A stretch of DNA of 64,000 nucleotides from Lentilactobacillus sp. SPB1-3 (GTDB lineage: Bacteria; Bacillota; Bacilli; Lactobacillales; Lactobacillaceae), in NCBI RefSeq assembly GCF_026913205.2, contig NZ_CP168151.1:558001-622000 (forward strand), given 5' to 3'. Made by a program: the position numbers and the translations under genes. The notes under the pieces were generated by a model that was not told the origin of the DNA, searched no databases, and was given only the letters and a program-made list of their open reading frames with translations. Below, piece after piece: positions 1-64,000 of the stretch. Position 1 is the stretch's first letter. The number at the start of each line of letters is the position of its first letter.

Positions 1-167
1 TGGAACATGGCATGAAGTCTGTTGAAGTTGCTGTTAAGGGACCAGGTTCTGGTCGTGAAGCTGCAATTCGTGCACTTCAAGCAACTGGTTTGGAAGTTAC
101 AGCTATTAGAGATGTTACTCCAGTGCCTCACAACGGATCTCGTCCTCCAAAGCGTCGTCGAGTTTAG
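1..167 (+). CDS. rpsK: 30S ribosomal protein S11, C-terminal part (5' end outside window)
   Basis: The open frame enters the window at base 3 and ends with TAG at 165-167. It encodes the last 54 residues of S11, including the conserved tail [18 protein letters not shown]11 sits on the platform of the 30S subunit and helps form the mRNA exit and E-site region. It lies directly upstream of rpoA, the standard Firmicutes alpha-operon order. The start lies to the left of the window. Confidence 0.95.
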
Positions 168-265
168 TATTTTGCGCACTCAATTCATTAAGTGGAATAT
201 GTACCCGCATATTTACAAATTGTACGAACAAGACTCACGCGTTTTGAAAGGGGTTAATGATAAGA

Positions 266-1216
266 ATGATTGAATTTGAAAAGCCTAACATTCACAAGAT
301 AGAAGAAAACGATAACTATGGTGAAGTTGTTGTTGAACCACTAGAAAGAGGATATGGGACTACTCTTGGTAACTCACTAAGAAGAACCCTATTGTCTTCT
401 CTACCTGGCGCAGCAGTTACTAGTATCCAAATTGATAATGTCCTTCATGAGTTCTCAACCATTAAGGGTGTTGTCGAAGATGTCACTCAGATTATCTTAA
501 ATGTTAAGAAAATTTCATTAAAATTAGATGGACCTGAAGACGAAGAAGAGAACTTAGAGATTGATGTTATTGGACCTGCTGATGTTACAGCTGGTGATAT
601 TGTTGGGGATAGCGACGTAACTGTTTTAAATCCTGATCTTCATATCGCTACGGTTGCTGAGGGAACTAATTTCCATATGCGACTAACTGCTAACAGAGGC
701 CGTGGGTATGTTTCTGCCGTTGAAAACAAACAACGTAGCTCAGAGATGCCTATTGGTGTACTTCCCGTCGATTCTATTTATACCCCAATTGAACGTGTCA
801 ACTATCAAGTTGAGAGTACCCGGGTTGGTCAACGTGATGACTTTGATAAGCTTACTTTAGATGTTTGGACTAATGGTTCAATCACTCCAAGTGAGGCTGT
901 TAGTTTAGCTGCTAAGATTCTAACTGAACATCTTGAGATGTTTGTTGATCTTACTGATGAAGCTAAGAATACAGAGATCATGGTCGAAAAAGAAGAAACA
1001 CACAAAGAAAAGATGCTCGAAATGACTATTGAAGAACTTGATTTATCAGTTCGTTCATATAATTGTCTTAAGCGTGCAGGCATTAATACTGTTCAAGAGT
1101 TAACTGAAAAATCTGAACCTGACATGATGAAAGTTCGTAACTTAGGACGTAAGTCATTGGAAGAGGTTAAAGAGAAACTCGGTGCTTTAGGTTTATCACT
1201 TCGTAAAGAAGACTAA
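266..1216 (+). CDS. rpoA: DNA-directed RNA polymerase subunit alpha
   Basis: This 316-residue alpha subunit assembles RNA polymerase and contacts promoter UP elements and activators. The N-terminal dimerisation domain shows the conserved block [20 protein letters not shown]. The C-terminal domain has the helix-hairpin-helix motif ([14 protein letters not shown] and [12 protein letters not shown]). I chose the ATG at 266 because it gives the family start MIEFEKPNI and lies 11 bases after the GAAAGGGGT ribosome binding site. An in-frame ATG at 257 is too close to that site. It is cotranscribed with rpsK and rplQ. Confidence 0.96.
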
Positions 1217-1238
1217 ATAAAGGAGGATATCTAAACTT

Positions 1239-1622
1239 ATGCGTAATCGTAAATTACAACGTACTAGTGAACATCGTCGTTCAATGCTTCGTAACTTGAC
1301 TACTGAATTGATTATTCATGGTCAAATCATTACTACTGAAGCTAGAGCTAAGGAAGTTCGCTCAACTACCGACAAAATGATTTCACTTGGTAAGCGCGGT
1401 GACCTACATGCTCGTCGTCAAGCTGCTGCATACATTCGTGATGTTGTTGCTGATGTTAAAGAAGATGGTGATGATATTACTGTTACCACTGCTTTACAAA
1501 AATTGTTCGGTGACTTAGCTACTCAATACGCTGACCGTAATGGTGGATATACCCGAATCTACAAGACTATGCCACGTCGTGGTGATGGTGCTGAGATGGT
1601 TATCCTACAATTGGTTGACTAA
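1239..1622 (+). CDS. rplQ: 50S ribosomal protein L17
   Basis: This is a 127-residue L17, which sits near the polypeptide exit tunnel of the large subunit. It begins [20 protein letters not shown] and ends with the family tail [14 protein letters not shown] strong AAAGGAGG site lies about a dozen bases before the ATG. It is the last gene of the ribosomal alpha operon. The 166-base gap to the ECF module holds only a weak hairpin plus T-run. Confidence 0.97.
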
Positions 1623-1737
1623 TTATCATAGATAATTAACATAGTTTTACGAGAATCACTCAAGTTTTCGGTATAGAACGTTATGATGGTGGATTATTCC
1701 TAGTCTAGTTTGAATGTGGGCTTTTGCTCAAGCACTG

Positions 1738-1759
1738 ATTACTTGTAAGTGATTTTTTT
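1738..1759 (+). terminator. weak hairpin with T-run after rplQ
   Basis: A short stem (ATTACTT pairing with AAGTGAT, one G-T pair, very tight loop) is followed by seven T residues. It would separate the ribosomal operon from ecfA1. The short loop makes it a poor terminator, so read-through into the ECF genes is likely. Confidence 0.3.
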
Positions 1760-1788
1760 GTACATAAATTTAATTTAGGACTGTTAAT

Positions 1789-2622
1789 ATGGAAAATATA
1801 ATTGAGATCAATAATCTTTCATTTAAATACCCAGAACAAGACAGCTTGTTTAGTTCGCTCGATTTGTCAATTGCAGCTAATCAATGGATCGCGATTGTTG
1901 GTCAAAATGGTAGCGGTAAGAGTACATTAGCTAGATTGATAGATAGATTGTTAGTACCTGACAGTGGAGATATTCATGTTGCAGGTGTTGCTTTGAATGA
2001 TGAAAACCTATTAACAGTTCGTGGAAAAATTGGCATGGTATTTCAAAATCCTGATGATCAGTTCGTTGGTGCTACGGTTGAGGACGATGTTGCGTTTGGT
2101 CTAGAAAATCGTCAAATTGACCGTGAGGATATGAAAACGATTGTTGAAAATAGTTTGAGAGCTGTGGGAATGTGGGATTATCGTGACAGAATTCCTGCCA
2201 GTCTATCGGGTGGTCAAAAGCAACGTGTCGCCATTGCTGGTATATTAGCAATCAAGCCACAAATTTTGATTTTAGATGAGTCTACTAGTATGTTAGATCC
2301 TCAAGGTAGACGGGAAATAATTCAGCTAGTTAAAGAAATTAAAAGTCGTGAGAACTTAACAATTATTTCTATAACTCATGATATCGAAGAGGCAGCATTA
2401 GCTGATAGAATTGTTTTAATCAATAAAGGCATCGTCGTGACTGATGAGTCACCTGAGCAATTGCTTAATCGAACAGATTTTCTTAATAACTTTGAATTAG
2501 AGACACCATTTACTACTCAATTGGTAACTGAATTAAGACATTTAGGGATTAATGTCCCTAACAAATATATGAATGATGAGGAGTTGATTTCGTGGATAAA
2601 GAAATCTCTTTTTCAAATGTAA
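1789..2622 (+). CDS. ecfA1: ECF transporter ATPase A1
   Basis: This is the first ATPase of the shared energising module of energy-coupling-factor vitamin transporters. It is 277 residues long with Walker A GQNGSGKST, Q-loop VFQNPDDQ, signature LSGGQKQ and Walker B ILILDESTSMLDP, followed by the H-loop ITHD. It pairs with EcfA2 on the inner face of the membrane and drives EcfT. The 3' end overlaps ecfA2 by 31 bases, so the two are translationally coupled. The position after rplQ is standard in Firmicutes. Confidence 0.95.
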   Translation: MENIIEINNLSFKYPEQDSLFSSLDLSIAANQWIAIVGQNGSGKSTLARLIDRLLVPDSGDIHVAGVALNDENLLTVRGKIGMVFQNPDDQFVGATVEDDVAFGLENRQIDREDMKTIVENSLRAVGMWDYRDRIPASLSGGQKQRVAIAGILAIKPQILILDESTSMLDPQGRREIIQLVKEIKSRENLTIISITHDIEEAALADRIVLINKGIVVTDESPEQLLNRTDFLNNFELETPFTTQLVTELRHLGINVPNKYMNDEELISWIKKSLFQM

Positions 2623-3458
2623 ATCATGTTTATGAACCTAATTCACCACTTGCGAAATTGGCTTTAAATGGTGTTAATCTAGATATAGATAAAGGGAGTT
2701 TTGTGGCAATTATTGGACATACCGGTAGTGGTAAGTCGACTTTGATTCAACATATTAATGCTTTACTTAAGCCAACTTCTGGATCAGTTCAAGTTGGTAA
2801 TTACACGATTACTTCAAAGACAACTAACAAGAATTTAAAACAACTGAGACAACATGTCGGAATGGTGTTTCAATTTCCAGAAAAGCAACTCTTCGCTGAA
2901 TCGGTCTTGAAAGACGTAATGTTTGGACCACAAAACTATGGCAAATCATCACATGACGCTGAAGATGCTGCTAAAGATGCTTTGCAATTAGTAAATATTG
3001 ATGAGGAATTATTTGATAAATCTCCATTTGACCTTTCTGGAGGGCAAATGCGTCGAGTAGCTATTGCAGGAGTTTTAGCTATGCAGCCTGATGTATTGAT
3101 TTTAGATGAACCAACGGCAGGATTAGATCCCGAAGGTCACTATGAAATAATGCAATTAGTAAATAAATTGAACGTTGAACGACATGTAACTATTATTTTG
3201 GTTACTCATCAGATGGAAGACGTCGTTGAGTATGCAAGTCAGGTTATAGTAATGGAAGATGGCAAAATCGTCAGTGATGGGAAGGTAGTAGATGTTTTTA
3301 GTGATCCCAATTGGTTAGCTACAAAACAGTTAACACTGCCCAAAGCAGCGCAGTTTGCGTTGGATTTAGGTATTGGACAGAATTCATTACCTTTGACAAT
3401 TGATGATTTAGCTAAAACAATTGTTCAGAATACCAGGGAGGACAATTCTGATGAGTAA
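2592..3458 (+). CDS. ecfA2: ECF transporter ATPase A2
   Basis: This is the second ECF ATPase, 288 residues. It carries Walker A GHTGSGKST, Q-loop FQFPEKQLF, signature LSGGQMRR and Walker B VLILDEPTAGLDP. The start is GTG at 2592, preceded by GATGAGGAG inside ecfA1. The longer C-terminal extension and the FPEKQLF Q-loop are typical of EcfA2 rather than EcfA1. It overlaps ecfT by eight bases. Confidence 0.95.
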   Translation: MDKEISFSNVNHVYEPNSPLAKLALNGVNLDIDKGSFVAIIGHTGSGKSTLIQHINALLKPTSGSVQVGNYTITSKTTNKNLKQLRQHVGMVFQFPEKQLFAESVLKDVMFGPQNYGKSSHDAEDAAKDALQLVNIDEELFDKSPFDLSGGQMRRVAIAGVLAMQPDVLILDEPTAGLDPEGHYEIMQLVNKLNVERHVTIILVTHQMEDVVEYASQVIVMEDGKIVSDGKVVDVFSDPNWLATKQLTLPKAAQFALDLGIGQNSLPLTIDDLAKTIVQNTREDNSDE

Positions 3459-4245
3459 TTTTATCTTTGGCCGGTATTTACCTGGTAATTCTTGGATTCA
3501 TAAGATGAGTCCGCAATCAAAACTATTGCTATGCTTCTTCTTCGTATTCATTGTTTTTTTTGCTAACAACTATGCAACATATGGACTTTTGGTTGTTGCA
3601 ATTCTAGGTATCATATTATTGTCTGGTGTTTCAATTGGATATTTCATCAAAGGAATTCGGCCGTTGATTTGGTTGATTATCTTTACCGTCTTGCTTCAAA
3701 TCTTGTTTAGTAGTGGCGGCAATGTACTTTGGTCATGGGGACCATTTTCAATCAGTGATACGAGTTTGATTAACGGTGGTTTTATCTTCGTTAGATTCAT
3801 TCTAATTATTATGATCTCCACCGTGCTAACATTGACCACCACGCCGCTAGCAATTGCTGATGGAGTGCAAACTATACTCAGACCATTAAAAGTTGTTCAT
3901 TTTCCTGTAGATACATTAGCGTTAATGTTGTCTATTGCACTTAGATTTGTGCCAACGTTGATGGATGAATTAGAGTCAATTATGAATGCGCAACGTTCAA
4001 GGGGAGTGGATTTCGGGTCTGGTAGTATTACTAGCCGAGTTAAGTCAGCGGTGCCTCTATTGGTGCCTTTATTTAGTGGGGCAATCACGCATGCTGAAAA
4101 TCTTTCAACTGCAATGGAAGCTCGCGGGTTTTCGGACAGCGAGCATCGTTCGAAGTATCGGATCTATCGATGGCAGTTGCAAGATACTGTGAGTTGGGTT
4201 GCAGAGTTAATAATATTTGGAATAATTGTTTATTTAAGAAATTAG
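3451..4245 (+). CDS. ecfT: ECF transporter transmembrane coupling protein
   Basis: This 264-residue integral membrane protein links the two ATPases to exchangeable substrate (S) subunits. I chose the ATG at 3451 (MSNFIFGRYLPG) because AGGGAGGA precedes it by about eight bases. It has several hydrophobic helices, then the cytoplasmic coupling motifs AQRSRG and AMEARG that dock into the ATPases. The first is a slight variant of the usual ARG motif. It overlaps ecfA2. Confidence 0.93.
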   Translation: MSNFIFGRYLPGNSWIHKMSPQSKLLLCFFFVFIVFFANNYATYGLLVVAILGIILLSGVSIGYFIKGIRPLIWLIIFTVLLQILFSSGGNVLWSWGPFSISDTSLINGGFIFVRFILIIMISTVLTLTTTPLAIADGVQTILRPLKVVHFPVDTLALMLSIALRFVPTLMDELESIMNAQRSRGVDFGSGSITSRVKSAVPLLVPLFSGAITHAENLSTAMEARGFSDSEHRSKYRIYRWQLQDTVSWVAELIIFGIIVYLRN

Positions 4246-4250
4246 TTGAG

Positions 4251-5048
4251 GTGAACGTCATTCGTTATAAAATCACTTTTGCATACGATGGAACAAAGTT
4301 TAGCGGGTTTCAGAGGCAACCTAAACAGAGGACTGTTGAGGGAATTTTAACTGCTAAGATTAATCTGATGGCAAAAAATCCAAAACAAGCTATCGAAGTA
4401 TTTGGCTCCGGTAGAACTGATTCAGGTGTCCATGCCCTAGCCCAAGTGGCTCATTTCGATTTTCCGTTCGATATTCCAACTGATGCAATGTATCGAGGAT
4501 TAAACAGCATGCTTCCGCTGGATGTCGAAATTTTAAAAGTTGAAAAAGTTAGTGACAATTTTCATGCTAGATTCGACGTATCTGGTAAAAGATATATGTA
4601 TCGGGCATATTTAGGGGAGTTTACTAACCCATTTAAGCGAAATTATACTGGTCACTGGAAGTTTCCAGTGGATATTAATAAGGTTGATACGGCAATCCAT
4701 GAGTTAGTTGGTCAACATGATTTTTCAAGCTTTGTGGCTGCTGGTTCGACAGCTAAAAGTAACGTTCGAACTATTTATGATGCTCGGTGTTTTTTAAATG
4801 AAGAAGAAAATGAAATAAACATTGAGTTTTACGGCAATGGTTTTTTGTATAACATGGTTCGAATAATGGTCGGTGTGGCCATGGAAATTGGATCTGGTAG
4901 CAGGCCTGAACATGACGTTCTGAGACTCTTTGATGTTAAGGATAGGGATCAGGCCAGATTAACCATGCCAGCATCGGGGCTTTACTTGAAAAAAGTTTAT
5001 TATGAAGGTGATGACCCGCTGCATCCAACTAAGCTGCCAAAGTTCTAA
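4251..5048 (+). CDS. truA: tRNA pseudouridine(38-40) synthase TruA
   Basis: TruA isomerises uridines 38-40 in the tRNA anticodon arm. The catalytic aspartate is D57 in GSGRTDSGVHA, and the family start block RYKITFAYDGTKFSGFQ follows the N-terminus. The product is about 265 residues from the GTG at 4251. The start is uncertain: GAGGTGA at 4248-4254 overlaps that GTG and is well placed only for an ATT at 4260, which would give I/M-RYKITFAYDG, the usual N-terminus of the family. It lies five bases after ecfT. Confidence 0.93.
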   Translation: MNVIRYKITFAYDGTKFSGFQRQPKQRTVEGILTAKINLMAKNPKQAIEVFGSGRTDSGVHALAQVAHFDFPFDIPTDAMYRGLNSMLPLDVEILKVEKVSDNFHARFDVSGKRYMYRAYLGEFTNPFKRNYTGHWKFPVDINKVDTAIHELVGQHDFSSFVAAGSTAKSNVRTIYDARCFLNEEENEINIEFYGNGFLYNMVRIMVGVAMEIGSGSRPEHDVLRLFDVKDRDQARLTMPASGLYLKKVYYEGDDPLHPTKLPKF

Positions 5049-5067
5049 TGATAGTTTTTAAAAGTAA

Positions 5068-5096
5068 TTGACTTTGACCCTATTTATTTGTATTAT
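5068..5096 (+). promoter_or_regulatory. promoter of rplM-rpsI
   Basis: TTGACT (5068-5073) and TATTAT (5091-5096) are separated by exactly 17 bases. This is a near-consensus housekeeping promoter that begins within 20 bases of the truA stop. Transcription would start near 5103, giving a leader of about 80 bases before rplM. Confidence 0.7.
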
Positions 5097-5102
5097 TGTA
5101 AC

Positions 5103-5181
5103 TGGTATTGTTTGCCCCACGATAAGCCCCGGAAACTTATTTTTGGTGTCGAACAAACACAGAAACATGGAGGAAATTAAC
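5103..5181 (+). ncRNA. structured leader of rplM (L13-leader type)
   Basis: The leader folds as stacked helices. TGTTTG (5109-5114) pairs with CAAACA (5154-5159), CCA (5117-5119) with TGG (5144-5146), and GATAAG (5121-5126) with CTTATT (5136-5141) around the loop CCCCGGAAA. The ribosome binding site lies just after the basal helix. Position and shape match the L13 autoregulatory leaders known from Firmicutes. The assignment to that family is by position and shape only. Confidence 0.55.
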
Positions 5182-5625
5182 GTGCGTACAACATATATGG
5201 CAAAACCTGGTGAAGTAGAACGTAAATGGTACGTGGTTGACGCCACAGATGTTCCATTGGGACGTCTCTCAACTGTTGTTGCTTCTATCTTAAGAGGTAA
5301 GAACAAGCCAACTTTCACCCCTAACGTTGATACTGGGGATAATGTAATCGTAATTAATGCTGAAAAAGTTGCCTTGACAGGTAAGAAAGCTAAAAACAAG
5401 ATTTATTACCGTCACAGTCGCTTTATCGGTGGCTTGAAACAAAGAACTGCTGGTGATTTTCGTGAAAAGGATCCTGAAAAATTGATTGAAACATCAGTTA
5501 AAGGAATGCTTCCTCACAACTCATTAGGTCACAAGATTGGTTTGAAGTTACATGTCTACACTGGTGCAGAACATGGACAACAAGCTCAAAAACCTGAAGT
5601 TTTAGACATTACTAACCTAATTTAA
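5182..5625 (+). CDS. rplM: 50S ribosomal protein L13
   Basis: This is a 147-residue L13, an early assembly protein of the large subunit. The start is GTG at 5182, seven bases after GGAGGA, giving [20 protein letters not shown] as in other lactobacilli. Motifs [19 protein letters not shown] and GMLPHNSLG are visible. It is cotranscribed with rpsI, 13 bases downstream, and is probably controlled by the structured leader in front of it. Confidence 0.97.
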
Positions 5626-5638
5626 GGAGGAAATTGCA

Positions 5639-6031
5639 TTGGCTCAAGTACAATATCGCGGCACTGGCCGTCGTAAAGATTCAGTTGCTCGTGTACGTTT
5701 AGTACCAGGAACTGGTAAAATTACTATGAATGATCGTTCAATCGAAGACTACATTCCAGCAGCTGACTTACGTGAAGTTGTTGTTCAACCATTCAATGTT
5801 ACTGAAACTCTAGGAAACTATGATGTTTTAGTTAACGTTAATGGTGGTGGTTACTCTGGACAAGCTGGCGCAACTCGTCACGGAATTGCCCGTGCGCTTC
5901 TAGAAGTTGACCCAGACTTCCGTGGACCATTAAAACGTGCCGGTCTTTTGACTCGTGATGCACGTATGAAAGAACGTAAGAAGCCAGGTCTTAAGAAAGC
6001 CCGTAAAGCTTCACAATTCTCAAAACGTTAA
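5639..6031 (+). CDS. rpsI: 30S ribosomal protein S9
   Basis: This is a 130-residue S9, whose C-terminal tail reaches the P-site tRNA. It starts with TTG ([20 protein letters not shown]) eight bases after AAGGAGG and ends [12 protein letters not shown], the conserved basic tail. It is the second gene of the rplM operon and is followed by a clear terminator. Confidence 0.97.
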
Positions 6032-6056
6032 TATACAATTTATATTATTGTTCAAG

Positions 6057-6084
6057 ACATCTTCCTCTGGAAGGTGTTTTTTTT
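6057..6084 (+). terminator. terminator of rplM-rpsI
   Basis: The nine-base stem ACATCTTCC / GGAAGGTGT (one G-T pair) with loop TCT is followed by a run of eight T residues. Confidence 0.85.
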
Positions 6085-6359
6085 ATACATAATTAAGATG
6101 ATGACGATTAGCTAACGTGATGATAGATAAATTAATTTTTGAAATCTTCCGTACTTTTTAAATAAGATATTTCATAAATATACCAAGGCGCTTTTGTGTA
6201 ATTTAAAATGTATTAGTAATAAACTAATGAAGACCGATCATCATAAACCATAAAGATTTCTCGAAGATGATAAACATTTCTTCAAGATTATTCGCAAGTC
6301 ATTTCAAATGATAATCTGGTAGTATATAATTACCTAAACCTATTGGAGGCATAACAACG
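6085..6359 (+). promoter_or_regulatory. AT-rich intergenic region with promoter of the ECF S component
   Basis: There is no gene here. A TATAAT box at 6325-6330 lies about 30 bases before the GGAGG of the downstream gene, with only a weak -35 (TTTCAA at 6302-6307). The rest is AT-rich sequence. I found no riboswitch fold that I would defend, although S-component genes often carry one. Confidence 0.4.
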
Positions 6360-6959
6360 ATGAGTCAAATGAATAAAACATTCAGATTAACCGTTTTGGC
6401 AATGTTTATTGCAATTATTATTTTACAAACTTCAATTCCAATTATTGGATACATTCCAGTTGGTCCCTTGGAAATCACTATTATTCAAGTAACCGTCATT
6501 ATTGCAACTATTTTAATGGGGACGGCTAACGGGGCGGTAATTGGCGGTGTGTGGGGCCTAATCACGTTTGTACGAGCTTTTGCGTGGCCAACCAGCCCGT
6601 TAGCAGCCATTGTATTTGTTAACCCAGTAGTCTCCGTTATCCCAAGAATATTGATTGCTGTCGTAGCTGGTGCTATGTATAACTACTTATCTAAGCGAAT
6701 GAAAAGCAAGTCACTTACTATTTCAATCTCAGCCGTCTTAGGCAGTCTAACTAACACAGTGTTAGTATTAGGATTGATCTATGTGTTTTACAAGGCAAAA
6801 GCACCTCAGCTATATAACTTAAACATTAAGGATCTATTGCCATACTTGTTGGGTGTTGTAGGAACTAATGGTATTCCTGAAGCGATTTTCAGCGGAATAG
6901 TTACTCCACTGATAGCTATCCCATTGCAAAGAGCATTTGGTAAAAGATTACAAAAATAA
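6360..6959 (+). CDS. ECF transporter substrate-binding (S) subunit, possibly pantothenate type
   Basis: This 199-residue membrane protein has about six hydrophobic helices and the S-component features GYIPVGPLEITIIQVTVIIA and GAVIGGVWGLITFVRAF. It resembles the COG4684 group, which includes the pantothenate subunit PanT. The substrate is inferred from resemblance, not shown by the sequence. It would dock onto the EcfA1A2T module encoded 2 kb upstream. It is transcribed alone with a good GGAGG site. Confidence 0.75.
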   Translation: MSQMNKTFRLTVLAMFIAIIILQTSIPIIGYIPVGPLEITIIQVTVIIATILMGTANGAVIGGVWGLITFVRAFAWPTSPLAAIVFVNPVVSVIPRILIAVVAGAMYNYLSKRMKSKSLTISISAVLGSLTNTVLVLGLIYVFYKAKAPQLYNLNIKDLLPYLLGVVGTNGIPEAIFSGIVTPLIAIPLQRAFGKRLQK

Positions 6960-6967
6960 CAGAAGAA

Positions 6968-6997
6968 ATAAAAAAAGCCCCGGGATTACCAGGACTT
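6968..6997 (-). terminator. terminator of the DUF2187 gene
   Basis: Read on the minus strand, AAGTCCTGG pairs with CCGGGGCTT around TAATC, allowing G-T pairs, and runs into a T-stretch. On the plus strand the hairpin has no T-run, so it serves the leftward gene. Confidence 0.7.
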
Positions 6998-7007
6998 AAT
7001 AACGTGC

Positions 7008-7268
7008 TTATTCTTCTTCGTTTGTATTATCTTCAGTTTCTACTCGGGGTGCTGCCTTGATAATTTTAAGTTCTTCGTTATTAACGATGACCTTATTGTG
7101 GTATTTATCAATGATTTCAGGATCCTTTGATTCAAAGGTAACTAAAAACGAATTTGTGTAACCCTTGTCGATAAAGCCAGTAAATTTTTGCTTTTCAATG
7201 GTGAATTCGACTTCGTCACCAACGTGAAATTTTGCTTGTTGTTCTGAAAGTTCAGTATTTTTTGCCAA
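7008..7268 (-). CDS. DUF2187-like small protein
   Basis: This 86-residue soluble protein has the core VGDEVEFTIEKQKFTGFIDKG followed by an NKVIVNNEELKII strand. It resembles the small SH3-like barrel of the DUF2187 (YkvS-type) family. The last 15 residues are acidic (ETEDNTNEEE). It starts with TTG at 7268 behind GGAGA. The function is unknown. It stands alone between its own promoter and terminator. Confidence 0.65.
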   Translation of the reverse strand: MAKNTELSEQQAKFHVGDEVEFTIEKQKFTGFIDKGYTNSFLVTFESKDPEIIDKYHNKVIVNNEELKIIKAAPRVETEDNTNEEE

Positions 7269-7304
7269 TGTTCACATCTCCAAGTTTTTTAAGTATCAGA
7301 TGTT

Positions 7305-7401
7305 AAAATAACTGAAATTGGCAGTGATGTCAAACAAAATTACTTAAATGTTAATTACTAATTGTCTTTATTTGAGTTTACCGTTAGAATTAATTTATTG
7401 T
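7305..7401. promoter_or_regulatory. divergent promoters of the DUF2187 gene and the glucosaminidase gene
   Basis: Leftward: TTGACA (complement of 7328-7333), 17 bases, TATTTT (complement of 7305-7310). Rightward: TTGAGT (7372-7377), 18 bases, TATTGT (7396-7401). The leftward promoter is the better match to consensus. Confidence 0.55.
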
Positions 7402-7419
7402 AGAAAGATTGGAATTTAA

Positions 7420-8642
<1,223 letters not shown>

Positions 8643-8673
8643 TTTATAAATAGTGGAAGAGGTAGTGAACATA

Positions 8674-9834
8674 TTGGCAAATGAGAATGTTGTTTATCCA
8701 GGACAAATTATTGGAGTAATCGGTGAAAGTAATAGTAATCTCTCGTTGATTACTACTGCCAAGAGAATGGGCTTTAAAGTAGCCATTTTTAGTAATAATG
8801 AAGATCCAACAATGATTCATGTATCTGATTATCAATACATGGGTGATTTCAATGATAAAGCAGCACTTAAGATGTTTGCTGAACGGTGTGACGTTGTTAT
8901 ATATAACAACGATCAAATTGGTTCTGATATTATCAACTACCTTGCTGACTATACTAGAATTCCGCAAAACACTGAATTACTTGATATTAATCAAGATCGA
9001 TTGATTGAAAGAAGTTTTTTTGAAACATTAAATATGAACATGGTGCCATATTCTACCATTATTGAATTAGAGGACCTTTATCAAGCAATCAATTCAATTG
9101 GCTATCCTGCGATTTTAAAGCCGATTCAGCGTGGATTGATGGGTGGACAGGAACTATATATAGAAAAGCAAAGTGACATTGTCAAGGCGTCAGGAATGCT
9201 CGATACGGGTACATACATCTTAGAGTCTTACGTTAAACATGATATTGACTATACTGTTGTGGTTACCAGAAGCGCTGATAGTGATAGAGTAGTTTTTCCG
9301 GTTATTGAAGATATTTATCATCAAAACCGATTGATTACCTCATTTACTCCTGCACAACTTGAATCAGGCTTGGAAGACGAAATGAATCGAATTGCTAACG
9401 AAATCGCCAATAACCTTGATTATGTTGGTACATTTGAAGTGTCATTCTTCGTCTCGGACAATGGTTCGATTTATGTCAATAAGATCGCGCCCAACGTTGG
9501 AATTGCGGGATTTGTTTTTGAATATTCATTGAGTATCGATCAAATTGAGCAACACTTAAGAGCAATTGCCGGATTACCATTGATGAAGCCAATTAAAGGT
9601 ATTCCAACTGTCTTGCAAACTATAAGTGAAAATGATTATAGTCGCATTCAAACTCAGTGGGTCATCAAGGATAATTGGCACTTTAACTTCTATGGACTAA
9701 GCAATGGAGCTCACAAAATTGTTGGTCATATATTAATACCAACGGAATCAATTCCCAAAACATTGATGCAACTTGAAGGAACTAATATCTGGCGGGATGT
9801 TGATTTTGAAACAAAATATAAGAAAATGTCATAA
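8674..9834 (+). CDS. PurK-like ATP-grasp protein
   Basis: This is a 386-residue ATP-grasp enzyme resembling N5-carboxyaminoimidazole ribonucleotide synthase. The N-terminus (VYPGQIIGVIGESNS) is the PurK nucleotide fold. The ATP-grasp core has YPAILKPIQRGLMGGQELYI and the metal-binding stretch around SIYVNKIAPNVGIAG. PurK normally sits with purE in the purine biosynthesis operon, but here it follows xpt, so it is likely a second copy or a relative with another substrate. The start is uncertain: I chose TTG at 8674, 11 bases after GAAGAGG, and GTG at 8653 and 8665 are alternatives. Confidence 0.75.
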   Translation: MANENVVYPGQIIGVIGESNSNLSLITTAKRMGFKVAIFSNNEDPTMIHVSDYQYMGDFNDKAALKMFAERCDVVIYNNDQIGSDIINYLADYTRIPQNTELLDINQDRLIERSFFETLNMNMVPYSTIIELEDLYQAINSIGYPAILKPIQRGLMGGQELYIEKQSDIVKASGMLDTGTYILESYVKHDIDYTVVVTRSADSDRVVFPVIEDIYHQNRLITSFTPAQLESGLEDEMNRIANEIANNLDYVGTFEVSFFVSDNGSIYVNKIAPNVGIAGFVFEYSLSIDQIEQHLRAIAGLPLMKPIKGIPTVLQTISENDYSRIQTQWVIKDNWHFNFYGLSNGAHKIVGHILIPTESIPKTLMQLEGTNIWRDVDFETKYKKMS

Positions 9835-9857
9835 GTCGGCGTCTTGTCGGCTTTTTT
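9833..9857 (+). terminator. terminator after the PurK-like gene
   Basis: AAGTCGGC pairs with GTCGGCTT (with G-T pairs) around GTCTT, followed by T residues. It overlaps the stop codon of the preceding gene. Confidence 0.6.
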
Positions 9858-9891
9858 GCTTGCTTTCAGTAAAGCAGTAATTATGCTTTTC

Positions 9892-9900
9892 TGGTATAAT
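9892..9900 (+). promoter_or_regulatory. extended -10 promoter of pcrA-ligA
   Basis: TGGTATAAT is a perfect extended -10 element about 36 bases before the pcrA start. No convincing -35 box lies 17 bases upstream. Confidence 0.55.
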
Positions 9901-9936
9901 TGATTGGATAATTGTGCGAGAGGATGGACAATAAAT

Positions 9937-14212
<4,276 letters not shown>

Positions 14213-14226
14213 TGGAGGAAATTTCA

Positions 14227-15357
14227 GTGAAAAAAGTATGGATGGCAATTTCAGTCGCACTGATGGGGATGTTATTGGCGGCTTGTGGAAGTGCTGATAG
14301 TTTAAATGATAACGGTAAATCATCCAATTCAAACAAAACTGAATTAACAGGTCAAACCGACAGTGGCTACTATCAAGGTGTGATTAAAAACGGTCGTTAC
14401 CAAACTAGTAAATCACGTGGCGTTAGTGTTTCTCAGGTTTCTAACCAGTTAAATATTAAGAGTTTTGAAAATGGTTTGTTGAATATTTCAAAAAAAGAAT
14501 TTTCAACTAAGAAGTATGTCTTTCAAGAAGGTCAATACTTATCTACTAATACCGTAGAAAATTGGCTTGGAAGAAAATCAAAAGCCAATCCTACTGGATT
14601 AAATCCTACCAAGGCCAAGAAATCAGCAGCATACGTTCCTAACTACTTATCACAAATTAGTGAACAAGATTTTATGACTGCTAACGGTCAAAAATTGTCA
14701 CTTTCAGGAATTACGATTGGTTTAGCAATTAACTCAGTTGATTACTACACTAAAACTGCGAATGGACCAACTTTAGAAGATAATATTTCGGATGCCCAAG
14801 TTAAGCAACAGGGTAAAGCTATTGCTAATCAGGTGCTACAACGTTTACGAGCAAAGAGTGCACTTAAGAATGTTCCAATTGTGATTGCTTTGTATAAACA
14901 AGCATCTGATGATAGTTTAGTCGGTGGTAATTTCTTCGCTTACTCAGTTAATAACAGCGGTTCAACTAAAGTTTCTAACTGGAGTAACGTTAATGAAAAG
15001 AATTACGTGTTCCCAATTCAATCCGGTAAATCATCTCCAAACAAGAATGATGAAGATGCATTTGATAACTTTAAGTCACAAGTTCAAAATTTCTTTCCTA
15101 ATTTGAGTGGAGTAACCGCACAGGCACAATATAGTGGTAATACACTAAACGGAATGAACGTCAGCATCACCACACAATTCTATAGCCAAACAGAAATTAT
15201 TAGTTTTACACAGTACTTGCAACAAGCAGCACAAAAGTATCTACCTGGAAATGCCCCAATTGACATCACAGTTCAGTCAACTGATGGAATCCAAAGCTTC
15301 TTAAGTAGAAAAACTGGTGAAAAGAACTTTACGTCGCATATTTTTAACAGTTACTGA
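14227..15357 (+). CDS. camS: CamS family sex pheromone-type lipoprotein
   Basis: This 376-residue lipoprotein has a signal peptide and lipobox LLAAC near residues 17-21. The CamS family is known from the enterococcal/staphylococcal cAM373 pheromone precursor. The mature function in lactobacilli is not established. The start is GTG at 14227, nine bases after GGAGGA, and an upstream in-frame ATG at 14212 overlaps the ligA stop and has no site. The ligA-camS-gatCAB order is conserved in the family. Confidence 0.88.
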   Translation: MKKVWMAISVALMGMLLAACGSADSLNDNGKSSNSNKTELTGQTDSGYYQGVIKNGRYQTSKSRGVSVSQVSNQLNIKSFENGLLNISKKEFSTKKYVFQEGQYLSTNTVENWLGRKSKANPTGLNPTKAKKSAAYVPNYLSQISEQDFMTANGQKLSLSGITIGLAINSVDYYTKTANGPTLEDNISDAQVKQQGKAIANQVLQRLRAKSALKNVPIVIALYKQASDDSLVGGNFFAYSVNNSGSTKVSNWSNVNEKNYVFPIQSGKSSPNKNDEDAFDNFKSQVQNFFPNLSGVTAQAQYSGNTLNGMNVSITTQFYSQTEIISFTQYLQQAAQKYLPGNAPIDITVQSTDGIQSFLSRKTGEKNFTSHIFNSY

Positions 15358-15359
15358 TA

Positions 15360-15368
15360 TGGTAAAAT
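15360..15368 (+). promoter_or_regulatory. extended -10 promoter before gatC
   Basis: TGGTAAAAT lies about 33 bases before the gatC ATG and just after the camS stop. The -35 region is not convincing. It could give the amidotransferase genes their own transcription start within the larger operon. Confidence 0.4.
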
Positions 15369-15401
15369 GTCACTTGTGATTAATTGAAAGGAAGGGTCGA
15401 A

Positions 15402-15713
15402 ATGAGCGAAAGAATTTCAGAAAACCAAGTAAACCACGTTGCTCAATTAGCAAAATTAAAATTGGAAGCTGATCAGCTTCCATATTTTACTGAGCAATTA
15501 GACAAAATTATTGGAATGTTCGAAACCTTAAGTAAAGTTGATACTGAAGGTGTTGAACCAACCACTAGTGTTAGTGACCAATTAAACACTATGAGAGAAG
15601 ATATTGCTGATAACTGGAATCAACGAGCTGAGTTACTAGATAACGCTCCTGACGCTGAAAATGGCTACATCAAGGTTCCTGCAATTATCGACGAAAGTGG
15701 GGATAACGAATAA
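15402..15713 (+). CDS. gatC: Asp-tRNA(Asn)/Glu-tRNA(Gln) amidotransferase subunit C
   Basis: This 103-residue GatC wraps around GatA and stabilises the GatCAB complex that converts Glu-tRNA(Gln) to Gln-tRNA(Gln). Family features are [12 protein letters not shown] at the N-terminus and MREDIADNW near the middle. The ATG at 15402 follows AAAGGAAGG. The stop overlaps the gatA start by one base (TAATG). Confidence 0.95.
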
Positions 15714-17176
15714 TGAATTATTTTGACCAATCATTAAGCTCAATTCATGAAAAATTAGTTAACAAAGAAATTACTTCTGAAGAATTAACTAAACAAACCC
15801 TCGCTAACATTGCTGATGTTGATAAGGATATCAATGCTTTTATCAATGTTGATGAAGAGGGTGCTGTAAAGCATGCTCAAGCAGTTGATGAGGCTGGTAT
15901 CGATGCTGATAATTTGTTGTCAGGGATGCCAATTGCATTAAAGGATAATTTGGTTACCAAGGGATTTACAACTACAGCTGCATCAAAAATGTTAGCTGAC
16001 TTCAAGCCAATTTATAATGCCACTGTTGTCGACAAATTGGCTAACCTAAATGCAATCAATGTTGGTAAAACCAACATGGATGAATTTGCAATGGGTGGCT
16101 CAACTGAAAATTCTGCCTTTAAAATTACTCATAACCCATGGGATACTACTAAAGTTCCAGGTGGTTCATCAGGTGGTTCTGCTGCTGCAGTTGCTGCTGG
16201 TGAAGTTATCGCTGCTTTGGGATCAGATACTGGTGGTTCAATTCGTCAACCTGCATCATTTAATGGTGTCGTTGGGATGAAGCCAACATATGGCCGTGTT
16301 TCTCGTTGGGGACTGATTGCCTTTGGTTCATCATTGGATCAAATCGGACCAATTACTAGAAATGTTGAAGATAACGCAACGTTATTAAATGCCATTGCTG
16401 GCCATGACGAACATGATATGACTAGTTCTGATAAGGAAGTTCCTGATTTCACAGCTAATTTAAATGCTGGTGTTAAGGGAATGAAGATTGGAATTCCAAG
16501 TGAATTCATGGCTGCTGGAATTGATGATGCTGTTAAGCAAACAGTTCTAGATGCTGCTGAAACCTACAAAAAATTAGGTGCTACTGTAGAAGAGGTATCA
16601 TTACCAAATACCGAATATGGAGTGGCAGCTTATTACATCATCTCATCATCAGAAGCTTCATCTAACTTACAACGTTTTGACGGTATCCGTTATGGTTATC
16701 GTGCTGAAGGTGTTAAGAATCTTGAAGATTTGTATGTTAAGTCTCGTTCAGAAGGATTTGGTGATGAAGTTAAGAGAAGAATTATGCTGGGAACATTTTC
16801 ACTTTCAGCTGGTTTTTATGATGCATACTTCAAGAAGGCTGCTCAAGTTAGAACGTTAATGATCAACGACTTTACCAATGTCTTTAAAGATTACGACCTA
16901 ATTTTGGCACCAACTGCTCCAACACCTGCATACGGAATTGGTGAAGACGTGAGTGACCCAATGACTATGTACATGAACGATGTATTGACATTACCAGTTA
17001 ACCTTGCCGGCCTTCCAGGAATGTCAATTCCCGCTGGCTTTGCTGATGGTCTTCCTGTTGGTGTGCAATTGATTGGTAAACCTTTTGATGAAGCAACCAT
17101 TTATCAAGCTGGTAACGCTTTTGAACAAGCTACTGATTTTCATAAACAAACACCAAAGATGGGAGGAAATAACTAA
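15713..17176 (+). CDS. gatA: Asp-tRNA(Asn)/Glu-tRNA(Gln) amidotransferase subunit A
   Basis: This 487-residue amidase releases ammonia from glutamine for transfer to the misacylated tRNA. The amidase signature is complete, with the Ser-cisSer-Lys triad in MPIALKDN and [14 protein letters not shown], plus [14 protein letters not shown]. Start and stop codons overlap those of gatC and gatB by one base each, showing tight translational coupling. Confidence 0.97.
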
Positions 17177-18597
17177 TGAATTTTGAAACAACAATTGGAC
17201 TTGAAGTCCACGTGGAGTTAAAAACTAACTCGAAAATTTTTAGTCCATCTCCCGTTGAATTCGGTGATGATCCTAACTCAAATACCAACGTTATTGATTG
17301 GGGTTATCCTGGTGTCTTACCTTCAACTAACAAAGGAGTCGTTGAATCAGGAATTAAAGCTGCTTTAGCTTTACATGCTGATATCGAACGCCACCCACAT
17401 TTTGACCGAAAAAACTATTTCTATCCTGATAACCCAAAAGCTTATCAAATCACTGAATCTGAAACCCCTCTAGGACATGATGGTTATGTTGAAATCGAGG
17501 TAGATGGTAAGAAGAAGCGTATTGGTATTCAAGAACTTCATATTGAAGAAGATGCTGGTAAGAATACCCACAGCAATCAATATTCTTATGTTGACTTAAA
17601 CCGTCAAGGAACACCATTGGTCGAAATTGTTTCTAAACCAGATATCGCCTCACCAGATGAAGCATATGCTTACTTAGAAGAACTTCGTCAGGTTATCCAA
17701 TTTACTGGTGTTTCTGATGTTAAGATGGAAGAAGGATCAATGCGTGTGGACGTTAATATTTCAATTCGTCCAGTTGGTCAAAAGGAATACGGAACCAAGA
17801 CTGAGCTTAAGAACTTAAACTCATTCAATTATGTTCGTAAAGGTTTAGCTTATGAGGAGCAACGCCAACAACGATTGTTGATGTCTGGGGAAGTAATTCA
17901 ACCAGAAACTCGTCGTTTTGATGAAACTACTGGTCAAACAATCTTAATGCGGGTCAAGGAAGGCGCCGATGATTATCGTTACTTCCCAGAACCTGATCTA
18001 CCAGCATTGGATATTTCTCAGTCATGGATTGATTCTATCGAAAAGGATCTTCCAGAAGCACCTAAAAAACGTCGTGATCGCTATGTAAATGAATTAGGAA
18101 TCACTGATTATGATGCAATGGTGCTGACTCAGACTAAGGAAATGTCTGATTTCTTTGACGAAATGGTATCTCGTGGAGCTGATCCTAAATTATCAGCTAA
18201 CTACCTACAAGGTGACGTTAATGCGTTCTTGAATGATAACCACGTTGATTTACAAAAAACAGACATTACTGCTGAAAACTTAGCAACAATGGTTAAATTA
18301 ATCACTGATGGAACTATTTCATCTAAGATGGCTAAAAAAGTCTTCAAAGCCGTTTCTGAAGGTAAAGAACCTAAGGCGTTTGTTGAAGAAAAGGGTATGG
18401 TGCAACTTTCTGACCCTGCTCAAATTCAACCGATCGTGGATGAAGTTCTTGCAGATAATCCTCAATCAGTTGAAGATTTCCATAATGGTAAGGATCGAGC
18501 AATCGGTTTCTTAGTTGGCCAAATTATGAAGAAGACACAAGGAAAAGCAAATCCATCAGTAGTTAACAAGTTATTAATTGCATCAATGAATAAATAG
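17176..18597 (+). CDS. gatB: Asp-tRNA(Asn)/Glu-tRNA(Gln) amidotransferase subunit B
   Basis: This 473-residue GatB binds the tRNA, phosphorylates the glutamyl moiety and carries out transamidation. It starts [17 protein letters not shown] and contains [25 protein letters not shown] and a C-terminal YqeY-like helical tail. Full length. It is followed by dagK after 16 bases. Confidence 0.97.
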
Positions 18598-18613
18598 AAG
18601 GACAGGTAAGGGT

Positions 18614-19627
18614 ATGCGTAAACGTGCCAGAGTAATTTATAACCCAACATCTGGAAGGGAATTATTAAAGCAAAAGCTAGTTGATATTCTGAATGTTTTT
18701 GAGCAAGCAGGATACGAAACTAGTGCTTTTGCAACAACCCCAGAGCATGATTCAGCTAAGAATGAAGCTAGTCGAGCTGGACAAGAAGGATTTGATTTAG
18801 TTGTTGCTGCCGGTGGTGATGGTACAATCAACGAAGTCGTCAATGGACTAGCGCCATTAAAAAAACGACCAAAGATGGCCATTATCCCAGCGGGAACAAC
18901 CAATGATTACGCTAGAGCGTTGCATATTCCCCGTGAAGATCCTGTTGAGGCAGCTAAGGTTGTCTTAAAAAAACAAATGATTCGTATGGACGTTGGTAAA
19001 GCTGATGAAAATTACTTTATCAATATTGCAGCTGGTGGTTTATTAACTGAGCTGACATATGATGTTCCTTCGGATTTGAAAACATTATTTGGCTACCTAG
19101 CTTATTTAGTTAGAGGTGCTGAACTATTACCCAGAATTCGACCAATCGAGATGGACATTAAGTATGATGATGGTGAATTTAAGGGTAAGGCTTCAATGTT
19201 CTTCTTGGCATTAACTAATTCAGTGGGTGGTTTTGAACAAATTGTTCCTGATGCTGCTCTAGATGATGGTAAGTTTACATTGATCATTGTTAAAACAAGT
19301 AATTTGGTTGAAATTATGCATTTGGCTGCTAAGGTGATTAACGGCGGAAAGCATATTAATGACCCTAGAATTATTTATAAAAAAACAAAGAAAGTTGTCG
19401 CTAAACCAGTTAAGAATCGAATGCAGATTAACCTTGACGGTGAGTACGGTGGCGACGCTCCCATGAAGTTTGTAAACTTGAAGCAACATATTGAAATGTT
19501 CGCTAACCTAGACGATATGCCAAATAAGGCGTACACTGATGACAGTGAAGAACTAATTAACTTAGAAAAGACATTTATTGAAAATGTCGATAAGCTTCCA
19601 GATAATGATACTGATGTTAATAACTAA
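18614..19627 (+). CDS. dagK: diacylglycerol kinase, DgkB type
   Basis: This 337-residue soluble lipid kinase phosphorylates diacylglycerol to phosphatidic acid, recycling the diacylglycerol left by lipoteichoic acid synthesis. The catalytic motif AAGGDGTINEVVNGL and IIPAGTTNDYARAL are present. The C-terminal 30 residues are acidic and variable. It follows gatB by 16 bases with AAGGACAGG upstream. Confidence 0.93.
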   Translation: MRKRARVIYNPTSGRELLKQKLVDILNVFEQAGYETSAFATTPEHDSAKNEASRAGQEGFDLVVAAGGDGTINEVVNGLAPLKKRPKMAIIPAGTTNDYARALHIPREDPVEAAKVVLKKQMIRMDVGKADENYFINIAAGGLLTELTYDVPSDLKTLFGYLAYLVRGAELLPRIRPIEMDIKYDDGEFKGKASMFFLALTNSVGGFEQIVPDAALDDGKFTLIIVKTSNLVEIMHLAAKVINGGKHINDPRIIYKKTKKVVAKPVKNRMQINLDGEYGGDAPMKFVNLKQHIEMFANLDDMPNKAYTDDSEELINLEKTFIENVDKLPDNDTDVNN

Positions 19628-19642
19628 GAGATAAAATAAGGG

Positions 19643-19677
19643 ATTGCGTGGCGGTTAACTTTGCTTCGCAATTTTTA
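19643..19677 (+). terminator. possible terminator between dagK and rlmCD
   Basis: ATTGCG (19643-19648) pairs with CGCAAT (19667-19672) across an 18-base loop, followed by T residues. The short stem and large loop make it weak. Confidence 0.35.
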
Positions 19678-19702
19678 TTTGGTTAAAGGAAAAGGTGCAT
19701 AC

Positions 19703-21070
19703 ATGAAATTTACGGCCCCAGTTGCCAAGAACGAAACTTATGAAGTAACGATTCAAGACTTAACTTATGAAGGGATGGGTGTTGCCAAGATTGAAGATTT
19801 TCCAATCTTTATTGAAAATGCTTTAGTCGGTGAAAAGGTAATTACCTTGATTACTAAAGTTAAGAAAAACTTCGCATTCGGGCGAGTGGACAAGGTTTTA
19901 GTTGAAAGTTCAGACCGAGTTCATGGAATCGAAAAGGCATATACTCAAACTGGGATTACTCCATTACAACATTTAAAATACCCGGCACAATTAAAGTTTA
20001 AGCAACATCAAGTCCAAGTTGATTTTGATAAATTAAAGATTCCTGCCGAAGTTAATGAAACTATCGGTATGGAAGATCCATTCCATTACCGAAACAAGGC
20101 TCAAATTCCGGTTAGAAATGTTAATGGATTGCTATCAACTGGTTTTTACAAGAAACATTCACACGAAATGATTCCGTTAGAAGACTTTAAGATTCAAGAC
20201 GAAAGAATCGATAAAGCAGTCCTAATCGTGCGTGACATTCTTCGTAAGTTCCAATTAGAAGCTTATGATGAACGTAATCATACTGGAGTTATTCGGAATA
20301 TTATGGTGCGAGTTGGTAAGTACTCTGGCGAAATGATGATTGTGTTAGTTACCAGAACTAAAAAGTTGCCTAGTGTCGAAGAAATCACCCGACAAATCAA
20401 CGAACAAATTCCTGGTTTGACTAGTTTGATTCAAAATATCAATCCTGAGAAGACTAACGTAGTGTTAGGCAAAAAGAATGTTTTATTAAGCGGTGTTGAT
20501 CGAATTCATGATCAATTAATGGGATTAGACTTTGAAATTTCAGCTAACTCATTCTATCAAGTTAATCCGGTACAAACTGAAAAGTTGTATCAATTAGCAA
20601 TTGATAAGGCTGAATTGACCAAGGATGATGTTGTTATCGATGCTTATAGTGGTATTGGTACCATTTCATTGTCTGTTGCTAATTCAGTGAAGCAAGTTTA
20701 CGGTGTCGAAGTAGTTGAAGACGCTGTGAAAGATGCTGAAACCAATGCTAAAATCAACAAGATCAAAAATGTTAAGTTTGTTGTTAACAAAGCAGAAGAG
20801 CAGATGGAAAAATGGCAAGCTGACGGTTTGAAACCGGATGTTGTTATTGTTGATCCGCCACGTAAGGGCCTTGCTGAATCATTGATTAAGAGTGTTGCTG
20901 ACATGAATCCTAAACGTGTAGTTTATGTATCATGTAATCCTGCTACGTTGGCTCGTGACGTTAAGTTATTTGGCGACTTCGGTTATCATCTTAATCAACC
21001 GGTTCAACCAGTGGATCAATTCCCACAAACAGTTCACGTTGAAAGTGTTTCTGTTTTAGAAAAAGCTTAA
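19703..21070 (+). CDS. rlmCD: 23S rRNA (uracil-C5)-methyltransferase RlmCD type, lacking Fe-S cysteines
   Basis: This 455-residue RumA-family enzyme would methylate U747/U1939 of 23S rRNA. An N-terminal TRAM domain (about residues 8-66) is followed by the methyltransferase, with SAM-binding VIDAYSGIGTISLS, VDPPRKGL and catalytic cysteine in YVSCNPATLARD. The region that normally holds CxxxxxCGGC (about residues 75-89 here) reads GIEKAYTQTGITPLQ, and the fourth cluster cysteine is also absent (EDFKIQ). The catalytic cysteine is the only cysteine in the protein. The ATG at 19703 follows AAAGGAAAAGG. Confidence 0.9.
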   Translation: MKFTAPVAKNETYEVTIQDLTYEGMGVAKIEDFPIFIENALVGEKVITLITKVKKNFAFGRVDKVLVESSDRVHGIEKAYTQTGITPLQHLKYPAQLKFKQHQVQVDFDKLKIPAEVNETIGMEDPFHYRNKAQIPVRNVNGLLSTGFYKKHSHEMIPLEDFKIQDERIDKAVLIVRDILRKFQLEAYDERNHTGVIRNIMVRVGKYSGEMMIVLVTRTKKLPSVEEITRQINEQIPGLTSLIQNINPEKTNVVLGKKNVLLSGVDRIHDQLMGLDFEISANSFYQVNPVQTEKLYQLAIDKAELTKDDVVIDAYSGIGTISLSVANSVKQVYGVEVVEDAVKDAETNAKINKIKNVKFVVNKAEEQMEKWQADGLKPDVVIVDPPRKGLAESLIKSVADMNPKRVVYVSCNPATLARDVKLFGDFGYHLNQPVQPVDQFPQTVHVESVSVLEKA

Positions 21071-21102
21071 ATCACTCCATCAAATAAAGTTTAAAGTAAA
21101 AT

Positions 21103-21155
21103 AAAACTGTTATCTCAATGCAATTGATTGGGATAACAGTTTTTTTGTTTATACT
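21103..21155 (+). terminator. strong terminator of rlmCD with a promoter overlapping its 3' arm
   Basis: AAAACTGTTATCTCAA (21103-21118) pairs with TTGGGATAACAGTTTT (21128-21143), followed by T residues. The 3' arm also supplies TTGGGA (21128-21133), 16 bases before TATACT (21150-21155), which may be the promoter of the next gene. Confidence 0.75.
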
Positions 21156-21177
21156 AAAAATATGGGGGAAAATTGAC

Positions 21178-21540
21178 ATGAGCATTATTATCAAAATATT
21201 GGGCACTTTGGTTGCTTTGGAATACTTTTATATTTTATACCTTGAGACATTTGCCACGGCATCTAAGCTTACGGCTAAAGTTTTTAACCAAACACAAGAG
21301 GAACTACGACGGCCTACTGTTAATACATTATTAAAAAATCAGGGTGTGTATAACGGTTTGATTGGCGGTTTGATATTCTTAGCAATCTTTTTATATGGCA
21401 GTCAACCAGCATTGATGCTTTTGATGATCTATACGGTGCTAGTTGCTATTTATGGCGGAATTACTAGTAATCCTAAGATTATTTTATTGCAGGGTGGCGT
21501 GGCGATGATCACGTTGATTGCTATCTTGTTGGGACTATAG
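21178..21540 (+). CDS. DUF1304 family membrane protein
   Basis: This 120-residue membrane protein has about four hydrophobic helices. The start MSIIIKILGTLVALEYFYILYLE and NQGVYNGLIGG are typical of the DUF1304 family, whose function is unknown. The ATG at 21178 follows GGGGGAA. It is monocistronic, between two terminators. Confidence 0.75.
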   Translation: MSIIIKILGTLVALEYFYILYLETFATASKLTAKVFNQTQEELRRPTVNTLLKNQGVYNGLIGGLIFLAIFLYGSQPALMLLMIYTVLVAIYGGITSNPKIILLQGGVAMITLIAILLGL

Positions 21541-21550
21541 AAGTTTCCAC

Positions 21551-21584
21551 AAAAAAAGACGTTACTATTTAGTAACGTCTTTTC
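21551..21584. terminator. bidirectional terminator between the DUF1304 and aquaporin genes
   Basis: AAAAGACGTTACT is repeated in inverse as AGTAACGTCTTTT with an A-run on one side and a T-run on the other, so it can end transcription from both converging genes. Confidence 0.85.
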
Positions 21585-21590
21585 GTTTGA

Positions 21591-22235
21591 TTAATTTTCA
21601 AAGTATCTTGCAACAAAAGCAGCTAAGATAGCACCAATTTCTGGAGCTACTAGGAATACCCAGTAATGTGATAGAGCTGAACCACCAGCGAAGATTGCTG
21701 GCCCAAATGATCTAGCAGGGTTCAATGAACCACCAGTTAAGTTCAAGGCAATGATAATCAAGAATGCAAGAGCAATTCCGATGATTAATCCTGCCATGTT
21801 TGGGTTGCCAAATTTATCACTAGTAACCAACAAAATAATAGTTACAAAGATGAATGTGATCAAGATTTCCACAATAATGGCTGTGAGAGAAGAAATATTA
21901 GGAAAATCATTTTGACCTAGAGAAGTACTTGGTAAACCAAGAGATTTAACGAAGTACAACACGAAGGCAGAACCAACGATTGCACCAACAAATTGGGAAA
22001 CGATGTAACCAATTGCGTTAGGCAAATCAATCTTATGATTGATCCACATTGCGGTTGTAACAGCGGGGTTAAAGTGACCACCAGAAACAGCACCAAATGA
22101 GTATGCTGAAATAGTGATTGCTAATCCAAAGGCAAGTCCAATTGCTAAAACATCACCCTTGGCGATAACTACGGTACCAGTTCCTAGTAAAACTAGGATC
22201 ATCGTACCAAAAAATTCTGCAAGAAATTTTTTCAT
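21591..22235 (-). CDS. aquaporin / MIP family channel
   Basis: This 214-residue channel has six membrane helices and two half-helix NPA motifs, GGHFNPAVT and GGSLNPARSFGPAI. The short loops and overall length suit a water-specific (AqpZ-like) channel rather than a longer glycerol facilitator, although lactobacillus MIPs may also pass small neutral solutes or lactic acid. It faces away from the osmoprotectant transporter genes across a shared 330-base region, which fits a role in osmotic adaptation. Confidence 0.9.
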   Translation of the reverse strand: MKKFLAEFFGTMILVLLGTGTVVIAKGDVLAIGLAFGLAITISAYSFGAVSGGHFNPAVTTAMWINHKIDLPNAIGYIVSQFVGAIVGSAFVLYFVKSLGLPSTSLGQNDFPNISSLTAIIVEILITFIFVTIILLVTSDKFGNPNMAGLIIGIALAFLIIIALNLTGGSLNPARSFGPAIFAGGSALSHYWVFLVAPEIGAILAAFVARYFEN

Positions 22236-22569
22236 GACTATTCTCCTATAAAATAAAATATAATTGCGTTTATTATGCTAAATTATATTGTCCATGTATG
22301 TCAAGGATATTTACCATACATAGAACGGATTCCGTTGAAATGAAACGTTTTTTGTAAAAAAGTGCATAAAATTTTCTAGATAAGTATAATCACTGTGAAC
22401 ACTGATTTGAAGCCGGTTTGGTCTGCATAAGTAATTATATAAAAGAGATAATCATTTGAATTAGTTAGCTGATTTTGTTACGGTTGTATCTGTTAATTTA
22501 TTTTTTGAGGACTTATTTAAGTGCTTATAAAAATAAATTTTTTATTTTAAAGAATGTAAGGAGGAGCAC
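22236..22569. promoter_or_regulatory. divergent intergenic region between aquaporin and opuA
   Basis: There is no gene here. Rightward candidates are TATAAT at 22385-22390 with a poor -35, and TTGAGG (22505-22510) with TATAAA (22526-22531) at a short 15-base spacing, about 40 bases before opuAA. On the minus strand a TTGACA (complement of 22299-22304) has no -10 at normal spacing. The sequence is very AT-rich, as is usual for osmotically regulated promoters. I see no clear operator. Confidence 0.3.
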
Positions 22570-23769
22570 ATGACAACTAAACTTCAAGTGCAAAATCTTA
22601 CCAAAATATTTGGTCGCCGGATTGGCCGGGCCCAAGAATTAATTGATGCTGGTAAGTCAAAGGCTGAAATCCTCGAACAAACAGGATCTACAGTCGGTGT
22701 TAAAAATGCTAGTTTTGAGGTTAATGAAGGAGAAATCTTCGTTATCATGGGACTTTCTGGTTCAGGTAAGTCAACAATGATACGAATGATCAACCGATTG
22801 ATCGAACCTACATCTGGTCACATCTTAATTGATGGCCAAGATTTAACAAATCTAAGCAAGAAAGAATTATTAGAAGTTCGTAGAGAACAAATGAGTATGG
22901 TTTTTCAAAGCTTTGCCTTACTCCCAAACAGAACAATTATTGAGAACACCGCTTATGGTTTGGAAGTTAAAGGTGTTGGTAAAGAAGAACGATTACAACG
23001 AGCTCATGATGCGTTGGAACTAGTTGGATTACATGGTTATGATGATCAGTTACCAACCCAATTATCTGGTGGGATGCAACAACGAGTTGGCTTAGCTAGA
23101 GCTTTAGCTAATGATACAGAAATCCTATTAATGGATGAAGCATTTTCCGCTTTGGATCCACTTAATCGTAAGGATATGCAAAATGAACTTTTGGATCTTC
23201 AAGAGAACTTGCATAAAACGATTGTCTTCATTTCTCATGACTTAAATGAAGCTTTGAGGATTGGTGATCGGATTATGATTATGAAGGACGGTGAGATCGT
23301 CCAAACTGGAACACCTGAAGAAATCTTGACACAACCAGCTGATGCTTATGTTGAAAGATTTATCGAAGATGTTGATCGGACAAAGGTCTTGACTGCTGCA
23401 AACGTTATGATTCGTCCGAATACAGTTAATATTGATAAAGATGGTCCAAGAATCGCCATTCGCCGAATGCGTGAGAATGAAATTTCGTCAGTTTATGTAG
23501 TGAATAGTAAACGCGAGTTTGTGGGAATAGTTGATGCAAAACATGCCTTAGACTTGATTGAAAAGGGTGAACGTAAGTTAGATTCTATTGTTGAAAAGGA
23601 CATTCCAACAACACAAGAAGACACTCCAATCACAACGATTTTGGATCAAATTTCTAAATCTCCGTTCCCATATGCCGTGGTTGATAAACAAAATCATTTA
23701 TTAGGAATCATCATTAGAGGCGCCGTTCTTGGTGCAATTTCAGGAAATGAGGTGACTGAAGATGAATAA
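22570..23769 (+). CDS. opuAA: glycine betaine/osmoprotectant ABC transporter ATPase with CBS domains
   Basis: This 399-residue ProV/OpuAA-type ATPase has an N-terminal extension (RIGRAQELIDAGKSKAEILE) before Walker A GLSGSGKST, Q-loop VFQSFALLPN, signature LSGGMQQR and Walker B LLMDEAFSALDP. The last 130 residues form tandem CBS domains (from about VMIRPNTVNI), which in the OpuA family sense ionic strength or nucleotides. A strong AAGGAGGAG site precedes it. It overlaps opuAB by eight bases. Confidence 0.94.
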   Translation: MTTKLQVQNLTKIFGRRIGRAQELIDAGKSKAEILEQTGSTVGVKNASFEVNEGEIFVIMGLSGSGKSTMIRMINRLIEPTSGHILIDGQDLTNLSKKELLEVRREQMSMVFQSFALLPNRTIIENTAYGLEVKGVGKEERLQRAHDALELVGLHGYDDQLPTQLSGGMQQRVGLARALANDTEILLMDEAFSALDPLNRKDMQNELLDLQENLHKTIVFISHDLNEALRIGDRIMIMKDGEIVQTGTPEEILTQPADAYVERFIEDVDRTKVLTAANVMIRPNTVNIDKDGPRIAIRRMRENEISSVYVVNSKREFVGIVDAKHALDLIEKGERKLDSIVEKDIPTTQEDTPITTILDQISKSPFPYAVVDKQNHLLGIIIRGAVLGAISGNEVTEDE

Positions 23770-24613
23770 CATTCCTCAATTACCAGTAGCACAATGGATT
23801 GATAGCTTAGTTAAATGGTTATCAGGTTTTGAAGGATTCTTTAATGCCATTACTAACTTTATTGGTGGCATCGTTGATGGTTTTCAATGGGTCTTTGACA
23901 TTATTCCAATTTGGTTAGCAATCGTTTTGATTGCAGGATTAACTTATTATCTACTTAGAGATCGCAAGCATTGGTCAATGATCGCGTTCGAAGTGGTTGG
24001 TTTGTTATATATTTGGAATCAGGGTTATTGGCGTGACATGACGCAAACACTAACATTGGTACTTACTTCAAGTTTGATTGCGTTAATTATTGGTATCCCA
24101 ATAGGTATTTGGATGGCTAAGTCCAATACGGTTCAACTAATTGCTAAACCAATTTTGGACTTTATGCAGACCATGCCTGCCTTTGTTTATTTGATACCAG
24201 CCGTTGCCTTCTTTGGTATTGGGATGGTACCAGGGGTTATTGCCTCTGTTATCTTCGCTATGCCACCAACAGTTCGGATGACAAACTTGGGAATTCGCCA
24301 AGTGCCAAACGAATTGATAGAGGCTGCTGATTCATATGGTTCAACATCATGGCAGAAATTGATTAAAGTACAATTACCCTTGGCCAAATCAACCTTAATG
24401 GCTGGTGTTAACCAGAGTATGATGCTATCACTTTCAATGGTTGTTATTGCTTCAATGATCGGAGCCATGGGCTTAGGAAACAAAGTTTACTTTGCCGTTG
24501 GTAGAAATGATGCCGGAAGCGGTTTTGCTGCCGGATTAGCAATTGTTATTTTAGCCATCATTTTGGACCGAGTAACACAGGCAATCAACAAAACCCCATC
24601 AGATAAATCATAG
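23762..24613 (+). CDS. opuAB: glycine betaine/osmoprotectant ABC transporter permease
   Basis: This 283-residue permease has an N-terminal helical leader and the binding-protein-dependent transport domain. The EAA-type coupling loop is EAADSYGSTSWQKLIKVQLP. It is separate from the substrate-binding protein, unlike the fused OpuABC of lactococci. It overlaps opuAA and is followed by opuAC after 11 bases. Confidence 0.93.
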   Translation: MNNIPQLPVAQWIDSLVKWLSGFEGFFNAITNFIGGIVDGFQWVFDIIPIWLAIVLIAGLTYYLLRDRKHWSMIAFEVVGLLYIWNQGYWRDMTQTLTLVLTSSLIALIIGIPIGIWMAKSNTVQLIAKPILDFMQTMPAFVYLIPAVAFFGIGMVPGVIASVIFAMPPTVRMTNLGIRQVPNELIEAADSYGSTSWQKLIKVQLPLAKSTLMAGVNQSMMLSLSMVVIASMIGAMGLGNKVYFAVGRNDAGSGFAAGLAIVILAIILDRVTQAINKTPSDKS

Positions 24614-24624
24614 GAGGGGTTAAT

Positions 24625-25530
24625 ATGTTAAAAAAAATTACTAAATTAACGACATTCCTCGCATTAGGTGTCTTGGCTGTTGTTTTGGCTGGATGCTCAA
24701 GTCAAACAGCTAAATATAATCCTAATGAACCAGTTGGTAAGCAAATCAATTACACGATAACTGGAATTGATGCTGGTGCAGGAATTATGGCCAGTACTCA
24801 AAATGCCATCAAAGACTATGGTTTGGATAAGGGTAACTGGCAGTTGCAAACCAGCTCAACGGCTGCAATGACTAGTACGTTAGACAAAGACTATAAGAAA
24901 AAATTACCAATTGTTATCACTGGTTGGACACCTCATTGGATGTTCACTAAATATAAACTCAAATTCTTAAAAGATCCTAAAAATGTCTATGGTAAAGCTG
25001 AAGACATTCATACGATTACCAGAAAGAATTTAAAACAAGATAAGCCTGAAGCATACGAAATGCTTGATCGTTTTCACTGGACCCCTAAACAGATGTCATC
25101 TGTTATGATCAAGGTGAATAACGGTGAAGAACCATCACAGGCTGCTAAAAATTGGATTAAGAACAATTCTAAACAAGTTTCCGAATGGACTAAGGGAATT
25201 AAGCATGTTCACAATCAGTCAATCAAAATGACATACGTTGCCTGGGATTCTGAAATTGCCTCAACCAATGTGGTTGCCCAAGTTTTAAAATCTTTAGGTT
25301 ATAAAGTTACTATTCAAGCGATGGAAATGCAGCCTATGTGGGCCGCAGTTGCCGGAAATGATGCTGATGCAATGGTTAGTGCTTGGTTACCTAAAACGTC
25401 TGCAGTTTTCTATAAAGATTACCGTAGTCAAATCGATGATCTTGGAATTAACTTACGTGGTGCTAAGGTTGGTTTAGCCGTTCCTTATTACATGACCAAC
25501 GTTAATTCAATTGAAGATTTAAAGAAATAA
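24625..25530 (+). CDS. opuAC: glycine betaine/osmoprotectant-binding lipoprotein
   Basis: This 301-residue lipoprotein has lipobox VLAGC near residue 23. Trp-containing patches of the OpuAC/ProX fold (TGWTPHWMF, VSAWLPKTS, MQPMWAAV) would form an aromatic cage for quaternary amines. The exact ligand (glycine betaine, carnitine, choline or proline betaine) cannot be read from the sequence. It is the last gene of the operon. Confidence 0.92.
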   Translation: MLKKITKLTTFLALGVLAVVLAGCSSQTAKYNPNEPVGKQINYTITGIDAGAGIMASTQNAIKDYGLDKGNWQLQTSSTAAMTSTLDKDYKKKLPIVITGWTPHWMFTKYKLKFLKDPKNVYGKAEDIHTITRKNLKQDKPEAYEMLDRFHWTPKQMSSVMIKVNNGEEPSQAAKNWIKNNSKQVSEWTKGIKHVHNQSIKMTYVAWDSEIASTNVVAQVLKSLGYKVTIQAMEMQPMWAAVAGNDADAMVSAWLPKTSAVFYKDYRSQIDDLGINLRGAKVGLAVPYYMTNVNSIEDLKK

Positions 25531-25547
25531 CAGTTTCATAGCTAATC

Positions 25548-25584
25548 AAAAGAGTGAATCGTCATATGGCGATTCACTCTTTTT
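25548..25584 (+). terminator. terminator of the opuA operon
   Basis: AAAAGAGTGAATCG is repeated in perfect inverse after an eight-base loop and is followed by a T-run. Confidence 0.92.
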
Positions 25585-25601
25585 GTTTGAACCAATTTTC
25601 T

Positions 25602-25639
25602 ATAAAAGCGTTTACATTTGTTCAGAATTCAGATATGAT
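25602..25639 (+). promoter_or_regulatory. deo operon promoter overlapped by a cre-like site
   Basis: TTTACA (25611-25616) and TATGAT (25634-25639) are separated by 17 bases. The sequence ATAAAAGCGTTTACA (25602-25616) matches the catabolite responsive element consensus WTGNAANCGNWNNCW except at one position and covers the -35. CcpA bound here would repress nucleoside catabolism when glucose is present. TTCAGAATTCAGA (25621-25633) in the spacer is a direct repeat and could be part of a DeoR operator. Confidence 0.7.
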
Positions 25640-25673
25640 TGATTTATAAGAAATGAAAGGGGTTACATTTATT

Positions 25674-26333
25674 ATGACACTTACAAATTCAGAATTAGCA
25701 AAGTACTTAGATCACACTAATTTAAAACCAGATGCTACAAGAGAGAGCATTATCGAAACTTGCGAGGAAGCCGTTAAATATAACACCGCTTCCGTTTGTG
25801 TAAATTCACACTGGATTCCATTAGTAGCTGAAAAGTTGCAAAACAGTGATGTTAATCCAATTACAGTAGTTGGCTTCCCATTAGGCGAAACTAACACCGA
25901 AACTAAGGTTTTTGAAGCCCAAACATCCATCGATGATGGTGCCGAAGAAGTTGATATGGTAATCAATATTGGTGAATTGTTGGACGGTAACACTAAATTT
26001 GTAACCGAAGATATCAAAGCAGTTGCAGATGCTGTTCATGAAAAGGGCAAACTACTAAAAGTTATTTTAGAAACTTCATATTTAAACAATGATCAAATCG
26101 TTGCCGGATGTAAAGCTTCTGAAGAGGCAGGTTCAGATTACGTTAAAACATCAACTGGTTTTTCTTCTGCTGGCGCTAAGCTTGAAGACGTTAAGTTGAT
26201 GAGAGAAACAGTCGGCGACAGATTAGGGGTTAAGGCTTCTGGTGGAATTCATTCTAAAGAAGAAGCTTTGGCAATGATCGATGCCGGTGCGAGTCGATTA
26301 GGAGTTAGTGCCACTGTTAAGATTCTTTCATAA
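25674..26333 (+). CDS. deoC: deoxyribose-phosphate aldolase
   Basis: This 219-residue aldolase cleaves 2-deoxyribose 5-phosphate to glyceraldehyde 3-phosphate and acetaldehyde. The Schiff-base lysine lies in YVKTSTGFSS and the second lysine in GVKASGGI. I chose the ATG at 25674 (MTLTNSELAKYLDHTNLKPD) because GAAAGGGG lies 11 bases upstream. An in-frame ATG at 25653 precedes that site. It is the first gene of the deo operon. Confidence 0.96.
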   Translation: MTLTNSELAKYLDHTNLKPDATRESIIETCEEAVKYNTASVCVNSHWIPLVAEKLQNSDVNPITVVGFPLGETNTETKVFEAQTSIDDGAEEVDMVINIGELLDGNTKFVTEDIKAVADAVHEKGKLLKVILETSYLNNDQIVAGCKASEEAGSDYVKTSTGFSSAGAKLEDVKLMRETVGDRLGVKASGGIHSKEEALAMIDAGASRLGVSATVKILS

Positions 26334-26360
26334 TTAGAAATTATTTTAGGGGGTAATTTG

Positions 26361-27554
26361 ATGACTAAAAAATATAAACGAATTTTCGGAATAGTATTAG
26401 ATTCTGTTGGTACTGGTGAAGCAGCTGATGCAGCAAAATACGGGGATGTTGGCTCAGATACTCTTGGGCATGTTGGTGAAGCCTATAAAGGTGATTTGAA
26501 GATTCCAAACTTACAAAAAATGGGTTTGGCTAATTTAAGAGACAAACCAATTCTAGGTGTTGATAAAGTTGACCGTTCCTTAGGATATTATGGCAAAATG
26601 AAAGAAATTTCAGCCGGAAAAGATAGTATGGACGGCCATTGGGAAATGATGGGATTACCTGTTGAACAAGCTTTGAGTACATTTCCAAATGGTTTTCCAA
26701 ACTCAATCATTAAACAAATCGAAGACTTTTCTGGTCGTAAAGTGATTGGTAACCGTCCAGAATCTGGAACGAAAATCATCGCTGAACTCGGGGAAGAACA
26801 GATGAAAACTGGAGATTTGATTGTTTATACCTCTGGAGATTCTGTATTGCAAATCGCTGCCCATGAGGATGTTATTCCTTTGGAAGAACTCTATCGAATC
26901 TGTAAATTCGCTAGATCCATTGTGAACGGACCAGAATATATTGTTGGTAGAATTATTGCTCGACCATACGTTGGTCCTGATAAGAATCACTTTACTAGAA
27001 CAGCTAACCGTCATGATTTCACACTCGAACCAACTGGAACAACTGATTTAGATTACTTACAAACAGCCGGAGTTCATACGGTTGGAATCGGTAAGATAAA
27101 TGATATTTTCTCAGGTCATGGAATAGATGAAGGATATCATAATGAAAGTAATATGGATGGCATGGATCACGTAGATCATGTTATGGCAGAAGACTTTGAG
27201 GGATTCTGCTTCACTAATTTGGTTGATTTTGATGCTATGTATGGTCATCGTCGTAATCCAATTGGCTTTGGACAAGCATTGATGGACTTCGACAAACGAT
27301 TAGAACGTGTTTTGAATAATCTAAAAGATGATGATTTACTTTTGATTACAGCAGACCACGGAAATGACCCTGGTTTCACCGGTAGTGACCATACTAGAGA
27401 ATATGTTCCATTACTTGCATATTCACCATCGATGTCTCAGACGGACAGTCTAGGGGTTAGAGACACCTTTGCAGACTTTGGTGCAACAATTTTAGATAAT
27501 TTTGATGTCACAGGTAATCCTGTAGGCACAAGTTTTCTTGATAAATTGAAATAG
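26361..27554 (+). CDS. deoB: phosphopentomutase
   Basis: This 397-residue metalloenzyme of the alkaline phosphatase superfamily interconverts (deoxy)ribose 1- and 5-phosphates. Metal-binding motifs include [33 protein letters not shown] and SDHTREYVP. The ATG at 26361 follows AGGGGGT by six bases. It joins the nucleoside phosphorylases of this operon to the aldolase DeoC. Confidence 0.96.
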
Positions 27555-27565
27555 GAGGCGAAAAG

Positions 27566-28282
27566 ATGAGTACACATATTGGAGCAAAAAAAGGTGAAAT
27601 TGCAGAAACTGTCTTAATGCCAGGAGATCCATTAAGGGCTAAGTTCATTGCAGACAATTTCTTGGAGGACGTAGTTCAATACAGTAGCGTAAGAAATATG
27701 TTTGGTTTTACAGGAACTTATCAAGGTAAAAGAATTTCTGTTCAAGGTTCAGGAATGGGTATTCCTTCATTGGCGATTTATACAACAGAATTAATCAAAG
27801 AATATGGTGTTAAAACAATTTATCGAGTTGGTAGTTGTGGTGGTATGAGTCCTGATGTTCATATGCGAGACATTATTTTAGGCCAAGCGGGGACAACGGA
27901 TTCATCAATTATTGAAAATACTTTTGGACCCAATATGTATTATTCACCAATTGCCGATTTTGAATTGTTGGACTCTGCATATCATGTTGCAGAAGAAATG
28001 GGAATCAAGACAAAAGTTGGTAATATTTTTGCGGCAGATCGTTTTTATAATGATGAAATCGATACGCAAAAGTTGATTGATTACGGCGTCTTGGCAACTG
28101 AAATGGAAACAAGTGGTCTCTATTTGTTAGCAGCTAAATACCATGTTCGGGCGTTGACGATTTTAACCGTGTCAGATCATTTACTGACGGGTGAGGCAAT
28201 GTCGGCCAAAGATCGGGAAACTTCATTTGATGAAATGATGAGATTGGCTTTAAATACTGCTGTTAAAAATATTAAAGACTAA
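27566..28282 (+). CDS. deoD: purine-nucleoside phosphorylase, DeoD type
   Basis: This 238-residue phosphorylase splits purine (deoxy)nucleosides into base and (deoxy)ribose 1-phosphate. The family blocks MSTHIGAKKGEIAETVLMPG, GDPLRAKFIA and MGIPSLAIYTTELI are clear, with the catalytic aspartate in LTVSDH. It is 11 bases after deoB and 14 before deoR. Confidence 0.96.
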   Translation: MSTHIGAKKGEIAETVLMPGDPLRAKFIADNFLEDVVQYSSVRNMFGFTGTYQGKRISVQGSGMGIPSLAIYTTELIKEYGVKTIYRVGSCGGMSPDVHMRDIILGQAGTTDSSIIENTFGPNMYYSPIADFELLDSAYHVAEEMGIKTKVGNIFAADRFYNDEIDTQKLIDYGVLATEMETSGLYLLAAKYHVRALTILTVSDHLLTGEAMSAKDRETSFDEMMRLALNTAVKNIKD

Positions 28283-28296
28283 TTGAGGTGGTTTGA

Positions 28297-29244
28297 GTGG
28301 CAGTTAATCGGGATATTGATAAGTTAAAACTAAGTTTGCAAGTGGCAGAAATGTATTATCAAGATAACGCAAGTCAATCCGACATTGCGGCGTCTTTGAA
28401 TATTTCAAGGCCAACAGTTTCTCGATTGCTGCAATACGCTAAGGAAACTGGCATCGTTAAAATTCAAATAGTTAATCCTGTAGTGAGTGTTCAAGTACTG
28501 GCAGATAAATTACACGAAAAGTATGGGGCTGAGTTTCATGTAGTTCCAAATAACTATGTTGGAACTAGCTCGATTCAAGACAGTGTTGGTAAATATGCGG
28601 CTGATTATCTGACTTCGATAGTAAAACCTCAAGATGTGATCGGCATTGGTTGGGGTAAGACTATTCATAGTGTTACCAGCCATTTGGAAGATCAGTTTGT
28701 GCCAGGAGTCAGAGTAGTTCAATTAAAAGGTAGTGTGAGCTTTGCCAATGAGAAAACTTATGCGCATGAGAGTGTGGAGGAATTGGCTAAGGCTTATCAC
28801 GTCACGCCTGAATATTTACCATTACCAGTGATTTTTGACAATTTAGCTACTAAGCAGATGGTCGAACAAGATCGATATATTAATAATATTTTGACTCTTG
28901 GAAAAGATGCTAACATTGCGTTATTTACTGTCGGAACTGTCAGGTCTGAAGCGCTGGTTTTTCAATTAGGTTATTTTGATGAATCAGAAATTAAACATCT
29001 ACAAAGTGCGGCCGTAGGAGATATCGTCTCTCGGTTTATTGATGGTCAAGGCCGGGTGGTGGATCCGAAAATTGATGCTCGGACCATTGGAATTGATTTA
29101 AGTGATCTGCAGAAAAAAGAACATGCCATTTTGGTTGCGTACGGTAATCAAAAAACTGCTGGAGTTCATGCAGCACTAAAAGCAGGTTATACAAATTGTG
29201 TAATTCTTGATCAAACACTTGCCCAATTATTATTAGATTTTTAA
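28297..29244 (+). CDS. deoR: SorC/DeoR-type transcriptional regulator of the deo operon
   Basis: This 315-residue regulator has an N-terminal helix-turn-helix (NASQSDIAASLNISRPTVSRLL) and a SorC-type sugar-phosphate-binding domain (GIGWGKTIHSV, TVGTVRSEALV). By analogy with Bacillus DeoR it would repress the operon until deoxyribose 5-phosphate accumulates. The start is GTG at 28297 behind TTGAGGTGG. Its place inside the operon it likely controls suggests autoregulation. Confidence 0.88.
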   Translation: MAVNRDIDKLKLSLQVAEMYYQDNASQSDIAASLNISRPTVSRLLQYAKETGIVKIQIVNPVVSVQVLADKLHEKYGAEFHVVPNNYVGTSSIQDSVGKYAADYLTSIVKPQDVIGIGWGKTIHSVTSHLEDQFVPGVRVVQLKGSVSFANEKTYAHESVEELAKAYHVTPEYLPLPVIFDNLATKQMVEQDRYINNILTLGKDANIALFTVGTVRSEALVFQLGYFDESEIKHLQSAAVGDIVSRFIDGQGRVVDPKIDARTIGIDLSDLQKKEHAILVAYGNQKTAGVHAALKAGYTNCVILDQTLAQLLLDF

Positions 29245-29256
29245 TGATCAAAGTTT

Positions 29257-29270
29257 TGTAAGCGGTTACC
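29257..29270 (+). promoter_or_regulatory. internal cre-like site before pdp
   Basis: TGTAAGCGGTTACC matches the cre consensus TGWAANCGNTNWCA at 13 of 14 positions. It lies between deoR and pdp, where bound CcpA could block elongation. It is the second cre-like site of the operon. Confidence 0.65.
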
Positions 29271-29288
29271 CAAAGCGGAGGAAATTTT

Positions 29289-30590
29289 ATGAGAATGGTA
29301 GATATTATTCATGCAAAACGTTCGGGATCAGAATTAACTGATGATCAGTTACAATTCTTCGTAGACGGCGTCGTCAGTGGAGAAATTCCTGATTACCAGA
29401 CGAGTGCATTATTAATGGCAATTTATTTTCAAGGGATGACTGACAGAGAGCAGTCAACATTGACGATGAAGATGATGGAGTCAGGAGATCATCTTGATTT
29501 AAGCGCTATTCCTGGCGTCAAAGTTGATAAACATTCAACTGGTGGAGTTGGTGATAAGGTAAGTATTCCACTAGCAGCCGTGGTGGCTTCGTTGGGAATT
29601 CCTGTGCCCATGATTTCTGGTCGAGGTTTGGGACACACAGGCGGCACTTTAGATAAATTAGAAGCGATTCCTGGTTATCAAGTCGAGATTTCTGAACAGG
29701 AATTTATTGATCAAGTGACTAAAGATAAATGTGCAATTATCGGTGCAACAGGTAATATTGCTCCGGCGGATAAGAAAATATATGCCCTCCGAGATGTTAC
29801 TGATACAGTTGACTCCATTCCGTTGATTGCTGGTTCCATCATGAGTAAGAAAATCGCATCCGGGACTGATGCACTAATTATCGATGTCAAAACAGGTTCA
29901 GGAGCATTTATGAAAACTCTTGATGATTCGCGTAATTTGGCAAAGGCATTAGTTGGTATTGGCAAAGGTGTGGGCATGCAATGCATGGCTATGATTACTG
30001 ATATGAATCAGCCGTTGGGGAACGCTATTGGTAACGCCTTAGAAATTAAAGAGTCTATTGAATTACTAAAGAATAATGGCCCACACGATTTGGTGGAATT
30101 AACCACAACAATTGGTGGTTATATGGCAGTCATGGGTAAGGTAGCCAGCACACCTGAAGATGGTAAACAAATGTGCCAGGAAGTCATCGAAAATGGTCAA
30201 GCTCTAGCTAGTTTTAAGAAAATGATTGCTGATCAACATGGTAATGAAACTGTAGTTGATGATCCTGATAAAGTTTTGCCACAGGCTAAGTATCAGATTG
30301 AACTTCCTGCAAAAGTTACTGGTGTCGTGTCTAAAATTGTGGCTGATGAAGTGGGTATTGCCAGCATGTTGCTTGGCGGTGGTCGTCAAAAAGCTGATGA
30401 TAAATTGGATTATTCAGTTGGAATTTACCTTCACCACAAGATTGGTGATGCCATTCAGTCCGGTGAATCATTGTTAACGATTTACAGTAATCGAGAAAAT
30501 GTCGATGATATCAAACAGCTCCTATATGATAATATCGAAATTTCTGATTCTGCCTCAGCACCAACTTTAATTTATGAAACAATTGAATAA
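29289..30590 (+). CDS. pdp: pyrimidine-nucleoside phosphorylase
   Basis: This 433-residue enzyme phosphorolyses thymidine, deoxyuridine and uridine. It starts MRMVDIIHAKRSGSELT and carries the thymidine phosphorylase signature SGRGLGHTGGTLDKLE, with phosphate-binding KHSTGGVGDK. The ATG follows GCGGAGGA. It is the last gene of the deo operon, before a perfect terminator. Confidence 0.95.
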   Translation: MRMVDIIHAKRSGSELTDDQLQFFVDGVVSGEIPDYQTSALLMAIYFQGMTDREQSTLTMKMMESGDHLDLSAIPGVKVDKHSTGGVGDKVSIPLAAVVASLGIPVPMISGRGLGHTGGTLDKLEAIPGYQVEISEQEFIDQVTKDKCAIIGATGNIAPADKKIYALRDVTDTVDSIPLIAGSIMSKKIASGTDALIIDVKTGSGAFMKTLDDSRNLAKALVGIGKGVGMQCMAMITDMNQPLGNAIGNALEIKESIELLKNNGPHDLVELTTTIGGYMAVMGKVASTPEDGKQMCQEVIENGQALASFKKMIADQHGNETVVDDPDKVLPQAKYQIELPAKVTGVVSKIVADEVGIASMLLGGGRQKADDKLDYSVGIYLHHKIGDAIQSGESLLTIYSNRENVDDIKQLLYDNIEISDSASAPTLIYETIE

Positions 30591-30594
30591 AATT

Positions 30595-30628
30595 AAGAAC
30601 CTCCGGTAGTCATACCGGAGGTTCTTTG
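30595..30628 (+). terminator. terminator of the deo operon
   Basis: AAGAACCTCCGGTA is repeated in perfect inverse around GTCA and ends in a short T-run. Confidence 0.9.
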
Positions 30629-30733
30629 TTAGCTAGCAAAAACATTTCAAATAAAAAAATTTTTGGATATTTAATTGTCGTCAATCGTTTATCTCTGTAA
30701 GAGATTGCCAAGCCAAAGAAATATTATCTAAAA

Positions 30734-30770
30734 AATTTAGTTTGATATTCAAACTAAATTATATTATTAT
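30734..30770 (+). promoter_or_regulatory. distal fab promoter with FabT-type operator
   Basis: The 12-base arms AATTTAGTTTGA and TCAAACTAAATT form a perfect palindrome around TAT (30734-30760). The core TTTGA-n3-TCAAA is the FabT box. The same bases supply TTGATA (30742-30747), 17 bases before TATTAT (30765-30770), so a bound repressor would cover the -35. A five-base stem (CGTCC/GGACG, 30777-30791) follows at the expected transcript start. Confidence 0.75.
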
Positions 30771-30807
30771 GACTATCGTCCACTAAGGACGTTTTATTTT
30801 CACCTAA

Positions 30808-30840
30808 TAGTTTGACTTTCAAACTAAATTTAAGTGTTAT
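30808..30840 (+). promoter_or_regulatory. proximal fab promoter with second FabT-type operator
   Basis: TAGTTTGA-CTT-TCAAACTA (30808-30826) is a second palindrome with the same core. It contains TTGACT (30812-30817), 17 bases before TGTTAT (30835-30840). The promoter/operator geometry is the same as in the distal copy, 70 bases upstream. FabT repressing its own operon through such boxes is established in streptococci. Confidence 0.72.
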
Positions 30841-30872
30841 ATTTCACTTAAAAAAACAAGGAGAAATAACGA

Positions 30873-31319
30873 ATGAGTGTTTTAGATACGTCAGAAATTA
30901 TGGATTTAATCCCTAATCGATATCCGATTTTGTTTATGGATAAAGTTGATGAGTTGAATCCAGGGGAATCGATTACGGTAACCAAGAACGTAACGATCAA
31001 CGAAGAATTCTTTCAAGGACATTTTCCTGGTAACCCTGTAATGCCTGGAGTTTTAATTATCGAGGCACTTGCTCAAGCAGCATCCATTTTGATTTTAAAA
31101 TCTGATGATTTTAAAGGAAAAACTGCTTATCTTGGAGCCATTGATAATGCTAAATTCAGAAAAGTTGTTCGACCAGGAGATGTTCTAAAGCTACATGTTG
31201 ATTTGGAGAAAGTCCGATCAAACATGGGCACAGTTAAGTGTTCTGCTAACGTTGATGATAAGGTTGCTTGTTCTTGCAAATTAACATTTATCGTCGCAGA
31301 TGCTGACAAGAAACTATAA
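30873..31319 (+). CDS. fabZ: 3-hydroxyacyl-ACP dehydratase FabZ, catalytically complete copy
   Basis: This 148-residue hot-dog-fold enzyme dehydrates 3-hydroxyacyl-ACP in fatty acid elongation. The catalytic histidine H50 lies in FQGHFPGNPVMPGV and the catalytic glutamate E64 in LIIEALAQ. It is the first gene of the fab/acc operon. A second, altered fabZ lies between accB and accC. Confidence 0.95.
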   Translation: MSVLDTSEIMDLIPNRYPILFMDKVDELNPGESITVTKNVTINEEFFQGHFPGNPVMPGVLIIEALAQAASILILKSDDFKGKTAYLGAIDNAKFRKVVRPGDVLKLHVDLEKVRSNMGTVKCSANVDDKVACSCKLTFIVADADKKL

Positions 31320-31341
31320 TTTTTGGAGGTAGATTGATCTA

Positions 31342-31809
31342 GTGGCTGATCGAAGCATAGAAGAGAAGAAATCCGATTTTAATTTTATTAGTGAATCAAT
31401 GATTGATGTGTACGACAGTATTATGCGAATTGAGGAATCCGAAATTCGCAAAAGTCGTTTTAAAGATGTTACTGCCAAAGAATTGCATTTAGTTCATGCA
31501 ATTGGTCTTCATAGACAAAGAGCCACTACCGAGGTTGCTAACTACTTAAAACTCAGCAAGGGGACTTTGACGGCAAATATCAATACGTTAGTCCGTAAAG
31601 GTTATGTGATGAGAATCCCCAACCAAATTGATCGGCGAATCATTAATTTAAAACTGACTGATAGGGGTCGACTTTTGTATCGTGCCCACAGTGCATTTCA
31701 TTCGACACTAGTTAAAAGTGTTTTAGACGGATTTTCAGATGACAATATTGAAGTTATTGAGCAGGTATTAAAAAAATTATTGAAATTTATTGATGAGGTA
31801 TCTGACTAA
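31342..31809 (+). CDS. fabT: MarR family regulator of fatty acid synthesis (FabT)
   Basis: This 155-residue winged-helix repressor contains TTEVANYLKLSKGTLTANINTLV and the wing IPNQIDRRIINLKLTDRGR. Its place as second gene of the fab operon, in front of fabH, and the two TTTGA-n3-TCAAA boxes in the promoter identify it as FabT, which uses long-chain acyl-ACP as corepressor. The start is GTG at 31342, 12 bases after GGAGG. Its stop overlaps the fabH start by one base. Confidence 0.9.
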   Translation: MADRSIEEKKSDFNFISESMIDVYDSIMRIEESEIRKSRFKDVTAKELHLVHAIGLHRQRATTEVANYLKLSKGTLTANINTLVRKGYVMRIPNQIDRRIINLKLTDRGRLLYRAHSAFHSTLVKSVLDGFSDDNIEVIEQVLKKLLKFIDEVSD

Positions 31810-32789
31810 TGAAATATGAAAATATTTCTGTTCTCCAATCAGCGAGAAAAATTCCGGATCGGGTAGTTACCAATGATGATTTAGCCAAAATGATGACCAC
31901 TTCAGATGAATGGATTACCCAACGAACTGGAATTAAGCGACGACATGTTGCTAACACGGAAACAACTACAAGTTTGTGTATTGATGTTAGTCGTGAACTG
32001 ATAGCGGAGTCTGATATCGATCCTGTTGATATTGATTATATTGTTGTCGCTACTATGTCCCCCGATTACTTAACTCCATCAGTTGCTGCTACAGTTCAAG
32101 GCGAGATTGGGGCTAGTAATGCCGTCGCATTTGATTTAAATGCAGCTTGTTCTGGATTTTCTTACGGACTTTCAGTAGTTCAAAACTTATTGGTAAGTGA
32201 TGAACCAAAAAAAGCTATCTTAATTGGTGGCGAGGTTTTGAGCAAGCTGATTGACTGGCATGATCGCAGTACGGCAGTTTTATTTGGCGATGGTGCCGCA
32301 GGAATGTTACTGGCAAATAGCAGTAATGCTGGAGCAATTTTAGGCACTGATTTAAATACCCTAGGCGATTTGGGCAAGTATTTAACCGCTGGTCAAACTG
32401 GAGAAGTTACACCATTTCAAACTAAACAAACAGAATTTAATAGATTTTTTACCATGAATGGTCGGCGAGTTTACAATTTTGCTGTTAAGAACGTGCCTGT
32501 CTCAATTGAGGCGGCATTGAAAAAGGCTGATTTATCACTTGCTGACGTGGATCACTTTGTTTTGCACCAAGCTAACATCAGAATTATTGAGAGAATTGCT
32601 GAAAAGCTGGAAGTTGATTTTGACAAATTTGATACTAACATCAGCGAATACGGGAATACCGCGGCAGCTAGCGAACCAATTTTGTTCGATGAGTTAGTTA
32701 AGGCCAACAAAATAAAGCGTGGAGATATCGTGGTTCTCTCCGGTTTCGGTGGGGGATTAACGATTGGCACAATCGTATTAAGATACTAA
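31809..32789 (+). CDS. fabH: beta-ketoacyl-ACP synthase III
   Basis: This 326-residue enzyme starts fatty acid synthesis by condensing acetyl-CoA with malonyl-ACP. The Cys-His-Asn triad is complete: C114 in NAACSGF, histidine in LHQANIRI and asparagine in EYGNTAAAS. The ATG overlaps the fabT stop. Confidence 0.96.
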   Translation: MKYENISVLQSARKIPDRVVTNDDLAKMMTTSDEWITQRTGIKRRHVANTETTTSLCIDVSRELIAESDIDPVDIDYIVVATMSPDYLTPSVAATVQGEIGASNAVAFDLNAACSGFSYGLSVVQNLLVSDEPKKAILIGGEVLSKLIDWHDRSTAVLFGDGAAGMLLANSSNAGAILGTDLNTLGDLGKYLTAGQTGEVTPFQTKQTEFNRFFTMNGRRVYNFAVKNVPVSIEAALKKADLSLADVDHFVLHQANIRIIERIAEKLEVDFDKFDTNISEYGNTAAASEPILFDELVKANKIKRGDIVVLSGFGGGLTIGTIVLRY

Positions 32790-32823
32790 TTTTATTTATT
32801 AAAAACATTTGGAGGATTTTAAA

Positions 32824-33066
32824 ATGACTAAAGAAGAAGTATTCAATAACGTAAAGACAATTATCGTGGACCAATTAGATGTGGACGCAGACAAGGTTAA
32901 AGAAACAACTAATTTTAAAAATGACTTGGATCTTGATAGTTTAGATATCTTTGAAATTGTTGATAAGTTAGAAGATACATACGAAATTGAAATTGAAACA
33001 GATGATGGCATGTCAACAGTTGGCGAATTAGTAGATTACGTTACCGAACAAGTTAACAAAAAGTAG
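32824..33066 (+). CDS. acpP: acyl carrier protein
   Basis: This 80-residue acidic protein carries acyl chains on phosphopantetheine attached to S39 in DLDSLD. I chose the ATG at 32824 (MTKEEVFNNVKTIIVDQLDV) because GGAGGA lies seven bases upstream. An in-frame ATG at 32809 comes before that site. It lies between fabH and fabD. Confidence 0.95.
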   Translation: MTKEEVFNNVKTIIVDQLDVDADKVKETTNFKNDLDLDSLDIFEIVDKLEDTYEIEIETDDGMSTVGELVDYVTEQVNKK

Positions 33067-33075
33067 GCCATTGTT

Positions 33076-33993
33076 TTGAAATTAGGATATCTATTTAGCG
33101 GTCAGGGGAGTCAATTTGAAGAAATGGGTCAGGATCTTTACAGAGCTGAACCACTGTATAAGCAAACTGTAGATGAAGCCACGGATGTTTTAGGTATGGA
33201 TCTGAGCAATGCAATGATTTTCGATGATCCTAATAATATTCAAGTAGCAATATTGACGATGAGTACCGCTATTAATCGGGTAATCGCACAGGATATTGAA
33301 GCTCCCATCGTGGCAGCGGGATTAAGTTTGGGTGAATACAGTGCTTTAGTTGCGGCCCGAGCAATGTCGTTTAGTGATGCATTGAAATTAGTTCGAGATC
33401 GCGCACATTACATGGAAATAGCTGGCAAAAACAATCCTGGCAGAATGACTGCAGTGTTAAACGCTGATGATCATTTATTAGCTGAAGCACTGAACTTTGG
33501 TAATGTAAATGGTCGTGTTTTTCCGGCAAATTACAATACTAATTCACAAGTAGTTATTGGTGGGGATGAAACTGGTGTCAGCCAGGCGTCAGAATACCTG
33601 AAGCAACATGGGGTAAAGCGTGTTATCCCAATGAAAGTTGCTGTTGCTTCTCACACTCCATTAATGATCGAGGCTAGTGAAAAATTGGGTAAAAGACTGT
33701 CAGAGGTTGAATTTCATGAGCCTGTATTTCCGGTCATTAGCAACACTATTTCCGCACCATTTACTAAAGATAATCTTGAACAAACTTTGAGGCGACAACT
33801 GATTGAGCCAACTCATTTTGCCGACGGAGTGCAAATCATGACTAATTTGTCAGCTGATACTTTTATCGAATTAGGACCGGGAGCAACTTTAAGCAAATTA
33901 ATTAAAAAAATTAATCGATCTGTTGATACTTATCATGTAGATAGTGTTTCAACGTTGACAGACTTGAGAAATCAATTGGGGGAAGGTAAATGA
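33076..33993 (+). CDS. fabD: malonyl-CoA:ACP transacylase
   Basis: This 305-residue enzyme moves malonyl groups from CoA to ACP. The nucleophile is S84 in GLSLGEYSAL and the catalytic histidine lies in VASHTPLM. The N-terminal motif FSGQGSQ is intact. The start is TTG at 33076, ten bases after the acpP stop, with only a weak ribosome binding site. It overlaps fabG by four bases (ATGA). Confidence 0.95.
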   Translation: MKLGYLFSGQGSQFEEMGQDLYRAEPLYKQTVDEATDVLGMDLSNAMIFDDPNNIQVAILTMSTAINRVIAQDIEAPIVAAGLSLGEYSALVAARAMSFSDALKLVRDRAHYMEIAGKNNPGRMTAVLNADDHLLAEALNFGNVNGRVFPANYNTNSQVVIGGDETGVSQASEYLKQHGVKRVIPMKVAVASHTPLMIEASEKLGKRLSEVEFHEPVFPVISNTISAPFTKDNLEQTLRRQLIEPTHFADGVQIMTNLSADTFIELGPGATLSKLIKKINRSVDTYHVDSVSTLTDLRNQLGEGK

Positions 33994-34721
33994 CATCTGA
34001 TAACCGTGTGGCGTTAGTTACTGGTGCTGCCAAGGGAATTGGCTTGGCCACAGCTAAACGTTTGTATGACGATGGTTTTACTGTTGTAGTTAATACTCAT
34101 TCAGAACTTTCAAGTGAGCAAAAAAATGCATTTGAAGAATCTTCGTATGATTTCGATTTAGTTGTTGGCGATGTATCCGACGATAACGCAGCTAAAACGA
34201 TGGTGGATAATGTTTTTGAAAAATTCGGCAGAATTGACATTTTAGTCAACAATGCTGGAATTACTAAAGATAAGTTGCTAACTAGAATTAATATCGATGA
34301 TTTTAAAACCGTGATTGATACCAACTTAGTTGGGACCTTCAATATGACTAAATATGTCATGAAATACATGCAAAAGCAGCGGTCGGGATCAATCGTTAAT
34401 CTTTCAAGCATCTCAGGAATTCATGGAAATATTGGCCAAGCAAATTACTCAGCTAGTAAAGCTGGCGTAATCGGTCTGACCAAGACAGCTGCTCGTGAAG
34501 GGGCATTGAGAGGAATTCGTGTGAATGCTGTTGCACCTGGAATGGTCCGGACAGATATGGTTGAGGCAATGAGTGAGAAACGTCAGCAGGAATTCGCAGA
34601 AAGTATTCCTTTGAAAAGATTTGGAAACGTTTCTGAAATTGCTGATGCGGTTTCATTCTTAGCAAATAATGATTACATTACTGGCCAAGTATTGACAGTC
34701 GATGGCGGTTTAACTATTTAA
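33990..34721 (+). CDS. fabG: 3-oxoacyl-ACP reductase
   Basis: This 243-residue short-chain dehydrogenase reduces 3-oxoacyl-ACP with NADPH. The cofactor motif is TGAAKGIGLA, followed by NNAGITKD. The Ser-Tyr-Lys triad is in NLSSISG and YSASKAG. Overlap with fabD indicates translational coupling. Confidence 0.95.
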   Translation: MTSDNRVALVTGAAKGIGLATAKRLYDDGFTVVVNTHSELSSEQKNAFEESSYDFDLVVGDVSDDNAAKTMVDNVFEKFGRIDILVNNAGITKDKLLTRINIDDFKTVIDTNLVGTFNMTKYVMKYMQKQRSGSIVNLSSISGIHGNIGQANYSASKAGVIGLTKTAAREGALRGIRVNAVAPGMVRTDMVEAMSEKRQQEFAESIPLKRFGNVSEIADAVSFLANNDYITGQVLTVDGGLTI

Positions 34722-34734
34722 AAGGAGCACGTTT

Positions 34735-35964
34735 ATGAATAGAGTTGTTGTTACAGGAATCGGAACGGTTAATCCGTTAGGAAACGATGTTGAGTCATTC
34801 TTAAATAATATGTTTGATTCTAAAGTTGGAATTACTGAGATCACTAAGTTCGATGCTTCTGGTACTGGAATCACGGTGGCTGGTGAAGTTAAGGACTTTG
34901 ATCCAACTGTTAGATTAGATAAGAAATCGTCTCGCAGAAATGATGCCTTCAGTAATTACGCTGTTTATAGCGCTAAAGAAGCAATGGAAATGGCTGGATT
35001 AAATGAAGATAATCTTGATCCTTATCAACTAGGTGTTATTTACGGTTCCGGAATTGGTGGCTTAACTACGATTGAAGAACAAGTTATTAAAATGCATGAC
35101 AAGGGACCCAAGCGAGTATCACCACTGTTTGTTCCTAATTCTATTGCTAATATGGCTGCTGGAAATATCGCTATTGAATTTAATGCTTTAAATACTAGCC
35201 AAGCAGTTGTTACTGCCTGTTCATCAGGAACTAATTCAATCGGTAATGCATTTGAATTCATCAAATCTAGTAAGGCAGATGTAATGATCGCTGGTGGTTC
35301 AGAGGCCTCAGTTAATGAAATTGGTATCGCAGGTTTCGCGGCTTTAACAGCTTTAAGTAAGAATGAAGATCCATTGCGGGCTTCAATTCCTTTTGATAAA
35401 GATCGGGATGGATTTGTTCTTGGCGAGGGTGCCGGAACATTGATCTTGGAAAGTTATGACCATGCAAAAAATCGTGGTGCTAACATCCTTTGCGAAATCG
35501 TTGGTTACGGCACAACAAGTGATGCATATCATATGACCGCACCGGATCCAGAAGGCCGTGGTGCTATTCGTGCAATGCAACAGGCATTGGATGAAGGAAA
35601 TATTGATGCCAGTGAAGTAGATTATATCAATGCTCATGGAACTAGTACTAAAGCTAATGATAGTGCGGAATCTAAAGCTATTATGAGTGTTTTTGATGAC
35701 AATGATCATGTCAAGGTAAGTAGTACCAAATCAATGACTGGCCACTTGCTTGGTGCCGCTGGTGCTATCGAAGCAGTTGCAGTTGTTGGTGCAATTCAAA
35801 GAAACCAAATGCCAGTGAATGTCGGTTTGAGACATCAAGATGAAGAATGTCCTGTTGACCTAGTTACTGAGGACAACAAGAATGGTGTCGTTAACGTTGC
35901 AATTAGTAATTCATTTGGTTTTGGAGGACATAACGCTGTATTGGCATTCAAGGGAGTTGAATAG
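34735..35964 (+). CDS. fabF: beta-ketoacyl-ACP synthase II
   Basis: This 409-residue elongating condensing enzyme has catalytic C162 in VTACSSGTNSIG and the two histidines in NAHGTST and SMTGHLLGAAGA. It is full length with the usual start MNRVVVTGIGTVNPLGNDVE. It is preceded by AAAGGAGCACG. Confidence 0.96.
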   Translation: MNRVVVTGIGTVNPLGNDVESFLNNMFDSKVGITEITKFDASGTGITVAGEVKDFDPTVRLDKKSSRRNDAFSNYAVYSAKEAMEMAGLNEDNLDPYQLGVIYGSGIGGLTTIEEQVIKMHDKGPKRVSPLFVPNSIANMAAGNIAIEFNALNTSQAVVTACSSGTNSIGNAFEFIKSSKADVMIAGGSEASVNEIGIAGFAALTALSKNEDPLRASIPFDKDRDGFVLGEGAGTLILESYDHAKNRGANILCEIVGYGTTSDAYHMTAPDPEGRGAIRAMQQALDEGNIDASEVDYINAHGTSTKANDSAESKAIMSVFDDNDHVKVSSTKSMTGHLLGAAGAIEAVAVVGAIQRNQMPVNVGLRHQDEECPVDLVTEDNKNGVVNVAISNSFGFGGHNAVLAFKGVE

Positions 35965-35968
35965 CCTG

Positions 35969-36439
35969 ATGGATGAAAAATCAATTGAGAAATTAATGGA
36001 AAAATTTGATCAATCATCGATGATGAATTTTGAACTTCAGGATGATGATTTTAAGTTATCACTAAGTAAACGTGAATCAGCAGAACCAACAATCATTGGC
36101 AATGCTGAACAAGTTGATCGCAGCTCGAGTTCGACCGATATTGAAGCAACTGAAAGTACTGATGATGCCAATGGTAGTTTGCCAACTGAAAATACTGAAG
36201 CAGTTGAAATCAAAGCACCATTAGTGGGAGTTGTTTACTTTTCTCCGAGTCCAGAAAAGCCCGCTTTTAAGGCGATTGGCGATCATGTTTCTAAAGGTGA
36301 AGTTGTTTGTGTGATTGAAGCAATGAAGATGATTAATGAAGTTAAAAGTAATGTGGCTGGTGTAATTACAAACACGTTAGTTGAAGATGGGTCAATGGTT
36401 GAGTTTGACCAACCCATTTTTCAAGTTGAGGAGGAATAG
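35969..36439 (+). CDS. accB: biotin carboxyl carrier protein of acetyl-CoA carboxylase
   Basis: This 156-residue protein carries the biotin of acetyl-CoA carboxylase on the lysine of VIEAMKMINEV. An N-terminal helix and an acidic linker of about 45 residues precede the biotinyl domain. I chose the ATG at 35969 (MDEKSIEKLMEKF), four bases after fabF, with GGAG upstream inside fabF. Biotin would be attached by the BirA encoded just after the operon. Confidence 0.93.
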   Translation: MDEKSIEKLMEKFDQSSMMNFELQDDDFKLSLSKRESAEPTIIGNAEQVDRSSSSTDIEATESTDDANGSLPTENTEAVEIKAPLVGVVYFSPSPEKPAFKAIGDHVSKGEVVCVIEAMKMINEVKSNVAGVITNTLVEDGSMVEFDQPIFQVEEE

Positions 36440-36443
36440 GTAA

Positions 36444-36860
36444 ATGAGTTTGGAAGTTCAAGATGTGATCCCTCAACGTTACCCATTTCAAATGATTGAC
36501 TATTTCAATGAGGTCACTCCTGGGAAAAGTGCTAGTGCAACCAAGTTATTGACTATCAATGAATGGTTCTTCGCTAATCAACCCCAAGATAATTTAGTAG
36601 TTCCTAGGCCTATTTTAATCGAGGCAGTTGCGCAAACTGGTGTTGCTGCCATATTGAGTATGGATGAATACGCAGGAAAAAATGTTTTCTTTGGTGGTAT
36701 TAGATCTGCGAAGTTTACAGATGATTTCAGGCCAGGAGACAAGTTGACCATGGTAGTTACCTTGCAGAAACTGAAGTTAAATGTTGGTGTTGGTCATGGA
36801 GAAATTTTTCGAGAAGGCCAGATGATTGCAGAAGCTGAGCTAGTATTTGCAATTGAATAG
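36444..36860 (+). CDS. fabZ2: FabZ-like hot-dog protein lacking the catalytic histidine
   Basis: This 138-residue FabZ homologue (VIPQRYPFQMIDYF and ILIEAVAQTGVAAI are family blocks) resembles the first gene of the operon. Aligned without gaps to the first copy, the catalytic histidine H50 corresponds to Q46, and HFPGNPVMPGV reads QPQDNLVVPRP here. The catalytic glutamate is kept (E60). FabI reductase, not FabM, is encoded nearby, so it is not obviously an isomerase. A non-catalytic partner or a changed specificity is possible. It lies between accB and accC, as in Lactiplantibacillus. Confidence 0.8.
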   Translation: MSLEVQDVIPQRYPFQMIDYFNEVTPGKSASATKLLTINEWFFANQPQDNLVVPRPILIEAVAQTGVAAILSMDEYAGKNVFFGGIRSAKFTDDFRPGDKLTMVVTLQKLKLNVGVGHGEIFREGQMIAEAELVFAIE

Positions 36861-36878
36861 ACATTCTGAGGTGAATAT

Positions 36879-38258
36879 ATGTTTAAAAAAGTATTAGTTG
36901 CCAATCGTGGCGAAATTGCTGTGCAAATTATCAGAGCTCTTCATGATATGAATATTATTGCTGTTGCGGTTTATTCTAGTGCTGATCAAGATAGTCTATT
37001 CGTGTCATTGGCTGATGAAGCCATTAAAATTGGTGGACCGCAACCCAGTGACTCATATTTGAATATGGCAGAAATTATCAGTGCTGCCAATTTAACTGGA
37101 TGCGAAGCAATTCATCCAGGTTACGGTTTTCTATCTGAAAATGCTGAATTTGCGGCTTTATGCGCAGAGTGTCATATTAAATTTATTGGACCTAACGAAG
37201 ACATCATTCAATTAATGGGTGATAAATCCAACGCCAGATTGGCAATGAAAAAAGCTGGGGTGCCGGTTATTCCTGGTAGTGATGGTGTAGTTAGTGACGT
37301 GAAGGATGCTAAGCAAATTGCAGATGAAATTGGATATCCAATTTTATTAAAGTCAGCCGCAGGCGGTGGGGGAAAAGGTATCCGGCGAGTTGATCGATCT
37401 GCTGATTTGGAATCAGCCTTCTTATCTACTCAGCAAGAAGCACGCATTTCTTATAACGATGATGATATCTATGTGGAAAAATTATTAACTCATACTAAAC
37501 ATATTGAAATGCAGGTAATTGCCGATAATTTTGGCAATATTGTGTATTTGCCAGAGCGAGATTGTTCATTACAAAGAAATCATCAAAAAGTAATTGAAGA
37601 GAGTCCCTGTTCAGAAATTAGTCCGAATGAAAGACAGTATTTGGGTGACATCGTTACAAAAGCCACCAGAAGTTTACATTATACAAATACTGGGACATTC
37701 GAATTTTTAATGGATCGGGAACATAACTTTTACTTTATGGAAATGAACACGCGATTGCAGGTAGAGCACACAATCAGTGAAGAGGTCACGGGAATTGAAT
37801 TAATCAAAGCCATGATTCTAGTGGCTGCTGGAGAGGAATTGCCTTTTGGCCAAGATAAAGCGGTTCTTAAGGGATACGCTATCGAATGTCGATTGAATGC
37901 GGAAGATCCTTATCAAGGATTTGTTCCCCAACCTGGGAAAATAACTCATCTGTATCTTCCTGATGGATCATTGGGGGTCAGGTTTGATTCAGGTATTGTT
38001 CAGGGCAGTTTTATTTCGCCATTTTATGATTCAATGATTGCTAAGGTCATCGTTCATTTAGACGACCGCCAAACGGCTGTTAACAAAATGAATCGAATTT
38101 TAACGGAGTTAGAAATCGGTGGAGTTATGACAAATCAAGATTTTCTGAAAGTTATTCTTCATAGCGATGGATTTATTAGTGGTGAATTCGATACTAGTTA
38201 TCTTGAAGAGGAGATTCTTAAGCCACAGGAGGTTACTAATGGAAACGGGGAAATTTAA
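36879..38258 (+). CDS. accC: acetyl-CoA carboxylase, biotin carboxylase subunit
   Basis: This 459-residue ATP-grasp enzyme carboxylates the biotin of AccB. The start FKKVLVANRGEIAVQIIRAL, ATP-binding loop KSAAGGGGKGIR and catalytic stretch FMEMNTRLQVEHTISEEVTG are present. The last 20 bases overlap accD. Confidence 0.96.
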   Translation: MFKKVLVANRGEIAVQIIRALHDMNIIAVAVYSSADQDSLFVSLADEAIKIGGPQPSDSYLNMAEIISAANLTGCEAIHPGYGFLSENAEFAALCAECHIKFIGPNEDIIQLMGDKSNARLAMKKAGVPVIPGSDGVVSDVKDAKQIADEIGYPILLKSAAGGGGKGIRRVDRSADLESAFLSTQQEARISYNDDDIYVEKLLTHTKHIEMQVIADNFGNIVYLPERDCSLQRNHQKVIEESPCSEISPNERQYLGDIVTKATRSLHYTNTGTFEFLMDREHNFYFMEMNTRLQVEHTISEEVTGIELIKAMILVAAGEELPFGQDKAVLKGYAIECRLNAEDPYQGFVPQPGKITHLYLPDGSLGVRFDSGIVQGSFISPFYDSMIAKVIVHLDDRQTAVNKMNRILTELEIGGVMTNQDFLKVILHSDGFISGEFDTSYLEEEILKPQEVTNGNGEI

Positions 38259-39066
38259 AACTCCTAGTAATGATATCTTAAGAAAAAGAATGAGCGATAT
38301 TCCGGACAATCTCATCAAGGAATGCCCAATTTGTCATGAAGTTTTTTTTGCAAAACAAGTTGGTGCACTGAACGTTTGCCCTAAATGTGGTTATGGTTTT
38401 AGGATTACCGCTAAGAAGAGAGTCGAAATTACTTTCGATGATTTTGAAGAAATTGGTGCTGATATAGTGGCTCCCAGTCGATACCAAAATGCTAAATATT
38501 TGGCAAAACTTGAAAAAGCTAAAGAAGTTACCGGTATTAACGAGAGTGTTCTGACAGGAATGGCCAGGATCCAAGATACTTCATTTGCTGCTGGAATTAT
38601 GGATCCCTTTTTTATCATGGGTAGTCTGGGTTCGATGACCGGCGAGAAAATATCGCGACTATTTAGATTAGCAACCAATAAGTCATTACCAGTGGTTATG
38701 TTCACTTCTTCTGGGGGAGCAAGAATGCAAGAAGGCATCATGTCCTTAATGCAAATGGCCAAGGTTTCTGCGGCGATTAGTGAACATGCCCAAGCCGGAT
38801 TGTTTTATGTAGTAGTGTTATGTGATCCAACCACTGGGGGAGTCACAGCTAGTTTTGCTATGGATGGGGATATTATTCTAGCTGAACCACATGCCCTTGT
38901 CGGATTTGCCGGAAGGCGGGTTATTGAACAAACTATTCGTCAAAAACCACCGGTTGATTTTCAACAGGCCGAGACTGTTTTACAACACGGCTTTATAGAT
39001 GCCATTGTTGAACGAAAAAATATGAAACAGACGTTGCATCAATTGATTAAATTGCATGAAGCTTAG
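38239..39066 (+). CDS. accD: acetyl-CoA carboxylase carboxyltransferase subunit beta
   Basis: This 275-residue subunit has an N-terminal four-cysteine zinc ribbon (CPICHEVFF and CPKCGYGF) and the crotonase-like carboxyltransferase domain (SSGGARMQEG, FAGRRVIEQT). The ATG at 38239 follows CAGGAGGT within accC. It ends eight bases before the accA start and forms a heterotetramer with AccA. Confidence 0.95.
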   Translation: METGKFKTPSNDILRKRMSDIPDNLIKECPICHEVFFAKQVGALNVCPKCGYGFRITAKKRVEITFDDFEEIGADIVAPSRYQNAKYLAKLEKAKEVTGINESVLTGMARIQDTSFAAGIMDPFFIMGSLGSMTGEKISRLFRLATNKSLPVVMFTSSGGARMQEGIMSLMQMAKVSAAISEHAQAGLFYVVVLCDPTTGGVTASFAMDGDIILAEPHALVGFAGRRVIEQTIRQKPPVDFQQAETVLQHGFIDAIVERKNMKQTLHQLIKLHEA

Positions 39067-39076
39067 GAGATTAGCG

Positions 39077-39844
39077 ATGAAAAATTCAGCTTATGAGAAA
39101 GTTTCTGCTGCTCGAAGTCAAAATAAAATTTTGACGACTACATTAGTTAATCAACTGTTAACTAATTTTTTTGAAATTCACGGGGATCGAAGATATGCGG
39201 ATGATCATGCTGTAATTGCTGGAGTCGGTTATTTGGACAAATTACCAATCACAGTGGTTGGAATATCCAAGGGAGACGATACTGAAAGTAATATTGATCG
39301 TCATTTCGGTAGTCCAACTCCGGCCGGTTATCACAAGGCGTTGAGAGCCATGGAGCAAGCAGAAAAATTTAATCGGCCAATTTTAGCTTTGGTAAATACT
39401 CCTGGTGCGTATCCTGATGTTGAATCAGAATATCATGGTCAGGGTTCAGCCGTAGCTCAATGTATAATTCGAGGATTACAACTTAAAGTTCCTTACATCA
39501 GTATCATTCTTGGGGAAGGTGGTAGTGGCGGAGCACTTGCGCTTTGCTGCGGGGATGAGGTTTACATGCTGGAAAACAGTATCTACTCAGTACTATCACC
39601 AGAAGGATATGCTAGCATCATGTGGAAAGATTCAAAAAAGGTTGCTGAAGCGGCTGAAGAATTAGGATTAACACCTGAGGCCTTGCTTAAAGAACACGTA
39701 ATTGAAGGTATATTACCAGAGGTAGAGTCAAAGACAGATGTGAATAATCTGAAGCAGTTTCTAAACGACCGTTTTAAAATGCTTCAAGATTTAAGCGTTA
39801 CTGAACTACTTGAGCAACGCAATATGCGGTATGAAAAGTTTTAA
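39077..39844 (+). CDS. accA: acetyl-CoA carboxylase carboxyltransferase subunit alpha
   Basis: This 255-residue AccA begins directly with the catalytic core, as in lactobacilli. HGDRRYADD, NTPGAYPDVESE and GEGGSGGALALCCGD are visible. I chose the ATG at 39077, after TTAGGAGA. It forms the carboxyltransferase with AccD. Confidence 0.95.
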   Translation: MKNSAYEKVSAARSQNKILTTTLVNQLLTNFFEIHGDRRYADDHAVIAGVGYLDKLPITVVGISKGDDTESNIDRHFGSPTPAGYHKALRAMEQAEKFNRPILALVNTPGAYPDVESEYHGQGSAVAQCIIRGLQLKVPYISIILGEGGSGGALALCCGDEVYMLENSIYSVLSPEGYASIMWKDSKKVAEAAEELGLTPEALLKEHVIEGILPEVESKTDVNNLKQFLNDRFKMLQDLSVTELLEQRNMRYEKF

Positions 39845-39863
39845 GAAATTCGGAGGAGAAACA

Positions 39864-40622
39864 ATGGATGGGATTTTGACTGGCAAAACGATTGTCATCA
39901 TGGGAGTGGCTAACAAACGAAGTATTGCTTGGGGATGTACCAACGCACTGATTGAACAAGGCGCTAGAGTTATTTTGACATATCAAAACGACCGCATTAA
40001 AGAAAGCCTGCAAAGGTTTGTTCCAGAAGACATAGATATGGTTGAATGTGATGTTGCTGAAGACAGTAATATTGAGTTAGCTTTTCAAAAAATTGGTGAT
40101 AAATATGGCAAGATCGATGGTGTCATTCATGCAATCGCATTTGCCGATAAAGATACACTAACTAATGGGGTGCTCAATACCGAAAAAGAAGGCTATGATT
40201 TAGCCCAAAACATTAGCGCCTATTCATTAATTGCAGTAACTCGCTATGCTAAACCATATCTTAATAATCCAGCTAGTATCATTACTCTGACATATTTTGG
40301 CTCAATCCGGGCCATTCCAAATTACAATATGATGGGAATCGCTAAGGCCTCACTAGAGTCCAGTGTCCGTTACTTAGCTCAAGAATTAGGTGGTGATGGC
40401 ATTCGAGTTAATGCGATTTCAGCTGGTGCCGTTAAAACATTAGCTGTCACTGGGATCAAAGGTCACAGCGAATTGCTTAAAATGTCTAAAGGATTTACAG
40501 TCGATAATATTAGTGTCACAATTGAAGAAATTGGTAATGTTGCCGCATTTCTGATGAGTGATCTGTCAACGGGGATGACAGGTGACACATTGTTCGTTGA
40601 TAAAGGTGTTCATTTAATGTAA
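39864..40622 (+). CDS. fabI: enoyl-ACP reductase FabI
   Basis: This 252-residue NADH-dependent reductase performs the last step of each elongation cycle. It begins LTGKTIVIMGVANKRSIAWG, the divergent cofactor fold of FabI. The Tyr-Lys pair is in YNMMGIAKASLE. The ATG at 39864 follows CGGAGGAG. It is the final gene of the operon. Confidence 0.95.
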   Translation: MDGILTGKTIVIMGVANKRSIAWGCTNALIEQGARVILTYQNDRIKESLQRFVPEDIDMVECDVAEDSNIELAFQKIGDKYGKIDGVIHAIAFADKDTLTNGVLNTEKEGYDLAQNISAYSLIAVTRYAKPYLNNPASIITLTYFGSIRAIPNYNMMGIAKASLESSVRYLAQELGGDGIRVNAISAGAVKTLAVTGIKGHSELLKMSKGFTVDNISVTIEEIGNVAAFLMSDLSTGMTGDTLFVDKGVHLM

Positions 40623-40668
40623 GTGATACGAAATTGTTATTTTATATTTATGCTATTATTTATATTAG

Positions 40669-40699
40669 GAAAGCCGTCCGAAATTCCGGACGGCTTTTA
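40669..40699 (+). terminator. terminator of the fab/acc operon
   Basis: AAAGCCGTCCG pairs perfectly with CGGACGGCTTT around AAATTC and is followed by T residues. Confidence 0.92.
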
Positions 40700-40741
40700 T
40701 TTTGTGAATTTTAATATAAATTACTAATATGGGTAAATAAT

Positions 40742-41548
40742 ATGAAAACAAATCAACTGAACGATAAATTAATCAACAAATTGGCAGAGAAAAATTCAGA
40801 TAGTAAGCAAATGCCGATTATCAGAATTTTTGACGAATTAGATTCCACTAGTGAGTACTTAAAACGACTTATAGCCCAGGCGCCACAGATCAAACCAATG
40901 ATTGTTTTGGCTGCAAAGCAAACTAGTGGTCATGGTAAAAGAGGCCGGCCTTTTTATTCACCAGCTGGGACAGGTATCTATATGAGCATTTTGATTCCAC
41001 AAGTTCAAATTGACCCTGAACTCTCTGGAAGAATAACCATTGGTGCTGCTATGGCTGTCATCGAAGCTATCAAGAATAATTTTTCCAATATTAAATTGAC
41101 TGCCAAATGGGTGAATGACATCTTGTTTCAAGGTCGGAAAATCGGCGGAATCTTAGCTGAAATGATCACTGATGTTAATGAGCAAAAAAATTTAGTTTTA
41201 GGAATTGGAATCAACCTGAATACCCAAGACTTCCCCAACGATTTAAAGGGCCAGGCGGGCTCTCTGACTAACGAAGTAGAATCAGGTGTAAGAGAAGCAA
41301 TTATCTCAGAAATTTACTCAAACTTTATCAAGCAGCTCGGCCAAATAGGTTCTGAGGTAACAATCGATCAGTATCGGCAAGTATCTGACACGATTGGCAG
41401 AATGGTTGAAGTTCAAACTGGTAATATGATTATTCGCGGACTTGCTAAAGATATTGATAATCTCGGCAACTTAGTGGTTGAATTGAATGACGGTCAATTA
41501 AGGCATATCGTCAGTGGGGATGTATTAAAGGTGAACGCGACTAATTAA
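40742..41548 (+). CDS. birA: biotin-[acetyl-CoA carboxylase] ligase (no DNA-binding domain)
   Basis: This 268-residue ligase activates biotin with ATP and attaches it to AccB. Biotin/AMP-binding motifs are SGHGKRGRPFYSPAGTGIY and KWVNDILFQGRKIGGILAE. The roughly 30 residues before the catalytic domain are too short for the helix-turn-helix of bifunctional BirA, so it is probably a pure ligase. The upstream site is weak. Its position after the acc genes fits its role. Confidence 0.92.
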   Translation: MKTNQLNDKLINKLAEKNSDSKQMPIIRIFDELDSTSEYLKRLIAQAPQIKPMIVLAAKQTSGHGKRGRPFYSPAGTGIYMSILIPQVQIDPELSGRITIGAAMAVIEAIKNNFSNIKLTAKWVNDILFQGRKIGGILAEMITDVNEQKNLVLGIGINLNTQDFPNDLKGQAGSLTNEVESGVREAIISEIYSNFIKQLGQIGSEVTIDQYRQVSDTIGRMVEVQTGNMIIRGLAKDIDNLGNLVVELNDGQLRHIVSGDVLKVNATN

Positions 41549-41604
41549 AATGCGCATCGTTAATTCAATTTTAGACGTTAAAGATAAAATATGTCTGGAA
41601 TTAT

Positions 41605-41800
41605 TTGACTAAGCTATGGGTAACTATGATAAAATGAGTGATCTTGTTAGTTTTAACAAAATATATTCAATTAGCCCGACAGCATATCAGGATTATAGCA
41701 ATTTTATTGATTCGTCGGTGCTGTCTTTAATAAACAATAGTTATTTATTAATCAATTGAAATTTAGTAAAAGTCATTAAAGTTAAAAGAAAAATATGAGG
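41605..41800 (+). promoter_or_regulatory. promoter and structured leader of the ABC-F gene
   Basis: TTGACT (41605-41610) precedes an extended -10 TGATAAAAT (41627-41635) at 19-base spacing. The leader of about 170 bases contains TTGTTA/TAACAA (41644-41659) and a long-range GACAGCA (41678-41684) / TGCTGTC (41719-41725) pairing followed by TTTAAT. CCGA/TCGG inside could compete with the second stem. Antibiotic- or stalling-responsive attenuators are known before several ABC-F genes, but this one is only suggestive. Confidence 0.35.
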
Positions 41801-41809
41801 TTAGTTTAA

Positions 41810-43435
41810 ATGATTACAATTTCAGAAATGGGATTACAGATTTCCGGTAAAAAGTTGTACGAGAATGTTAATTTAAAGTTCACTCAAGGAAACTGTTATG
41901 GAGTAATTGGTGCCAATGGTGCCGGTAAATCCACGTTCTTAAAGTTACTTGATGGACGACTTTCACCTAGTACTGGTGAAGTGCATGTTGATAAAAATGA
42001 GCGAATTTCTAGTTTGAGTCAGGACCATTATGGCTTTGAAGACCAGACTGTAATGCAAACAGTTATTCAAGGATACCAACATCTTTCTGACGTGATGGAA
42101 GCCAAGGATGCTCTGTATGCAAAAGAAGATTTTACTGAAGAAGATGGTATTAAAGCCGCTGATTTAGAAGCTGAGTTTGCAGAAATGGATGGGTGGAATG
42201 CTGAACCTGATGCTTCTCAACTACTCCAATCGTTGGAAATTCCTGAGGAAATGCATCAACAGTTAATGAGTGACCTAACTGAAGGTCAAAAAGTTAAAGT
42301 ATTGTTAGCTAGAGCTCTTTTTGGTAATCCAGATATTTTGCTTTTGGACGAACCTACTAACGGACTTGATGTGTATACTATCAATTGGTTGGAAAATTTC
42401 TTAGCTGATTATTCAAAAATCGTGATTATTGTTTCCCATGATAGACATTTCTTGAATCAAACTTGTACGATGATGTGTGATGTCGATTACGGTGAGATCA
42501 ATATGTTCGTGGGTAACTATGATTTCTGGTTACAATCTAGTGAATTAGCTGCCAAGATGCGTGCAGATTCAAATGCCAAAAAGGCAGAAAAAGTCCAAGA
42601 ATTACAAGAATTTATTGCCAGATTTAGTGCGAATGCTTCTAAATCTAAACAAGCTACTTCTCGTAAAAAGCAATTGGAAAAGATTACGTTGGACGATATT
42701 AAGCCATCTTCTAGAAAGTACCCATTCATTAAATTCGAGCCAGATCGTCCATTAGGAAATGATCTTGTTCAAGTTGATAAAATTTCTAAGACGATTGATG
42801 GTGTTAAAGTACTGGACAACGTTTCATTTACTTTAAGACCAGGCGACAAAACTGCCTTTGTCAGTCGAAATGATTTGATTACTACGACATTGATGCAAAT
42901 CTTGGCCGGTAAAATGGCACCTGATTCTGGAGAAGTTATCTGGGGACAAACAGTTAAATTGTCAGCTATTAACAGGGACTTTACTAGTGAGTTCAATAAT
43001 AACAATTTGCGAATCATTGATTGGTTAAGACAGTATGCACCTAAAGGGAGTGACGATGACGCCTTCCTACGTCAATTCTTGGGAAGAATGCTCTTCTCAG
43101 GTGATGATGTCGACAAGCAGGTCCAAGTTCTCTCAGGGGGCGAAAAAGTCCGTTGTATGCTATCTAAGATGATGTTGGAAAAGGGTAATACTTTATTACT
43201 TGATGACCCAACTAACCATTTGGATCTGGAATCAATCACATCTTTGAACGAGGGATTAGTTAGTTTCCCTGAAGCTATTCTTTTCACTTCTCATGATCAT
43301 GAATTTATCCAAACCATCGCTAACCGAATTATTGAAATTTCTAATACCGGTATCATCGATAAGGCGGATACGACTTATGATGATTTTCTTAATCATCCTG
43401 ATGTTCAAAGTAAATTAGCAGATCTTTACGATTAA
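41810..43435 (+). CDS. ABC-F family ATPase, YkpA/YbiT type
   Basis: This 541-residue protein has two ATP-binding domains and no membrane part. It would bind the ribosomal E-site as a translation factor or protect ribosomes from antibiotics. Domain 1: Walker A GANGAGKST, signature LTEGQ, Walker B ILLLDEPTNGLD. Linker: charged helix, about residues 245-300. Domain 2: signature LSGGE, but Walker A reads SRNDLITTT (lysine replaced by threonine, about residue 350) and Walker B reads LLLDDPTNHLD. The second site therefore looks impaired. Confidence 0.88.
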   Translation: MITISEMGLQISGKKLYENVNLKFTQGNCYGVIGANGAGKSTFLKLLDGRLSPSTGEVHVDKNERISSLSQDHYGFEDQTVMQTVIQGYQHLSDVMEAKDALYAKEDFTEEDGIKAADLEAEFAEMDGWNAEPDASQLLQSLEIPEEMHQQLMSDLTEGQKVKVLLARALFGNPDILLLDEPTNGLDVYTINWLENFLADYSKIVIIVSHDRHFLNQTCTMMCDVDYGEINMFVGNYDFWLQSSELAAKMRADSNAKKAEKVQELQEFIARFSANASKSKQATSRKKQLEKITLDDIKPSSRKYPFIKFEPDRPLGNDLVQVDKISKTIDGVKVLDNVSFTLRPGDKTAFVSRNDLITTTLMQILAGKMAPDSGEVIWGQTVKLSAINRDFTSEFNNNNLRIIDWLRQYAPKGSDDDAFLRQFLGRMLFSGDDVDKQVQVLSGGEKVRCMLSKMMLEKGNTLLLDDPTNHLDLESITSLNEGLVSFPEAILFTSHDHEFIQTIANRIIEISNTGIIDKADTTYDDFLNHPDVQSKLADLYD

Positions 43436-43442
43436 TAATTTT

Positions 43443-43477
43443 AGGCCAGTCTAATCACATTAGACTGGCCTTTTTTG
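43443..43477 (+). terminator. terminator of the ABC-F gene
   Basis: AGGCCAGTCTAAT is repeated in perfect inverse around CAC and is followed by six T residues. Confidence 0.93.
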
Positions 43478-43526
43478 AACGAAGAATTAACGGTTTGCAG
43501 TATTATATATGTGGGAGGTGAAAGCA

Positions 43527-44111
43527 TTGAATAAGAATCGGATGGAAGCATTGACCGATGGAATTATCGCAATCGCGGCGACAATCATGGTTCTGGAAAT
43601 TCATGCACCAGATAGTTTTACGTTTGAATCTCTTCGTGATCAAGTTCCTGCAATGATTGCTTATTTGATTAGTTTTTTATTGGTTATGCTATCTTGGTAT
43701 AGTTATCATTTGATGTTTTTACATGTTAAGCGAGTTGATTTGCGGGTATATTTAGCTAATACTATTTGGCTATTAGTTTTAACGGGGATTCCTTTTGCCA
43801 CATCTTGGGTCGGTAGATTTTCAAATAATTGGCAACCAGAATTGACTTATTTACTCATTACCGCGTTATGGGCAATTATGTACACTGTAACTTCACATGC
43901 CCTAGAAAGGGCCAACCCAGAGCTTAAAAAGTCTGTTAATCAAGAATCGGTTATGGGGATTATTTTTAGGTACACAATGTTGGTGGGATCATTGATTCTT
44001 CTACCATTTTGGCCACCAATTGGTCTATTTTCAACGTTAGTTTTAATGATTATCAGTTTGATGTTTAACTTTAGGGATGAAAAACGCGCCCACAAAAATC
44101 ATTCGATTTAA
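43527..44111 (+). CDS. TMEM175-like potassium channel family protein (DUF1211), copy 1
   Basis: This 194-residue protein has about six hydrophobic helices. The start RMEALTDGIIAIAATIMVLE corresponds to the RxxxFSDGV signature of TMEM175 channels, with the phenylalanine replaced by leucine. In bacteria such proteins form tetrameric K+ channels. I chose TTG at 43527 because GGGAGGTGA lies seven bases upstream and the second copy also starts with TTG at this residue. A near-identical paralogue follows. Confidence 0.78.
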   Translation: MNKNRMEALTDGIIAIAATIMVLEIHAPDSFTFESLRDQVPAMIAYLISFLLVMLSWYSYHLMFLHVKRVDLRVYLANTIWLLVLTGIPFATSWVGRFSNNWQPELTYLLITALWAIMYTVTSHALERANPELKKSVNQESVMGIIFRYTMLVGSLILLPFWPPIGLFSTLVLMIISLMFNFRDEKRAHKNHSI

Positions 44112-44223
44112 TAATTATTTGAGTTGTCTTATCTGAATTATTATTAGACGGATTTATCCATAAATTATCAATTAAGTAGGGTATGATATATGGGTAGATA
44201 ATTTAGATGAGGCGGTGTCTTAA

Positions 44224-44793
44224 TTGAATAAAAGTCGGATGGAAGCTTTAACTGACGGGATCGTCGCAATAGCGGCAACTATCATGGTTTTGGAAATTCA
44301 TGCACCAGATAATTTTACTTTCGATTCTCTTCGCGCTCAGGTACCTGCAGCGATCGCATATTTAATTAGTTTTTTGCTAGTGATGCTTTCCTGGTATAAC
44401 TATCATATGATGTTTGCTAGAGCTAAACGTGTCGATTTAAGGGTATATCTAGCTAATACATTTTGGTTGCTTGTGTTGACTGGAATTCCGTTTGCAACAT
44501 CCTGGGTCGGTGAATATCCAACTCATTGGCAAACTGAGTTGACGTATATGATAATCACTGCTTTGTGGACGATAATGTATTCGGTAACTGAATTCTGTCT
44601 GGTATTAAGTAATCCAGATTTGGATGAAAAAATAAATCAAGAATCAGTTGTGACAGTCATTATTAGATATTCAATTCTATTGATGGCAATAATTGTTTTG
44701 CCGTTTTGGCCACCAATTTGTTTAACTAGTACTTTTGTACTAATGATAATTAGTGTCCGACGTAATTTTAAGGATGAAAAGCAGCAATCATAA
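44224..44793 (+). CDS. TMEM175-like potassium channel family protein (DUF1211), copy 2
   Basis: This 189-residue paralogue of the preceding gene shares long blocks (RMEALTDGI, ATIMVLEIHAPD, VKRVDLRVYLAN / AKRVDLRVYLAN, LTGIPFATSWVG). It starts with TTG behind GAGGCGG. The 112-base gap has no strong terminator, so the copies may be cotranscribed or separately promoted. Sequence divergence is spread along the length, which points to an old tandem duplication rather than a recent one. Confidence 0.78.
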   Translation: MNKSRMEALTDGIVAIAATIMVLEIHAPDNFTFDSLRAQVPAAIAYLISFLLVMLSWYNYHMMFARAKRVDLRVYLANTFWLLVLTGIPFATSWVGEYPTHWQTELTYMIITALWTIMYSVTEFCLVLSNPDLDEKINQESVVTVIIRYSILLMAIIVLPFWPPICLTSTFVLMIISVRRNFKDEKQQS

Positions 44794-44817
44794 TGTTTAT
44801 AGTAGTCTTTGACACAC

Positions 44818-44855
44818 AAAAACGCCTTGGAGTTTTAACTCTAAGGCGTTTTTTA
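44818..44855. terminator. bidirectional terminator between TMEM175 copy 2 and gntP
   Basis: AACGCCTT pairs with AAGGCGTT, with an inner GAGTT/AACTC helix, and T-runs occur on both strands. It serves the converging genes. Confidence 0.88.
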
Positions 44856-44873
44856 TAATTTAATTACAAGTAA

Positions 44874-46232
44874 CTAGACAACTAAGCTTAATAGCATAAC
44901 CATTGCAATACCAACAACGGAAATTACAGATTCAAGCACAGTCCAAGTTTGTAATGTTTGCTTAACTGATAAATCGAAATATTCTCTGAACATCCAGAAA
45001 CCAGCATCGTTAACATGTGATGCGGCTAATGAACCGGCACCAATAGCAAGTACCATCAAGGCAGGGTTAACACCTGATTGAGTCATTAGAGGAGCAACGA
45101 TTCCGGCAGCTGTTAATGAAGCAACAGTAGCAGAACCTAAAGCAATTCTAAGAACAACAGCGACTAACCAACCAAGAATTAATGGAGACATTGATGAGTT
45201 AATGAAGAGTTTAGCAACTTCCTTACCAACACCACCATCAATTAGAACTTGCTTGAAGGCACCACCACCACCAATAACTAATAATAGCATAGCGATTGAT
45301 TTAACGGCATTTTCAAGTGATTCCATGATTTGTGGAGTGGTACGTTTACGATTCCAACCCATACTCCACATTGCAAAGAATAGTGAGATTAACATTGCGA
45401 TACTTGGTGAACCAATGAATTCAATAATTGAATCAATAGTTGATGGGTTCTTTGGTGCTTGACCACCATGAACAGTCATTGTGTAAATAGTAGTAATTGC
45501 TAACAAGATAACTGGGAATAAAGCAGTTAATACTGAGATTCCAAATGAAGGAGCTTCTTCAGGTGTGTATTGCTTAATTTCACCGATTGATGAAAGGTTA
45601 CCCTTACGTTCGAAAGCAGCAGGTGCGTATCTACGTGCAACCTTTGAGAATAGTGGACCAGCAATGTAAGCTGCCACGATAGCGATAATGAAACCATAAA
45701 GTAATACGTGACCATCATTTGCACCTAACACTTGTGCAATAGCAACTGGTGCTGGGTGAGGTGGTAAGAATCCGTGGGTAACTGAAAGGGCAGCGGCCAT
45801 TGGAATTCCAAGGAATAGAATTGGCACACCAGCTTCAGTAGCGATAGCGAATACGATTGGAACTAACAGAACCATACCAACTTCGAAGAAGAGGGCAATT
45901 CCGAGAATAAATGAGGCAATCATAATTGCTAATTGAAGACGTTGCTTACCAAATCGTTGAATCATAGTTTCAGCGATAATATAAGCACCACCAGAGTCAG
46001 AAACTAGCCTCCCCAGCATCGCTCCGAAACCAAAGACCATTGAGAGTTCACCCAATTGGCTTCCGATACCAGTTGATATTGAGTCTGCGATGTTGCCTAA
46101 AGGCATACCTAGCATAATAGCGGTAACTACAGCTGTTAGAACTAATGAAACGAATGTATTGATCTTGAATCTAATAATTAATACCAATAAGAATATAATT
46201 CCTATAGCTAATGCAATTAATTTCATATTCAT
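44874..46232 (-). CDS. gntP: gluconate permease
   Basis: This 452-residue GntP-family permease has about 12-14 membrane helices and imports gluconate with protons. Family features are MLGMPLGNIADSISTGIG, LGFGAMLG-like FGFGAMLGRL and SATVASLTAAGIV. It lies 45 bases downstream of gntK on the same strand, with GGGGAAT in front. Together with gntK it forms a two-gene gluconate operon. Confidence 0.93.
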   Translation of the reverse strand: MNMKLIALAIGIIFLLVLIIRFKINTFVSLVLTAVVTAIMLGMPLGNIADSISTGIGSQLGELSMVFGFGAMLGRLVSDSGGAYIIAETMIQRFGKQRLQLAIMIASFILGIALFFEVGMVLLVPIVFAIATEAGVPILFLGIPMAAALSVTHGFLPPHPAPVAIAQVLGANDGHVLLYGFIIAIVAAYIAGPLFSKVARRYAPAAFERKGNLSSIGEIKQYTPEEAPSFGISVLTALFPVILLAITTIYTMTVHGGQAPKNPSTIDSIIEFIGSPSIAMLISLFFAMWSMGWNRKRTTPQIMESLENAVKSIAMLLLVIGGGGAFKQVLIDGGVGKEVAKLFINSSMSPLILGWLVAVVLRIALGSATVASLTAAGIVAPLMTQSGVNPALMVLAIGAGSLAASHVNDAGFWMFREYFDLSVKQTLQTWTVLESVISVVGIAMVMLLSLVV

Positions 46233-46277
46233 TCCCCTTTATAAATATTTGGTACCTTATTTTTTAAAAATTGGACC

Positions 46278-47843
46278 CTATGCTTTACTTTCGCTGCTAT
46301 TTTCGTCGGGATTTACATGGCGACGTTGATAATCAGCGATGTTTTTATATTCTGGTTGAAGTGAACGACTTAACCGAATATAAATTGGAACTAACTCACG
46401 ATATGCATTGAAGTTTTCTGGTTCTGGATGATGTACATTGGTTGTTCCCACGAACCTAGCAACATCTGATAAGTTATCGATCAAACCAAGACTGTACATA
46501 CCAAGAGTGGCAGCACCAAGAGCGGTACTTTCGAAACTTTCTGGAATGGCAACATCTTGTTCAAAGATGTCAGCTAACATTTGACGCCATAACTCAGAAC
46601 GGGCAAATCCACCACTAGCTTGGATACTAGTTGGTTTACCAACAACTTCTTCAAGTGCCAACATAACCGTGTAAAGGTTGTAAACAATACCTTCAAGAGC
46701 GGCTCTAATCATGTGAGCACGAGTGTGAGTTCTAGTTAGACCAAAGAATGATCCACGAGCGTTAGCATCCCAGATTGGGGCACGTTCGCCACCAAGGAAT
46801 GGGAAGAACAATAGTCCGTCTGAACCGGCTGGAATCTTAGCAGCGATGTCAGTAAGCAAGTCATATGGATCGATTTGCATTTGTTCAGCGGTTACTTTTT
46901 CTGGGGCACATAGTTGATCACGAACCCAACGGAAGACAACACCACCGTTGTTTACGGGACCACCAACGACCCACATATCCTTAGCTAAGTAGTAACAGAA
47001 TACTCGAGCTTTAGGATCAGTTCTTGGCTTGTCAGTAATAACACGTACAGCACCAGAAGTACCGATTGTTACAGCAACAACGCCTGGCTTAATAGCGTTA
47101 ACACCTAAGTTAGCTAATGGGCCATCAGAAGCACCAATAATGAATGGTACGTCAGTTGAGATTCCTAATACCTTAGCGTATTCTTCACGAATACCCTTTA
47201 GTTGATAAGTAGTATCAACTAATTCAGGTAATTGGTCAGCGGTGATTCCAGCAACTGATAATGCTTCTTCATCCCAGTCCATGTTGTAAATATTAAAGAG
47301 GCCAGTTGCGTTAGCAATTGAATAATCTTCCTTTAATACTCCGAATAATTTGTAAATGATATATTCTTTAATTCCTACAAAGCAGTGAGCTTTCTTAAAT
47401 AATTCTGGTTTGTCGTTACGTAACCAAATAATTTTAGAAAGTGGTGTCATTGGATGAATAGGAGTACCAGTGTGTTGGTAAATTTCCATCCCTTTATCGC
47501 TGTGCTTTAATTCATCGGCATACTTAACAGCCCGGTTATCGCCCCATGTAATGGCACGAGTAAGTGGCTTGTGGTCAGCATCCAATAAAATCAAACTGTG
47601 CATGGCACAAGAGAATGACACACCTTTGAGCTCGTCGTCGCCCAAGTTGGCTTTTCTAAGAACTGCAGAAATTCCGTCTGTCATTGCAGAGAAAATTTCA
47701 TCTGGATCTTCTTCAGCCATATCGGGAATGTCTTGGTACAAAGTGTAGCCATTGTTTGAATAACCGTGAACTTTTCCATCAGTATCGAAAAGCACGATCT
47801 TTACACTGGTCGTTCCAATGTCTACTCCCAAAGTGTAATCCAT
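46278..47843 (-). CDS. gntK: gluconate kinase, FGGY family
   Basis: This 521-residue sugar kinase phosphorylates gluconate to 6-phosphogluconate, feeding the phosphogluconate/pentose phosphate route. Phosphate-binding DYTLGVDIGTTSVKIVLFD and the C-terminal FGGY-type region (IQASGGFARSELWRQMLADI) are clear. I chose the ATG at 47843 because AAGGAAG lies nine bases upstream. An in-frame start nine codons earlier precedes that site. Confidence 0.93.
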   Translation of the reverse strand: MDYTLGVDIGTTSVKIVLFDTDGKVHGYSNNGYTLYQDIPDMAEEDPDEIFSAMTDGISAVLRKANLGDDELKGVSFSCAMHSLILLDADHKPLTRAITWGDNRAVKYADELKHSDKGMEIYQHTGTPIHPMTPLSKIIWLRNDKPELFKKAHCFVGIKEYIIYKLFGVLKEDYSIANATGLFNIYNMDWDEEALSVAGITADQLPELVDTTYQLKGIREEYAKVLGISTDVPFIIGASDGPLANLGVNAIKPGVVAVTIGTSGAVRVITDKPRTDPKARVFCYYLAKDMWVVGGPVNNGGVVFRWVRDQLCAPEKVTAEQMQIDPYDLLTDIAAKIPAGSDGLLFFPFLGGERAPIWDANARGSFFGLTRTHTRAHMIRAALEGIVYNLYTVMLALEEVVGKPTSIQASGGFARSELWRQMLADIFEQDVAIPESFESTALGAATLGMYSLGLIDNLSDVARFVGTTNVHHPEPENFNAYRELVPIYIRLSRSLQPEYKNIADYQRRHVNPDENSSESKA

Positions 47844-48128
47844 AAAAATAACTTCCTTTCTCAAAGTCAAAAAAAGAGCGGTACCATATCGAAATTGAAT
47901 AGCTTAAATGATAGAATATAAATTGTATCAATAAATTAAGACTCTTTTCTTATACAGATACCGCTTTCAAATTAAAATTTAGCATTTTGAAAACCAGAGA
48001 ACAACTAAAAAGTTCTATTAGTTTTTATTTTATTGCTATACTAGATTATATGGAAAAAAATTTCACAAAGCAACCTTTTTGTTGTAAAATATTTACAAAG
48101 ATCATGAAAACATTAAGGGGTGAAGTTT
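47844..48128. promoter_or_regulatory. divergent control region of gntKP and the RpiR regulator
   Basis: On the minus strand TTGAAAGCGGTATCT (complement of 47956-47970) matches the cre consensus at every position. An inverted pair, AGAGCGGTACC (47875-47885) and GATACCGCTTT (47957-47967), agrees at 9 of 11 positions 82 bases apart and may be the RpiR operator, overlapping the cre. No promoter at standard spacing is obvious on either strand. Confidence 0.5.
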
Positions 48129-48974
48129 GTGAGTACACCAGTTCAGTTATTAAAACAGTATTTTGACGACTTAAGTAGAACTAACAAAAAAATTGCTAGG
48201 TATGTGATTGAGCATCCGCAAGATGCATCAGAAGCCAATATTGAGGAGCTGGCTGAGAAGACGAACACGTCGACGGCCTCGGTATCTAGACTTGTAAAAA
48301 CGTTGGGATACAACAATTTTAGAGAATTCACGCTGGCGCTGGCTTACACACAACTTCGGCCACAGAACTTACCGATATTTAAGGACATTGATGCTAATGA
48401 TACTTTAAGTGTGATTGCAGATAAGACTTTTAACAGTTCCCAAAGAGCTTTACAAGATACCCGCGCAGGAATTGAAGAAAGCGATTTTGCTAGAAGCGTC
48501 CTTAGAATTATTAATTGTCGCCAGTTAGGATTCTTTGGACTAGGTGGTTCAGCTGTGGCGGCCTTAGATGGTTATCACAAATTTTTAAGAACTTCGATCG
48601 ACTGTTTCTACCATCCAGACTTTGACGTCCAATTAATGCAGGCTGTTAAGCTAGGCCCGGTCGATTGTGCGATTGTTGTATCACACTCAGGTAAAAACCG
48701 CCAAACATTGAAAATATTAGAAACGTTAAAAAATAATGGAACTACTGTAATTGGTATTACCAGTTATCGAGACTCGCCATTAGCACTTCATAGCGATATT
48801 ACTTTTATTTCTTCAAGTGACGAAGCTAATTATCGTTCTGAGGGGATGTACTCTTTAATTGCTCAAATGACGATTATTGACACGCTATTCATGATGTCGA
48901 CTGTTAGAATGGGGCCAGATACTGAAGAAGCAATATTGAAAGTTCAAGGAATCATTGAGAGTACTCGTAACTGA
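48129..48974 (+). CDS. RpiR family regulator, probably of gluconate genes
   Basis: This 281-residue regulator has an N-terminal HTH (EANIEELAEKTNTSTASVSR) and a C-terminal SIS phosphosugar-binding domain (LGFFGLGGSAVAALDGYHKF, IVVSHSGKNRQTLKIL). Its divergent position to gntK-gntP suggests that it controls them, with 6-phosphogluconate as likely effector (inference). I chose GTG at 48129, six bases after AAGGGGTGA. The upstream GTG at 48120 lies inside that site. Confidence 0.88.
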   Translation: MSTPVQLLKQYFDDLSRTNKKIARYVIEHPQDASEANIEELAEKTNTSTASVSRLVKTLGYNNFREFTLALAYTQLRPQNLPIFKDIDANDTLSVIADKTFNSSQRALQDTRAGIEESDFARSVLRIINCRQLGFFGLGGSAVAALDGYHKFLRTSIDCFYHPDFDVQLMQAVKLGPVDCAIVVSHSGKNRQTLKILETLKNNGTTVIGITSYRDSPLALHSDITFISSSDEANYRSEGMYSLIAQMTIIDTLFMMSTVRMGPDTEEAILKVQGIIESTRN

Positions 48975-49002
48975 ATTTGACTCAACAGGGTGATGTTAAC
49001 AA

Positions 49003-49773
49003 ATGAAAAGACAAGACGTTCAGCCAATATATAAACGAGCTCGTAACCGTGGGCTTTTTTTTGGATGGGGCCTTGTTTTTTTTATTGCCTTGATTCTGAT
49101 TGGCGGCGGTTATGGCATTTATCGTTATCATCGCAACCAGATTTTGAAAGAATATCCTATTAAAGGTGTTTCTATCAGCCAGGCGAATGGTTACATTGAT
49201 TTTGAACAGTTGAAAACTGACGGTTATAAATTCGTGTATATTCGCGCATCACAAGGCTCGGTCTATACGGATGACAGCTTTGACAACAATTTCCAACGAA
49301 GTCAGGGTTCTCAATTACCAATTGGTGTTTATCATGTTTTTTCATTTAGTAGTTCACCAAACTCTCAATTTACCAACTTTACTCGGCAAGTTGGTTATGA
49401 TACTGGAAGTTTGCCAATTGCAATTTCTGTGCAACCATACTCTAAATACAACGAAGACACCCTTGATTATCCGCGGGTGTCTAAAGAGTTGAAACTATTA
49501 ATTTCTAAATTGAAAAATTATTATAAGCGACCAGTCATAATTTGGACCAAACGTTCAATGGTCTCACAGTTGAAATTGCGAATTAACAGTCGCCAACAGT
49601 CGTGGTTAAGCGATGGTAGATTAGGACATCCTAACTCTGATGCGACATTCATTTCCGCTGATCAAAACGCTGCCGTAGAAACGGATAACCAAACAGTCTT
49701 CCTGAATGAATCTGTCTTTAATGGAACAGTTCAAGAATGGCATAATTACTTAAACAAGAATCTGAGTCAATAA
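49003..49773 (+). CDS. membrane-anchored GH25-like protein without catalytic residues
   Basis: This 256-residue protein has a basic start, one membrane helix (about residues 18-40) and an external domain of the GH25 lysozyme fold. Fold markers are kept: KFVYIRASQGSVYTDDSF and GVYHVFSF. The active-site positions are changed: family GIDVS reads GVSIS (aspartate to S57), and family LDVE reads ISVQ (S142 and Q144). It is probably a wall-binding or scaffold protein rather than a muramidase. It lies 28 bases after the RpiR gene and converges on the DUF4828 gene. Confidence 0.75.
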   Translation: MKRQDVQPIYKRARNRGLFFGWGLVFFIALILIGGGYGIYRYHRNQILKEYPIKGVSISQANGYIDFEQLKTDGYKFVYIRASQGSVYTDDSFDNNFQRSQGSQLPIGVYHVFSFSSSPNSQFTNFTRQVGYDTGSLPIAISVQPYSKYNEDTLDYPRVSKELKLLISKLKNYYKRPVIIWTKRSMVSQLKLRINSRQQSWLSDGRLGHPNSDATFISADQNAAVETDNQTVFLNESVFNGTVQEWHNYLNKNLSQ

Positions 49774-50099
49774 GCGATTGATAGGTCATAGGACGAGTTA
49801 GTAGACTCATCATAGAATGCCACTGGCTGACCATCATTAGTTTTAATTTCGATTTTATAACCGAAGTTATCCACGAAAATTAACGTATTTTGAAAAACAG
49901 TTTGGACTCGAACTGACAGTGGGTGCCGATCGATTTTAAAATTATCGGTTGAATTGATCTCCAGAATATGAGTATTAGACTGGTTATCTGTATATTGATA
50001 TTTACCTAAAGAAACCGGTAATTGGTTTGAGTTTTGATTGTCATTTTGATGGGTCATCTTGTTATGTGACCAGAGATTATTTAATAATTTTAATTTCAC
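49767..50099 (-). CDS. DUF4828-like protein
   Basis: This protein of about 110 residues has the core LGKYQYTDNQSNTHILEINS followed by FVDNFGYKIEIKTNDGQPVAFYDE, resembling the DUF4828 family that in lactobacilli often sits beside a Gfo/Idh/MocA oxidoreductase, as here. I chose GTG at 50099, seven bases after AGAGG. A TTG at 50114 is an alternative. The stop codon overlaps the 3' end of the convergent GH25-like gene by seven bases. The function is unknown. Confidence 0.6.
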   Translation of the reverse strand: MKLKLLNNLWSHNKMTHQNDNQNSNQLPVSLGKYQYTDNQSNTHILEINSTDNFKIDRHPLSVRVQTVFQNTLIFVDNFGYKIEIKTNDGQPVAFYDESTNSSYDLSIAY

Positions 50100-50255
50100 A
50101 CAAATACCTCTCAATGCATTAATTAAATAGTAGTTAGTTCTATGATTATCTTAATTTGTTGTATTGTAACGAAATAAAGTGACAGTCTGACTAACGAATA
50201 ATGTCAATCGTGTAAAAACATTGTTACAATTATAGATAAAGGGAGGATGATTCGA

Positions 50256-51251
50256 ATGATTAAACTTGGAATTATTGGTACTAATTGGATTACACAGCAA
50301 TTTGTTGGAGCAATTAAGTCCTTAAAAGAGTATGATTTAACAGCTGTGTATTCTCGTAGAGTGGAAACTGCTGAAGAATTTGCCAGCGAAAATGGTGCAC
50401 GTGATACTTTTACTGATTTAAATGAATTTTTCAATAGTGATGTTTTTGATACTGTTTATATTGCATCACCTAACAGTTTGCATTTTGAACAAGCTAAGCA
50501 GGCAGTGGAAAGCGGCAAAAATGTCATTGTTGAAAAACCAGCTTTTAGTAATCAACAACAGATGGCCGAATTTCAAGAAATTTTGTCCGCTCATCCTGAG
50601 GTTAAGTTTTTTGAAGCTGCTAGAAACATTCACACCGCTAATTTTCATGCGATTGAAAAACAAATCAATCAAATGGAAGAGATTACTGGAGCAGAATTCA
50701 CTTATTCCAAGTACTCTTCTAGATATGACAAAGTATTAGCTGGTGAAGAACCTAATGTCTTCTCATTGAAATATGCTGGTGGAGCACTTCAAGATTTAGG
50801 TGTTTACACAGTTTATGATGCTGTGACACTCTTCGGCTTACCAGATGAAGTGGCATATTTCCCTACGTTAGTTAACACTGGAGTCGATGGTAAAGGTACT
50901 GCAGTGTTGAAGTATGCTGATTTTACCGTTGTTTTGAACTTTTCTAAAATGTCTAATTCAGAAATGACTTCTGAAGTTTCTGGACTAAAGGACTTTATTG
51001 AAATTGATGACGCTGGTGAACTAACTGAGATTAGTTATCATGACACTGAAGGTAAACGAACCGTTATCGGTAACACTAATTTAGATAACCCAATGATTGA
51101 GGAAGCAGTTGATTTTGCTAAAGTCCTTTTGGCACCAGATGACGCCGAAAATCAAAAGCTTTATCGCTATTGGAATCAATTAAGTATTAATGTAAACAAA
51201 GTACTATATAATTTGCGTCAAGATGCACATATCGTTTTTGTTAATGAATAG
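50256..51251 (+). CDS. Gfo/Idh/MocA family NAD(P)-dependent oxidoreductase
   Basis: This 331-residue oxidoreductase has the N-terminal Rossmann fold (KLGIIGTNWITQQFVGAI) and the motif VEKPAF, equivalent to the catalytic EKP of the family. The C-terminal sheet domain includes GGALQDLGVYTVYDA. The substrate is unknown (sugar or inositol derivatives in relatives). The ATG at 50256 lies nine bases after GGAGG. An extended -10 (TGTTACAAT, 50222-50230) precedes it. It is divergent from the DUF4828 gene. Confidence 0.87.
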   Translation: MIKLGIIGTNWITQQFVGAIKSLKEYDLTAVYSRRVETAEEFASENGARDTFTDLNEFFNSDVFDTVYIASPNSLHFEQAKQAVESGKNVIVEKPAFSNQQQMAEFQEILSAHPEVKFFEAARNIHTANFHAIEKQINQMEEITGAEFTYSKYSSRYDKVLAGEEPNVFSLKYAGGALQDLGVYTVYDAVTLFGLPDEVAYFPTLVNTGVDGKGTAVLKYADFTVVLNFSKMSNSEMTSEVSGLKDFIEIDDAGELTEISYHDTEGKRTVIGNTNLDNPMIEEAVDFAKVLLAPDDAENQKLYRYWNQLSINVNKVLYNLRQDAHIVFVNE

Positions 51252-51282
51252 TGGATACTAAGAGCAACATAGGAGAAATTTA

Positions 51283-52596
51283 TTGTTAGTTGAATTTGAA
51301 CAGCTTAAGAAACATTTGGGATTCACGGAAGTTACTGCTATCCAACGAGAAGTTTATCAACCATTGTTGGCAGGCAAGAGTGTTATCGGAATCTCACCAA
51401 CTGGTTCTGGTAAAACTGTCGCTTTTATAGAACCACTACTTGAAAGAATCGAAGGTGTGGACGGCGAGTTAAGCCTGCTGATTTTAGAACCGTCTGCTGA
51501 ATTGGCAATGCAAGTTTTTAGAGTGGTTTCAGACTGGTCTAAAGAAATTGGCTTAACTGCCATGTCAGCGATTGGTGGGGCAAACATTAGTCGTCAAATC
51601 GATAAATTAAAAGAACACCCTGAGATTATTGTCGGTACGGTAGGACGAATCTCAGAGTTAATTGATAAAGGTAAGCTAAATCTTCACGAACTAGATTCTG
51701 TCGTGATTGATGAAGCTGATAATTTATTAAGCGAAGAAACGCTTGATCCAATCAGAGATATGGTCGATATGGCACCAGACGATGTGACTTTAGGATTGTT
51801 TTCCGCTACACGAAATGACGTCATTGATCACATTAACCGGTGGTTTAATCAAGATATTGAGTTAATTGATGTGACCGACATCGATGATAGCAAGGGCAAA
51901 ATGACTCACGGATTTTTGATGGTTTCAAACATTAAAAAGCCGTTGATGCTGGCAAGATTACTGGCAATTCATGATTTTAAAGCGTTGGTATTCTTTGATA
52001 AAGTTACCACCTTACAGAAAACGTTCAGTAATCTAACTCATAGAAACATTCGAGAGATTGGGCGACTAACCAGTGAACAAACTAAGTTAGCCAGAAAAAA
52101 TGCACTCCGAGATTTTCGTAAGGGTAAGACACGCCTCTTGATGGTGACAGATGTTGCCGCACGAGGAATCGATATCGACAATTTACCGGCAGTGATCAAT
52201 TATGAATTGCCTAGGGATGATAAAACATATACTCATCGGTCTGGAAGAACAGCCAGAATGCATCGAGATGGGTTAGTGTTGAGCCTAGGTGATGATCATG
52301 ATTTCAGAGACTTTAAGAAGTTGTTAGGATCTGACATTGAGCTAACTCAACTATATTTTGATGAAAATAAGTTGGTTGATAAAAGACCTGCCACTAAAAA
52401 GACTGATTCGCAACCAAGTAAGGCTGTGAAACAGGAAAGTGGTACACACACAACTGAAAAAAATGTCGAAACTGGTAAATCAGTGACCCGAACAGTTGCT
52501 CAAACAGTTAATAGTCCGCTTAAGAGTCCCAAGAAGAAAAAGAACAAACATTCCAAACGTAAAGGAATGCGGCATCAGCGAAAAACCAATAATTAA
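51283..52596 (+). CDS. DEAD-box ATP-dependent RNA helicase
   Basis: This 437-residue helicase has the Q-motif region FTEVTAIQREVYQPLLAG, Walker A SPTGSGKT, DEAD in VIDEADNLL, SAT in LFSATRND, and VAARGID and HRSGRTAR in domain 2. The last 60 residues are basic and low-complexity (SPKKKKNKHSKRKGMRHQRK), as in RNA-binding tails of cold-shock helicases. The start is TTG at 51283 after AGGAG. It could act in ribosome assembly or mRNA decay. I do not assign a csh name. Confidence 0.9.
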   Translation: MLVEFEQLKKHLGFTEVTAIQREVYQPLLAGKSVIGISPTGSGKTVAFIEPLLERIEGVDGELSLLILEPSAELAMQVFRVVSDWSKEIGLTAMSAIGGANISRQIDKLKEHPEIIVGTVGRISELIDKGKLNLHELDSVVIDEADNLLSEETLDPIRDMVDMAPDDVTLGLFSATRNDVIDHINRWFNQDIELIDVTDIDDSKGKMTHGFLMVSNIKKPLMLARLLAIHDFKALVFFDKVTTLQKTFSNLTHRNIREIGRLTSEQTKLARKNALRDFRKGKTRLLMVTDVAARGIDIDNLPAVINYELPRDDKTYTHRSGRTARMHRDGLVLSLGDDHDFRDFKKLLGSDIELTQLYFDENKLVDKRPATKKTDSQPSKAVKQESGTHTTEKNVETGKSVTRTVAQTVNSPLKSPKKKKNKHSKRKGMRHQRKTNN

Positions 52597-52641
52597 TCTT
52601 TACAACCCCTAGTAAAAATGAGAAAATTAAGGGGTTGTTTT

Positions 52642-52714
52642 GGCCTCATAGCACAACTGGATAGGGCACCCGCCTCCTAAGCGGTTGATCCCGGTTCGAG
52701 TCCGGGTGAGGTCA
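52642..52714 (+). tRNA. tRNA-Arg, anticodon CCT
   Basis: Acceptor GGCCTCA (52642-52648) pairs with TGAGGTC (52707-52713), with discriminator A. The anticodon loop is CTCCTAA, anticodon CCT. T-arm CCCGG-TTCGAGT-CCGGG is perfect. The D stem GCAC/GGGC has one A-G mismatch. CCA is not encoded. It decodes AGG. This tRNA is a frequent integration site in Firmicutes, but no integrase is nearby. Confidence 0.93.
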
Positions 52715-52723
52715 CTTATAGAT

Positions 52724-52768
52724 AAAAACCCGTAATAGCATGTTAATTATTGCTATTGCGGGTTTTTA
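52724..52768. terminator. bidirectional terminator after tRNA-Arg
   Basis: AAAAACCCGTAATAGCA pairs with TGCTATTGCGGGTTTTT with one G-T pair. T-runs lie on both strands, so it can also end the leftward histidine kinase operon. Confidence 0.85.
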
Positions 52769-52848
52769 TTTTGAAATTTGACGGGTGCCATTATTGAGTC
52801 GACAAAATATTTTGAACAAAGAAAACCTTGAATGTTGATTAAGAACAA

Positions 52849-53913
52849 TTAGGATAAACTGTGTTTTGATACGATACTGGTTGTATTGGGTAAATCAATC
52901 GTAAAAATGCTTCCTGAATGCAGCTTACTTGTGACCGATAGTCGACCTCCTAGTTGATTAGTTAAATCCTGGGCAATATACAATCCTAATCCATGACCAC
53001 CTGTCTGCATATTTCTTGACTGTTCAACTCTGTATAGTCGGTTGAATATCTTTGACTGTTCGTCTTGCGGTATTCCAATGCCATGATCACTGATTTTAAT
53101 TTTGATTCGATTGTCACTTAGTTCACTGCTGATAGTGAGTGATGTACCAGCGTCTGAATATTTTAGAGCGTTGTTAATTAGATTGAAGAGGATTCTCGAC
53201 AATTTGCCAATGTCTGTATTGATTGAGTTAGCTTTGGGATCGATATTGATGTCAACGTCTCGATGCTCCCGGTCGATTTGAACTTGAAAGGCTGACAAAA
53301 TTTTAATCAGTAATTTGTCTAGAGATATTTGCTCATTTTTAATTTCGTAATGTTGCTCTTCAAACTTACTAGACCGAATGTAATCTAACTCTTCTACTAA
53401 CTGGTTCAATCTGGTTGTCTGGTTATCAATTGTTTCAAAATATTTTTGGTATTGATCTGGGGTTATTACACCATCTAAGATAGCCTCAATCGTGGCTTTA
53501 ATTGATGAAATAGGGGTTTTGATATCATGAGAAAGTTGAGCGATCATCATATCTTTTTCCTGTTCACTGTCTTTTAATTTAGAAAATGTTTGGTCTAAAC
53601 TAATAGTCATTTGGTTAAAATCATTCGCTAAATCACGAAATTCTTGTGGACTATTCACACCTTTAATTTGAGTAAACTTATTTTCAGCAATATTTTGACT
53701 AAGGACTTTAAATTTGTCTAATGACTTAAACGGTTTGTGAAGTAACAAAAGTGCAACTATGATTCCGATTAGACTAGCAACGGTGGTGATGATAATTATC
53801 CAAGTGGCGCTCTGATTATCGAGCACCATCTTATTGACGGCCCAAACGACTGCTGAGATTGTGGTAATTACTGAGATCACGTAACTTAGAATTACTAAAT
53901 ATCTTAATTTCAT
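52849..53913 (-). CDS. sensor histidine kinase with minimal extracellular loop
   Basis: This 354-residue kinase has two membrane helices (about residues 5-27 and 37-59) with only some nine residues between them outside. A HAMP-like linker follows, then the phosphoacceptor H129 in QLSHDIKTPISS and the ATPase domain (NLINNALKYSD, DHGIGIP, GHGLGLYIA). Such short-loop kinases usually sense events in the membrane or through a partner. The ATG overlaps the regulator stop (ATGA), so both are cotranslated. Confidence 0.9.
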   Translation of the reverse strand: MKLRYLVILSYVISVITTISAVVWAVNKMVLDNQSATWIIIITTVASLIGIIVALLLLHKPFKSLDKFKVLSQNIAENKFTQIKGVNSPQEFRDLANDFNQMTISLDQTFSKLKDSEQEKDMMIAQLSHDIKTPISSIKATIEAILDGVITPDQYQKYFETIDNQTTRLNQLVEELDYIRSSKFEEQHYEIKNEQISLDKLLIKILSAFQVQIDREHRDVDINIDPKANSINTDIGKLSRILFNLINNALKYSDAGTSLTISSELSDNRIKIKISDHGIGIPQDEQSKIFNRLYRVEQSRNMQTGGHGLGLYIAQDLTNQLGGRLSVTSKLHSGSIFTIDLPNTTSIVSKHSLS

Positions 53914-54611
53914 GTTTCTTGCCCCTCCAGTTTGTAGCCTACACTCCAAACAGTTTTTAAAATGGGGGTATTATCCGTTCCGTTTTTAGACAATTCATTT
54001 CTAATATTATGGATGTGTACGTTTAAAGTATTAGCGTCGTCAACAAAATCTTCTTGCCAGACCATGTCATATAACTCAGATTTTGAGTAAACTCGCTCCG
54101 GATTTTGTGCTAAAATCCACAAAATTTCAAATTCTTTGGCAGTTAATGTGAGGTGCTTACCAGCAATTTTTACATCTCTAGTCTGGTGGTTAATGGTTAA
54201 GTCACCGACTATGATGTCCTCATCAATTGAGTTGTGTTGACTTCCGTTAACCCGCTTTAAAATATTAGTAATCCTGAGAACTAACTCTCTTGGACTAAAT
54301 GGCTTACTGATGAAGTCATCAGCACCTAAAGTAAGCGAATAAATTTTATCCTGGTCAGATGTCTTAGCTGTAAAAAACAAAAATGGTTGATCTGGATTTT
54401 TATCAATAATTTCGTTGATCATATCGTAACCATCCATTTCTGGCATCATTATGTCAGTGGCAATTAAGTCAGCGGAATGATTTTTCAGCCACTCTAACGC
54501 CTCAATTCCGTTGGCAGAGATGTGGACCACATAACCAGCTCGTTCAAGGTACTTACCATTGATATCTGTAATTGATGGTTCGTCATCAACTAGTAAAATA
54601 GTTTTGCTCAT
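53910..54611 (-). CDS. OmpR/PhoB family response regulator
   Basis: This 233-residue regulator has the receiver domain with acidic pocket VDDEP and phosphoacceptor D53 in ATDIMMPEMDG, and switch residues FFTAKTSDQ and ISKPFSPREL. The C-terminal winged helix includes LTAKEFEILWILAQNP, DANTLNVHIHNIRNEL and VWSVGYKLEG. I chose the ATG at 54611, seven bases after GGAGGT. It is cotranscribed with the kinase and lies directly downstream of the WxL-like gene. The 11-bp phased half-sites upstream of that gene suit this DNA-binding class. Confidence 0.93.
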   Translation of the reverse strand: MSKTILLVDDEPSITDINGKYLERAGYVVHISANGIEALEWLKNHSADLIATDIMMPEMDGYDMINEIIDKNPDQPFLFFTAKTSDQDKIYSLTLGADDFISKPFSPRELVLRITNILKRVNGSQHNSIDEDIIVGDLTINHQTRDVKIAGKHLTLTAKEFEILWILAQNPERVYSKSELYDMVWQEDFVDDANTLNVHIHNIRNELSKNGTDNTPILKTVWSVGYKLEGQET

Positions 54612-54623
54612 TAATTTTACCTC

Positions 54624-54670
54624 CAAAAAAGCGAAGCTATACTTATGTTTTAAGTATAGCCTCGCTTTCT
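54624..54670 (-). terminator. terminator between the WxL-like gene and the response regulator
   Basis: On the minus strand AAAGCGAGGCTATACTTA pairs with TAAGTATAGCTTCGCTTT, one mismatch, and ends in six T residues. The response regulator's GGAGG begins right after the T-run, leaving no room for a promoter between them. The two-component genes may therefore depend on read-through. Confidence 0.8.
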
Positions 54671-54688
54671 CTAAAATACATAAAATTT

Positions 54689-55609
54689 TTAGCTTAAGTC
54701 ACTTGGAGTTCTCAATGAGTTAGCATTGGCAGCACTTGATGATGCAGTAGCAGCATTAGCAAGTGTGAATACTAAGTTTGCTTGATAAGTACCACTCGTA
54801 ATGTTTCTTGCTTTGGCTACCAGCAACTTAACATCACTTTTACCTAATTTGACCATTGATTCACCTTTTGCACCAGGTTTAGCAGTTAACAGAGTCTTGG
54901 CCTTGCCAGTACTTGAGTATAATTTTGCCTTTGAACCAATAGCACCCTTGGCATTAGTGGTGTTGATGGTTAAACGAGCTTTCGAAAGGTTTTTACCTTG
55001 CGCATTCTTTAGAGGGGAAAGAGATGCAAATAGGCGATAGCCACTGTTACTGTCTGATCGTTTAGCGTTCACCTTGATTGCTCCAATTGAGTTTCCATCA
55101 AATGCAGTCTTACCAGCACTTATTCCGTTGTTAACTGAGTAACCCATTAGTCCAACAGATTGTGCATTTTTAGAAAGTTTTGCTTTGCTTAGTCCACTGA
55201 AGCTTAGATTAGGAACAGCATCTAGTCGAGGGCCAACTGCAGGTTGTTTCTGGTTGCTGGTATTTGTTTTAATAGTCTTAATTGTAAAGACTTTGCCTTT
55301 TTTACTATCTGAAACTTTAACTTGAATAGTTGAAATTGCTGCAGCGGCACTTTTACCGTTTCGTGGTCCTAAATACTTTGTACCACCTGAATAGTAGCCA
55401 GAGCCTGAAATTCCATCAGCAATGTTGAATCCCTTGTTTGCTGTATAGGTTACAGAACCCATGGGATCTAAATCATTATGGGCAATCCCGGTGTAAGTTG
55501 GGAATGAAGGTGCAGCCTTGACAATCTGACTATTACCAGTGATTGCTAAACCAACCAACCCTGAAAATGATACTGCGCTAATAGTTAATAGTTTTTTCAT
55601 GTTCTTCAT
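54689..55609 (-). CDS. secreted WxL-like surface protein without tryptophan
   Basis: This 306-residue exported protein has a signal peptide of about 32 residues (cleavage near VKAA). It has the layout of WxL wall-binding proteins: a LSFSGL strand like the family's LxFG, then IGAIKVNAKRSDSNSGYRLFASL, which parallels VxDxRG..GWxLxAxL, and a final GTYQANLVFTLANA, which parallels GTYxAxLTWTL. Both WxL motifs are altered, to YRL (191-193) and FTL (281-283), and there is no tryptophan in the protein. A Ser/Ala-rich 23-residue tail follows. AGGAGG lies eight bases before the ATG. Confidence 0.65.
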   Translation of the reverse strand: MKNMKKLLTISAVSFSGLVGLAITGNSQIVKAAPSFPTYTGIAHNDLDPMGSVTYTANKGFNIADGISGSGYYSGGTKYLGPRNGKSAAAAISTIQVKVSDSKKGKVFTIKTIKTNTSNQKQPAVGPRLDAVPNLSFSGLSKAKLSKNAQSVGLMGYSVNNGISAGKTAFDGNSIGAIKVNAKRSDSNSGYRLFASLSPLKNAQGKNLSKARLTINTTNAKGAIGSKAKLYSSTGKAKTLLTAKPGAKGESMVKLGKSDVKLLVAKARNITSGTYQANLVFTLANAATASSSAANANSLRTPSDLS

Positions 55610-56032
55610 AATAAATTCCTCCTAAAATGTAATTGCTTTCTTAACTACGCTAAGAGAATAACACCCGAAGTTTAACTAATTATTTTCTAATTCTTAACTA
55701 TCTCTTAAATGATACTTAGAATTTTTTGAGGCTTACTTTAATGCTAATAAATCTCACCACATACTAAAAGCAGTCAATAGCGAGCAACAACATAATTGAT
55801 TATCGATCTCCTGTAATTATCTGTTAAATTTGAAGCCAAAAATTTGATGTTTGTTATGACATACTCTTCATGAAATGGTTCGGGTAGGGGCAGGAAAATT
55901 TAATATGAAAAAATACCTTTTCAAAATTTCTTGTTAGTATCTAAATCGATTAATAATAAAAAAATCCTGTGATAACACTAAATTGTGTTGTCACAGGATT
56001 TTTTATTTAACATTATTTGTTAGTTACATTTA
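55610..56032. promoter_or_regulatory. upstream region of the WxL-like gene with 11-bp phased half-sites
   Basis: Half-sites start at 55672 (TTAACTA), 55683 (TTTTCTA), 55694 (TTAACTA), 55705 (TTAAATG) and 55716 (TTAGAAT), each exactly 11 bases apart. A further TTAACTA lies at 55641. This spacing is typical of PhoB/PhoP-type regulators. The array ends just before a possible -10 on the minus strand (TGTTAT, complement of 55658-55663) that lacks a good -35. From about 55740 to 55930 I see nothing definite. Confidence 0.5.
55961..56004. terminator. terminator of the GyrI-like/Tag-like operon
   Basis: AAAATCCTGTGATAACAC pairs with GTGTTGTCACAGGATTTT, one mismatch, around TAAATT, with T-runs on both strands. 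It ends leftward transcription from the GyrI-like gene. Confidence 0.9.
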
Positions 56033-56659
56033 TTAATTCGTGATGATTCCTAAACCAGCTTTAGTAACATCAGAACTGATTGATTGTCTGACCAGAATGT
56101 CCCAATCATCAGACTTAGTCGTTAATAAATTGGTTAAGTATACTTCTCGGTGACCTTTATCAGTCACGGTTAAATGATGTTGATCAACAAATTTGTTTAA
56201 GGTATCCCACACAGTAGAGTCGGCGGTTAGGGGACCATGATTATTTGATTGAACCTCATAGCCTTCTTCTTGTCTAGTGAAATGAATATTGTCTAGAATT
56301 TCTTGTGGATATTTATCTTTGACCATTTCTTTGGCAACTGGAAGTAATTCTGGAATCGTAAAGTTAGGTTGCTTGACCATTAGCATATAGCTACCATCAG
56401 TTCGCCAATAACTGTTTAGCGGGTAGGGTTGATAATCTCTAAACCAGTCAAGGGCTTTGCTGGTAGAAGCGGCTTGTTTGATACCATCAGCTAGATCATA
56501 CATTGCTGCAACAGTATCTTTAAAAGTAGCATCGTTTAAGTCAAATTTACCTTGGCCTTCAAAAGTTAAGTAATTTCTTTCATTAAGATGCACGATCGAT
56601 GGAGCAGTAGCATTAGAGTACTCTGCAGTTTCATCGATTCGGTAATCAAATTTATCCAT
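56033..56659 (-). CDS. GyrI-like small-molecule-binding domain protein
   Basis: This 208-residue soluble protein has the GyrI-like fold (YLTFEGQGKFDLNDATF, AMYDLADGIK, RDYQPYPLNSYW). The domain binds small hydrophobic or cationic molecules in multidrug regulators. Here it has no DNA-binding part. It lies 12 bases downstream of the Tag-like gene in one operon. The ligand is unknown. Confidence 0.75.
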   Translation of the reverse strand: MDKFDYRIDETAEYSNATAPSIVHLNERNYLTFEGQGKFDLNDATFKDTVAAMYDLADGIKQAASTSKALDWFRDYQPYPLNSYWRTDGSYMLMVKQPNFTIPELLPVAKEMVKDKYPQEILDNIHFTRQEEGYEVQSNNHGPLTADSTVWDTLNKFVDQHHLTVTDKGHREVYLTNLLTTKSDDWDILVRQSISSDVTKAGLGIITN

Positions 56660-56671
56660 GATAATTCCCCC

Positions 56672-57160
56672 TTAAGCGTTCGGACGGCGTTCAATGATGC
56701 CCATTCCAACTAACAATAGGCCCATGGTTGTGGGCCCAACAAATTCAAAACCACGTTTTTTCATATCCTTAGCGACTACAGCCCCGATGGTATCTCGATC
56801 ACCTTCTTCAGATTTATCTGGTTTAAATGACCAGAAGTAGTCAGCCAGATTGTTAAATTCTGGTTCCAATTGAACCGCAGCTTTGGCGTTCTGTAGGACT
56901 GACCGAATCTTGCGGCCATTTTGAATCATATTTGAGTTACTTTCGATGGCCTCTAAATCGGGCTCGTCAAACATGGCAATTTTATGATAATCGAAATTTG
57001 CAAATACTTGCTTGAATACTGGAATTTTTGACGCGGCAACTTTCCAGCTCATCCCGGCCTGAAATACTGCGATGGTTAAGAATTCAAAAGCAGTGTCAGC
57101 GTCATAAACTTTAGTACCAAATAACTGATGATATTGTTGCACGCCACTAATTTGATCCAT
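56672..57160 (-). CDS. divergent DNA-3-methyladenine glycosylase I-like protein
   Basis: This 162-residue protein is related to Tag (FLTIAVFQAGMSWKVAASK, NGRKIRSVLQNAKA, DYFWSF, MKKRGFEFVGPTTMGLLLVGMG). It lacks the N-terminal zinc cysteine and the C-terminal His/Cys pair of Tag, and the position of E. coli E38 (LEGQQAGLSW) aligns with an alanine at residue 31. Alkylbase binding or catalysis may therefore be lost or changed. I chose the ATG at 57160 after AAGGGGGA. It is followed by the GyrI-like gene. Confidence 0.75.
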   Translation of the reverse strand: MDQISGVQQYHQLFGTKVYDADTAFEFLTIAVFQAGMSWKVAASKIPVFKQVFANFDYHKIAMFDEPDLEAIESNSNMIQNGRKIRSVLQNAKAAVQLEPEFNNLADYFWSFKPDKSEEGDRDTIGAVVAKDMKKRGFEFVGPTTMGLLLVGMGIIERRPNA

Positions 57161-57190
57161 GCAATCATCCCCCTTACACATAGGACAATA

Positions 57191-57227
57191 CCACTTTTAT
57201 TGAAAAGTGGGGTGAAATTTAATCACC
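57191..57227. repeat. two adjacent inverted repeats before the Tag-like gene
   Basis: CCACTTTT-ATTG-AAAAGTGG (57191-57210) is a perfect eight-base palindrome, directly followed by GGTGA-AATTTAA-TCACC (57211-57227). On the minus strand the first overlaps an extended -10 TGGTATTGT. They could be operators or the end of the DUF4097 transcript. There is no T-run, so a simple terminator is unlikely. Confidence 0.5.
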
Positions 57228-57235
57228 GAATAGTG

Positions 57236-58327
57236 TTAACTAATTTTGATTGTGCCAGATTTGGCCATGGCAGTGATAGCAAAGGAAGCATTCGTTTCAG
57301 CATCCACTGTTTGACCCATCGCTGCTCCCTGAGCTCGAAGATCATATGTTGCTTGACGATTCTTTAGCTTAACTGTCCCAGATTCTGCAGACAATTTGAA
57401 ATCAAAATTCTGTAACATAGGTAATTGAGAATCAATTGTTCCTGATTGAGTAGTTAGTTTAATGTCATCGGTAACATCTTGCCAGCTAGTTTTTATTGAT
57501 CCTGAATGGGTAGCAAAGGCTCCTGAACCGGAAATAAAATGAGCCTTAATGACACCACTGTTAACCTTCACATTGAAGATAGCCTGTGAATTATCAATAT
57601 TCACTGTCCCAGAATTACCATTCACGTTGATTTTATTAGCCTGAACTTGACTAGCAGTTAGCTGACCAGAGCTTATTTGAATATTTGAAATATTTGCTTT
57701 TACTTGATTGAGTTTGACGATTCCTGAATTTAACGAGATGCTGAGTTCGCCTGATACATTAATAGCATTAACTTGGATACTACTCGAATCGCCATCTATG
57801 ACAGTTGTTCCAGTGAAGCTGTCTGGAATTTCCACATATAATTTAGACTTTGGATGGCGTAAAGGTGTTAAATACTTTAGCCAACTTGGCTTAGGGATGC
57901 TGATACTAACTTTATCTGGTGTTTCAATCGTTTTCATCTTTAACGAATTGTCCGTAGGGGAAATTTTCTGATGAATGTGGATTTCTTCGTCTACGCTTTG
58001 ACTTAAGAATATTTCTCCAAAGCCAGCATTGATTTCCAAAAGTTCAGGTAAATCATTGGTTTGTTCGTCCATACTTTCTGCTAACTCTGTGACTGAGTCA
58101 TTCGTTTGCGAAATCAAAGCGATGGCAGGGGACAAATCTCCCATTTGATCAGCAGCTAAATTTACCGCTTGTTCCTCACTAAGTTCGGAATCGTTAGCTA
58201 ACTTTTTTGAAGCAGATTCTGTTAAATCAGCTTTAACTTCTTCATAGAAATCCAATAATTCACCGGAATGAGGCTTGTCATTAAAGAATCGTTGTAACTG
58301 TTGTTCTATTAGTTTTTCATTTATCAT
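57236..58327 (-). CDS. DUF4097-type beta-helical protein with HAAS-like N-terminus
   Basis: This 363-residue protein has an N-terminal helical region (about residues 1-75) of the DUF1700/HAAS kind that often accompanies PadR regulators. After it comes a long run of short beta-strand repeats (SSIQVNAINVSGELSI, SSGQLTASQVQANKINV, NSGTVNIDNSQ, SGSIKTSW) forming a DUF4097 right-handed coil. There is no signal peptide or membrane helix. It overlaps padR by 11 bases. Related operons belong to envelope stress responses in Firmicutes (family knowledge). Confidence 0.78.
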   Translation of the reverse strand: MINEKLIEQQLQRFFNDKPHSGELLDFYEEVKADLTESASKKLANDSELSEEQAVNLAADQMGDLSPAIALISQTNDSVTELAESMDEQTNDLPELLEINAGFGEIFLSQSVDEEIHIHQKISPTDNSLKMKTIETPDKVSISIPKPSWLKYLTPLRHPKSKLYVEIPDSFTGTTVIDGDSSSIQVNAINVSGELSISLNSGIVKLNQVKANISNIQISSGQLTASQVQANKINVNGNSGTVNIDNSQAIFNVKVNSGVIKAHFISGSGAFATHSGSIKTSWQDVTDDIKLTTQSGTIDSQLPMLQNFDFKLSAESGTVKLKNRQATYDLRAQGAAMGQTVDAETNASFAITAMAKSGTIKIS

Positions 58328-58673
58328 TTTTAAGTTCTCCTGTAACTAATTGATTAATAATTTCTCTGGAAAATGCCCATTGATCTTGAAAGTCTTTTAG
58401 TTCAGCTTTACCAGCATCAGTTATTTGATAATATTTTCGGCGGCCACCCTGTGACTCATCGCCATAGTGGCTTGTTACCAAACCTTTTTTTGATAGTCGA
58501 CGAAATACCGTGTATAGAGTGGCTTCGTTGATTTCATATTTTTGATTTGATAGATGAGCGATTTGCTGAGTCATTTTATATCCATATGAGTCTTCTTGAG
58601 ATAATATATTTAGAACAATGCCGTCCGTCACTCCACGAATCAACTCTTTTGAGATGTTTTGATTTTTTTCCAT
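58317..58673 (-). CDS. PadR family transcriptional repressor
   Basis: This 118-residue winged-helix regulator has GVTDGIVLNILSQEDSYGY, INEATLYTVFRRLSKKGLV and GGRRKYYQITDAGKAEL, the complete PadR domain, and a short C-terminal helix. AGGAGGAG precedes the ATG. It overlaps the DUF4097 gene and probably represses both through the palindrome around its own promoter. Confidence 0.93.
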   Translation of the reverse strand: MEKNQNISKELIRGVTDGIVLNILSQEDSYGYKMTQQIAHLSNQKYEINEATLYTVFRRLSKKGLVTSHYGDESQGGRRKYYQITDAGKAELKDFQDQWAFSREIINQLVTGELKNDK

Positions 58674-58687
58674 AGCTCCTCCTGAAT

Positions 58688-58742
58688 ATTACTTTGTCAT
58701 ACACAGTATTGTATTACGGATTACTATGTGTGTCAAAGTAAT
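58688..58742 (-). promoter_or_regulatory. padR promoter inside a large imperfect palindrome
   Basis: On the minus strand TTGACA (complement of 58731-58736) and TACAAT (complement of 58708-58713) are 17 bases apart. The promoter is framed by inverted arms of 23 bases (58688-58710 and 58720-58742) that agree at about 20 positions. Each arm covers one promoter box. This is a strong candidate for an autoregulatory PadR operator. Confidence 0.75.
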
Positions 58743-58756
58743 AATCGAGTAAACAA

Positions 58757-58800
58757 AAAAGCCTTCAATTACACCTAAGTAATTGAAGGCTTTTAACTGT
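58757..58800. terminator. bidirectional terminator downstream of the GT2-GtrA operon
   Basis: AAAAGCCTTCAATTAC is repeated in perfect inverse around ACCTAA, with T-runs on both strands. It ends the leftward glycosyltransferase operon. Confidence 0.92.
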
Positions 58801-58938
58801 CTACATCAACACCCGGGCAGCAACTGCAAGCAAAACAATTAAGAGAATTGAGATGCCCAGCAATTGATAGCCTAAACGTTGTGTTGCGTGGCCATCTGGA
58901 AACACTTGTTTTTTCTGACGAATATCCGTTCGTTTCAT
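58801..58938 (-). CDS. 45-residue single-span membrane protein
   Basis: The product has a basic cytoplasmic start (MKRTDIRQKKQ) and one C-terminal hydrophobic helix (LLGISILLIVLLAVAARVLM). The ATG lies two bases after the gtrA stop and its only ribosome binding site is a distant GAAGGGA, so it may rely on coupling. It has no family that I recognise. The gene ends right at a strong terminator, which supports it being the last gene of the operon. Confidence 0.5.
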   Translation of the reverse strand: MKRTDIRQKKQVFPDGHATQRLGYQLLGISILLIVLLAVAARVLM

Positions 58939-58939
58939 A

Positions 58940-59365
58940 TTAAGATTCGGGTCCCTTCTTTTTGAACACTGCCCATTTTGACCAGAAATAATTGACGATA
59001 ACGACAACTACGTTAGCAATGATCTTAACGGTAATTTCATGCCATTTCAATCCAGAAATTCCTACGATCAGAATAGCTTGTTCAATGAAATAAGATGCGA
59101 TTCTGCCAATGAAAAACGATGCCATCTCTTTTAAGACAGCTGAGCGTGAATCTGCATAGGAATGAAATACGTAAATCCGATTAGAAATATAAGCGAATAG
59201 GGCGCTGATCACCCAAGCAATTGAGTTGTTAATCAAGTAATTCCAATCAGTTAACCAATGGATCAAAGCGAAAATTAAAATGTTAACTATAGTCGTCATC
59301 ACGCCCCAGAACAAGTAAGAGATGACTTCTTTTTGCTGTTCATAAATTGATAATAGCTTTTTCAT
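58940..59365 (-). CDS. GtrA family membrane protein
   Basis: This 141-residue protein has four membrane helices with the GtrA start YEQQKEVISYLFWGVMTTIVNI and VNYFWSKWAVFKK at the end. GtrA proteins are thought to flip polyprenyl-linked sugars across the membrane. It follows the GT2 gene by two bases, the usual partner arrangement. Confidence 0.88.
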   Translation of the reverse strand: MKKLLSIYEQQKEVISYLFWGVMTTIVNILIFALIHWLTDWNYLINNSIAWVISALFAYISNRIYVFHSYADSRSAVLKEMASFFIGRIASYFIEQAILIVGISGLKWHEITVKIIANVVVVIVNYFWSKWAVFKKKGPES

Positions 59366-59367
59366 AA

Positions 59368-60315
59368 TTAACGACTCTCTTGAATAATGAACTTAGGACG
59401 ATGCTTAGTTTCTAAGTAAATTTTACTGATGTACTTACCAACGATTCCTAAACAGAACAACTGAACTCCGCTTAAGAACAGGATTATTGAGACGATTGAT
59501 GCCCAACCATTGACTGAGCCGCCGAAGAAAATAGCACGAATAACTACGAAGATAACCCCGATTATTGACAGGAAGCAAATCAATCCACCGACAAATGTTG
59601 CTAGCTTCAAAGGAACATCTGAGAAATCCACTAAAGCTTCCAATGAATAATCAAATAGTTGAGATAATGACCATGAAGTAGTACCGGCAGCTCTGGGAAC
59701 TCCTTCGTACTCTAAATACTTAGTTTTGAATCCGACCCATGAAAATAATCCCTTTGAGAAACGGTTATATTCTGGCATCTCTAATACTGCATCAACGTAT
59801 TTACGAGTCATTAAACGGTAATCTCTGACGTTGGCTTTAATTGGCACCTTTGACATTTTGTTAATAACTTTATAAAAAGAAGAGGATAGGAATGCTCGAA
59901 CTGGATTTTGATGTCTGGATTTTTGGATACAACCAACTACGTCGTACTCTGTATCTGGTTGTTCTAAAATATCGACCATTTGAAGCAATAACTCAGGAGG
60001 ATCTTGAAGATCCACGTCCATTACTGCCACGAAATCGCCATGGGCATTTGATAATCCAGCTGCGAATGCTGATTCCTTACCGAAGTTTCTTGAAAATGAA
60101 ATGTAGTGAACTTCGTCTGGATGTTCATTATGTAAGTCACGCATAACGTCTAAAGTTTTATCGACTGAACCATCATTGATGAAGATGTAGTCAGGTTTAT
60201 ATTGTTCGCTACGAGTTTGATTTAATTGTTCAAAGACCTTTTCAGTCGTGTCATAAAACAAGTTGACCGTTGGTTCCTCGTTATAACATGGAACGATCAA
60301 GCTAATTGTTTTCAA
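59368..60315 (-). CDS. GT2 glycosyltransferase, GtrB/CsbB type
   Basis: This 315-residue membrane-bound transferase has the start KTISLIVPCYNEEPTVNLFY, metal-binding VMDVDLQDPPELL and two C-terminal membrane helices. It likely loads a sugar onto undecaprenyl phosphate for decoration of wall or lipoteichoic acid. I chose TTG at 60315, seven bases after GGAGGA. The ATG at 60330 lies before that site. A final GT-C enzyme to finish the pathway is not encoded nearby. Confidence 0.88.
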   Translation of the reverse strand: MKTISLIVPCYNEEPTVNLFYDTTEKVFEQLNQTRSEQYKPDYIFINDGSVDKTLDVMRDLHNEHPDEVHYISFSRNFGKESAFAAGLSNAHGDFVAVMDVDLQDPPELLLQMVDILEQPDTEYDVVGCIQKSRHQNPVRAFLSSSFYKVINKMSKVPIKANVRDYRLMTRKYVDAVLEMPEYNRFSKGLFSWVGFKTKYLEYEGVPRAAGTTSWSLSQLFDYSLEALVDFSDVPLKLATFVGGLICFLSIIGVIFVVIRAIFFGGSVNGWASIVSIILFLSGVQLFCLGIVGKYISKIYLETKHRPKFIIQESR

Positions 60316-60578
60316 TTTACAATCCTCCATTTGTGCTGCTACTTTTATTAATTAGCCGGCATTAAGTCAAGGCCTACAACATAGAATAAATGAGTTAGTT
60401 TTTTATATCAATTATTCTTTGAAGGATAATGACAATCTTAATAAATTCGTCTAATTATTTGTGATTGAAAAAAATTTTTTCACTGAAAATTATATCATAT
60501 CTCTGCTAACCAGTTTCGCATGGTGTGTGCTGAAGAATCTTTTGTTATACTTAGCTTTAGAAAGGGAGTTACAACCGC
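60316..60578. promoter_or_regulatory. divergent region between the GT2 and wecB genes
   Basis: No gene is present. An extended -10 TGTTATACT (60543-60551) lies about 28 bases before the wecB start and lacks a clear -35. The leftward promoter is not evident. Runs of A and T around 60470-60495 could bend the DNA. Confidence 0.4.
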
Positions 60579-61694
60579 ATGAAAAAATTAAAAGTAATGA
60601 CAATTTTTGGGACCAGACCCGAAGCAATTAAAATGGCACCAATTATTTTAGAAATGAATCAAAGACTTGACCAGTTTATCCCTGTGACGGTTATTTCTGC
60701 ACAACATCGAGAGATGCTGGACCAAGTTTTAGAGGTTTTTAAAATAACTCCTGACTATGATTTAAATATTATGAAACAGAATCAAACTCTCAGTGATATT
60801 ACTACCAAAATTATTGAGGAACTTGATCCAATTATCGAAAAAGAATTGCCTGATATTATTTTAGTTCATGGAGATACGACAACTACCTTTGCTGCTAGTA
60901 TCAGTGCGTTTTATCATAAAGTAAAAATTGGCCACGTTGAAGCTGGATTGAGAACTTATGACAAATTTTCTCCTTATCCAGAAGAAATGAATCGTCAGTT
61001 GACCGACGTTTTAGCTGACCTTTACTTCGCACCAACAGATTTGAGTAAACAAAATTTACTTAAAGAAAATCATCCGGAAGATAATATCTTTGTGACGGGG
61101 AATACCGCAATTGATGCACTTAATCAAACTGTCAGCATGGATTATCATCACGATGTTTTGGATGAAGTATCTCCAGACTCTAGAATGATCTTGATGACGA
61201 TGCATCGCCGAGAAAATCAAGGTGAGCCAATGAAGCGGGCGTTTAGAGCTATCAAGCAAGTCATTGATGCTAATCCAGATGTCGAAGTGGTTTATCCTGT
61301 TCATTTAAGCCCAGCAGTACAATCTGCTGCTAAAGAGATTTTTGGTGACGACAAGCGGATTCATTTGATCAGTCCATTAGACGTTCTTGATTTTCACAAT
61401 TTAGCTGCCAAAGCATATTTCATTATGACTGATTCAGGTGGTATTCAAGAAGAGGCGCCATCACTAGGTAAGCCAGTGTTGGTACTAAGGGATACCACTG
61501 AACGACCAGAAGGAATTACTGCTGGTACATTGAGACTAGTCGGTACTAATCCTGCCCAAATCACTGACTGGATGAATAAATTATTAACTGACCAAGCTGC
61601 ATATGATGAGATGGCTGATGCCAAGAATCCATACGGTGATGGTCACGCTTCAGAAAGAATCTTACAAGCGATTATCGATAAGATTAGTAATTAA
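60579..61694 (+). CDS. wecB: UDP-N-acetylglucosamine 2-epimerase (non-hydrolysing)
   Basis: This 371-residue epimerase interconverts UDP-GlcNAc and UDP-ManNAc, used for wall teichoic acid linkage units and other envelope glycans. Motifs are VMTIFGTRPEAIKMAP, VHGDTTTTFA, GHVEAGLRTYDKFSPYPEE, MTMHRRENQG and TDSGGIQEEAPSLGKP. The ATG follows AAAGGGAG. The downstream YihY gene is 16 bases away. Confidence 0.95.
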   Translation: MKKLKVMTIFGTRPEAIKMAPIILEMNQRLDQFIPVTVISAQHREMLDQVLEVFKITPDYDLNIMKQNQTLSDITTKIIEELDPIIEKELPDIILVHGDTTTTFAASISAFYHKVKIGHVEAGLRTYDKFSPYPEEMNRQLTDVLADLYFAPTDLSKQNLLKENHPEDNIFVTGNTAIDALNQTVSMDYHHDVLDEVSPDSRMILMTMHRRENQGEPMKRAFRAIKQVIDANPDVEVVYPVHLSPAVQSAAKEIFGDDKRIHLISPLDVLDFHNLAAKAYFIMTDSGGIQEEAPSLGKPVLVLRDTTERPEGITAGTLRLVGTNPAQITDWMNKLLTDQAAYDEMADAKNPYGDGHASERILQAIIDKISN

Positions 61695-61710
61695 GTTGGA
61701 GGAAAGACAA

Positions 61711-62691
61711 TTGGAATCTGTAAAGCCTAAAAAGTTCATGGATTTTATTAGATTGTTTTTAAGCAACTATAAAAATGGGGCGATTTCTGATTCAGCGGTC
61801 GTCTTGGCCTTTTATGCTGTCTTAGCGATTTTTCCAGTGTTTTTCATTGTTGGTAGTCTGTTGAATGTATTAAATATCAGACCAGAGGACGTGCAAATTT
61901 ATTTAGAGCCGCTGTTCCCTGATCGGGTATATTCAACGCTTGAACCAATTATCAAATCCACTTTGTACGGAGGTAGCGCAGGTTCTTTATCAATTGGGTT
62001 GGTGGTTACTATTTGGTCTGCTAGCCGAGCAATTGCTGCTTTTCAACGAACTTTTAACCGAACGTATGGAGTGGCTGAAGATCAAAGTAGTGTTAGTAAT
62101 CGAATCATTTCGTTTCTGTGGACACTAGTTTTGATTATCATTGTGGCAGCAGTATTGCTTTTCATGGTGTTCGGCCAAATGATTGCTAAATGGATTCAGC
62201 CGATCGCTAATATTTCAAATTCACTGATTCATTTTATTGGCACGATTAAATTTCCTGTCACTTTGATTGCCACTTGGTTTTTATTGACGCTGTTATTTTA
62301 CCTTGTACCAATGGCTAGGGTTAAATTCCGCTATGTCTGGGTAGGAGCACTACTTTCCACGATTGGCTTACTTGCGCTAGCTCAAGGATTTTCGATTTAC
62401 TTACAATTTTTTGGACGCAACATTACGGCGTATAAAACCATCGGAACGTTTATCGTGCTATTATTCTGGCTAGATTTTTCAGCTCTGATTATGTTAGTTG
62501 GAGGTGTGCTAAACGCTACACTACAAGAATTTATGGCTGGACCAATTCAAGAACAAGATGATGCATTAGCTAACGCTTTAAAATTGGCTCAAACAGCCAC
62601 AGAACGTCGTAGAAATCGGATTAAAACTAATAACAAGTCATCAAAGAAGAGACCTCCAAGAAGGCCACAGCGTAGAAGAAAGCAACCCTGA
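61711..62691 (+). CDS. YihY/BrkB family membrane protein
   Basis: This 326-residue protein has about six membrane helices and the family blocks SAVVLAFYAVLAIFPVFFIVG and WSASRAIAAFQRTFNRTYG. A C-terminal tail of about 55 residues is strongly basic (RRNRIKTNNKSSKKRPPRR). Despite older annotations as ribonuclease BN, the function is unknown. The start is TTG at 61711, seven bases after GGAGGA. It is cotranscribed with wecB. Confidence 0.88.
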   Translation: MESVKPKKFMDFIRLFLSNYKNGAISDSAVVLAFYAVLAIFPVFFIVGSLLNVLNIRPEDVQIYLEPLFPDRVYSTLEPIIKSTLYGGSAGSLSIGLVVTIWSASRAIAAFQRTFNRTYGVAEDQSSVSNRIISFLWTLVLIIIVAAVLLFMVFGQMIAKWIQPIANISNSLIHFIGTIKFPVTLIATWFLLTLLFYLVPMARVKFRYVWVGALLSTIGLLALAQGFSIYLQFFGRNITAYKTIGTFIVLLFWLDFSALIMLVGGVLNATLQEFMAGPIQEQDDALANALKLAQTATERRRNRIKTNNKSSKKRPPRRPQRRRKQP

Positions 62692-62704
62692 AAATTTGAA
62701 TTTT

Positions 62705-62755
62705 CAAAAAGGCTAGGTATAATCCGTAAACTTTGGATTGTACTTAGCCTTTTTC
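62705..62755. terminator. bidirectional terminator after the YihY gene
   Basis: AAAAAGGCTAGGTATAATCC pairs with GGATTGTACTTAGCCTTTTT, two wobble positions, with T-runs on both strands. It serves the two convergent operons. Confidence 0.9.
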
Positions 62756-62772
62756 ATACGTTTAAATCGTAT

Positions 62773-63453
62773 TTAATTGTTAGATTGCTTAATTCGTTTC
62801 CCAAACTCAGTTTCATCGAAGTTATCAATCACGTTCCTTAGTGCTTCCTTGGAAAGGCTAGCACCAAATAATTCACTTCCTGGCTCGGTCATGATACCGT
62901 CACTTAATTGATAGTGAATAACCGGGTCAAATCCCATCGTATCAACAAAATGAGCAACGACGTCTACTGCATCGTGATCATCGCCGGCCACGAATAATGC
63001 CTTACGATTTGGATCACCAGATTCACGGGCATCTTCTTGTAAATTATGATATCCCATATGATTGAAAGTCTTCACGATGGTGCTCTTATTAAAATACTTT
63101 TGGACCTGTTCACTAGAAGTGGTATCGGGATCTAAAACCTCTTCACGGATACCATCAGTTTCCCACCAGTAGTTCATTGCATCGATGACCAACTTATCTT
63201 TTAACAATTTTGAATTAATATTTTTGTACCGACTTAACGGAATTGCCAAAATAATAATGTCGCTATTATTGACGACGCTTTGATTAGTAGAGGCAGTTGC
63301 ACCTGGAACAAGTGTATCAATGGTTAAGGCGATCTTTTGAACTGATCCAGAGCCAGAAATCCTAACGTTGTAGCCTGCTGCAAGCGCTAATTGTGCCAAC
63401 ACAATCCCGACTTTTCCAGAACCTAAGATGCCGACATTCTTAATTTCAGTCAT
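62773..63453 (-). CDS. NADP-binding oxidoreductase, F420-dependent reductase-like
   Basis: This 226-residue protein has the N-terminal Rossmann motif KNVGILGSGKVGIVLAQLALAAG with RISGSGS as cofactor phosphate contact. It continues as the NADPH:F420 reductase-like domain (KTFNHMGYHNLQED, VAGDDHDAVDVVAHF). F420 is not expected in lactobacilli, so the second substrate is more likely a flavin or other carbonyl compound. I chose the ATG at 63453 behind GGAAGGTGA. It is coupled to the luciferase-like gene upstream. Confidence 0.8.
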   Translation of the reverse strand: MTEIKNVGILGSGKVGIVLAQLALAAGYNVRISGSGSVQKIALTIDTLVPGATASTNQSVVNNSDIIILAIPLSRYKNINSKLLKDKLVIDAMNYWWETDGIREEVLDPDTTSSEQVQKYFNKSTIVKTFNHMGYHNLQEDARESGDPNRKALFVAGDDHDAVDVVAHFVDTMGFDPVIHYQLSDGIMTEPGSELFGASLSKEALRNVIDNFDETEFGKRIKQSNN

Positions 63454-63454
63454 G

Positions 63455-64000
63455 TTATTCACCTTCCGATAGAATTTCTTTGACACGAGGGATTACTTTG
63501 CTACCGTACAGCTCAATCATTCTTTCCCGTTGTGCGGCAGTTTGATTACCAGCTCCATACACTAGATCAAATCTTCCAAGGCCTAATAACTTAATTGTTC
63601 TGGCAATTCGTTGTGCAACGTGTTCTGGGTTACCAACATAAAATGAACCAACTTTGGTTTCACCATCAAATTGTTCACGACTCATTGGTGCCCATCCGCG
63701 AGTTAGACCAATTCGGTCAAAGTTAGCTTTGATGTTTTTCCAGGCAACTTCGACAGCCTCGTCCTCATCATCAGCGATAAATCCATGTGAGTGAACCGCA
63801 ATTGGTTGAACTGGCATGTGATATTGCTCAGCTGCTCGTTTATAAAGGTCAACGTATGGTACAAAGCGATCAGCTTGACCACCGATGATGGCAATGATTA
63901 CTTTGTAGCCATACTTAGCGGTTCTGATGATTGACTCAGGTGAGCCACCAATACCAATGTAAGTTTCTAAACCATCGTAATCAGTCTTAGGGTATACATC
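63455..64000 (-). CDS. LLM class flavin-dependent oxidoreductase, C-terminal part
   Basis: The frame is open to the window edge and gives 181 C-terminal residues of a bacterial luciferase-like monooxygenase. Visible parts are YIGIGGSPESIIRTAKYGYKV, the loop with HSHGFIADDEDEAVE and FYVGNPEHVAQRIARTI. It would use FMNH2 or act as a flavin reductase partner. It ends one base before the start of the NADP-binding gene. The N-terminus lies outside the window. Confidence 0.88.
   Translation of the reverse strand, partial: DVYPKTDYDGLETYIGIGGSPESIIRTAKYGYKVIIAIIGGQADRFVPYVDLYKRAAEQYHMPVQPIAVHSHGFIADDEDEAVEVAWKNIKANFDRIGLTRGWAPMSREQFDGETKVGSFYVGNPEHVAQRIARTIKLLGLGRFDLVYGAGNQTAAQRERMIELYGSKVIPRVKEILSEGE

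Follow-up and report, generated by a model that had tools for sequence, protein, structure and literature searches.

A conserved 11-bp-phased half-site array upstream of a WxL-regulator-kinase cassette in Lentilactobacillus, a probable operator of the adjacent OmpR/PhoB-class regulator

The window, a stretch of 64,000 nucleotides from Lentilactobacillus sp. SPB1-3, carries an array of NTTAAG half-sites in an 11-bp register upstream of a gene for a WxL-type surface protein, the motif reading in this form on the minus strand, which is the strand of the WxL gene. On comparative grounds we consider it probable that this stretch serves a self-regulating WxL-regulator-kinase cassette as its operator, to which the OmpR/PhoB-class response regulator encoded beside the WxL gene binds, probably activating transcription. 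As such it would most likely be a well-preserved operator of an already known, ordinary kind. Its interest lies in predicting where the regulator of an uncharacterised two-component system, present in two families of lactic-acid bacteria, would bind, and in linking a WxL-type surface protein to that system. We found no account of this WxL-regulator-kinase cassette in listings of the open-licence literature on WxL, two-component regulators and TTAAG; PMC13413889 (in excerpt) concerns a different WxL operon and motif.

The array, its promoter and the cassette genes

Read in gene sense, the array comprises TTTAAG-N5-GTTAAG-N16-GTTAAA, followed after 10 bp by an extended -10, TGT-TATTCT (Table 1). 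With all in-register slots written out, the string is TCTAAG-N5-TTTAAG-N5-GTTAAG-N5-GAAAAT-N5-GTTAAA-N10-TATTCT, the TG lying one base 5' of TATTCT. The first-pass annotation had listed five phased 7-mers on the plus strand, namely TTAACTA at 55672, TTTTCTA at 55683, TTAACTA at 55694, TTAAATG at 55705 and TTAGAAT at 55716. Their places and exact 11-bp spacing hold, as does the TTAA common to three of them (55672, 55694 and 55705), but the strong half-sites number three, not five. The slots at 55683 and 55716 are weakly conserved relative to the other three, so that the array is best described as three conserved half-sites that keep the register but pass over one slot. The skipped slot, GAAAAT, is probably not a specific site because only a single position of it is invariant. 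The most gene-proximal half-site, GTTAAA, occupies the -35 position and lacks the final G of NTTAAG. A further TTAACTA copy at 55641, where the annotated stretch began, drops out of the series, since it lies 31 bp from 55672 and is out of register; the three Lentilactobacillus genomes compared below agree at six of its seven positions, its TTAA core reading TCAA in G001 and TAAA in G010. The bases just 3' of the -10 (55641-55654; gene sense CTTAGCGTAGT) are mostly conserved, and the array does not account for this stretch.

Table 1. Coordinates of the array, the predicted promoter element and the cassette genes in the window
Feature	Position	Strand	Description
Weak in-register upstream slot TCTAAG	55715..55720	-	3/6 positions invariant
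Half-site 1 TTTAAG	55704..55709	-	5/6 positions invariant, three genomes
Half-site 2 GTTAAG	55693..55698	-	11 bp from half-site 1; 6/6 invariant
Skipped in-register slot GAAAAT	55682..55687	-	1/6 invariant
Half-site 3 GTTAAA	55671..55676	-	33 bp from half-site 1; 6/6 invariant
Extended -10 TGT-TATTCT	55655..55663	-	Predicted; 8/9 positions invariant, three genomes
WxL-type surface protein, 306 aa	54689..55609	-	Pfam WxL PF13731, 27.8 bits (cut-off 25)
Hairpin and T-run in the WxL-regulator gap	54631..54672 (ends approximate)	-	-28.3 kcal/mol, z -7.5
OmpR/PhoB-class response regulator	53910..54611	-	Response_reg and Trans_reg_C
Sensor histidine kinase	52849..53913	-	HisKA and HATPase_c

As had been annotated, the candidate -10 TATTCT (55655-55660) was without a -35 partner in a promoter scan. 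Two promoters proposed by the scan were rejected: TTAAGA-18-AATAAT, inside the array, relies on the non-conserved slot, and TTAACA-17-GATAAT, at 55827-55799, is not part of the conserved block. Within the window, identity at lag 11 over 55641-55722 was 0.479, whereas shuffles averaged 0.303. Lag 11 ranked first, with P=0.0014 when considered alone and P=0.029 when any lag from 2 to 33 was allowed, and 0.67 % of shuffled versions of the 423-bp intergenic region contained the pair TTAAG-N6-TTAAG. The window by itself gives the 11-bp register moderate support, and the comparison with relatives carries more weight.

The minus-strand gene order is WxL, response regulator, histidine kinase. That an OmpR-class regulator is encoded just downstream of the WxL gene is confirmed by its receiver and winged-helix (Trans_reg_C) domains, which scored 101.1 and 86.1 bits, above their cut-offs. 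Every NCBIfam model among the 25 matches listed for each of the regulator and kinase fell far below its cut-off; the best-scoring included VanR-type, PhoB and CreB for the regulator and PnpS, WalK and VanS for the kinase, with the VanR/PhoB equivalogs reaching 201 of 460, 197 of 350 and 167 of 296 bits. The Trp-x-Leu motifs that mark WxL-domain proteins are missing from the three Lentilactobacillus WxL proteins, which contain no Trp, and no NCBIfam model matched the window's WxL protein at 1e-3. Where the Lentilactobacillus proteins have YRL/YKL and FTL, their enterococcal homologs read WSL and WTL or WTP. The hairpin between the WxL and regulator genes is a probable partial terminator. It was absent from the list of a simple terminator scan, and similar sequences are found in this region in G001 and G010 (a likeness of unfolded sequence). 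The hairpin sits directly 5' of the regulator's ribosome-binding site.

Conservation in Lentilactobacillus and recurrence in enterococci

The WxL gene was identified in three of 24 genomes of the genus, its own included, and these three (G000, the source of the window; G001; and G010) were compared. The half-site hexamers were invariant at 17 of 18 positions, as opposed to 17 of 31 in the spacers, skipped slot and gap (P=0.003 for the three genomes, with the hexamer/spacer split chosen after seeing the data). Invariant positions per 30-bp bin ranged from 4 to 8 between -330 and -121 and from 19 to 22 between -120 and -1, the initially transcribed stretch being conserved too (22/30 in its bin). 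By eye, the ORFs next to the cassette are not the same in the three genomes, so the conserved block may stop, on its outer side, where the cassette stops; the contrast between hexamers and spacers within the block is the better evidence.

A search with the regulator at E 1e-72 returned three of 105 Enterococcaceae genomes (E. malodoratus, G722 and G734). These enterococci carry the same three genes, but with WxL divergent from regulator-kinase; their regulators are 48-50 % identical to that of the window, and the E. malodoratus WxL protein is 41 % identical to its counterpart. The shared intergenic region contains NTTAAG-N16-NTTAAG-N5-NTTAAG in an 11-bp register upstream of the regulator gene, with 79-80 bp between the end of the last pair and the regulator start. 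The TTAAG of every site is invariant and no position of the skipped slot is (0/6); the 60 bp preceding the array are invariant at 15/60 positions and the whole region at 167/320. The TTAAG-N6-TTAAG pair, defined on Lentilactobacillus, is present in every enterococcal region and in 0.45-0.8 % of each region's shuffles. The three-site array, for which patterns were chosen after seeing the data, appeared in at most 0.01 % of shuffles; because the three species are related, these shuffle results are not independent. Each region additionally has a looser pair pointing to WxL, [GC]TTA[TG]G-N5-NTTAAG, a pattern defined post hoc. The WxL start in E. malodoratus (L013 / L151) is without the ribosome site and ATG seen in G722 and G734, a TTG-started frame being the only one listed.

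The proposed 11-bp phase is thus conserved in related species, recurring in two bacterial families (Lentilactobacillus and the enterococci), and none of five intact cassettes (G000, G010, E. malodoratus, G722 and G734) has kept the two-component genes and lost the repeats. In G001, the regulator gene is broken and the repeats are retained. On these comparisons, the register spanning 55672-55722 is genuine, and its 11-bp phase is conserved.

More widely, WxL was found in three of 397 genomes of the family at E 1e-20 and 10 of 395 genomes of the order at E 1e-10, its own included in both. At the nine other order-level loci, a text-pattern search detected no regulator-like ORF within ~1.5 kb either side; upstream of these more distant WxL genes there was no 11-bp TTAA pair and one 33-bp pair. 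The regulator was found in none of 10 genomes of the genus of G662 at E 1e-75.

The binding regulator and the sign of control

The binder, the sign of its action, its contact with polymerase, read-through and the signal are what we infer in the following mechanism. The membrane kinase would phosphorylate the adjacent OmpR/PhoB-class regulator, which would then bind NTTAAG half-sites lying one or two helical turns (11 or 22 bp) from each other and thus facing the same side of the DNA. A gene-proximal half-site at the -35 place, 10 bp before an extended -10 that lacks a -35, suggests that the bound regulator helps RNA polymerase to start. WxL would be transcribed first and the hairpin would pass part of this transcription on to the regulator gene, so that the outcome would be much surface protein and slightly more regulator, a positive feedback. 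Hydropathy analysis of the window's kinase revealed two hydrophobic stretches about 8-10 residues apart; intramembrane-sensing kinases are built in this way, which makes an envelope signal likely.

The main rival reading assigns the array to a CiaR-like regulator whose gene maps elsewhere (G000:C1:1837703), with the adjacent regulator controlling something else or sharing the sites. It owes this place to the reported site of CiaR, NTTAAG-N5-TTTAAG, for which the published search placed the -10 ten bp further on (PMC3091779, in excerpt); the array half-site is near-identical to that motif. We regard this reading as rather unlikely. A CiaR-like gene, with a recognition helix (VIEVYMSNLRKKI) resembling that of CiaR (VVEVYVSKVRKKL), was present in all six genomes searched, and the enterococcal copies have TTTAAG-N5-TTTAGG upstream in 3/3; in contrast, an 11-bp TTAA pair lies upstream of 0/3 of the Lentilactobacillus CiaR-like genes. 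The CiaR-like label comes from the helix only, and among the 25 NCBIfam matches listed no curated cut-off was reached and no model was named CiaR. The -10-proximal pair, GAAAAT-N5-GTTAAA, lacks the G on which CiaR is said to depend, and NTTAAG-N5-TTTAAG does not occur directly 10 bp before the -10; the good pair (TTTAAG-N5-GTTAAG) sits 22 bp further up than the proximal pair. In addition, the array co-occurs with the adjacent regulator in the five intact cassettes. The adjacent regulator itself is not CiaR, having a helix of TLNVHIHNIRNEL as opposed to VVEVYVSKVRKKL and 32 % identity to the CiaR-like paralog. A second upstream 11-bp pair, CTTAAC or alike with CTTAAG, was observed at all three enterococcal CiaR-like loci (L160, L161 and L162).

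A CiaR-like binder would explain G001, where ~52 matching codons of the regulator gene are left (L119), the end of another gene adjoins and no kinase ORF lies beside the remnant at that locus. Compared with G000, the remnant displays 7 non-synonymous and 16 synonymous changes and WxL 51 and 121; compared with G010, the remnant region displays 13 and 22 changes in G001 and 10 and 23 in G000. Loss of the regulator from G001 seems recent, as the codon changes of the remnant are in proportion to those of WxL (slightly less against G010). Overall, we prefer the adjacent regulator over the CiaR-like one as binder, though not strongly. It is also conceivable, if unlikely, that the cassette is a portable self-regulated surface module and that the host CiaR-like system converges on near-identical half-sites and keeps WxL running in G001; if true, two two-component systems would converge on one operator.

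Repression by the adjacent regulator, whose proximal half-site would block RNA polymerase at -35, appears more doubtful still. The half-site does overlap the -35 position, and OmpR/PhoB-class proteins are able to repress from such sites, but an extended -10 without a -35 suggests a need for help, and CiaR-activated promoters share the spacing (PMC3091779, in excerpt). A chance period in AT-rich DNA, conserved through shared cassette ancestry only, could draw on the modest significance of the register across lags in the window and on a block edge that may be a cassette edge, yet is very improbable given that hexamers are retained where spacers drift and that the array recurs in enterococci and upstream of distant relatives.

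The array has parallels in characterized systems. The half-site, the 11-bp period and the 10 bp to the -10 are like those of CiaRH of streptococci and BAS0540 of Bacillus (PMC3091779 and PMC4938410, in excerpt). Unlike CiaRH operators, the array has three spaced half-sites with one slot skipped and a promoter-proximal half-site ending in A, and the adjacent regulator has a different recognition helix. Operators of ArcA, of the OmpR/PhoB family, are built from between two and five direct repeats at a spacing of 11 or 22 bp (PMC3798270, in excerpt), and the array likewise consists of several direct repeats one or two turns apart; its sequence differs, however, as does its fixed distance from the -10, and ArcA mostly represses.

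Half-site spacing upstream of related regulators

The regulator search brought 80 loci. Of the 77 usable loci (three with <200 bp upstream were left out), 12 had TTAAG-N6-TTAAG in the 450 bp preceding the regulator gene, a density of 0.35 per kb upstream compared to 0.014 per kb elsewhere in the same, mostly coding, loci. When the shorter TTAA core, chosen after seeing the data, was considered upstream of 75 regulators (the same three, L012 of Lentilactobacillus sp. Marseille-Q4993 and L013 of E. malodoratus left out), pairs peaked at lag 11, with 21 against 3.1±1.7 in shuffles, and lesser peaks fell at lags 22-23 and 34. A lag-11 pair was found in 19/75 regulator segments and 20/441 control segments, the controls being 250 bp long and taken from the same loci, upstream of other, mechanically called ORFs of at least 150 aa. 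Regulator segments are AT-richer than controls (62 vs 56 %) and denser in TTAA, and the 441 controls too peak at lag 11 (22 pairs) among the 14 lags listed; among segments with at least two TTAA, the counts were 19/49 for regulators and 20/181 for controls (P=2e-5).

Among regulators whose recognition helix is V-H-I/V, the window's type, 20 of 60 had the pair, as opposed to none of 16 others, a grouping likewise chosen after seeing the data. This count used 76 loci, with the three short ones and L073 out (with L073, which has a VHI helix and no pair, it becomes 20/61), and the association has P=0.004 without L012 and L013; both the 20 and the 12 loci with the exact pair include L013. Many clostridial pairs are CTTAA, with the orientation reversed. 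The first-pass annotation had read the 11-bp geometry as that of PhoB/PhoP-class regulators, and the domains of the adjacent regulator, the recurrence in two families and the equal spacing before relatives' genes support an OmpR/PhoB-class geometry.

In the window's own genome, TTAAG-N6-TTAAG occurs at seven places, the window's included, compared to 18 for a reversed control, and a looser three-site pattern with 3 mismatches at 786 compared to 1152. As there was no genome-wide excess, no regulon was drawn; the contexts of the six other TTAAG-N6-TTAAG places were read by eye. A perfect intergenic TTTAAG-N5-TTTAAG lies close before a possible short ORF (L094, C1:397353-397368). None of six regulator paralogs of the same genome had TTAA pairs at lag 11, 22 or 33 within the 260 bp before the gene, and two paralogs in G001 (L104 and L107) had a 22-bp pair. 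A further set of 30 regulator loci, overlapping the own-genome and G001 paralogs, had an 11-bp TTAA pair in four cases, namely the three enterococcal CiaR-like genes and L167.

Among the 19 pair-bearing relatives, 11 had a third TTAA 33-34 bp after the first, which is the window's layout (0, 11, 33). TTAA at 0, 11 and 33-34 bp may perhaps be a general autoregulation layout; its presence before relatives of the regulator suggests that autoregulation is frequent and could aid target prediction. The loci with this spacing, many of which have CTTAA as their sequence, were L021, L036, L042, L043, L047, L048, L054, L058, L059, L062 and L077, in some of which a -10-like hexamer was seen by eye to follow.
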